Source: Candidatus Aminicenantota bacterium
GTDB lineage: Bacteria; Acidobacteriota; Aminicenantia; Aminicenantales; UBA4085
NCBI GenBank assembly: GCA_016931595.1
Contig: JAFGEN010000196.1
Coordinates: forward strand, 1 to 33,253
Length of the DNA stretch: 33,253 bases
Direction of reading: 5' to 3'
Numbering within the stretch: the first letter of the stretch is position 1; each line of letters opens with the position of its first letter. The notes beneath the pieces are model-generated. The model was given only the letters and a program-made list of their open reading frames with translations. It was not told the origin of the DNA and ran no database searches. The position numbers were made by a program, and so were the translations under genes. Of the stretch, positions 1 through 33,253 are shown in pieces.

Positions 1-1
1 C

Positions 2-910
2 AACGAAGAGCTGCAGTCCACAAACGAAGAATTGGAGACGTCAAAGGAAGAGCTTCAGTCCGTCAACGAGGAGTTGGCGACCGTCAACGCCGAACTGCAG
101 GCCAAGGTCGCCGATTTATCCCGGGCCAACAACGACATGAACAATTTGCTGTCCGGCACGGGAATCGGCACCATTTTCGTCGACCTCCAATTGCGCATTT
201 TGCGATTCACTCCCGGAGCGGCCCGGATCATCAACCTCATCCCGGCCGACGCGGGGCGGCCCCTGGGCCACATCGTCTCCAACCTGGCGGATTACGACGG
301 CCTCATTGCGGATACGCGAGAGGCCCTCGACACTCTGATACCCAAAGAGCTGGAGGTCCGGTCGCGCTCGGGCGAATGGTACGCCATGCGCATCATGCCG
401 TACCGGACCCTCGACAACGTCATCGAAGGCGCCGTGATCACATTTGTCGACATCACCAAGATGAAGACCGCGGCGGACGCGTTGCGGGAAGCCGAAACCC
501 TGCGACGGCTTGCGGTCGTGGTGAGCGACGCTCATGACGCCATCACCATGCAGGATCTTGAGGGCCGCATTCTGGCCTGGAACCCGGCCGCCGTGCGGAT
601 GTACGGCTGGTCGGAAAGCGAAGCCCTGGCCATGAACGCCCGCGACCGGATCCCGGAGGATGAACGCGAAAGCGAGACGGCCGTCGTCCGGAGGCTGAGC
701 CGGGCCGGAAGTCTGCAGCCGTACCGTGCGCGCCGGATCGGAAAAGACGGCCGGGTCATAAGCGTCTGGCTGACTGCGACCGCATTGGTCGATCAAGCCG
801 GCCGCGTTTATGCCATCGCGACCACGGAACGGGCCCAGGACCCGCCCGGCGGAGGCCTTGCCCCGGGACCATCGAGAGGAGACCGAGACCATGTCAAAGA
901 AAAAACATGA
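2..910 (+). CDS. CheB/CheR-type PAS sensor protein, C-terminal part (5' end outside window)
   Basis: The reading frame is open from base 2, so this is the 3' end of a longer gene. It begins with a repetitive coiled-coil (repeats of NEELQ / NEELE / KEELQ) that in CheB-CheR-PAS fusion proteins links the methyltransferase part to the PAS part. A PAS domain follows (about residues 40-150 of the visible part, ending at a VDIT motif), then a second PAS domain (about 160-275, with ITMQDLEGRILAWNPAA). Such proteins are signal-transduction scaffolds. The catalytic CheB/CheR domains would lie upstream and cannot be seen. The last 25 residues are Pro/Gly-rich and unlike a domain. The stop overlaps the start of the histidine kinase by 20 nt, so the two are probably cotranscribed and act as a sensory pair. 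The family is a good guess and the exact signal is unknown. Confidence 0.8.
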   Translation, partial: NEELQSTNEELETSKEELQSVNEELATVNAELQAKVADLSRANNDMNNLLSGTGIGTIFVDLQLRILRFTPGAARIINLIPADAGRPLGHIVSNLADYDGLIADTREALDTLIPKELEVRSRSGEWYAMRIMPYRTLDNVIEGAVITFVDITKMKTAADALREAETLRRLAVVVSDAHDAITMQDLEGRILAWNPAAVRMYGWSESEALAMNARDRIPEDERESETAVVRRLSRAGSLQPYRARRIGKDGRVISVWLTATALVDQAGRVYAIATTERAQDPPGGGLAPGPSRGDRDHVKEKT

Positions 911-2897
911 TCCAGCCCCCCGCAATCCACTCGATCAGATCCACCCGGGCGCCCGGGAATTGCGCCGGAAGGCGGAAACGCAGGCGAGCGAAGGACGCCG
1001 CCTGGAATCCCGGTCTTCCGGGGAGATGCGGGAACCGCTTCATGAGCTTCGGGTCCACCAGATCGAGCTCGAGATGCAGAACGAGGAATTGCGCCGGACG
1101 CAAGCGGAACTGGAAGCCATGCGGGAGAAGTATTTCGACCTGTACGACCTGGCCCCCGTAGGATACCTCGTTCTCAACGAACAAAACCTGGTTCTGGAGG
1201 CCAACCTGACGGCCGCAACCCTCCTGGGAGAGAATAAAGGATCGCTGGTCAACAAACCGATCACCCGCTTCCTCTTTCCCGAGGACCAGGATGTTTATTT
1301 CCGGCACCACAAGCATCTTTATGAAACGAATGCGCCCCAGGATTGCGAGTTGAGGATGATCCGCAAAGACGGGTCCGTATTCTGGGCGCAAATCGAGGCC
1401 ACTGCGGCCCAGGCCGCCGACGGCAAGCCGACATGCCGTGCCGTGATAAACGACATTTCCGACCGCAAACAGGCGGAAGAAGAACTGCACGAGGCCGAGC
1501 TGAGATACCGGACACTCGCGGACTCCGGCCGGGCTTTGATCTGGACTTCCGGCCCGGACAAGAAGTGCGATTATTTCAACCTGCCCTGGCTGATGTTCAC
1601 CGGAAAAACGTTCGAGCAGGAACTGGGGGACGGTTGGACCGAAGGCGTCCATCCGGACGACCTGGAACGCTGCGTGGAAATTTACAGTGTCGCGTTCGAC
1701 CGGCGCGAGCCGTTCAGCATGGAATACCGCTTGCGCCATCGCGACGGCTCTTTCCATTGGCTCCAGGACGACGGCTCTCCGCGCTACGACCGAAAAGGCC
1801 TCTTCCTGGGCTATATCGGCCATTGCCTGGACGTCACCGCTCATAAACAGGCGGAAGCCGCCCTCCAATCGTCCGAAGCCCGGCACCGGCTCCTCGTGGA
1901 AAACGCCCAGGAAGCCATCGTTGTCGCCCAGGACGGAATTCTCAAATTTGTGAATCCAATGGCCCTCCGCCTCTCCGGATATTCGGAGGCGGCACTCCTC
2001 TCCCTGCCCTTCCTCGAACTCATCCATCCGGACGACCGGAACATGGTCGCCGAACGCCACCGGACGCGGCTCTCCGGAGAGACCGATCAGCCCCGGTACG
2101 CCTTCCGTTTGCTGACGCATGGCGGAGACGTCAGGTGGGTCGAAATCAGCGCCGTTCAAATCGACTGGAACGGCCGCCCGGCCACGTTGAATTTCCTCAC
2201 CGACATCACCGACCGCCGGAAAGCGGAAGACACCATCCAGGCCGATTTAAGGGAAAAGGAAGTCTTGCTCCGGGAAATTCATCACCGGGTCAAGAACAAC
2301 ATGCAGGTCATTTCCAGCCTCTTGAATCTTCAAGCCGAAGCCGTCGCCGATGGAAGCGCCCGCTTGATTCTCAAGGAAGGCCAATTGCGCATCCGGGCGA
2401 TGGCCCTTGTTCACGAAAAGCTCTACCGGTCGCGGGACCTATCCCGGATCGACTTCGCCGAATATCTTCAAAGCCTGACGAATCACCTCTTTCATTTCTT
2501 TGCGGTCGGATCCGGCCGGGTCCGCTTCAAGGCAGAGATGGAGCCGATCGACCTGGACATCAACACGGCCGTTCCCTGCGGCTTGATCTTCCACGAGCTG
2601 GCCTCGAACGCTTTGAAGCACGCCTTCCCAAACGGGCGGGAAGGGATTATCGAAGTCGGCCTGGGGAGGAAGAAGGATGGAACCATCCGGCTCCGGGTCG
2701 CGGATAACGGGGTTGGATTTCCCGCGGACTTGGACTTCACTCTTACGAAAAGCTTCGGCCTTCAGATCGCCAACCTGCTTGCCGGGCAAATCGATGGAAC
2801 GATCGCCCTCGACCGGTCGAAGGGGACGTCGTTCACCCTGTCCTTTCGCGAAATGGAGAAAAAAAGAGACCTCGAACCCGGGCGCGGACTCCCATGA
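891..2897 (+). CDS. Multi-PAS histidine kinase, HisKA_2 type
   Basis: This is a 668-aa soluble sensor kinase with no membrane segment. The ATG at 891 is chosen because GAGGAG lies just upstream; the frame stays open back to 810 without a comparable ribosome site. Order: charged coiled-coil (residues 1-80); PAS1 (about 80-195, ending ISDRKQAEEEL); PAS2 (about 205-320, PAS_3-like, ending DVTAHKQAEAAL); PAS3 (about 330-445, ending DITDRRKAED). Next come the HisKA_2 phosphoacceptor region, LREIHHRVKNNMQ around His464/465, and an HATPase with N-box FHELASNALKHAF near 566 and G1 box DNGVGFP near 605. HisKA_2 kinases usually feed response regulators or anti-sigma switches, and no cognate regulator is visible here. 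The overlap with the upstream CheB/CheR-PAS gene suggests one signalling unit. The input ligand cannot be told from sequence. Confidence 0.9.
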   Translation: MSKKKHDPAPRNPLDQIHPGARELRRKAETQASEGRRLESRSSGEMREPLHELRVHQIELEMQNEELRRTQAELEAMREKYFDLYDLAPVGYLVLNEQNLVLEANLTAATLLGENKGSLVNKPITRFLFPEDQDVYFRHHKHLYETNAPQDCELRMIRKDGSVFWAQIEATAAQAADGKPTCRAVINDISDRKQAEEELHEAELRYRTLADSGRALIWTSGPDKKCDYFNLPWLMFTGKTFEQELGDGWTEGVHPDDLERCVEIYSVAFDRREPFSMEYRLRHRDGSFHWLQDDGSPRYDRKGLFLGYIGHCLDVTAHKQAEAALQSSEARHRLLVENAQEAIVVAQDGILKFVNPMALRLSGYSEAALLSLPFLELIHPDDRNMVAERHRTRLSGETDQPRYAFRLLTHGGDVRWVEISAVQIDWNGRPATLNFLTDITDRRKAEDTIQADLREKEVLLREIHHRVKNNMQVISSLLNLQAEAVADGSARLILKEGQLRIRAMALVHEKLYRSRDLSRIDFAEYLQSLTNHLFHFFAVGSGRVRFKAEMEPIDLDINTAVPCGLIFHELASNALKHAFPNGREGIIEVGLGRKKDGTIRLRVADNGVGFPADLDFTLTKSFGLQIANLLAGQIDGTIALDRSKGTSFTLSFREMEKKRDLEPGRGLP

Positions 2898-2914
2898 GGA
2901 AGGGGCTTCATTCG

Positions 2915-2943
2915 TTGACAAACCCCCGTTTTTCCTTTATTTT
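2915..2943 (+). promoter_or_regulatory. Sigma-70-type promoter for the DUF948-ytxH pair
   Basis: TTGACA (2915-2920), a 17-nt spacer, then TATTTT (2938-2943). The -10 ends only 9 nt before the ATG at 2953 and there is no Shine-Dalgarno sequence, so the transcript should start within a few bases of the start codon. Confidence 0.65.
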
Positions 2944-2952
2944 GTCCCTGCC

Positions 2953-3327
2953 ATGACCCTCACCCTCAACCAGGCGTTGTTTCTCATTCTCACGATCGCC
3001 TTCGTCGCGGCCGTCGTGGTTCTCATCCGCCTGTTTTCCCAGCTGCGGAAAACAGCGGAGGAGGGGGAGAAAACCCTGGCCGAGTTCGCCGATTTGGCCC
3101 GGCACCTGAAGGAGCTCGACCTCGTGGTCAAGGACCAGGTGGAAGCGCTGGCCGAGACGATCGCCGCCTCCAAAAAGACCGCCGTCAACGTCGCCGAGGC
3201 TTCCTCGCTGATCACCTGGAAGGTCTTTCGTCCTTCATCCCGATATCTTCCCCTGCTCATCCCGGCCGCCCGGTTTCTCTGGCGGCTGGTCGTCAAAAGA
3301 AAAAAGGAGAGAGCCCATGTCAAATGA
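2953..3327 (+). CDS. DUF948-like single-span membrane protein
   Basis: A 124-aa protein. Residues 5-28 form a hydrophobic membrane segment. A predicted coiled-coil follows (about 30-85, RKTAEEGEKTLAEFADLA...), then a basic tail with a second partly hydrophobic stretch (YLPLLIPAARFLWRLV) ending KRKKERAHVK. This matches the small DUF948 family, whose genes commonly sit beside ytxH, as here (11-nt overlap with the next start). Function is not established; in Firmicutes the pair is tied to general stress and envelope integrity. The start is the ATG placed 9 nt after the -10 box; longer in-frame extensions reach into the kinase gene and are not credible. Confidence 0.75.
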   Translation: MTLTLNQALFLILTIAFVAAVVVLIRLFSQLRKTAEEGEKTLAEFADLARHLKELDLVVKDQVEALAETIAASKKTAVNVAEASSLITWKVFRPSSRYLPLLIPAARFLWRLVVKRKKERAHVK

Positions 3328-3607
3328 AGGAAAAAGCTGCGTCGTTGAAACCGCCGTATCCTTTCTGATCGGAGCCGCGGCGGGTTTCATCGCCGGAATC
3401 CTGCTGGCCCCGGCCGCGGGCAAGGAAACGCGGAAAAAAATCGGCGATGAAATCAACAAGGGAACGGAAAAAGCAAAGGAAGGCGTGGAAAAGCTGGCCC
3501 ATGAAGCCGAGAAAGGCTTCCGCACCGTCCGCGAAAAAACCCACGAAGGCATCGAGGCCGTCAAAGACTTCGTCGAAAAGAAGAAAGGCGTCCCGGCCAA
3601 AGAGTAG
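3317..3607 (+). CDS. YtxH-domain protein
   Basis: A 96-aa protein. Residues 12-33 form the characteristic YtxH membrane segment (FLIGAAAGFIAGILLAPAAG), immediately followed by KETRKKI. The rest is a charged, Ala/Lys/Glu-rich amphipathic helix resembling LEA/apolipoprotein repeats (KAKEGVEKLAHEAEKGF...). The ATG at 3317 follows AAAAGGAGAGA, a strong ribosome site, and overlaps the end of the DUF948 gene, so translation is probably coupled. The family is a stress-related, membrane-anchored protein without known enzymatic activity. Together with the preceding gene it forms a typical two-gene envelope-stress unit. Confidence 0.85.
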   Translation: MSNEGKSCVVETAVSFLIGAAAGFIAGILLAPAAGKETRKKIGDEINKGTEKAKEGVEKLAHEAEKGFRTVREKTHEGIEAVKDFVEKKKGVPAKE

Positions 3608-5447
<1,840 letters not shown>

Positions 5448-6016
5448 GATCTTTTCTTCATTCCAAGACTAACAGAGCGCCCGACATCATTCAATCCTCT
5501 TCGAAAAAATCGGAAAAACGCGCGGAATATTCGGACCGTCCGGTTGACTCGCAGCCGAAATAAATCATTCTTTCGACACCAACGAATAATGACATACCGG
5601 AATCAACCCAAAGACGACCATGCTTAATCGACAAGACCGGATCGGGAGTCGGGAGATTGAGAAAATTTCGGCTATAGCGAACATCCTAATGATCTTCCAA
5701 CAACCGAAAGCTCCCCCTTGCGTACAGGTGACGCGGAGTGCCCTGACTCCCAAGAGTCGCGTAGGACTTGCCTCGGCTCACAGGACGAGCAAGGCATCGC
5801 CCACCCGGGGCGTCAGGGGTTCCCCAGACTCCCTTGAGAGGGAACCCTCTTTTGGGTTCCCTCTCAACAGTCGCTTCGCTCCCTGCTCACCCTCCAAGGT
5901 GACCTTACGCCATGACTTATCCTATACTTCGGGGGGGATTGGTGACGCGAGGATGGGCACTCCGCGGCAGGACCCATAGCGGGGGAACGAAAATACCAGG
6001 GGGAAAAGGCCGAAAT
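5448..6016. other. Non-coding stretch with a structured, inverted-repeat-rich element
   Basis: About 570 bp without a credible gene; short open frames here have no ribosome sites and unnatural composition. Bases 5448-5715 are AT-richer and featureless. From about 5728 to 5970 the sequence is full of inverted repeats. CGCGGAGTGCCC (5732-5743) is perfectly complementary to GGGCACTCCGCG (5955-5966). CCCTGAC (5741-5747) pairs with GTCAGGG (5812-5818). CTTGCCTCG/CGAGCAAG encloses a hairpin at 5768-5793. A 14-bp perfect hairpin spans 5834-5867. GGTGACGCG occurs twice in direct orientation (5728 and 5941). It could be a structured RNA or a small non-autonomous repeat element. No known RNA family was recognised (no RNase P, tmRNA or SRP signature). 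Confidence 0.55.
5834..5867. repeat. 14-bp perfect inverted repeat (hairpin)
   Basis: TTGAGAGGGAACCC, a 6-nt loop TCTTTT, then GGGTTCCCTCTCAA. The stem is perfect, but neither side is followed by a T-run, so it is not a standard rho-independent terminator. Its left arm can alternatively pair with GGGTTCCC at 5817-5824. Confidence 0.8.
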
Positions 6017-6045
6017 TTGACAATCCTTCCCCCGGAGGTTAAGAT
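6017..6045 (+). promoter_or_regulatory. Sigma-70-type promoter for the M20 gene
   Basis: TTGACA (6017-6022), a 17-nt spacer, then TAAGAT (6040-6045). The predicted start point falls on or next to the GTG at 6051, so the message would be leaderless. The GGAGG at 6034-6038 lies in the spacer, upstream of the predicted transcript, and would not be part of the mRNA. Confidence 0.6.
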
Positions 6046-6050
6046 GAGAC

Positions 6051-7367
6051 GTGGTTTTGCGCACGATTTTTCCGACACTAACTCTTTTATTTGCATTCCT
6101 TTGCCCCTCAGCGGGCTTCTCCGTTGACGACAAGAAGATTGCGACCGAAATCGACCGGGAAGTCGAAAAAATCCGGATGGAAATGGTCAAAATCCGGCGG
6201 CTGATCCATATGGACCCCCAACTTCCGGGCCGTGAGCAGGAAACGGCTAAAATCGTCGCCTCCCGGTTGAGCGCCCTCGGCCTGGAGGTGAAAACCAATA
6301 TTGCCGGGAGCGGCGTGACCGGCCTTCTTCGAGGCGCCCAGCCCGGTCCTGTGATCGGCCTTCGTGCTGAAATGGATGCCATGCCGATCCAGGAGATGGC
6401 CGACGTGCCTTTTAAATCGGTCAACGGCGGGGTGATGCACGCCCACGGCCATGACCTTCACGTTGCCATCGCCTTGGGAACGGCCTACGTTCTGAACGGC
6501 CTCCGGAACCAAATGAAGGGCGCAGTCATCTTCATCTTCCAGCCGGGAACCGACCCGGCCGATCCAGCCAGGGAAAGCGGCGCATCCCGGATGATCAAAG
6601 AGGGGGTTCTCGACTCTCCTCCGGTCAATATCATCCTGGGTTTTCATGTCTGGCCGGAAGCGCTCGGGCAGGTCTATTCAGCCTCCGGCCCGATCCTGGC
6701 CGCCTCCGATTCGTTTGAAATCGACATTAAGGGAAGGCCGGCCCAGGCCTCCCAGCCTCAGGAGGGAGTTGATGCGATCGTCCTGGCCGCCCAGGTCATC
6801 AACGCCCTCCAGACGATCGTCAGCCGGTCCGTCGAACCGACCGATCCGGCCTCGCTGACGATCGGCCGGATTGCGGGCGGAACGAAGGCGGACCTCGTCT
6901 CGGACCGGGTTTGGATGGACGGCATCCTTCGGACGATGAACGACGCGACCCGCCGAAAGGTTCAGCGGTTGATGGAGGCCGCGGTGAAGGGGACGACCCA
7001 GGCCTTCGGCGGCGATTATTCCCTGACCTTCAGGCAGTCCGTCCCGGCCGTATCCAACCACCCCGAGCTTTTCGCCTCTCTCTTGCCGGCGCTCAACGCC
7101 GCCTCCGGAGACCGGACGGTGCAGACGCTCGGTCCGCAGATGATGTCCGACGATTTCTCTTTCTACGGGCGAAAGATCCCGGGCCTTTTCTTCTTCCTCG
7201 GAACGAAGAACTCCCGGACTGCCCCGGCCCCCCTGGACAGTCCGTATTTCAACCCGGACGAACGCAGCATCCCCATCGGCATCAAGATCCTCAGCCACGT
7301 CATCCTCGACTGCCTGGAACAGCAAAGCCGTCTTACCGACAGCGCCGGGATCAAACTGGATAAGTAG
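6051..7367 (+). CDS. Exported M20D-type peptidase/amidohydrolase-like protein with altered active site
   Basis: A 438-aa protein. Residues 1-24 look like a signal peptide (TIFPTLTLLFAFLCPSAGFS). The fold-defining motifs of M20D amidohydrolases (hippurate/IAA-amino-acid hydrolase type) can be followed throughout: RRLIHMDPQLPGREQETA, LRAEMDAMP, MHAHGHDLH, IFIFQPGTD, GFHVWP, KGRPAQASQP, MSDDFSFY and DSPYFNPDE. Several usual catalytic positions differ. The metal-ligand Cys of HACGHD is His132. The catalytic Glu-Glu of QPAEE is Thr167-Asp168. The His of the lid-domain GGH motif is Gln232. The metal-ligand His before SPxF is Asp396. It may use a different metal site or be inactive. The start is GTG 6051 because TGA at 6045-6047 closes the frame upstream; the better-placed ATG at 6044 is out of frame. 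It lies 7 nt before comEC. Confidence 0.85.
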   Translation: MVLRTIFPTLTLLFAFLCPSAGFSVDDKKIATEIDREVEKIRMEMVKIRRLIHMDPQLPGREQETAKIVASRLSALGLEVKTNIAGSGVTGLLRGAQPGPVIGLRAEMDAMPIQEMADVPFKSVNGGVMHAHGHDLHVAIALGTAYVLNGLRNQMKGAVIFIFQPGTDPADPARESGASRMIKEGVLDSPPVNIILGFHVWPEALGQVYSASGPILAASDSFEIDIKGRPAQASQPQEGVDAIVLAAQVINALQTIVSRSVEPTDPASLTIGRIAGGTKADLVSDRVWMDGILRTMNDATRRKVQRLMEAAVKGTTQAFGGDYSLTFRQSVPAVSNHPELFASLLPALNAASGDRTVQTLGPQMMSDDFSFYGRKIPGLFFFLGTKNSRTAPAPLDSPYFNPDERSIPIGIKILSHVILDCLEQQSRLTDSAGIKLDK

Positions 7368-7374
7368 GGGGCCG

Positions 7375-9747
7375 ATGGCCTATCCGCTCCTCTTCCCGAC
7401 GATCGCTTTTATCGCCGGCCTCGCCGCCGCGGCCGAATTATCCCCCTCCCCGGCCGCAGTCCTCGGACCCGCCGTCTTCGCCCTGGCCGCAGCCTGGTTT
7501 TGCTACAGCCGCCGCTGGACACGCATTGCGTTCCTCTGCCTCCTGGCCGCTTCGGCCGCCGCCGGGGCCGGGGCCCTGGCGTCCTTCGACCGGGCCTATG
7601 AGCAAAACCCCCTCCGCCATCTCCCCCGGGGCGAATACTTCGACTGGACCGGGACCGCTTTCCGCTCGCCCGAACCCGGCCTGGACAATGACTTCATCTA
7701 CATTCAGGCGGAATCCGTCGAAGCCCGGGGCGAAATCCATGCGGTCTCGGGCCGGCTCCGCATTTCGGTCGGCCGCTCTGACCAAGGCGCCCATCTCCCC
7801 GAGATCGTCGCCGGAGACCGCCTTCGGATTTCCGCTCAAATCGTCCCGCCGGCCGAATACCGGAATTTCCGCAAATCCTTCACCCCGGCCTACCTGAAAT
7901 CGAGGAAGATCCACGCCCTGGCCTCGGCCAAAAGCCCTCTTCTCGTCCAGCGCCTCGGACCCGGGCGGATATTCCCTCCGCTCCGCTGGATTTCCCGGCT
8001 GCGGCGAACCTGCCTCAGCCGGATCGATGCCCTCTTCGCCATCCCAGGCCGTCCGGGAGGGCTTTCTTCGGTTGGCGCCGTCATTTCCGCCCTCGTCCTC
8101 GGCGAGCGCTCGCGGATGGATCCGGAGACGACCCGGACACTCCAGAAATCCGGTCTTTATCATCTCTTCGCCATTTCCGGGGCCCATATCGCCCTCATCT
8201 CGGCGCTCCTTTTCGGCCTGTTTCGGACTCTTCGCCTCAAGGAGCGGCCGTCCTATCTCCTCCTTCTTCTCGTTCTCGTTTTTTTCGGCTTTTTCGTCGA
8301 AGGACGGGCATCCGTCGTCCGGGCCGTGATCATGGCCGTCGCGTTCATCGCCGGAAAGCTGCTCTGGCGGGACGTCCATCTCCTCAATACGATCGCCGCC
8401 TCCGCCCTGGCCATCCTGCTTGTCCGTCCAACCCAGGCCTTGGAGGCCGGCTTCCAGCTGACCTTCGTCGCGACTCTGGGCCTGATCCTTTTTTTCAGAC
8501 CGGTCAGGAATAGGCTGCCCCCGCTCCCCTCCAGGATCGGAGATCTTTTGGCCCTCTCGATCGCCGCCCAGGCGGCGGTGATGCCGATCATGGCCGCCGT
8601 TTTTCACCGGGTGATTTTCTCCGGTCTCATCCTCAACTTCATCGGCGTTCCCCTCGTGATCGCGATCATGGCCGCGGGGTATGTCGTTCTGCCGGCCGTA
8701 TTCCTTTTCCCGTTCCTGGCCCAGGCAGCTGCCGCGGCCCTTTCGGTTCCGATCCGCCTGCTTCTCTCCTCGGCCGGCTGGCTGGACGGCCTTCCCTTCC
8801 TTTCCTATCGCATCCCGACGCCGCCTTGGCCGGTCATCGCCGCTTACTACGGCTTCCTTCTTCTCCTTCTCCTTCCCAAGCGATTCGTTCTGCCCCGCCG
8901 AATCGGCGGAGCCGGTTTCGCCGCGGCCCTGGTCGCACTCTCGATTTATCCCTTCCCGGCCCGGGTCAAGGACTTGACGGTCACGGTCCTCGACGTCGGG
9001 CAGGGGGAAGCGATCCTCGTCGAGTTTCCCGGAAAGGAGAAGATGCTCATCGACGCCGGCGGCCTTCCGACGGATGCGTTCGATACGGGCGAGAACGTGG
9101 TCTCCCCTGTTCTTTGGGACAAGGGAATCAAAAAAATCGACGTCCTCGTCCTGAGCCACGCCCACCCGGACCACCTCAACGGTCTTCCGACAATGGCCCG
9201 AAATTTTCGGGTCGGCGAATTCTGGGAGGGCACGCCGGCCCCGGAGAATCCGCGTTACCTGGACCTCCTGAAGGCCCTCGGCCCGGCTCCCCGATTCCGG
9301 GTCCTCCGCGGCTTTCGAAGAACCGTCGGCGGCGTGGAGATCCTCGCGGTTGCGCCGGCCGCCTCGATCGCATCCGGGGAATCGGACAACGATTCCTCCG
9401 TCGTCCTTCGGCTCGTCCACGGCACGACGGCCGCGCTCCTAACCGGCGATATCGGCCGAACCGTGGAAGCGGACATTCTGGCCTCGGGAGAGGACATCCG
9501 GTCGCAGGTTCTCAAAGCTCCCCATCACGGAAGCAACTCCTCCAGCTCCGAGGAGTTTCTGGCCGCCGTCGGTCCGGAGAATGCCGTCATTTCAGCCGGC
9601 CGGGGAAACCATTACGGGCTTCCCCATCCCGATGTCCTATCCCGGTACGAGCGGCTTGGGGCTCGGATCTTCCGGACGGACCTTCACGGGGCCGTCGAAT
9701 TCCGAAGCGACGGACGCCGGTGGGCCGTCCGGACTTCCGTTCGGTGA
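7375..9747 (+). CDS. comEC: ComEC/Rec2 family DNA-uptake channel
   Basis: A 790-aa inner-membrane protein that carries single-stranded DNA into the cytoplasm during natural transformation. Membrane segments at residues 5-65 flank an N-terminal soluble OB-like domain (about 70-185, DUF4131 type). The Competence domain follows, with about eight membrane helices (225-510, including LFAISGAHIALISALLFGLF). The C-terminus is a metallo-beta-lactamase-fold domain (about 535-790) starting TVTVLDVGQGEAILVEFPG, with an intact HxHxDH motif in LSHAHPDHLNGL near residue 595 and KAPHHGSNSSSSEEFL later. An intact metal motif agrees with a nuclease role on the incoming strand. Length is typical of full three-domain ComEC. 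It probably shares a transcript with the M20 gene. The type IV pilus genes further along could supply the uptake pilus. Confidence 0.95.
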   Translation: MAYPLLFPTIAFIAGLAAAAELSPSPAAVLGPAVFALAAAWFCYSRRWTRIAFLCLLAASAAAGAGALASFDRAYEQNPLRHLPRGEYFDWTGTAFRSPEPGLDNDFIYIQAESVEARGEIHAVSGRLRISVGRSDQGAHLPEIVAGDRLRISAQIVPPAEYRNFRKSFTPAYLKSRKIHALASAKSPLLVQRLGPGRIFPPLRWISRLRRTCLSRIDALFAIPGRPGGLSSVGAVISALVLGERSRMDPETTRTLQKSGLYHLFAISGAHIALISALLFGLFRTLRLKERPSYLLLLLVLVFFGFFVEGRASVVRAVIMAVAFIAGKLLWRDVHLLNTIAASALAILLVRPTQALEAGFQLTFVATLGLILFFRPVRNRLPPLPSRIGDLLALSIAAQAAVMPIMAAVFHRVIFSGLILNFIGVPLVIAIMAAGYVVLPAVFLFPFLAQAAAAALSVPIRLLLSSAGWLDGLPFLSYRIPTPPWPVIAAYYGFLLLLLLPKRFVLPRRIGGAGFAAALVALSIYPFPARVKDLTVTVLDVGQGEAILVEFPGKEKMLIDAGGLPTDAFDTGENVVSPVLWDKGIKKIDVLVLSHAHPDHLNGLPTMARNFRVGEFWEGTPAPENPRYLDLLKALGPAPRFRVLRGFRRTVGGVEILAVAPAASIASGESDNDSSVVLRLVHGTTAALLTGDIGRTVEADILASGEDIRSQVLKAPHHGSNSSSSEEFLAAVGPENAVISAGRGNHYGLPHPDVLSRYERLGARIFRTDLHGAVEFRSDGRRWAVRTSVR

Positions 9748-9776
9748 ATTCCGTCCGGCAAACGGAACCTTCACAT

Positions 9777-9810
9777 TTGACAGGAGTTGCAACGAGCGTT
9801 ATTATATAAT
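9777..9810 (+). promoter_or_regulatory. Sigma-70-type promoter with two overlapping -10 candidates
   Basis: TTGACA (9777-9782), a 17-nt spacer, then TATTAT (9800-9805). A perfect TATAAT overlaps at 9805-9810, but with a 22-nt spacer. Either choice puts the start point 0-6 nt before the ATG at 9818, and there is no Shine-Dalgarno sequence. Confidence 0.65.
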
Positions 9811-9817
9811 CAGCAAA

Positions 9818-10396
9818 ATGAGATTAAGACGACTGGTTGCCGCGGTTTTATCCTTGGGTCTGGCCGTCTGCCTCTCCGGACAGGATTTGGCCGGCGCAGC
9901 CAAGAAAGAAAAAGAGCGGCGGGAAAAATTAAAAAACAAGGCGGCCACCGTCGTGACCAACAGCGACCTGGCCAAGATTAAAAAGAAAGCCGCAGTCGAA
10001 AATGCGGCCCAGCCTCGAACCGAAATGCAAACCGAGGGACAGGCCCCTCCGGACGGAGAAGAAGGGTCCCCGCCCGAGCCGGCGAAAAAACCAACGGCCG
10101 TCGGCGCAGAGCCGGGAAAAGGACTCCGAGTCGCCGAAGCGGAAGCCGACGCCGAAATCAGACGGGCCGAACTTCAGGAGAAATTCGACCGGGCCAAGGA
10201 GCGGGTGGAGTTCCTCACCCTGAAAATGAGGGCCCTCCAGCAGCAATTTTTTTCCTTCAACACCATGCAATCGAAGGAACAGGTCCAGAAGGAAATCGTC
10301 GAGACGAACCTCAAGCTTCAGGCGGCCACGGCCGAAGAGGCCGCCTTGAAAAAAGAGTTTGACGAATTTTCAGCAAAAAATCCCATCAAGAAATAG
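9818..10396 (+). CDS. Exported coiled-coil protein of unknown function
   Basis: A 192-aa protein that I do not recognise. Residues 1-28 form a signal peptide (RLRRLVAAVLSLGLAVCLSG, with likely cleavage after an AGA). Cys18 has Val at -1, which argues against a lipobox. A Lys/Glu-rich segment (28-60) and a Pro/Gly/Glu-rich linker (60-100) follow. Residues 105-185 form a long helical coiled-coil (AEAEADAEIRRAELQEKFDRAK...). The start at 9818 is set by the promoter directly upstream; the frame is open further up but only inside comEC. It is a monocistronic-looking unit, convergent with the lipoprotein gene 28 nt away. It may be a periplasmic structural or chaperone-like protein, but this is only a guess from shape. 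Confidence 0.7.
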   Translation: MRLRRLVAAVLSLGLAVCLSGQDLAGAAKKEKERREKLKNKAATVVTNSDLAKIKKKAAVENAAQPRTEMQTEGQAPPDGEEGSPPEPAKKPTAVGAEPGKGLRVAEAEADAEIRRAELQEKFDRAKERVEFLTLKMRALQQQFFSFNTMQSKEQVQKEIVETNLKLQAATAEEAALKKEFDEFSAKNPIKK

Positions 10397-10423
10397 CGGG
10401 CCCCGCCTCGCCGCACCCTCCCT

Positions 10424-11290
10424 TTACCGGAAATAGATGAAGGACACCTGCAGGCCGAGTTCCCGGTCGTCTTGGGAGGAAGGGTTGATCTTGGACGGAA
10501 TGAAGGACTCGCTCACCCCGATCGAAAGGGTGAACTCGTCCTTGTCGCCCAGCATCTCCTTCTGGATCTCGTAGGATTTCTCGAACAGCCCTTCGTTCGG
10601 GACGAACTCGTCGAAGGCCAGGCCGTTGATCTTCAGAATAATCTTCGGGTCCTTGACATCGGAAATGTTGGCTCCGCCCTTGATGACCAGGAGGGCGTCC
10701 CTCCTGGGATTATCGATGATGCACTTGGCTTCCTTGGCCGTCCAGCGCCACTGCTTGAGGGGATTGTTCTGGTCGACCTCCAGGTCGTACCAGCCGCTCT
10801 CGTAAATGACCTCGGGCGTTCCGATCGGCGGGGGGAGAACCTTGAGCTTGCGGGTCATGACCTCGCGCGGGGCATCGCCGCTCCGGTCATAAGGATTGAC
10901 CAGGCCGACGACCAGCCGAAGGCTCTCCTCCCCCTTGAACTGAGGGTCGAATTCGTCGATGAACTTGGGGATATAGATCCGCCTTGTGATCGTATAGGCC
11001 TTGTCCTTCTCCCACTCGGCGGTCGCCGGGTCCGGAGCGTGATCATCCTGGAAGATCAGGTTTTCGTTGTGCCAGAAATGGACGAACACATGGTATTCGC
11101 GGTCGAACTTCAGGAAATCGCTCCCGGTTTTCCAGGTATACGTGATGTCGGTGATCAGGTTGTCCGAAAGGACGGGCTCGGCGAAGGCGACGTCCAGCGA
11201 AACGCCCTGGATCTGGGTCTTTTTTTGACAACCGGCGGCGGCCAGGGCCGCGGCGACGATGAGGATCCCCAAGCGAACCGTCCGTTTCAT
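10424..11290 (-). CDS. Lipoprotein of unknown function
   Basis: A 288-aa protein with an N-terminal lipoprotein signal (IVAAALAAAGCQKKTQ; lipidation at Cys21), so it should be membrane-anchored on the periplasmic side. The mature part looks rich in beta strands and has two halves: about 25-165 (DVAFAEPVLSDNLITDITYTW..., with a FVHFWHNENLIFQDDHAPDP segment) and about 175-288 (YESGWYDLEVDQNNPLKQWRW..., resembling an immunoglobulin/carbohydrate-binding-like sandwich). I do not recognise a named family. The ATG at 11290 follows GGAGGAGG. Transcription is divergent from lpxK across a 119-bp promoter region, so it may be coregulated with lipid A genes. Confidence 0.75.
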   Translation of the reverse strand: MKRTVRLGILIVAAALAAAGCQKKTQIQGVSLDVAFAEPVLSDNLITDITYTWKTGSDFLKFDREYHVFVHFWHNENLIFQDDHAPDPATAEWEKDKAYTITRRIYIPKFIDEFDPQFKGEESLRLVVGLVNPYDRSGDAPREVMTRKLKVLPPPIGTPEVIYESGWYDLEVDQNNPLKQWRWTAKEAKCIIDNPRRDALLVIKGGANISDVKDPKIILKINGLAFDEFVPNEGLFEKSYEIQKEMLGDKDEFTLSIGVSESFIPSKINPSSQDDRELGLQVSFIYFR

Positions 11291-11325
11291 GAAAAGCCTC
11301 CTCCGAGCGAAAATGGCACGGCTGA

Positions 11326-11354
11326 ATTATAGAAGAAGCCGCCCGTCAAGTAAA
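11326..11354 (-). promoter_or_regulatory. Promoter of the lipoprotein gene
   Basis: Minus strand: TTTACT (11349-11354), a 17-nt spacer, then a perfect TATAAT (11326-11331). The leader is about 30 nt and contains GGAGGAGG, so unlike several neighbours this gene uses a normal leader. Confidence 0.6.
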
Positions 11355-11390
11355 TCGGCCCGCGGAAATTCGGCAATTTTTCAGCATCTG

Positions 11391-11399
11391 TGATATATT
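11391..11399 (+). promoter_or_regulatory. Extended -10 promoter of lpxK
   Basis: TGATATATT is a TG-n extended -10 box (hexamer TATATT at 11394-11399). No good -35 is seen. The box ends 10 nt before the ATG at 11410 and no Shine-Dalgarno lies between, again suggesting a leaderless or nearly leaderless message. Confidence 0.5.
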
Positions 11400-11409
11400 T
11401 TTATCAAAG

Positions 11410-12420
11410 ATGAAGGCCCTGCTCCTGAACGCCTATTCCCTGATCTCGGCCCCGGTTTGCGCCCGGAAAGCGGCGGCATTCGCGAAGGGAAGGAAAAAGG
11501 CTTTTCTGGCCCCTCTTCCGGTCATCTCGGTCGGGAATCTGGCCCTGGGAGGCACGGGGAAAACGCCGGTCGCGGCCGAGCTGATCGGCCGTTTTCTCGA
11601 CCGGGGATATCATCCCGCCCTTGTCACCCGGGGCTACGGAGGCGTCTGGGAAAAAATCGGGGGCGTCCTGTCCGACGGCCGGAGCATCTTCGGCGGCGTG
11701 CGGGAAGCGGGGGATGAGCCTGTCTGGTTCGCCCGCCGGTTTCCCGCCGCGGGAGTCTTTGTCGGCCGGGACAGGGTCCTCTCCTGTCTCAAAGCCGAGG
11801 CCCTCGGATTCGACCTGTGTCTATTGGACGACGGCTTCCAGCACCTCCGCCTGGCCCGCGACCTCGACATCGTCCTTCATCATCCCTCGGCCGGACTGCC
11901 GCTCCGAGAGGGGGAAAGGGCTCTCTCCCGGGCTCATATCCTTCTTCTCCCCAGGGAATCCGCCGGAAAAGCGGCCGAGCATTTCCGTCGGCGCTTCCCC
12001 CGGCTCGACGTTTTCGAGTACGAGGTTGTGGCTGGGAACATCGAGGGAAGACCGTCCGAACCCGTCCTTCCTCTTTCATTCCTCCAGGGACGAAGGATTC
12101 TGGCCTTTGCCGGAATCGCCCGGCCGGGCCGTTTTTTCGACCTTCTGGAAAGCGCCGGAGCCTCGCTTGTCGGGCGTTTGATTTTCCCCGATCATTATCC
12201 TTACCCGCAGGCCGGAATCTCCCGGGTCGTCTCGGCCGTCGTCCGCCTCGAGCCTGACCTGGTTTTAACCACGGAAAAGGACGCCGTCAAATGGAGGCCG
12301 AAGGATCGAACAATCGCCGGCCGACCGCTTCACGTTTTGAGGATCGGGATCGACCTGCCGGAGACATTTTTTGAACGGGTCTGGGCCGCCCTCCCGGCCG
12401 TAAAGGCCGGCCGTGTCTGA
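11410..12420 (+). CDS. lpxK: Tetraacyldisaccharide 4'-kinase
   Basis: A 336-aa inner-membrane-associated kinase that phosphorylates the 4' position of the lipid A disaccharide precursor to give lipid IVA. The P-loop is VGNLALGGTGKTP (Gly47-Lys51-Thr52), preceded by a short N-terminal membrane-contact helix (LLLNAYSLISAPVCARKAA). Further LpxK signatures are LVTRGYGG (about 77-84), DEPVWFARRFP, DLCLLDDGFQHLRLARDLDIV (with the Walker-B-like DDGFQH) and LVLTTEKDAVKW near the C-terminus. Length is standard. It heads an operon: the next gene starts 8 nt inside its 3' end. Its presence shows that the organism makes lipid A. Confidence 0.97.
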   Translation: MKALLLNAYSLISAPVCARKAAAFAKGRKKAFLAPLPVISVGNLALGGTGKTPVAAELIGRFLDRGYHPALVTRGYGGVWEKIGGVLSDGRSIFGGVREAGDEPVWFARRFPAAGVFVGRDRVLSCLKAEALGFDLCLLDDGFQHLRLARDLDIVLHHPSAGLPLREGERALSRAHILLLPRESAGKAAEHFRRRFPRLDVFEYEVVAGNIEGRPSEPVLPLSFLQGRRILAFAGIARPGRFFDLLESAGASLVGRLIFPDHYPYPQAGISRVVSAVVRLEPDLVLTTEKDAVKWRPKDRTIAGRPLHVLRIGIDLPETFFERVWAALPAVKAGRV

Positions 12421-13333
12421 AAAAACGGCCAACCAGCCATCCGCCGGGACGGTTGCGGCCTATTTGCTCTACAAGGTTTTCTCCCTATTTGTCGCCATCC
12501 TGCCCCGAGGACTGGTCCTTCTCTGGGGACAAGCGGTCGGTTGGATCGCCTATCACCTGGACTCAAGACATCGGGCGATCGCCCGGGCCAATCTGGTTCA
12601 AGCCTTTGGACCGTCCCTTCGGCCGGCCGAACGATCGAGGATCGCCCTTCGTTCCTACATGAATTTCGTCCGGACGCTTTTTGACGGCCTGAAAACCGCC
12701 CCCTGGTCCCAGGCTCGCCTGATGAGGCTGTTCGACGTCGAGGGCGGAGACCATTTCGACCGGGCCGCCGCCTCCGGCCGGGGCGTTCTCCTGTTCACCG
12801 CCCATTTCGGCAACTGGGAGATGATCATTCCCCCGATCGCCGACCGGATGAAATTTCTCATCATTGCCCGAGCCCTGGACAACCCGCTCATCGACCGGGA
12901 CGTGGAAAAGGCCCGGGAGCGGAGAGGAGCGACCATCATCGACAAGTTCGGGGCGGGACGCCGAGTGCTTCGGGCCTTGGCTCGGAAAGAGGCCGTCGGC
13001 ATCCTGATCGACCAGAATGTCCTCCGCCGGGAGGCCGTTTTCGTCGATTTTTTCGGGAAGCCGGCGGCGACAACTCCGGCCCTGGCCTTTTTCCACCTCC
13101 GGACGGGAGCCCCGGTCGTTCCCATGTATTGCGTCCCCTCCCCGGGAAACCGGTACAGGTTTCGGTTCGAGCCGCAGGTTGAAATCAGCCTCTCGGGAAT
13201 CGAGGGGGAGGACGTGTTGAAAATTACGGCCGTCTGCACTAAGATGATCGAAGAAACCATCCGCCGGCATCCGGAGCTCTGGCTGTGGATTCACAAACGC
13301 TGGCAATCGAGGCCCCTGAATGAAACAACCTGA
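12413..13333 (+). CDS. Lysophospholipid/lipid A acyltransferase, LpxL/HtrB family
   Basis: A 306-aa membrane-associated acyltransferase that adds a secondary acyl chain to lipid A or a related lipid. The catalytic HX4E motif is FTAHFGNWEMI (His131, Glu136). Other family blocks are the N-terminal membrane helix (about 15-45), SRHRAIARANLVQAFG, FVDFFGKPAATTPALAFFHLRTGAPVVPMY and the C-terminal HPELWLWIHKRWQSRP. The GTG start at 12413 lies inside the lpxK end (8-nt overlap), consistent with translational coupling. It cannot be decided from sequence whether it is the LpxL, LpxM or an unspecialised member, so no symbol is given. The C-terminus overlaps rph by 14 nt. Confidence 0.92.
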   Translation: MSEKTANQPSAGTVAAYLLYKVFSLFVAILPRGLVLLWGQAVGWIAYHLDSRHRAIARANLVQAFGPSLRPAERSRIALRSYMNFVRTLFDGLKTAPWSQARLMRLFDVEGGDHFDRAAASGRGVLLFTAHFGNWEMIIPPIADRMKFLIIARALDNPLIDRDVEKARERRGATIIDKFGAGRRVLRALARKEAVGILIDQNVLRREAVFVDFFGKPAATTPALAFFHLRTGAPVVPMYCVPSPGNRYRFRFEPQVEISLSGIEGEDVLKITAVCTKMIEETIRRHPELWLWIHKRWQSRPLNETT

Positions 13334-14093
13334 AAACCGGCGGACCGGCCGCTCCGGGGGACGGACTCCCGAGGCCCTCCGGCCGGTCAAAATCACCCCC
13401 GACTTCATCGAAATCGCCGACGGTTCGGCCTTGATCGAGATGGGCCGGACCCGGGTCGTGGCCACGGCCACGATCGAGGAGAAGGTCCCGCCGTTTCTCA
13501 AGGGGACGGGCCAAGGCTGGGTCACGGCCGAATACGCCATGCTTCCCCGGGCCACGGATAAGAGAACACCCCGGGAGCGGCAGATGGGCTATCCCTCGGG
13601 CCGAAGCCAGGAGATTCAGCGCCTGATCGGACGATCGCTTCGGGCCGTGACCGACCTTCGAGCCCTGGGCGACCGGCAGATCATCCTCGATTGCGACGTC
13701 CTCCAAGCCGACGGAGGGACGCGCGTCGCGTCGATCAACGCCGCCTGTATCGCCCTGGCCTTGGCCTTGAAAAAGCTCCTGGATGCGAACATTCTCAAGA
13801 TCCTTCCACTCCGACACCTTGTCGGGGCGATTTCCGTCGGCCTGGTCGACGGCGAAGCCCTCTGCGACCTGGACTATGGGGAGGACTCCCGGGCCGAGAC
13901 CGATATGAACGTCGTTGAAACCGACCGGGGCCAGCTTTTAGAGGTCCAGGCCACGGCCGAACGGACGCCCTTTTCCAGAAACCAGCTCGATACGCTTCTC
14001 AAACTGGCCGACGCCGGGATCGCCGAGGTCGTCCAGGCTCAAAAAGACGTCCTCAAGAAAAAAAGCCTGATGTTCATGGCCTATGGTCGGTAG
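13320..14093 (+). CDS. rph: Ribonuclease PH
   Basis: A 257-aa phosphorolytic 3'-5' exoribonuclease that trims tRNA 3' ends. The RNase PH core is complete: EMGRTRVVATATIEEKVPPF, GWVTAEYAMLPRATDKR, the phosphate-binding RSQEIQRLIGRSLRA, DCDVLQADGGTRVASINAAC and the catalytic aspartate segment DLDYGEDSRAETDMNVVET, ending ELLEVQATAERTPFSRNQLDTLLKLA. The ATG lies 14 nt inside the upstream acyltransferase gene, so translation is likely coupled. The N-terminus (about 25 residues before LRPVKI) is slightly longer than in many homologues. A terminator hairpin begins 3 nt after the stop. Confidence 0.97.
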   Translation: MKQPENRRTGRSGGRTPEALRPVKITPDFIEIADGSALIEMGRTRVVATATIEEKVPPFLKGTGQGWVTAEYAMLPRATDKRTPRERQMGYPSGRSQEIQRLIGRSLRAVTDLRALGDRQIILDCDVLQADGGTRVASINAACIALALALKKLLDANILKILPLRHLVGAISVGLVDGEALCDLDYGEDSRAETDMNVVETDRGQLLEVQATAERTPFSRNQLDTLLKLADAGIAEVVQAQKDVLKKKSLMFMAYGR

Positions 14094-14095
14094 GC

Positions 14096-14127
14096 GGGCG
14101 TCCTTGACAAGGCCGGACGCCCCTTTT
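14096..14127 (+). terminator. Rho-independent terminator of the lpxK-lpxL-rph operon
   Basis: GGGCGTCC (14096-14103), an 11-nt loop, GGACGCCC (14115-14122), then CTTTT. The hairpin starts immediately after the rph stop codon. The loop contains the -35 box of the next gene's promoter. Confidence 0.75.
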
Positions 14128-14132
14128 AATAT
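14104..14132 (+). promoter_or_regulatory. Promoter of the flotillin gene, nested in the rph terminator
   Basis: TTGACA (14104-14109), a 17-nt spacer, then TAATAT (14127-14132). The -35 sits in the terminator loop, and the spacer is the 3' arm of the stem plus the T-run. The predicted leader is about 60 nt and ends with a GGGAGG ribosome site before ATG 14197. Confidence 0.65.
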
Positions 14133-14196
14133 GGGTATTTCCATTTCCAGATGGAAGAAACGGACCTCTTGACCGAAGCCGCATAGGGAGGTTTTT

Positions 14197-15600
14197 ATGA
14201 ATCTCGTCACCGTCCTGATCGTCATCGGAGCCGTTCTCGTCCTGGCCGTCGGCCTGGGCTTTCTTTTCGCCAAACAATTCCGGAAAGTCGGGCCGAATGA
14301 AGCCCTGATCATCTCCGGCCGCAAGCGCAGCCTGACCCTTCCCGACGGCACGGTTAAAAAGGTCGGATACCGGGTCCGGATCGGCGGCGGCACATTCGTC
14401 CATCCCTTCACCGAGAAAGTCGATCTCCTTCCGATGGATGTCCTTTCGATGACCATCCGCACCCCCGAGGTCCTGACCCGGGGCGGCGTGCCGATCGTGG
14501 CCGACGCGGCCGCCCAGGTGAAGATCGATTCCTCGGAGGCGGCCATCTCCATGGCCGCCGAACAGTTCCTCGGCATGGGCCGGGATGGGATCAAGGAAGT
14601 AGCCGTCAACGTCCTCGAGGGCAAGATGAGGGAAGTCATCGGGACGATGACTGTCGAGGAAATCTACCGGGGACGGGCCGATTTCAACCAGAAGGTCGCC
14701 GAAACCGTCAGGGAGGATTTCGGAAAGATGGGATTGGCTCTTCTCTCCTACGCCCTCAAGGAATTCAGCGACACCCAGGGATACATCGACGCCCTCTCCA
14801 AGCCGCTGATTTCAGCGGCCAAACGCGATGCCGCCGTGGCTGAGGCCGAGACCGAAAAAGAAGCGATTATCCGGTCGTCCCAGGCCCGCAAGGAAGGCGA
14901 GGTAGCCCGTCTCCAGGCCGAGGCTCAGATCGCCAAGGCCCAGTGGGAAAACGAAGCGAAAAAATCCGAGTCCCTGACCTCGGTCAACCAGAAAAAGGCC
15001 CAGGCCGACTTCTCCTACGAGCTCGAGCGGTATCGCCTCTCGCAGGAATTGAAGCGGGAGGAAAGCAAGGTTCTGATGGTCGAAAAGGAACAGGCGATCC
15101 AGATCGAGGACCTCGAAATCAAGCGCCGGGAAAAAGAGCTCGAATCCAACGTTTTAAAGCCGGCCGATGCCCGGAAATACCAGATCCGGGCCGAAGCCGA
15201 AGCCGAGGAATTCCGCATCCAGGCCGAAGCCCGCGGCAAGGCCGAGGCGGTCAAGCTCGAAGGCCAGGCTGAAGCCGGCCGAATCAAGGACAAAGGGGCG
15301 GCCGACGCCGAAGCCATGACCAAGCGTGCTCAGGCGATGAGCCTCTACAAAGACGCCTCGGTCTTGGAGATGTATATGAAGGTCCTTCCGGAAGTGGTCA
15401 AGAGCGTCTCCGAACCGCTGTCGAAAATCGACAAGATCGTCCTTGTCAACAGCGACAAGGACCTCGGCTTGAACAAAATCTCGGGACAGACGGCCCAGAT
15501 CCTGGCCCAGATTCCCGACATCGTCCAGACGCTGACCGGGGCCGATTTGAAGAAATTCCTCCGGGAGAAGCTATCGGTCGAACCCAAGAGCGAGAAATAA
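14197..15600 (+). CDS. Flotillin-like SPFH-domain membrane protein
   Basis: A 467-aa protein. Residues 3-26 form a single N-terminal membrane helix (VTVLIVIGAVLVLAVGLGFLFA). An SPFH/Band-7 domain follows (about 30-210: KVGPNEALIISGRKRS... LTRGGVPIVADAAAQVKI... LEGKMREVIGTMTVEEIYRGRADF). A long Ala/Glu/Lys-rich flotillin coiled-coil comes next (about 215-385, with repeated AEAEAE / QAEAxGKAEA units). The C-terminal segment (about 390-467, LEMYMKVLPEVVKSVSEPLSKIDKIVLVN) is typical of FloT/YuaG. These proteins oligomerise at membrane microdomains and organise signalling and secretion complexes. GGGAGG precedes the ATG. The next gene follows after 30 nt and is probably cotranscribed. Confidence 0.92.
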   Translation: MNLVTVLIVIGAVLVLAVGLGFLFAKQFRKVGPNEALIISGRKRSLTLPDGTVKKVGYRVRIGGGTFVHPFTEKVDLLPMDVLSMTIRTPEVLTRGGVPIVADAAAQVKIDSSEAAISMAAEQFLGMGRDGIKEVAVNVLEGKMREVIGTMTVEEIYRGRADFNQKVAETVREDFGKMGLALLSYALKEFSDTQGYIDALSKPLISAAKRDAAVAEAETEKEAIIRSSQARKEGEVARLQAEAQIAKAQWENEAKKSESLTSVNQKKAQADFSYELERYRLSQELKREESKVLMVEKEQAIQIEDLEIKRREKELESNVLKPADARKYQIRAEAEAEEFRIQAEARGKAEAVKLEGQAEAGRIKDKGAADAEAMTKRAQAMSLYKDASVLEMYMKVLPEVVKSVSEPLSKIDKIVLVNSDKDLGLNKISGQTAQILAQIPDIVQTLTGADLKKFLREKLSVEPKSEK

Positions 15601-15630
15601 CCCCCGCATTCATCCGGGAAAGGGGACGTC

Positions 15631-17961
15631 ATGATCTCCGATAAAGCCAACCGCATCGGCGCCTCGCCGACATTCAAGGTCGCGGCCAAGGCCAAGGCGA
15701 TGAAGGCCGAAGGCATCGACGTCGTCGACCTGAGCATCGGCGAGCCCGATTTTCCGACCCCGGAAACCGTCAAGGCGGCCGGGATCAAAGCCATCCAGGA
15801 CAATTACACCAAGTACACCGAAAACGACGGCTCGCCCGCCCTCAAGAAGGCCATCATCGGCCGGCTGAAGGAGGATTACGGGCTGACGTATGCGCCGAAC
15901 GAGGTCATCGTCAACTGCGGGGCCAAAAGCTCGTTGTTCCACGCCTTCCAGTCGCTGATCAACGACGATGAGGAAGTCATCATCCCGGCCCCGTACTGGG
16001 TTTCCTATCCCCATCTCGTCCATCTGGCCAAGGGAAAATCCGTCTTTGTTCCGACGAAAGAGGAGAACGGCTTCATCCTGACGGCCGAGGAGCTCAAGGC
16101 CCACATCACACCGGCGACGAAAGCTCTCCTTCTCAATTCTCCGTCGAATCCGACGGGAGCGGCCTACACGGCCGAACAGCTGGACGCTCTGGCCGAAGTC
16201 ATCCGAGGGGAGGACATTTACGTCATTTCCGACGAAATCTACTCCTGCCTTGTCTACGACGGATTCAAGTACCGGAGCATCGCCTCCCTGGGCGAAGACC
16301 TGAGAAAGAAAACCGTGTTGATCAACGGCGTGTCCAAGGCCTACGCCATGACGGGCTGGCGGATCGGCTATGCGGCCGGCCCGGCGCCGTTGATTGCGGC
16401 CATGAGCCGCATCCAAAGCCACACGACCTCCCATCCCGCCTCCATCTCCCAGCGGGCCAGCATCGAAGCCCTGGCCGGTTCCCAAGCGGATGTCTCACGC
16501 ATGCGCGCCGAATTCGAACGCCGCCGGAATTACTCCCTGATGAAGCTTCGAACCATTCCCGGGCTCTCCTGCTTCGAGCCCCCGGGAGCCTTCTACCTGT
16601 TTCCCAACATCCGCTCGTTTTTCGACCTGGAATTCAACGGAACCCCCATCCGCAATTCCTACGGAATGGCCTATTACCTCCTGAGGGAGGCCCGGGTGGC
16701 AGTCGTCCCCGGAGACGCCTTCGGCGCCGACGACTACATGCGCCTGTCGTACGCCACCTCGATGGAGAACCTGGAAAAGGGACTCAACCGGATCGCCCAG
16801 GCCCTGGCCCGGCTCAAGCCGGCCAAGCGGGCCAAGCGGGTCGCCTTGAGCAACGTCGTCACCCGGCAGCGCGGGCCGGTCCCGGTCGAGGACCGGCTGG
16901 CAGTCGCCCTTCGGGACGGACTTGTCGCCGAGGCAGAGGCGCGCCTGGCCTCAGACGTCGTGTTCGAATGGAACGCCAATATCGCCGGGGTGATCGTCCG
17001 CCTGCGGACCAACGTCCGTCATATTTATGAAATGTGGACGGAAAACTGGACCCCGGCGCCTCCTGATTCGGGCCTCGAGCCGCACGGCCATCTCTACGCC
17101 GTCGACGGGATCGCCGGACGGGAACCCCGGGCCTTCTTCAACACCGAGACCAAAACCGGAGTCGTCGTCAATGTCGACGCGTATGCCCCGGTCCGAAGCC
17201 TGGCCCTCGGACTGGCCGGGGATGTCGCCGGACGCAGGTTTGGGGCCAACCTGGTCCGGGGCATGTCGGTCGATACCGAAGGCCTCGGTCTGCTCCTCGT
17301 CGGCCCGGCCGGGACGAAAAAAACGGAACTGTTCTTCAGCCTTCTCCGCGATCCCCGGTTCCGGTTCCATTCCGGGGACATCGTCCTGGTCCGGCCGGCC
17401 GGAACGGCCGCCCAGGCCGAGGCATTCGAACGGAAGGCCTTCCTCCCGACCAACACCGTTGAGTTGTTCGGCCGCCTGGCTCCGCTTTTCGACCGGAGCA
17501 AGTGCGAGAACGTCGTCATCCGGAAAGAGGACTGCCAGAACGTCGAATGCCTGCGGACGGAAGACTGCCGGCTGGACCGCGGCGGCCCGTTCTGTTATAA
17601 AGCGGCCAAGGACGCTTGCGCCCTCCTCGACCCGGAATGGCTTGGCCCGTCGGCCGCCCCGCGCCGGACGGCCCTGCGCTGGATCTTCCTCCTCCGCAAC
17701 GATTCCGTTTCCCAGGCCGTGGAAGAAGTATCCCTGGACGAGGCCCTTCGAATCCTGGAGCGCGGCGAAACCCCCGGCTTGAAGAAGTCCGCCGCCGCCC
17801 GGCCTCAGCCGTTTTTCAACCCCTTCTTTCTCGAATCCACAGACGACCGGGTCGAGCTCGAAAAAGACTTCTATCGCCGGCTGTTGCCCAACGTCCGGAC
17901 GTTTTTATTCAATTCCGGAACGGCCGGAATCGACCAAATCAAGGAAGCGATCGGCCTTTAA
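15631..17961 (+). CDS. Fusion of class I aminotransferase and HPr kinase/PEPCK-like P-loop domain
   Basis: A single 776-aa frame. Residues 1-395 are a complete fold-type I, aspartate-aminotransferase-like enzyme: LSIGEPDFPTP, NSPSNPTGAAY, DEIYSCLVYDG, the PLP lysine Lys236 in INGVSKAYAMTGWRIGY, and RLSYATSMENLEKG. After a basic linker (395-410), residues 415-776 form a second module. It has a beta-rich part (VIVRLRTNVRHIYEMWTENW ... AFFNTETKTGVVVNVDAY), a Walker-A-like LLLVGPAGTKKTEL (558-565; the usual third Gly is Lys563), then FHSGDIVLVR 18 residues later in the place of the HPrK/PEPCK acidic loop. Six cysteines follow at 625, 635, 640, 646, 655 and 663. There is no internal ribosome site and no stop between the parts. 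The ATG follows AAAGGGGA. The aminotransferase call is firm; the second module's family is inference from motif layout. Confidence 0.85.
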   Translation: MISDKANRIGASPTFKVAAKAKAMKAEGIDVVDLSIGEPDFPTPETVKAAGIKAIQDNYTKYTENDGSPALKKAIIGRLKEDYGLTYAPNEVIVNCGAKSSLFHAFQSLINDDEEVIIPAPYWVSYPHLVHLAKGKSVFVPTKEENGFILTAEELKAHITPATKALLLNSPSNPTGAAYTAEQLDALAEVIRGEDIYVISDEIYSCLVYDGFKYRSIASLGEDLRKKTVLINGVSKAYAMTGWRIGYAAGPAPLIAAMSRIQSHTTSHPASISQRASIEALAGSQADVSRMRAEFERRRNYSLMKLRTIPGLSCFEPPGAFYLFPNIRSFFDLEFNGTPIRNSYGMAYYLLREARVAVVPGDAFGADDYMRLSYATSMENLEKGLNRIAQALARLKPAKRAKRVALSNVVTRQRGPVPVEDRLAVALRDGLVAEAEARLASDVVFEWNANIAGVIVRLRTNVRHIYEMWTENWTPAPPDSGLEPHGHLYAVDGIAGREPRAFFNTETKTGVVVNVDAYAPVRSLALGLAGDVAGRRFGANLVRGMSVDTEGLGLLLVGPAGTKKTELFFSLLRDPRFRFHSGDIVLVRPAGTAAQAEAFERKAFLPTNTVELFGRLAPLFDRSKCENVVIRKEDCQNVECLRTEDCRLDRGGPFCYKAAKDACALLDPEWLGPSAAPRRTALRWIFLLRNDSVSQAVEEVSLDEALRILERGETPGLKKSAAARPQPFFNPFFLESTDDRVELEKDFYRRLLPNVRTFLFNSGTAGIDQIKEAIGL

Positions 17962-17980
17962 ACCGGGACGGCGCAACGGG

Positions 17981-18550
17981 TCAGTGTCCCGGGAACATCA
18001 GCTCCTCGATATCTCCGGCCAGGAGATGAAGCAGGAACAGATGAATTTCCTGGATGCGGGGGGTTTCCGAAGAGGGGACGTCAAGCAGGATGTCGGCCAG
18101 CGGCGCACTCTTTCCCCCGCTCCATCCGGTGAGAACGATCGTCACCAGGCCCTGCTCTTTGGCCGTCTTCAGGGCTTCAAGGACGTTGGGGGAATTGCCG
18201 CTCGTCGTCAAGCCGAGGGCGATGTCCCCCACGTCGCCGAGAGCCTCGATTTGGCGGCTGAAGACCGCGTCGTATGAAATGTCGTTTCCGATGCAGGTTA
18301 AAACCGAGGTATCCGTGGAAAGGGTCACAGCCCGAAGAGCCGGCCGGGGCTTGAGAAACTTATTGACCAGCTCGGCGACGAAATGCTGGGCCTCGGCCGC
18401 GCTGCCGCCGTTTCCAAAGGCCAGGATTTTCCGCCCGCTCCTCAGGGCCCCGAGGCAGGCTTCGACGGCCCGGCCGTAGGCTTCCCCCCGGGTGGCGAAA
18501 AATTCATCCAGAAGACGGCTCCATTCCTTGGCGATGAGTCGGTGATCCAT
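17981..18550 (-). CDS. gmhA: Phosphoheptose isomerase-like SIS-domain protein
   Basis: A 189-aa SIS-fold protein matching sedoheptulose-7-phosphate isomerase, the first step of ADP-heptose synthesis for the LPS core. It shows the sugar-phosphate site KILAFGNGGSAAEAQHFVAEL (with the catalytic-type Glu), then LSTDTSVLTCIGND, LTTSGNSPNVLEALKTA and the C-terminal EIHLFLLHLLAGDIEEL, which carries the conserved His. ATG 18550 is preferred because AAGGAGG lies 6 nt upstream. Another in-frame ATG at 18571 overlaps the plsC stop as ATGA and would give seven more residues. It is cotranscribed with plsC. Other heptose genes are not in the window, so it could act on a different sugar phosphate. Confidence 0.88.
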   Translation of the reverse strand: MDHRLIAKEWSRLLDEFFATRGEAYGRAVEACLGALRSGRKILAFGNGGSAAEAQHFVAELVNKFLKPRPALRAVTLSTDTSVLTCIGNDISYDAVFSRQIEALGDVGDIALGLTTSGNSPNVLEALKTAKEQGLVTIVLTGWSGGKSAPLADILLDVPSSETPRIQEIHLFLLHLLAGDIEELMFPGH

Positions 18551-18567
18551 GATTCCTTCCTCCTTCC

Positions 18568-19269
18568 TCATTCCGGGACGAGGGCAATCCGTTCCCGGAC
18601 GGCGTTCATCCAGGCCGTTAGGTCCGCCGTCTTTTCGTCAGGAGCGGGGACCGTCGGATGGAAAACGACCCGGATCCTTCCCCTTCGGGGGATCAGACAG
18701 CCTTTCGGCATCAACTCGAACGACCCCCGTATCGATATCGGAACGATTGGAACACCGGCTTCCCGGGCCAGGAAAAATCCTCCACGGCGGAAAGGCCCAA
18801 GCGTCCCGGTCCGGCTGCGGGTTCCCTCCGGAAAAATCAGAAATGAATATCCCCGCGTCCTGATCATCCTCGCCGCTTCGGCGATCGCGGTCCGGCCGCC
18901 GTTGGTTCCCTTCCGGTCCACCGGAACGAACCCCGTATGCCTCATTCCCAAACCCGCCACAGGGATGCGAAAAATGGATTTTTTCATGATGACCCGGACG
19001 GGACGGCGGATGGCCAGAAAGAGGGCCGGACCGTCGAGCAGGCTCAGATGGTTGGACATGAAAACGCACGGCCCGGCCTCTTCTTCGCCGCCGTCCCCTT
19101 CGACTTCGAGCCGGAGTCCGAGAATCGTCCGGCTCGCCTTCATCGTCCATTTCCCGACCCCGAGAAGCGGCTCGCGAAAACGGAACAATACGGCCAGAAA
19201 AACGACTGGAATGGCGCAGACGATGACCGCGGCATAAAGCAGAAGCACGACCGCCGTTCGAAGGATCAT
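18568..19269 (-). CDS. plsC: 1-acyl-sn-glycerol-3-phosphate acyltransferase
   Basis: A 233-aa membrane-associated acyltransferase that makes phosphatidic acid from lysophosphatidic acid. An N-terminal hydrophobic helix (residues 3-28) is followed by the PlsC blocks: block I FMSNHLSLLDGPALF (HX4D, His74/Asp79), block II GMRHTGFVPVDRKG, block III SFLIFPEGTRSRTGTLGPFRRGGF and block IV GVPIVPISIRGS. ATG 19269 is chosen over an in-frame ATG at 19317 because TATAAT sits between them, 7 nt upstream of 19269, and because the extra residues do not resemble the family. It is the first gene of a two-gene plsC-gmhA unit. Confidence 0.93.
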   Translation of the reverse strand: MILRTAVVLLLYAAVIVCAIPVVFLAVLFRFREPLLGVGKWTMKASRTILGLRLEVEGDGGEEEAGPCVFMSNHLSLLDGPALFLAIRRPVRVIMKKSIFRIPVAGLGMRHTGFVPVDRKGTNGGRTAIAEAARMIRTRGYSFLIFPEGTRSRTGTLGPFRRGGFFLAREAGVPIVPISIRGSFELMPKGCLIPRRGRIRVVFHPTVPAPDEKTADLTAWMNAVRERIALVPE

Positions 19270-19276
19270 CGGGCGG

Positions 19277-19282
19277 ATTATA
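19277..19282 (-). promoter_or_regulatory. -10 box for plsC-gmhA
   Basis: Perfect TATAAT on the minus strand, ending 7 nt before ATG 19269. Only a poor -35 (TTATCC, 18-nt spacer) is visible. No Shine-Dalgarno sequence lies between box and start, so the mRNA is probably leaderless. Confidence 0.55.
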
Positions 19283-19317
19283 CCCCATTCGGCGGGAAGG
19301 GGATAACCATGGCGCAA

Positions 19318-19347
19318 GGCGGCGCGGGGGAGGGACCCCGCGCCGCC
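19318..19347 (-). repeat. Hairpin downstream of the second pilin gene
   Basis: GGCGGCGCGGGG (19318-19329) and CCCCGCGCCGCC (19336-19347) form a 12-bp perfect stem 25 nt after the pilin stop. There is no T-run on the minus strand after it. It shares the GCGGCGCGGGG core with the terminator of the other pilin. It may protect the 3' end or terminate weakly. Confidence 0.7.
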
Positions 19348-19372
19348 TGCTTCCGAAGCGAGGAAGAGAACG

Positions 19373-19903
19373 TTATGTTCCCGTCGATCCGGCCCGCGGG
19401 CCTCGAATGAAGCCTCCGTTGAAATTGATGATATCCTTGTCGAAATCGCCCGTCGAAGAGATCGAATAAAGCCCGCCTCCGGGCAAGGCGGAGTTATAAG
19501 TCCAGGTCTCGACCGATTTGTCCCGGCCGTAGGAAGCGACCAGGAAATCGTCCATGCCGGACCCCGAGATCCCGTACTGCCCGTCGCAGTTGGAGCCCGT
19601 AAAAATCATGAACGGCTGGCCCCACTGGTCGGACGTGGGAATCGCTTTCAGGTAAAGCGGGGACAAGGCCGCGATCAAGGTTCCGGTCAAGGCCCCGTTT
19701 GAGACGGGAGGAGTCGCTTTCTCGCTGATATAGCCGGCGATGGCCGAGGCGATCACGTTGATATCCTTCTGGGTTCCCCGGATCTTCGCCTTCTGCAGGG
19801 CCGTCATCGCGTTGGGGATGAGAAGCGCGGCCAGGATGCCGATGATCGCGACGACGATGAGAAGCTCGATCAAGCTGAAACCGTTTTCTTTCTTTATGAC
19901 CAT
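19373..19903 (-). CDS. Type IV pilin-like protein (second tandem copy)
   Basis: A 176-aa prepilin. Leader MVIKKENG is followed by the processing site G|FSLIE and the hydrophobic assembly helix (LLIVVAIIGILAALLIPNA), with the conserved Glu at mature position 5. The globular part holds PTSDQWGQPFMIFTG and YSISSTGDFDKDIINFNGGF, reminiscent of major pseudopilins and short pilins. A lone Cys occurs in SNCDGQYG, so no disulphide loop forms. ATG 19903 is chosen because GCGAGGG precedes it and because the longer in-frame start (19966) lies upstream of the sigma-54 transcription start. The first 42 residues from the processing site are identical to the neighbouring pilin, after which the two diverge. 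It is transcribed from its own sigma-54 promoter. Confidence 0.92.
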   Translation of the reverse strand: MVIKKENGFSLIELLIVVAIIGILAALLIPNAMTALQKAKIRGTQKDINVIASAIAGYISEKATPPVSNGALTGTLIAALSPLYLKAIPTSDQWGQPFMIFTGSNCDGQYGISGSGMDDFLVASYGRDKSVETWTYNSALPGGGLYSISSTGDFDKDIINFNGGFIRGPRAGSTGT

Positions 19904-19944
19904 TGTACCCTCGCCGTGTTGGTTTTTCACCCGGAGATAGTCAG

Positions 19945-19960
19945 TGCAAAAAACATGCCA
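19945..19960 (-). promoter_or_regulatory. Sigma-54 promoter of the second pilin
   Basis: Minus strand TGGCATG-TTTT-TTGCA. This is a near-perfect -24/-12 element with the required 10 bp between GG and GC. The start point should be near 19933, giving a leader of about 30 nt. Confidence 0.88.
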
Positions 19961-20052
19961 GAACAAGAAGGTCTCATTCTTGTAACATATAGTAGATATT
20001 GGAAATAACGATCAATAATTTTCAATCAGACCGGCGCCTGCCCTTACGATTT

Positions 20053-20065
20053 GACAGTATTTGTC
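20053..20065. promoter_or_regulatory. Candidate PilR upstream activation site for the second pilin
   Basis: GACA-GTATT-TGTC is an inverted repeat with 5-bp spacing, about 100 bp upstream of the -24 element at 19945-19960. It matches the inverted repeat at the pilB promoter in 12 of 13 bases. TGTC is the half-site reported for PilR in Pseudomonas. Confidence 0.5.
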
Positions 20066-20133
20066 GTTGCCTGATTCTTTGGGAACCGATTCCCCGTCTC
20101 CGGCAACCGGTTCAACAAACCCGGATGATGCAC

Positions 20134-20169
20134 AAAAAAAAGCGGCGCGGGGAAACCCCGCGCCGCTTT
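20134..20169 (-). terminator. Rho-independent terminator of the first pilin
   Basis: On the minus strand AAAGCGGCGCGGGG, a TTT loop, then CCCCGCGCCGC followed by a run of T. The stem is 11 perfect G/C pairs plus three A-T pairs. It lies about 20 nt after the pilin stop and insulates it from the next pilin unit. Confidence 0.93.
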
Positions 20170-20189
20170 GGAACTGCGGTTAACTCAGA

Positions 20190-20714
20190 TCAGGAACCGG
20201 TGGCGCCCGCCCGCGGTCCGCGGATGAACACGCCGTTATAGTTGATCAAATCTTTGTCGAAATCGGCCGTGGCTCCGATCGAATAAAGACCGGCGTCCGG
20301 ATTGGTCGCGCTATAGGTCCAGCTTTCAACCGTTTTGTTCCGCCCGTAGGATGAGACCAGATAGTCATCCGAGGCGGCTCCGGTGATTCCATACACGGTG
20401 ACGTTGGCGCCGGTGTAGACCATGAACGGCTGACCCCACTGATCGGACGTCGGGAGGACCTTCATGTAAAGCGGGGACAGGGCCGCCTTGACGGTATTGT
20501 CGACCGCTCCATTGGCTACAAAGGGCACGGACTTGTCCGCGATGTAGTCGGTGATCCCGGTGGCGATCGAATTGATGTCCTTCTGCGTTCCCCGGATCTT
20601 GGCCTTCTGCAAGGCCGTCATCGCGTTGGGGATGAGCAGGGCCGCCAGGATCCCGATGATCGCCACAACGATCAGCAGCTCGATCAGGCTGAACCCTTTA
20701 CGATTCTTAAGCAT
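20190..20714 (-). CDS. pilA: Type IV pilin-like protein (first tandem copy, next to pilR)
   Basis: A 174-aa prepilin with short leader MLKNRKG, cleavage site G|FSLIE and assembly helix identical to its neighbour. The globular domain contains PTSDQWGQPFMVYTG, ASDDYLVSSYGRNKTVESW and LYSIGATADFDKDLINYNG, and no cysteine. ATG 20714 is preceded by AGGAGG at ideal spacing; an in-frame ATG at 20747 would give an unusually long leader. It has its own sigma-54 promoter and strong terminator, directly after pilR. It is probably the main pilus subunit because of its strong expression signals, but either copy could be. The symbol is assigned by position and family. Confidence 0.92.
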   Translation of the reverse strand: MLKNRKGFSLIELLIVVAIIGILAALLIPNAMTALQKAKIRGTQKDINSIATGITDYIADKSVPFVANGAVDNTVKAALSPLYMKVLPTSDQWGQPFMVYTGANVTVYGITGAASDDYLVSSYGRNKTVESWTYSATNPDAGLYSIGATADFDKDLINYNGVFIRGPRAGATGS

Positions 20715-20786
20715 TTGAACCTCCTGCTTCCTGGCGGTTTGCTTCAACCGTCGGAGCGATTTTAATTTCTCGGACGATTATATATT

Positions 20787-20802
20787 AGCAAAATGCATGC
20801 CA
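20787..20802 (-). promoter_or_regulatory. Sigma-54 promoter of the first pilin
   Basis: Minus strand TGGCATG-CATT-TTGCT, a near-perfect -24/-12 element with correct GG-to-GC spacing. The start point should be near 20775, giving a leader of about 60 nt that ends in AGGAGG. Confidence 0.9.
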
Positions 20803-20875
20803 ACACATATCTTGATTTAACTTATTGAATATAAAGAAAATAATTAATAATGAGATTGGTTATAGAGAGAATAAA

Positions 20876-20912
20876 GTGACGCATATTGTCTATATGCGAC
20901 GCATTTTGTCAC
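20876..20912. promoter_or_regulatory. Candidate PilR upstream activation site, two 13-bp repeats 20 bp apart
   Basis: GACGCATATTGTC (20878-20890) and GACGCATTTTGTC (20898-20910) differ at one base and start exactly 20 bp apart, about two helical turns. Overlapping palindromes are present: CGCATAT/ATATGCG and ATGCG-A-CGCAT. The block lies just past the pilR stop, centred about 95 bp upstream of the pilin -24 element, where enhancer sites for sigma-54 activators usually sit. Confidence 0.6.
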
Positions 20913-22336
20913 AGCTCTGTCGGTTCAGGGGGCAAATCCCTACTATCGCCCCTTGGCTCGACTCCCCGGACTGGTTTGATCTCATATTTTTTGATCAGGT
21001 AACGCAAGGACCGGTAGCTCACCCCGAGGAGTTCAGCCATTCGGCGCATATTGCCAGCGGCCGCCCCCGCGGCTTCCTGGATATAGGCTTTGGCTACCTT
21101 GTCCAAATGGGTTTCAAGATTGAAGCCCGGAATCAGGGCCGGACTTCCCATGGCCGGAAGAGCCCCGGCGTTGACGATATCGGAAGGGAGGCTCCCCATG
21201 GTGATCGTCTCCCGTTCCTCCACTGCGCACATTCTCTCGACGACGTTCTCCAGTTCCCGGACATTGCCTGGCCAGGAATAGTTCATCAGGGCCGAGACGA
21301 CATCGGGCGTCATCCGCTTGACCTTGCGGCCCATTTTTTCGCAGTGTTTCCGGAGGAAGTGCTGGACCAGGACCGGAATGTCCTCCGTCCGCTTCCGCAA
21401 GGCCGGCATATCGACCGAGATGACGTTCAGCCGGTAGAACAGCTCCTCGCGGAACTTGCCCTCCTCGATCCGCTTGCGGAGGTTCTGGTTGGTCGCGGCG
21501 ATGACGCGCACGTCCACGGCGATTTCCTCGTTGCCCCCGACCCGGCGGATCGTCCTCTCCTGAAGAACCCGGAAGAGCTTCACCTGGGTCCAGGGCGACG
21601 TTTCCCCGACTTCGTCCAGAAAGATCGTCCCGGCCGAGGCCGTTTCGAACATGCCCTTTTTATCCGACACGGCCCCCGTAAACGACCCCTTCATGTGTCC
21701 GAACAGCTCGCTTTCCAGGAGGTTCTCCGGGAGGGCGGCGCAATTGATGGAAACGAAGGCCCGCTCCTTCCGCCGGCTGTTGGCATGGATCGCCCGGGCG
21801 GCCAGCTCCTTTCCGGTCCCGCTTTCCCCGGTGATCAGGACGGTGGAGTCCGTCGAGGCCACCTTCTCGATGAGTCCGTACACCTCCCGCATCGCCCGGC
21901 TCTTTCCGATCATGTTCTCGAAGCTGGATTCCTCGCGGAAGGTCTGCTTGAGAATCCGGTTTTCCTCGAGCAGCCGACGGTGTTCGAGACCGTTGGCCAC
22001 CAGGATCTTCAGCTCATCGATGTCGAACGGCTTGGTCAGGTAATCCAGGGCGCCCAGGCGAAGGGCCTCGACGGCCTGCTTGACGCTGGCATAGGCGGTG
22101 ATCATAATCGCCGGGACGGTCGGCTTGGCCTCCTTGAGACGCCGGAGCACGTCCATTCCGTCGACTTGGGGCATTTTGATGTCGCAGATCAGGAGGTCGA
22201 TGTCTTTCTGTTCGATGTCCTCGAATACGCTCGGAGCGCCCGGGTTGGACAGGACGGCGTATCCTTCCTTCTTCAGGACGACGGTCAACAGCTCGACGAT
22301 CGACCGTTCGTCGTCGACGATCAGAACCGTGTTCAT
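20909..22336 (-). CDS. pilR: Sigma-54-dependent response regulator PilR
   Basis: A 475-aa NtrC-type regulator that activates pilin transcription with RNA polymerase-sigma-54. The receiver domain (1-120) has phosphorylatable Asp52 in DLLICDIKMPQVDG and a TAYAS/TKPF pair. The AAA+ domain (about 140-375) has Walker A GESGTGKE (170-177), the sigma-54-contacting loop as GSFTGA (217-222; usual form GAFTGA, with the key Phe and Thr kept), GTIFLDEVGE as Walker B, and arginine-finger-region sequence NYSWPGNVRELENVV. The C-terminal Fis-type helix-turn-helix is MRRMAELLGVSYRSLRYLIKKY. Its start overlaps pilS by 4 nt. The two pilin genes downstream have sigma-54 promoters, so they are the obvious targets. 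Confidence 0.96.
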   Translation of the reverse strand: MNTVLIVDDERSIVELLTVVLKKEGYAVLSNPGAPSVFEDIEQKDIDLLICDIKMPQVDGMDVLRRLKEAKPTVPAIMITAYASVKQAVEALRLGALDYLTKPFDIDELKILVANGLEHRRLLEENRILKQTFREESSFENMIGKSRAMREVYGLIEKVASTDSTVLITGESGTGKELAARAIHANSRRKERAFVSINCAALPENLLESELFGHMKGSFTGAVSDKKGMFETASAGTIFLDEVGETSPWTQVKLFRVLQERTIRRVGGNEEIAVDVRVIAATNQNLRKRIEEGKFREELFYRLNVISVDMPALRKRTEDIPVLVQHFLRKHCEKMGRKVKRMTPDVVSALMNYSWPGNVRELENVVERMCAVEERETITMGSLPSDIVNAGALPAMGSPALIPGFNLETHLDKVAKAYIQEAAGAAAGNMRRMAELLGVSYRSLRYLIKKYEIKPVRGVEPRGDSRDLPPEPTEL

Positions 22337-23628
22337 CGGCTTCCGGCCTCCCTTCCTTCGCCCCCGGACGGGGGGAATTCCCTGTACGGCAGGGTGATCA
22401 GGACTTCGGTTCCGACATGCGGCTCGGATTGAACCGCGATGTTCCCCGCGTAGCTGTCGAGGATCTGCCGGACCACGGCCATGCCCAGGCCGCGGCCTCC
22501 GTCGAACCGGGTATAGAACGGCTCAAATATTCGGGCTTTCTCCTCGGCCGTCATTCCCCGGCCCGTGTCGATAATTCGAATGGAGAGATCGTTTTTTTTC
22601 GGGCGGCCGAAATCGACTGAAAGTTCGCCCCCCTCGGGCATCGCCTTCAGGGCGTTCCCGATCAGGTTCCAGAAGACCTGCTTGAACTGCCCGGGGCTCC
22701 CGAAATACGTGATGTCGGCCGAGGAATAATTGCCCTTGATCTTGACCAGGTCGGTCAGTTCGCCGCTCATCCGGAGCATCGTCAGCGTTTCGGAGACCGG
22801 CTCGGCCAGTTTGAAGGCGGAATAGGTCTGCTTGCCCGGTCCGGCCATGCTGAGGAACTGCTCGATGGACAGGGAGACCCGCCGTGACTCCTTGACGACG
22901 ATGGCCATCAGGCGGGACTGCTCCTCGTCCAGGGACAGGTCGCCCTGGAGGACCTGGACGGCGCCGGAGATCGCGGCCAGGGGGTTTCGAATCTCGTGTG
23001 CGACAAAGGCCGAAGCCCGGCCGGCGGCCGCTTCCCGCTCCCGAGCCTCGATTGCCTTTTGAGCCGCCGCCAGGGCCGCCCTGGTTTTTCGGAGGCTCGA
23101 GGACAGCTGGGCGACCAGGACCGCGATCACGAAGAAAAGCCCCCAGGCGGTGAAGACTGTATACAGGGTGAACCCGATTCCCGTATCCGGCGCCTGGTCC
23201 GGACGGAAATAAGGAATCCAGCCATAGGCCAGGCTGTCGGCCAGAACCCCGAAGAGAATCGAGGAGAGGGCCGCGGTCAGGAACGCCGCCCGACCTTCCA
23301 GGACAAGGCCGGCGGCGATGATGGAAAAGACGTAAAGAAAATGAAGCTGGCCGCTGATCCCGCCGGAAATATACACCAGGCCGGAGATGACCGCCAGGTC
23401 GACCAGGATCTGGGCGTAGGCCTGGGCCCGGTAATGGGTGTCGAAGAGGAGGAGCAGTAAAAAACCGGCCCCGCTGATAAATTCCGAAATGATCAGGAAA
23501 TAGAACGGAGCCAGGGGAAGAAACGACGACGTGGCCAGTTGGATCACCACGGCCGCGACGAACAGCGAGCTGACGACGACCAGCCGCCCGAGGAGCAGCC
23601 AGCGGACGTTTCGCTTCAGGATCAACAT
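22333..23628 (-). CDS. pilS: Sensor histidine kinase PilS
   Basis: A 431-aa membrane kinase. About six membrane helices (residues 10-175) match the PilS sensor, which in Pseudomonas senses pilin level in the membrane. A short coiled linker (175-205) leads to HisKA with FVAHEIRNPLAAISGAVQVL (phosphorylated His211). The HATPase has N box VFWNLIGNALKAMPEGG, IIDTGRGM, IFEPFYTRFDGGRGLGMAVV and GTEVLITLPY. It pairs with pilR by a 4-nt overlap and follows pilC by 4 nt, so the whole pilBTCSR block reads as one operon. Confidence 0.94.
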   Translation of the reverse strand: MLILKRNVRWLLLGRLVVVSSLFVAAVVIQLATSSFLPLAPFYFLIISEFISGAGFLLLLLFDTHYRAQAYAQILVDLAVISGLVYISGGISGQLHFLYVFSIIAAGLVLEGRAAFLTAALSSILFGVLADSLAYGWIPYFRPDQAPDTGIGFTLYTVFTAWGLFFVIAVLVAQLSSSLRKTRAALAAAQKAIEAREREAAAGRASAFVAHEIRNPLAAISGAVQVLQGDLSLDEEQSRLMAIVVKESRRVSLSIEQFLSMAGPGKQTYSAFKLAEPVSETLTMLRMSGELTDLVKIKGNYSSADITYFGSPGQFKQVFWNLIGNALKAMPEGGELSVDFGRPKKNDLSIRIIDTGRGMTAEEKARIFEPFYTRFDGGRGLGMAVVRQILDSYAGNIAVQSEPHVGTEVLITLPYREFPPSGGEGREAGSR

Positions 23629-23632
23629 CAGA

Positions 23633-24838
23633 TCATTGGATCTGGCCGATCAGGCTGAAGATCGGAAGGTACATGGAGATGACGAGGGTGCCGACGAGGC
23701 CGCCGATGAAGATCATCATGAACGGCTCCATAATGGACAGCAACGACCCGACGGTGGAATCGATTTCGTCGTCGTAGAAGTCCGCCAGCTTGTTGAGCAT
23801 CTTGTCCAGGGTCCCCGTGGCCTCGCCGACGCTGACCATCTGGACCAGCATGAAGGGAAACCTTCCGGTGCTCTTCATCGAGTCGGTCATGCTCCGGCCT
23901 TCGGTCACCTGCTTGCGGACATCCATGACCGTCTTTTCCAGGATGACGTTGCCGGCCGTCGTCGATGTGATCTTGATGGCTTCCAGCATCGAGACGCCGC
24001 CCCCGAGAAGAGTGGCCAGCGTCCGGGTCACCCGGGAAAAGGCGACCTTGGTCATCAACGGGCCGAACAGCGGCAGCTTGAGGATGATGTTGTCGGTCGT
24101 CCACCGCCCGCCTTGGGTTTTCCGGTAATAGCGGAACAAGAAAATCGCCGCGACCACGCCCAGGGCCAGAAAGAGCATGTATTTCTGGACAAAACCGGAC
24201 AGGCTGATCACGCCCGCCGTCAACGAGGGCAGCCGCGCCCCCAGGTCGACGAAGATCTGGGCGAAGATCGGGATGATTTTCCAGAGCATGAAGACGGCGA
24301 TAATGATGGCGAAGACGAAAATGGCGACCGGGTAGGTCATGGCCTGCTTGACCCGGGCTTTCAGCTTGACCGTGTTCTCGGTGTAATCGGCCAGCCGGTT
24401 GAGCATGGTGTCCAGGGTTCCGCTCTGCTCGCCCGAGGCGATCAGGTTGCAGAACAGGTCGTCGAACACCTTGGGGAATTTCCGCAGGCCTTGGTCCAGG
24501 CTCGAACCGGCCTCGACGTCGGAACGAACCTGGGTGATGACCCGCTTGAAATACGGATTACGGGTCTGCTCGGCCATGATATTGAGGCCCTGGATGAGGG
24601 GCAGCTCGGCGTCGATCAAGACGGACATCTGCCGGGAAAACACGGCCAGCTCCTTCGTCTTGACCTTCTCCCGCTTGAGAAACGGAATATTGAGACCGCC
24701 CCGGACCGGAGAGACACTGTCGACCTTGATCTGCTCCCGCTGGAGCAGCCGGGTCAATTCCTCGGCGCTGGCCGCAACCCGTTGGCCGTCGACCATATCG
24801 CCGAATTTGTTGGTGCCCTTCCAAGAATAGACCGGCAT
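23633..24838 (-). CDS. pilC: Type IV pilus inner-membrane platform protein PilC
   Basis: A 401-aa T2SSF-family protein that forms the inner-membrane platform coupling the cytoplasmic motors to pilin polymerisation. The N-terminus MPVYSWKGTNKFGDMVDG is typical. Two homologous T2SSF domains follow: about 65-190 (FSRQMSVLIDAELPLIQGLNIM... VFDDLFCNLIASGEQSGTLDTML) and about 270-395 (FSRVTRTLATLLGGGVSMLEAIK... PFMLVQMVSVGEATGTLDKMLNKLADFY). Membrane helices lie near 168-190, 218-240 and 370-395. It is preceded by pilT with an 18-nt gap, and GAAGGAGCG precedes the ATG. Confidence 0.96.
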   Translation of the reverse strand: MPVYSWKGTNKFGDMVDGQRVAASAEELTRLLQREQIKVDSVSPVRGGLNIPFLKREKVKTKELAVFSRQMSVLIDAELPLIQGLNIMAEQTRNPYFKRVITQVRSDVEAGSSLDQGLRKFPKVFDDLFCNLIASGEQSGTLDTMLNRLADYTENTVKLKARVKQAMTYPVAIFVFAIIIAVFMLWKIIPIFAQIFVDLGARLPSLTAGVISLSGFVQKYMLFLALGVVAAIFLFRYYRKTQGGRWTTDNIILKLPLFGPLMTKVAFSRVTRTLATLLGGGVSMLEAIKITSTTAGNVILEKTVMDVRKQVTEGRSMTDSMKSTGRFPFMLVQMVSVGEATGTLDKMLNKLADFYDDEIDSTVGSLLSIMEPFMMIFIGGLVGTLVISMYLPIFSLIGQIQ

Positions 24839-24856
24839 GGGAACGCTCCTTCAGGT

Positions 24857-25954
24857 TCAGCGCTTGACGGTCGTGGCCACCCCGGCCCCCCGGCGCTGGA
24901 TGAGGTCGGTCAGCTCTTCCGGGTTGGACGTGGCCATCATAGCCGTATCGAGGGTGATCATCTTGCGGTAGTAGAGGTCGCAGAGGTTCTGGTTGAACGT
25001 CAGCATCCCAAACTTCTCCTGGCCAAGCTGCATCTGGGAGTAGATCTGGTGGATCTTGTTCTCCCGGATCAGGTTGCGAACGGCCGGATTCGGGATCAGA
25101 ATCTCCATGGCCAGGACCCGGCCTTTGCCGTCGGCCCGGGGCAGGAGCGACTGGCAGAGAACGCCCTCCAGGGACATCGAGAGCATGACCCGGGCCTGGG
25201 CCTGGTACTGGGGGGGGAAGATATCGATGATCCGGGAAATCGTTTCGGGAGCCGAATTCGTGTGGAGCGTGGAAAAGGTCAAATGCCCCGTCTCGGCCAC
25301 CCGGAGCGTCATCTCGACCGTCTCCTGGTCGCGCATCTCGCCGACCAGGACAACGTCGGGGTCTTCCCGGAGGACGGAACGGAGGGCGTTGTTGTAGGAC
25401 AGGGTGTCGGCGTGGAGCTCGCGCTGGTTGATCAGGGCCTTCTTGGGAGTGAAGAAATATTCGATCGGGTCTTCGATGGTGACGATATGAACAGGCCGCT
25501 CGGTATTGACATGATCGATCATGCAGGCCAGGGTCGTCGATTTGCCGCTCCCGGTGGGGCCGGTCACCAGGATCAATCCGCGCGGCAGGAAGCAGAGTTG
25601 GGCGATCCGGGCCGGGATCCCCAGCCGCTGGAAGCTCCACATCGAGGGGAGGAAACGCCGGATGGCCGCGGCCACTCCGCCTTTCTGCATGAACACATTG
25701 GCCCGGAACCGTCCGAGGTCTTTGACCCCGAAGGAGAGGTCGAGCTCGAGTTTCTCCTCGAAGAGCTTTTTCTGCTTATCGGTCAGGATGCTGTAGATGA
25801 GGTGCTTGGTCTCGGTCGGAGACAGGGGCGGATGGTCGATCGACTTCAACTCTCCATAGATCCGAATCCGCGGGGGGATGTAGGTCGACAAATGGAGATC
25901 ACTGGCGTCGGAGTCGACCGCCAGCCTCAACAGCTCGTGCATCGTCATGGGCAT
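24857..25954 (-). CDS. pilT: Type IV pilus retraction ATPase PilT
   Basis: A 365-aa hexameric ATPase that disassembles the pilus, powering twitching and DNA uptake. An N-terminal PAS-like domain (1-100) contains SDASDLHLSTYIPPRIRI. Walker A is TGPTGSGKST (132-140), the Asp box is TIEDPIEYFF, Walker B is DVVLVGEMRDQETV, and the His box is TGHLTFSTLHTNSA. The retraction signature is present as PNPAVRNLIRENKIHQIYSQMQ (PilT AIRNLIRE-type motif), which separates it from PilB. The C-terminal tail is basic. The ATG at 25954 is followed by another in-frame ATG (MPMTM); GGAGAAGAG is the ribosome site. Confidence 0.96.
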   Translation of the reverse strand: MPMTMHELLRLAVDSDASDLHLSTYIPPRIRIYGELKSIDHPPLSPTETKHLIYSILTDKQKKLFEEKLELDLSFGVKDLGRFRANVFMQKGGVAAAIRRFLPSMWSFQRLGIPARIAQLCFLPRGLILVTGPTGSGKSTTLACMIDHVNTERPVHIVTIEDPIEYFFTPKKALINQRELHADTLSYNNALRSVLREDPDVVLVGEMRDQETVEMTLRVAETGHLTFSTLHTNSAPETISRIIDIFPPQYQAQARVMLSMSLEGVLCQSLLPRADGKGRVLAMEILIPNPAVRNLIRENKIHQIYSQMQLGQEKFGMLTFNQNLCDLYYRKMITLDTAMMATSNPEELTDLIQRRGAGVATTVKR

Positions 25955-25971
25955 GTCTCTTCTCCAGGAAT

Positions 25972-27705
25972 TTAATCCTTGACGGTTTCACGCAGGACCT
26001 CTTCGGGAGTCGTGATCCCGGCCATGATCTTGATCAGGCCGCTGCGCCGCATGGTGATCATGCCGCTTTCGACGGCTTTTTTCTTGATGTCTTTGGACTG
26101 GGCCCGAAGCAGAATCATCTCCCGGATCTCCGCATTGAGTTCCATGACCTCGAAAAGGGCGGTCCGGCCTTTATACCCCGTGTTGTGGCAGATCTCGCAA
26201 CCGCGCCCTTGCATGATTGTCACCGTTTCGGCTTCCTCCGGAGAAAATCCCATATCGATCAACGATTTGACCGGAAGCTTCGTCGGGGCGCCGCATTTCT
26301 TGCAGACCCGGCGGATCAGGCGCTGGGCCAGGACCAGGGCCAGGGAGTCGGCGATGAGAAACGGCTCGATGTTCATGTTGATCAGGCGGTGGATCGTCGC
26401 CGCTGAATCGTTTGTGTGGATGGTGGAGAAGACGAGGTGGCCGGTCAGGGCGGCCTTGATGGCGATATCGACGGTCTCCTGGTCGCGCATCTCCCCGATC
26501 AGCATGATATCCGGGTCCTGGCGAAGGAAGGCCCGAAGGGCGGCGGCGAACGTCAGGTTGATCTCGTCCCGGATGTTGACCTGGTTGACGCCGGGGACAT
26601 AGAACTCGACCGGGTCCTCGGCAGTCATGATATTCTTCTCCATTCCGTTGAGTGTCGAAATGGCCGAGTACAAGGTGTTGGTCTTCCCGCTTCCGGTCGG
26701 ACCGGAGACCAGGATGATGCCCCAGGGCCGGGCGATGGCCCGTTGGAACGTGGTCAGGGATTCCTGTTCGAAGCCGAGCTTGTTGAGGTCGATGTTGAGG
26801 TTGTCCTTGTCCAGGAGCCGGGCGACGATCTTTTCGCCGAAGATCGTCGGCAGACAGGAGATGCGCATATCGACTTCTTTTTTCAACCCCTTTTCCATCC
26901 TGGCCCGCATTTTGATCCGGCCGTCCTGGGGCAAGCGCTTCTCGGCAATGTCCATATTGGACATGATCTTGACCCGCGAGGTCAGCGGATTTTTAAATTT
27001 CATCGGAAGGTTCATCGTCTCGTACAGGACGCCGTCGATCCGGTACCGAATGCGGAAGGATTTCTCGTAGGGCTCGAAATGAACGTCGCTGGCCCCTTTC
27101 TTGATGGCCTCGACGAAGATGTTGTTGACCAAGGTGATGATCGGGGCCTCGTCAGGGACGTCTTCGTCGACCTCCGTATCCTCGTCTTCCTCGACTTTCT
27201 CGAGCTGCTCGATGACCGAGATCTTCGTGTCATCGGCCAACTCGATTTCTTCGATGTTCTTCTTGACCTTGAGGCCATGGCCGGCCCCGTAGTACTTGTT
27301 GATGGCGTTGACGATCCCGGCCTCCGAGGCGATGACCGGCTGGATACTCAGGCCCGTCCGGAACCGAATGTCCTCGATGATATCCAGGTCGGTCGGGTCG
27401 ACCATGGCCAGGGTCAGGAACGACCGGATGCGATGGATCGGCATGACCAGGGATTTTTTGGCTGAATCGGCGGTGATCAGGCTGATGACATCGGGATAAA
27501 CCTCGAATTGGTCGAGGTCGATATACGGATACCCCAACTGCCGGCTGAGGCCCTGGGCCATTTCTTCACCCGAAAGAAAATTCAGGGATACGATGGCCGA
27601 GCCCAGGGGGACGTCGTGTTTTTTCTGGAATTCCTGGGCGGCTCTCAGCTGTTCAGGAGTGAGGATCTTTTCCTTCAGAAGAACTTCGCCCAGTGTTGAA
27701 CCCAT
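25972..27705 (-). CDS. pilB: Type IV pilus extension ATPase PilB
   Basis: A 577-aa GspE/PilB motor that drives pilus assembly. The N-terminal MshEN/T2SSE_N domain (1-140, GSTLGEVLLKEKILTPEQL...) belongs to a domain class that in several PilB proteins binds c-di-GMP. An acidic linker (152-188) precedes the ATPase: SDVHFEPYEKSFRIRYRIDG, Walker A SGPTGSGKT (335-342), TAEDPVEFYVPGVNQV, MLIGEMRDQETVDIA, and a tetracysteine zinc site at Cys468, 471, 503 and 506 (RRVCKKCG / GRGCEICHNTGYKGR). It is the first gene of the pil operon. A predicted -10 lies 9 nt before the ATG and only a weak AGGG is between, so it may be translated from a near-leaderless transcript. Confidence 0.96.
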   Translation of the reverse strand: MGSTLGEVLLKEKILTPEQLRAAQEFQKKHDVPLGSAIVSLNFLSGEEMAQGLSRQLGYPYIDLDQFEVYPDVISLITADSAKKSLVMPIHRIRSFLTLAMVDPTDLDIIEDIRFRTGLSIQPVIASEAGIVNAINKYYGAGHGLKVKKNIEEIELADDTKISVIEQLEKVEEDEDTEVDEDVPDEAPIITLVNNIFVEAIKKGASDVHFEPYEKSFRIRYRIDGVLYETMNLPMKFKNPLTSRVKIMSNMDIAEKRLPQDGRIKMRARMEKGLKKEVDMRISCLPTIFGEKIVARLLDKDNLNIDLNKLGFEQESLTTFQRAIARPWGIILVSGPTGSGKTNTLYSAISTLNGMEKNIMTAEDPVEFYVPGVNQVNIRDEINLTFAAALRAFLRQDPDIMLIGEMRDQETVDIAIKAALTGHLVFSTIHTNDSAATIHRLINMNIEPFLIADSLALVLAQRLIRRVCKKCGAPTKLPVKSLIDMGFSPEEAETVTIMQGRGCEICHNTGYKGRTALFEVMELNAEIREMILLRAQSKDIKKKAVESGMITMRRSGLIKIMAGITTPEEVLRETVKD

Positions 27706-27714
27706 CTTAACCCT

Positions 27715-27742
27715 AGTTTAGCACGTTCGTGTCCATTGACAA
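27715..27742 (-). promoter_or_regulatory. Promoter of the pilB operon
   Basis: Minus strand TTGTCA (27737-27742), a 16-nt spacer, then TAAACT (27715-27720), ending 9 nt before ATG 27705. A degenerate sigma-54 alternative overlaps it: TGGACAC-GAAC-GTGCT (27720-27735), with GG and GC at correct spacing but poor flanks. The sequence alone does not settle which polymerase form is used. Confidence 0.45.
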
Positions 27743-27753
27743 ATAGTGTCAAT
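27735..27753. promoter_or_regulatory. Perfect inverted repeat overlapping the pilB -35 box, candidate operator
   Basis: ATTGACA-AATAG-TGTCAAT has 7-bp perfect arms and a 5-bp centre. The core GACAAATAGTGTC differs at one base from the reverse complement of the site upstream of the second pilin. A factor bound here would touch the -35 region of a sigma-70 promoter. Confidence 0.55.
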
Positions 27754-27909
27754 AGAAAGACTCCAATCGCCTGAAAAATTATCACTCTCCCGAGAAACAA
27801 GGTCAATCACCGGCCAGGGTTAACCCCAGGGTGATCTTTTCTCCCCCAGGGTCCCCTCAAAGGGTGAGACGATACAGGGCGAAAAAGGCGCCATTGCCAA
27901 AAATTGTTC

Positions 27910-27938
27910 TTTACTTGACTATTTTTTTTCATTACAAT
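27910..27938 (+). promoter_or_regulatory. Promoter of the micro-ORF / oxoamine-synthase-like / HD-GYP operon
   Basis: TTTACT (27910-27915), a 17-nt spacer containing a T8 run, then TACAAT (27933-27938). The predicted leader is about 55 nt and ends in GGCGGAGGA before ATG 27999. Confidence 0.55.
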
Positions 27939-27998
27939 CGAGTGGAATTAAGCGTTGACGGCGCCTCGATTTCGAAAGAGACATACAAAGGCGGAGGA

Positions 27999-28136
27999 AT
28001 GCACGGCGCGGTAGAAGACAAGAATGTCCAATCCGCCGGCGCGGTTCTCCGCGGTCATATTCCCAGCCTAGAGAGAAATCGCCCGGACGCAGTCGCCGCT
28101 TTCATCGATTCCATTTTCCGGAAGGAGGCCCGATGA
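27999..28136 (+). CDS. 45-aa micro-ORF translationally coupled to the next gene
   Basis: ATG 27999 is preceded at 5 nt by GCGGAGGA, a strong ribosome site. The 45-residue product (starting MHGAVEDKNVQSAG, ending FIDSIFRKEAR) has an N-terminal polar part and a possible amphipathic helix (PDAVAAFIDSIFRK). Its TGA overlaps the ATG of the following gene as ATGA. There is no signal peptide or membrane span and no recognised family. It may be a small partner protein or a leader peptide that sets translation of the downstream gene. Confidence 0.55.
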   Translation: MHGAVEDKNVQSAGAVLRGHIPSLERNRPDAVAAFIDSIFRKEAR

Positions 28137-29440
28137 GAGAAGAGAATCCCGCCGAAAACCGGTCGAACAAGGACCGCCGAGGGAGCGACCGCCGGAGCGC
28201 CGGCGAACCCAAATCCGATTCCGAGCGCCGGGTCGGCGACCGCCGCAAGCATGAGAGGCGGATTTATCAAAATCCCAAGCAATTGAATTTCATCCGTTTT
28301 TTGAAGGAAAAGGGCCTTTATCCCTATGAAAAGGCCTATGACCAGCCCGACGGCCCCGAGGTGATCTTCGAGGGAAAGAACATCATCAACCTGGCCTCGG
28401 TCGATTATTTCAATTTCGCCCAAAACAGCGAGATTAAAAAGGCCGCCTGTGCGGCCGTTAAGAAATACGGGGCCGGCGGCTTCTCCTCCCGATACTCCAT
28501 GGGGAACCTGAGAATCCACATGGACCTGGAGGAGAAGCTGGCCGAGTTTATGGGCAAGGAAAGCATCCTGATTTTCAATTCCGGATACCTGGCCAACCTC
28601 GCGGTCATCACCTCGATCATGCCCAAGAACGCGACGATTTTTCTCGACCAGAAATGCCACTTGAGCATCCATCACGCCTGCCTGCTTTCCGGGAAGAAAT
28701 ACCATCGGTTCGGGAACAACGACATGGCCGCCCTGGAACGCATGCTCCAGGCGCACCGCGACGACCCGGAAAAATGGATCGTCACCCTGGGCGTCTTCAG
28801 CTCCAACGGCATCCTCGGGAAACTGGATGAGATCGCCGTCCTGGCCCGCAAGTACAAAGCCCGGATCTTCATCGACGACGCCCACGGCGTGGGCGTTTAC
28901 GGGGACCGCCTGCGCGGCGCGGCCGAGCATTTCGGCGTCCTGGACGAGGTCGACCTGATCATGTGTCCGTTCCAGATGGCCTTCGGGAACATCGGCGCTT
29001 TTCTCGTCGGCAAGCGTTATCTTCTCCAGCCGGCCCACACCGAGACCTGGCCGTACATCTTCACCTACAACATCCCCCCGGTCTGCGCCGTGAGCATCAG
29101 AAAAGCTCTCGAGATCCTCGACCGAAAAGGGGCTTCCCTGCAGAAAAAGCTCCGGCGGAACGTGGCCGCTCTCCGCGATCGTTTGAAGGCCATGGGTTAC
29201 GAGATCCTCAACCCCGAGGGCCATATCATCCCCATTCTAATCGGCGATGAAGTGCTGGTCTGCCGGTTCGCCCATTTCCTGTTCGAGCGCGGCGTCTGGG
29301 TCCAGCCGTTTTTCTACCCGGCCGTCCCCAAGGGAAAGGCAATGGTCCGAGTGACCTGCACCATCGGCCATACGTTCCAGGAGTTGGAGAGGGCGGCCGG
29401 GATTTTCGCCGAAGCCCGCAAGAACCTCGGCCTGGAGTAA
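28133..29440 (+). CDS. Alpha-oxoamine-synthase-like protein lacking the PLP lysine
   Basis: A 435-aa protein. Residues 1-45 form an Arg/Asp-rich extension with repeated DRR/ERR units. The rest aligns with the alpha-oxoamine synthase family (BioF, KBL, ALAS, SPT): NLASVDYFNFAQ, GAGGFSSRYSMGNLRIHMDLEEKLAEFMGKE, the PLP-stacking His176 in CHLS, the family pattern HRFGNNDMAALERML, IDDAHGVGVYGDRLRG (Asp248, His251) and IFTYNIPP. At the Schiff-base position, where the family has GT(F/L)(S/G)KAFG, this protein has CPFQMAFGN: Met282 replaces lysine (codon 28976-28978), and adjacent residues differ too. It is therefore unlikely to do normal PLP chemistry. It could be a regulatory or heterodimer partner, like the lysine-free SPT1 subunit of serine palmitoyltransferase. 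GGAAGGAGG precedes the ATG, and it is cotranscribed with the HD-GYP gene. Confidence 0.85.
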   Translation: MREENPAENRSNKDRRGSDRRSAGEPKSDSERRVGDRRKHERRIYQNPKQLNFIRFLKEKGLYPYEKAYDQPDGPEVIFEGKNIINLASVDYFNFAQNSEIKKAACAAVKKYGAGGFSSRYSMGNLRIHMDLEEKLAEFMGKESILIFNSGYLANLAVITSIMPKNATIFLDQKCHLSIHHACLLSGKKYHRFGNNDMAALERMLQAHRDDPEKWIVTLGVFSSNGILGKLDEIAVLARKYKARIFIDDAHGVGVYGDRLRGAAEHFGVLDEVDLIMCPFQMAFGNIGAFLVGKRYLLQPAHTETWPYIFTYNIPPVCAVSIRKALEILDRKGASLQKKLRRNVAALRDRLKAMGYEILNPEGHIIPILIGDEVLVCRFAHFLFERGVWVQPFFYPAVPKGKAMVRVTCTIGHTFQELERAAGIFAEARKNLGLE

Positions 29441-29448
29441 GACAGGGC

Positions 29449-31398
29449 ATGCCGTATGTCTCGTTATCCGCCGCGTCGCTGTGCCTCCTCGTCGGCTTTT
29501 TTGTTTTTACCAAGGGCCCGGGCAAGCCGGTCAACCGCTATTTCTTCCTCTATAACATCCTCATTTTCATCTGGAACAGCGGAGATTTCGTCATTCCGCA
29601 ACTGGGGGGCAACCCCTCGGCGGCGCTGGCCTACGACCGTTTTTCCCAGGTCGGAGGCATTCTCATCCCTCCCCTGTTCATCGTCTTCTACCTAACCCTG
29701 ACCGGGCATTCGTTCAAGGAGATTTCCCGGCTCCCGGCCTTTCGCTTGTTCGCCGCCCTGGCCGTCGTCCTGCTGTGTTTCATCCCGACCCCCCTGCTGA
29801 TCAAGAGCGTGGAGGTCCATCCGTTCAAGGAGATTCCGGGCAGCCTCCTGGTCTTGGAAATCGCCGTCTTCGTGGCCAGCATCTTCTTCTGCCTGGGCCA
29901 TTTATACAAAGCCCGTAAAATGTCCAGTCCGGCCCAGCGATCCCGCCTGACATTCTTCGGCTTCGCCATCCTCGTCGGGATCTTCAGCGCCGTCGCCTGG
30001 TTCGTGGCCATTTCCTTCTTCCCCGGCCTCTCGACGAATTTCATCTACGTCTTTGAAGTCACCTATGTGCTCCTGACCGCGGTGGCGATTCTCCGCCACC
30101 ACTTGATGAACATCGACGTCATCGTCAAAAAGACCGTGGTCTATACGGTCCTGAGCACCTTCGTCATCGGAATCTACGTGGCGATCATCCTGGTTTTCGA
30201 AACCATCTTCCGTTCGATCACCGGCGAAGTCTCCCTGGTCGAAAAGATCATCGCCGCCGTCATCATCACCGTGACCTTTCAGCCGGTCCGTCTCCTCATT
30301 GAAAAATTCATCGACCGGCTGTTCTTCAGGGACAAGTACGACTACCAGGACGCCCTGGCCCAATTCACCCGGTCCCTCGGCTCCGTCCTGGACCTCCGGG
30401 AGCTGGTCAACCTGATCGTTTCCATCTCGGGGATCATGCGGGCCAAGAGCCTGGCCGTCCTCCTCCGGGACGAAGAACTGGGGCGGTTCAAGCCCATCGC
30501 CTCGACCGGCCTTCCGCCCGAGATCCATGCCGTCGGCTACGACGATTTCAGCGATATCGTCCGGAAATTGAATACGGTCAAGAACGTCTTCACCGCCGAT
30601 GAAATCGAACGGGCGGCGGCCGAAGGCGGTTATCCCTCGCTTGTCCGGGAGACCGCCTCCCTCGGGGCCGAGGTCGTCATCCCGGTTTTCGTCAAGGGCG
30701 AGCTTCAGGGCATTTTATTCCTGGGGCCGAAGCTGTCCGAGGAAGGCTATGATAGAAGCGACCTCAACCTTCTTCGGACTCTGGCCGACGAAGCCGGGAT
30801 CGCCTTCGAGAACGCCAAGCTGTACGGGGACGTCAAGCGGACCTATTTCGAGACTGTCCAGGCCCTGGCCCAGGCGATCGAAGCCAGCGACGAGTACACC
30901 CGCGGCCATTCCGACCGGGTCACGAAAATCGCCGTGGAAATCGCCAAGCGGCTCCAGTTGAGCCGGGACAAGATCGACACCCTGAAATTCGCCGGGATCC
31001 TCCACGACATCGGCAAAATCGGCGTCATCAAGGAAGTGCTCCATAAGCCCGGCAAGCTCAGCGACCTCGAATTCTCCCTCATCAAGCTGCATCCGAAGCT
31101 GGGCGAGGAGATCATAAAACCGGTGGCGTTCCTGGACAAGATCCGGCCCATCATCCGCCACCATCACGAGCGGTTCGACGGGCAAGGATATCCCGACGGC
31201 CTTGCGGGTGAGGACATTCCCCTGATGTCCCGGATCATCGCCGTCGCCGATACCTTCGACGCCATGACCAGCCATCGGCCCTACAGAAGCGCCCTGAGCC
31301 GTGAAGTCGCTCTGGCCGAAATTAAGAAATGCTCCGGAACCCAACTCGATCCCAAGGTCGTCGTAGCGTTCCTGGACCTCCAGGACGTCGCGCCCTGA
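29449..31398 (+). CDS. 7TM-GAF-HD-GYP signalling protein, likely cyclic-di-GMP phosphodiesterase
   Basis: A 649-aa membrane protein. The N-terminal 280 residues hold about eight hydrophobic helices resembling the 7TM sensor region of some histidine kinases, ending with FIDRLFFRDKYDYQDALAQFTRSL, a linker common before GAF domains. A GAF domain follows (about 310-460, ending LLRTLADEAGIAFENAKLY). The HD-GYP output domain (about 465-645) has HSDRVTKIAVEIAKRL, FAGILHDIGKIGV (HD near 521), IIRHHHERFDGQGYPDGL (with the GYP triplet) and IIAVADTFDAMTSHRPYR, so all metal and signature residues are present. HD-GYP proteins usually degrade c-di-GMP. The gene starts 8 nt after the oxoamine-synthase-like gene. 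The adjacent pilus locus has a PilB N-terminal domain that may read c-di-GMP. Confidence 0.92.
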   Translation: MPYVSLSAASLCLLVGFFVFTKGPGKPVNRYFFLYNILIFIWNSGDFVIPQLGGNPSAALAYDRFSQVGGILIPPLFIVFYLTLTGHSFKEISRLPAFRLFAALAVVLLCFIPTPLLIKSVEVHPFKEIPGSLLVLEIAVFVASIFFCLGHLYKARKMSSPAQRSRLTFFGFAILVGIFSAVAWFVAISFFPGLSTNFIYVFEVTYVLLTAVAILRHHLMNIDVIVKKTVVYTVLSTFVIGIYVAIILVFETIFRSITGEVSLVEKIIAAVIITVTFQPVRLLIEKFIDRLFFRDKYDYQDALAQFTRSLGSVLDLRELVNLIVSISGIMRAKSLAVLLRDEELGRFKPIASTGLPPEIHAVGYDDFSDIVRKLNTVKNVFTADEIERAAAEGGYPSLVRETASLGAEVVIPVFVKGELQGILFLGPKLSEEGYDRSDLNLLRTLADEAGIAFENAKLYGDVKRTYFETVQALAQAIEASDEYTRGHSDRVTKIAVEIAKRLQLSRDKIDTLKFAGILHDIGKIGVIKEVLHKPGKLSDLEFSLIKLHPKLGEEIIKPVAFLDKIRPIIRHHHERFDGQGYPDGLAGEDIPLMSRIIAVADTFDAMTSHRPYRSALSREVALAEIKKCSGTQLDPKVVVAFLDLQDVAP

Positions 31399-31426
31399 AC
31401 CCGGACCGAAAGGGCCCGCAGGCGCT

Positions 31427-31801
31427 TCAGCCCTGGGCGCCCTCGGGAGCTTTCTTTTTCTCGGGCTTGGCCTTCTTCTCCTTGCCCGCATCCTGGCCCT
31501 TTTCGGCCTTCCGGTCCTTCCCGGGTTGTTTGTCCTTGACCGGGGGCGCCGCCTCGCGGGGAGCGGCCGCCCGTTCGGCCTTGATTTTGGCCATGTCTTC
31601 GTTTTGCTTCTCCAACTCGGCCAACCGCTTCAACCTGTTTCCGACGGCCTTGACCTCCGCGCGCCATTTCCTGACGAGCGGATCCCGGCCGGTCTGGGCG
31701 GGGGTTTTCCCCTTTCCGGCCAAGAAGGCCAATCGATCCTCGAGCGTCTTTTCGAAACGGGCTTTCTGCCGCAGAGAGTGTGATTTCTTCATGGATTCCA
31801 T
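31427..31801 (-). CDS. Small basic low-complexity protein
   Basis: A 124-aa protein of no recognised family. Residues 1-75 are predicted helical (SHSLRQKARFEKTLEDRLAFLA... RKWRAEVKAVGNRLKRLAELEKQNEDMAK). The C-terminal 50 residues are Lys/Ala/Pro/Glu-rich low complexity, a histone- or S-block-like tail. ATG 31801 is chosen for the GAGGAGG just upstream; the frame is open to 31963, but the extra residues include the promoter and look non-coding. It is convergent with the HD-GYP gene (28 nt gap). It may bind nucleic acid given its charge, but this is only inferred from composition. Confidence 0.6.
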   Translation of the reverse strand: MESMKKSHSLRQKARFEKTLEDRLAFLAGKGKTPAQTGRDPLVRKWRAEVKAVGNRLKRLAELEKQNEDMAKIKAERAAAPREAAPPVKDKQPGKDRKAEKGQDAGKEKKAKPEKKKAPEGAQG

Positions 31802-31861
31802 ATCGTCCTCCTCTTCGATTTTTTCAACGGTTCGGGCGGACAGGCCTCCGCCCAGCCCGTA

Positions 31862-31870
31862 TGTATACCA
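31862..31870 (-). promoter_or_regulatory. Extended -10 for the small basic protein
   Basis: Minus strand TGGTATACA (TG-n-TATACA). No convincing -35. The leader would be about 55 nt and end in GAGGAGG before ATG 31801. Confidence 0.4.
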
Positions 31871-31897
31871 GGGTTTTCGGCAAAAAGCCATTGCCGA

Positions 31898-31927
31898 TTG
31901 ACACATCTGCAATTCCCGGGGGATAAT
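31898..31927 (+). promoter_or_regulatory. Promoter of the BMP-type gene
   Basis: TTGACA (31898-31903), an 18-nt spacer, then GATAAT (31922-31927). The predicted start is near 31934, upstream of both possible start codons of the gene that follows. Confidence 0.6.
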
Positions 31928-31975
31928 CCGGCCTGGTAGAGAGGCCGAATGTTCGAAGGCCAAAGGAGAGGCGCC

Positions 31976-33253
31976 GTGGCGAGGATCAAGACAATTCGGC
32001 CTGTTGGTCTATTCATCGTCCTGTCCTTGCTCTTCGCCGGCCGGGATGTTGCCGCTCCGGCGGTTTCCGCCCGGACGGCCGGCCGCTTGAAAGTCGCCCT
32101 CATCTTCGACCTCGGCGGCCGCGGCGACGGAGGATTCAACGACTCGGCCTATCGCGGCCTGGACCGGGCGGTCAAGGAGCTCGGCATCGAAGCGGTTCTC
32201 CGGGAACCTCGCCGGAACCTCGAGCGGGAGATGTCTTTGAACGAAGCGGCCGCTTCCGACGCCGGCTTGATCATCGGCGTCGGCTTCAACTTCTCCGACC
32301 GGATGAGCGACCTGGCCGCCAGATTCCCCGGAAAGAAATTCGTCTGCGTGGACTACGGCCGGAAATACGACTTGTCCGGACGTCCCGTTCCGCTTCCGGC
32401 CAACCTGGCCGGCCTGCGCTTCAAGGAAGAGGAGGGGTCCTATCTCGTCGGGTTGATCGCCGCCCTGAAAAGCCGGACGGGCAGGATCGGTTTTCTCGGG
32501 GGAATGGACGGACCGATCATCCGCAAATTCGAGGCCGGTTACGCGGCCGGGGCAAGGTCCGTCCGGCCCCGGATCGTCATCTTATCCCGGTTCGCCGGTA
32601 TCACCGCCCGGGCGTTCAACGACCCGGCCAAGGGATACGAAATCGCCACGGCCATGTTCAAGGAGAACGCCGACGTCGTCTATCACGCCGCCGGGGCTAC
32701 GGGCGCCGGCCTCTTCCGGGCGGCCAGGGAAGCGAAACGCTGGGCGATCGGAGTCGACGTCGATCAGTCGGCTCAGGCCCCGGGCCTGGTCCTCACGAGC
32801 ATGACGAAAAACGTCGACGTGGCCGTCTTTGAAACCATCAAAGCCGCGGCTCAGGGCCGCTTTTCGGGCGGATTGCATACGTTCGGCTTGAAGGAAGACG
32901 GCGTCGGCTTCATCCTGAACGACCTGAACAGGGGGCTCATTCCGGCCGAAGCTCAGGCCGAAGCCCGGTCGGCCCGGGAAAGGATCATCACCGGGAAAAT
33001 CTCCGTTCCAACCGCGGGGGCGGAGAAGCCGAGGCTCGAGCAGCGCGAGCTTCAAGCGGTCCTTTTCGGGCTGAAGGTCGAAATCGCCTCGGTCATCGAC
33101 CTGCTCGACGCGGAGCTTCGGCGCGGCGCCGAAGCCCTGTCCGTCTCGGGTCTGGTAGGGGTTCGGGCTCGGGACGTGCTGAGGCGGCTGTATGAAACCC
33201 AGCCGTATATCATCGATTGCGAGGCGGCCAGCGACCGCGGCATCATGCTGACC
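31976..33253 (+). CDS. BMP/PnrA-family periplasmic binding protein with C-terminal sensory-type extension (3' end outside window)
   Basis: The frame is open from GTG 31976 to the window end (426 codons), so the gene is truncated by the window. Residues 6-32 are a signal peptide (GLFIVLSLLFAG...PAVSA). From about 38 the BMP fold (PF02608 type) is clear: KVALIFDLGGRGDGGFNDSA, YRGLDRAVKELGIEA, LIIGVGFNFSDRM, FPGKKFVCVDYG, EEEGSYLVGLIAAL, RIGFLGGMDGPIIRKFEAGY, NADVVYHAAGATGAGLF, WAIGVDVDQSAQAPGLVLTSMTKNVDVAV. BMP proteins bind nucleosides or related ligands. After about 345 comes a helical segment (LEQRELQAVLFGLKVEIASVIDLLD...) and the start of what looks like a PDC/Cache-type sensory domain. AAAGGAGAG precedes the GTG; an in-frame ATG at 31949 is an alternative. 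Confidence 0.82.
   Translation, partial: MARIKTIRPVGLFIVLSLLFAGRDVAAPAVSARTAGRLKVALIFDLGGRGDGGFNDSAYRGLDRAVKELGIEAVLREPRRNLEREMSLNEAAASDAGLIIGVGFNFSDRMSDLAARFPGKKFVCVDYGRKYDLSGRPVPLPANLAGLRFKEEEGSYLVGLIAALKSRTGRIGFLGGMDGPIIRKFEAGYAAGARSVRPRIVILSRFAGITARAFNDPAKGYEIATAMFKENADVVYHAAGATGAGLFRAAREAKRWAIGVDVDQSAQAPGLVLTSMTKNVDVAVFETIKAAAQGRFSGGLHTFGLKEDGVGFILNDLNRGLIPAEAQAEARSARERIITGKISVPTAGAEKPRLEQRELQAVLFGLKVEIASVIDLLDAELRRGAEALSVSGLVGVRARDVLRRLYETQPYIIDCEAASDRGIMLT

Follow-up and report, generated by a model that had tools for sequence, protein, structure and literature searches.

Why would a bacterial lineage keep an enzyme gene intact, and in its place, after the product has lost the catalytic residues of its family? 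This question is raised by a gene at positions 6051–7367 (+ strand, GTG start, 438 aa) of a 33,253-nucleotide stretch of a Candidatus Aminicenantota genome (assembly GCA_016931595.1, contig JAFGEN010000196.1; hereafter, the window), whose product has an M20D fold, is catalytically degenerate, and is predicted to be a pseudoenzyme. The genomes compared were metagenome-assembled and included the window's own bacterial family (f1, 12 genomes), its sister family (f5), and other families of the same order (f2, f3, and f6). That the gene is kept next to comEC throughout the family despite its lost catalytic residues suggests that the protein does something besides cleaving a substrate.

The M20D fold and its altered active site

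The gene product matches the amidohydrolase profile TIGR01891 at 289.4 bits against a curated cut-off of 153.75, together with both Pfam Peptidase_M20 and M20_dimer, that is, the two-domain M20 fold with its lid/dimerisation domain (residues 221–313 in the profile match; 6711–6989, + strand), and the solved M20D enzymes 4ewt, 1ysj, 1xmb, and 6slf. An AlphaFold2 model built from a six-sequence alignment (mean pLDDT 84.6) matches 4ewt with a target-normalised TM-score of 0.91 (E = 2.5e-41), and the scores against M20D structure targets range from 0.82 to 0.91 over the whole length. Because the profiles, the solved-structure matches, and the model agree, the M20D fold and descent of the protein can be regarded as certain on these sequence and model comparisons, bearing out the M20D-type amidohydrolase fold proposed in a first-pass annotation of the DNA. 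A hydrophobic stretch recognised by eye at residues 3–23 marks a probable N-terminal signal peptide (6051–6122, + strand); a similar segment is present in orthologs, and the protein is predicted from it to be secreted.

Crystallography of the M20D enzyme CsAga (6SLF) shows two zinc ions bound by Cys105, which bridges both, and by His107, Glu141, His168, and His370, and a loop from the second subunit of the dimer reaches into the active site (PMC7209930). For the related M20A enzymes, the Glu preceding the ligand Glu is described as the general base, and a lid-domain His as a contributor to the oxyanion hole (PMC10699109). The five zinc-binding residues of CsAga correspond to positions 132, 134, 168, 199, and 396 of the window protein, respectively (chain numbering in the 6slf alignment is the paper's plus one); position 396 was mapped via the LHSPxF motif and the 4ewt alignment, because the 6slf alignment stops short of it.

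At the seven catalytic and metal sites, the window protein reads H132, H134, T167, D168, H199, Q232, and D396. The motif HAHGHD (6438–6455) has His132 at the bridging-Cys position and keeps the ligand His134; in QPGTD (6540–6554), the general base Glu is replaced by Thr167 and the ligand Glu by Asp168; in GRPAQ, within the lid domain, the oxyanion His has become Gln232 (6744–6746); and in LDSPYF (7233–7250), the C-terminal ligand His is now Asp396 (all + strand). His199 is retained as a ligand alongside His134, position 107 is also altered (RAD to RAE), and a further change, Asn281 to Asp, is fixed in 11/11 f1 orthologs. Thus, the protein shares fold and lid domain with the M20D amidohydrolases (YxeP, 1ysj; ILL2, 1xmb; CsAga, 6slf; the S. 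aureus enzyme, 4ewt; and hippurate hydrolase), but lacks the bridging Cys, the general-base Glu, the lid His, and the C-terminal His, and its ligand Glu is Asp.

All five substitutions (132, 167, 168, 232, and 396) had been correctly placed in the first-pass annotation, which had named canonical residues displaced by a few positions as the finding that would overturn it. No such residues were found: the alignment with active orthologs is unambiguous and has the same length, and it shows no displaced His close to 232 or 396. The number of residues from QP to GGA/SGA is equal in the window protein and its closest active orthologs, and Glu175 (in RES) pairs with the non-catalytic Glu of ...GEEGGA, not with the base; given this equal spacing, Glu175 is not a displaced base, and nothing has shifted. 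Selenocysteine was considered for the internal TGA of some paralogs and rejected for the two read in frame, L027 and L028, in which the stops mark the ends of the genes.

A conserved promoter–M20D–comEC unit

The gene is preceded by a predicted sigma70-like promoter, TTGACA-N17-TAAGAT (6017–6045, + strand), identified from the sequence and by comparison. With its -10 element ending 5 nt ahead of the GTG codon, the gene probably yields a leaderless mRNA, as far as can be predicted from sequence. The arrangement TTGAC(A/T)-17/18-TAAGAT/TAATAT, followed after 5 to 8 nt by the start codon, recurs in the other f1 genomes holding the region and in many f2 and f3 orthologs. Across many genomes of the order, the -10 element ends 5–8 nt from a GTG or ATG start in active and dead copies alike.

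The next gene of the presumed operon is comEC/rec2 (7375–9747, + strand), which carries a nuclease-type HxHxDH motif; upstream lie a conserved enolase gene (3656–4951, + strand) and, divergently, a gene for O6-methylguanine-DNA methyltransferase (MGMT; 4944–5447, - strand) that is conserved in f1. In f1, as far as contigs extend, the genes keep the following order: enolase, MGMT (on the opposite strand), M20D, comEC, a small gene, an opposite-strand gene, lpxK, lpxL, and an RNase PH-like gene; about 4.3 kb separates M20D from comEC in G006, and G003 preserves no more of M20D than its C-terminal end, at the contig edge. M20D followed by comEC is found in f1, f2, f3, f5, and f6, as well as in G153, a genome from another family of the class that has an active ortholog there, and the unit conserved across the order is promoter, M20D, and comEC, downstream of enolase.

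Where both genes are covered in f1, M20D always lies in the comEC unit, whereas in other families a number of genomes that carry comEC have no M20D ortholog or only a remnant of it (G014, G020, G037–G039, G042, G043, G053, G090, and G093), so ComEC does not appear to need M20D in general. Only the position of the gene hints at a part in DNA uptake. Coupled loss of the two genes was considered, since genomes without comEC hits also tend to lack M20D, and was set aside; this co-absence is uninformative because the genomes are incomplete and the genes adjacent. A supposed M20D–comEC fusion, a 1237-aa open frame in G007 and G008, proved to be two in-frame ORFs split by a TGA.

Repeated loss of the catalytic residues

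The comEC-linked active orthologs of the order share gene position, promoter type, and gene order with the window, and are 45–54% identical to its protein. They keep all seven catalytic and metal residues, unlike the window protein: C132, H134, E167, E168, H199, H232, and H396 are present, wherever covered, in all 52 such orthologs compared from f2, f3, and f6 once the degenerate lineages are set aside. By contrast, C132, E167, and H232 are all missing in each of the 11 readable f1 orthologs, in which C132 is replaced by H, T, S, or K, and E167 by T, A, G, S, or D, while position 232 holds Q, E, D, P, or A, or is deleted; the contrast between the two sets exceeds what chance would give. Further losses in f1 affect H396 (10/11), H134 (five), E168 (changed in five), and H199 (three); the substitutes for E168 (D, Q, P, or H) and H396 (D, E, Y, S, or R) differ between genera. 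The sister family f5 includes a copy that has lost the base alone (E167A, in G055) and keeps the five metal ligands, and another with S167, G132, and N134 (G054); at position 367, every f1 and f5 row has Asp in place of the SEDF Glu. A second degenerate group, comprising G022 and genus g20 (G032–G034), lies in f2, with g20 extremely degenerate. The M20D reading frame is intact in 11 f1 genomes, the twelfth being G003 with its C-terminal end, and no stop occurs in f1 orthologs down to 49% identity.

An IQ-TREE gene tree of 85 rows joins f1 (100/100) with f5 (96/94), and nests G022 and g20 inside f2. Parsimony on this tree requires two changes of state from active to degenerate, a count drawn from a gene tree some of whose branches are long (1.91 for g20), and an AU test rejects a single clade of all degenerate rows (p = 0.0002). 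Long-branch attraction would, however, tend to draw the dead rows together rather than separate them. The catalytic residues have thus been lost at least twice, independently. Within f1 and f5, the base appears to have gone first, followed by the bridging Cys and other residues, an order drawn from a single intermediate, G055, which shows only the first step.

The g20 homologs (L104, L105, and L106, from G032–G034) are comEC-linked and extremely diverged (branch length 1.9), with PINAQSF or PINAQPF in place of RADMDALPI and QPGARTS or QPGGKTQ in place of QPAEEG; their frames are intact and their dN/dS is low. A separate case is L112 (G049, 2426–3725), an M20D gene split across two frames near residue 160, with an unreadable codon at the break; this is either an assembly problem or a frameshift. 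A scan of public genomes returned only canonical M20D proteins, and no relative was found among the viral contigs searched.

Selection on the degenerate copies

Pairwise dN/dS was estimated by the NG86 method with a simple script of our own, with dS near or above 1 in some pairs. For pairs of dead copies, M20D gave 0.147 (G007/G008), 0.131 (G000/G005), 0.181 (G002/G001), 0.176 (G010/G011), and 0.046 (G032/G033, where dS is about 2 and close to saturation), against 0.228, 0.225, 0.225, 0.223, and 0.125, respectively, for comEC; the M20D value is the lower of the two in every pair. Active M20D pairs with usable dS range from 0.06 to 0.33, and this similarity indicates that the dead proteins are as constrained as the active ones. 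Among the 101 positions that do not vary within the active clade, all 7 catalytic or metal positions varied in the dead clade, compared with 14 of the 94 others (Fisher p = 7e-6); 59 of the 101 are unchanged in all dead copies, and the pocket neighbours 130, 133, and 135 remain invariant.

True decay, for contrast, is seen in G042 and G043, which keep only short M20D remnants ahead of comEC. These remnants, L149 (G042, 4518–4725) and L147 (G043, 4834–4968), lie immediately before comEC and preserve 28–45 N-terminal residues, with 37 C-terminal residues also present in G042; in their genus, sister species still have the complete active gene. The intact frames and low dN/dS of the degenerate orthologs, which stay constrained after the loss of catalytic residues, therefore mark a conserved pseudoenzyme lineage rather than decay.

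Proposed function and alternative readings

We consider it probable that the window protein belongs to a conserved M20D pseudoenzyme lineage and acts as a secreted, non-catalytic binding or scaffold protein derived from an active comEC-linked amidohydrolase. The ancestor would have been an active, secreted M20D amidohydrolase encoded ahead of comEC in this order; the general-base Glu would have been lost in the common ancestor of f1 and f5, after which erosion would have spread, lineage by lineage, to the bridging Cys, to the lid His, and to further ligand positions. The present protein would retain the M20D fold as a periplasmic dimer and bind a ligand or partner without catalysis; that it works without catalysis is the most likely reading, because fold and selection persist, but a different mechanism or residual activity may exist. 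The non-catalytic role would already have been present in the active ancestor, and probably predates the loss of catalysis, since at least two such losses left the gene, its promoter, and its position in place. A more elaborate version, in which the gene is co-transcribed with comEC, an ancestral non-catalytic function (possibly the binding of a ligand or metal in connection with the competence machinery) permitted at least two catalytic losses, and the former dizinc site turned into a different metal-binding site in the window's genus, is unlikely as a whole.

The first-pass annotation had proposed either a re-engineered metal site or a binding-only protein, not random decay. Purifying selection on a gene kept intact by the whole family after its catalytic residues were lost speaks against decay and supports a binding-only protein as a possible reading. 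A recast metal site is not supported for the subfamily: the loss of C132, E167, and H232 is common to f1, but the replacement residues differ between genera. In members of the window's genus, metal-capable residues do occupy all substituted ligand positions, and a new structural, storage, or sensing site formed after catalysis was lost by His132, His134, Asp168, His199, and Asp/Glu396 in that genus only is a tentative alternative that we rate as rather unlikely. Both full-length members concerned, G000 and G005, have H132, H134, D168, H199, and D or E396, so that 6/6 substituted ligand cells are H, D, or E, and the C-terminal fragment from the third member, G003, has E396, whereas only 2/47 substituted ligand cells hold H, D, E, or C in the other degenerate copies. 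The pattern was noticed post hoc, in two to three related sequences with non-independent cells; G004, which is assigned to this genus too, reads T/N/Q/H/S at the five ligand positions, and the bridging Cys is gone family-wide.

We give little credence to two other readings. The protein might regulate an active M20D paralog, blocking or tuning it in mixed dimers: M20D enzymes work as dimers, each active site receiving a loop from the partner subunit (PMC7209930), the missing lid His would cripple the partner's site, and G000 encodes catalytically intact paralogs (L002, 41%; L003, 34%). Against this, G002, G010, and G011 (95–98% complete) show no other full-length M20D, with weak partial matches only, so a general role in mixed dimers is unlikely. 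Equally improbable is neofunctionalisation, in which the enzyme would catalyse a different reaction or use a different base, such as Asp167 in G009; the invariance of pocket neighbours 130, 133, and 135 fits such an enzyme, and pseudoenzymes can prove active by way of residues that have migrated (PMC10211241), but no consistent replacement exists for the base (A, G, S, D, or T at 167) or for the lid His (232). Least credible of all is recent relaxed decay, with the dead gene now being lost. Its loss or truncation in other lineages speaks for this, but the frame is intact in every fully covered f1 genome, dN/dS is 0.05–0.18, the promoter is kept, and orthologs have diverged to 49% identity without a stop.

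The preferred reading, a conserved non-catalytic protein, finds parallels in known systems. A β-alanine synthase variant, E159A (PDB 2v8h), which was retrieved by the fold search, has an M20 fold in which the catalytic Glu is replaced by Ala and was crystallised with bound substrate; Glu159 is presumably the base. It is comparable to the natural E167A copy of G055, but is an engineered mutant from a different M20 subfamily. Within M20D, the Cys137Ser substitution in the plant protein PpILR1 abolishes hydrolysis while a second function remains (PMC8149794), a precedent in this family for an additional activity that can be separated from catalysis. The fungal pseudonucleases Ssd1/Dis3L2 have likewise repeatedly lost catalytic residues in orthologs that were kept, implying an older non-catalytic role, although their protein family is unrelated and their second function is known to be RNA binding (PMC8097288). 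A limited search of the open literature found no report of M20D pseudoenzymes.

A single orthologous gene thus offers a natural series from fully active, through base only lost (G055) and partly eroded, to fully eroded; together with two independent losses and a gene that is kept, this series makes a non-hydrolytic M20D function testable. The automatic label "amidohydrolase", assigned above the curated cut-off, is misleading across the whole lineage, and the comEC operon contains an unexplained gene.

Other features of the comEC region

Two further genes of the region gave no family match. The opposite-strand gene between comEC and lpxK (10424–11290, - strand) encodes a 288-aa protein that is 61–77% identical among f1 loci and has no Pfam or NCBIfam match. 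A second frame (9581–10396, + strand), likewise without a family match, overlaps the end of comEC; its C-terminal part is conserved in the order, and the true start is probably later. About 11 kb away from comEC lies a type IV pilus-type cluster (20912–27705, - strand), with genes for a sigma-54 response regulator, a PilS-like kinase, and PilC-, PilT-, and PilB-like proteins.
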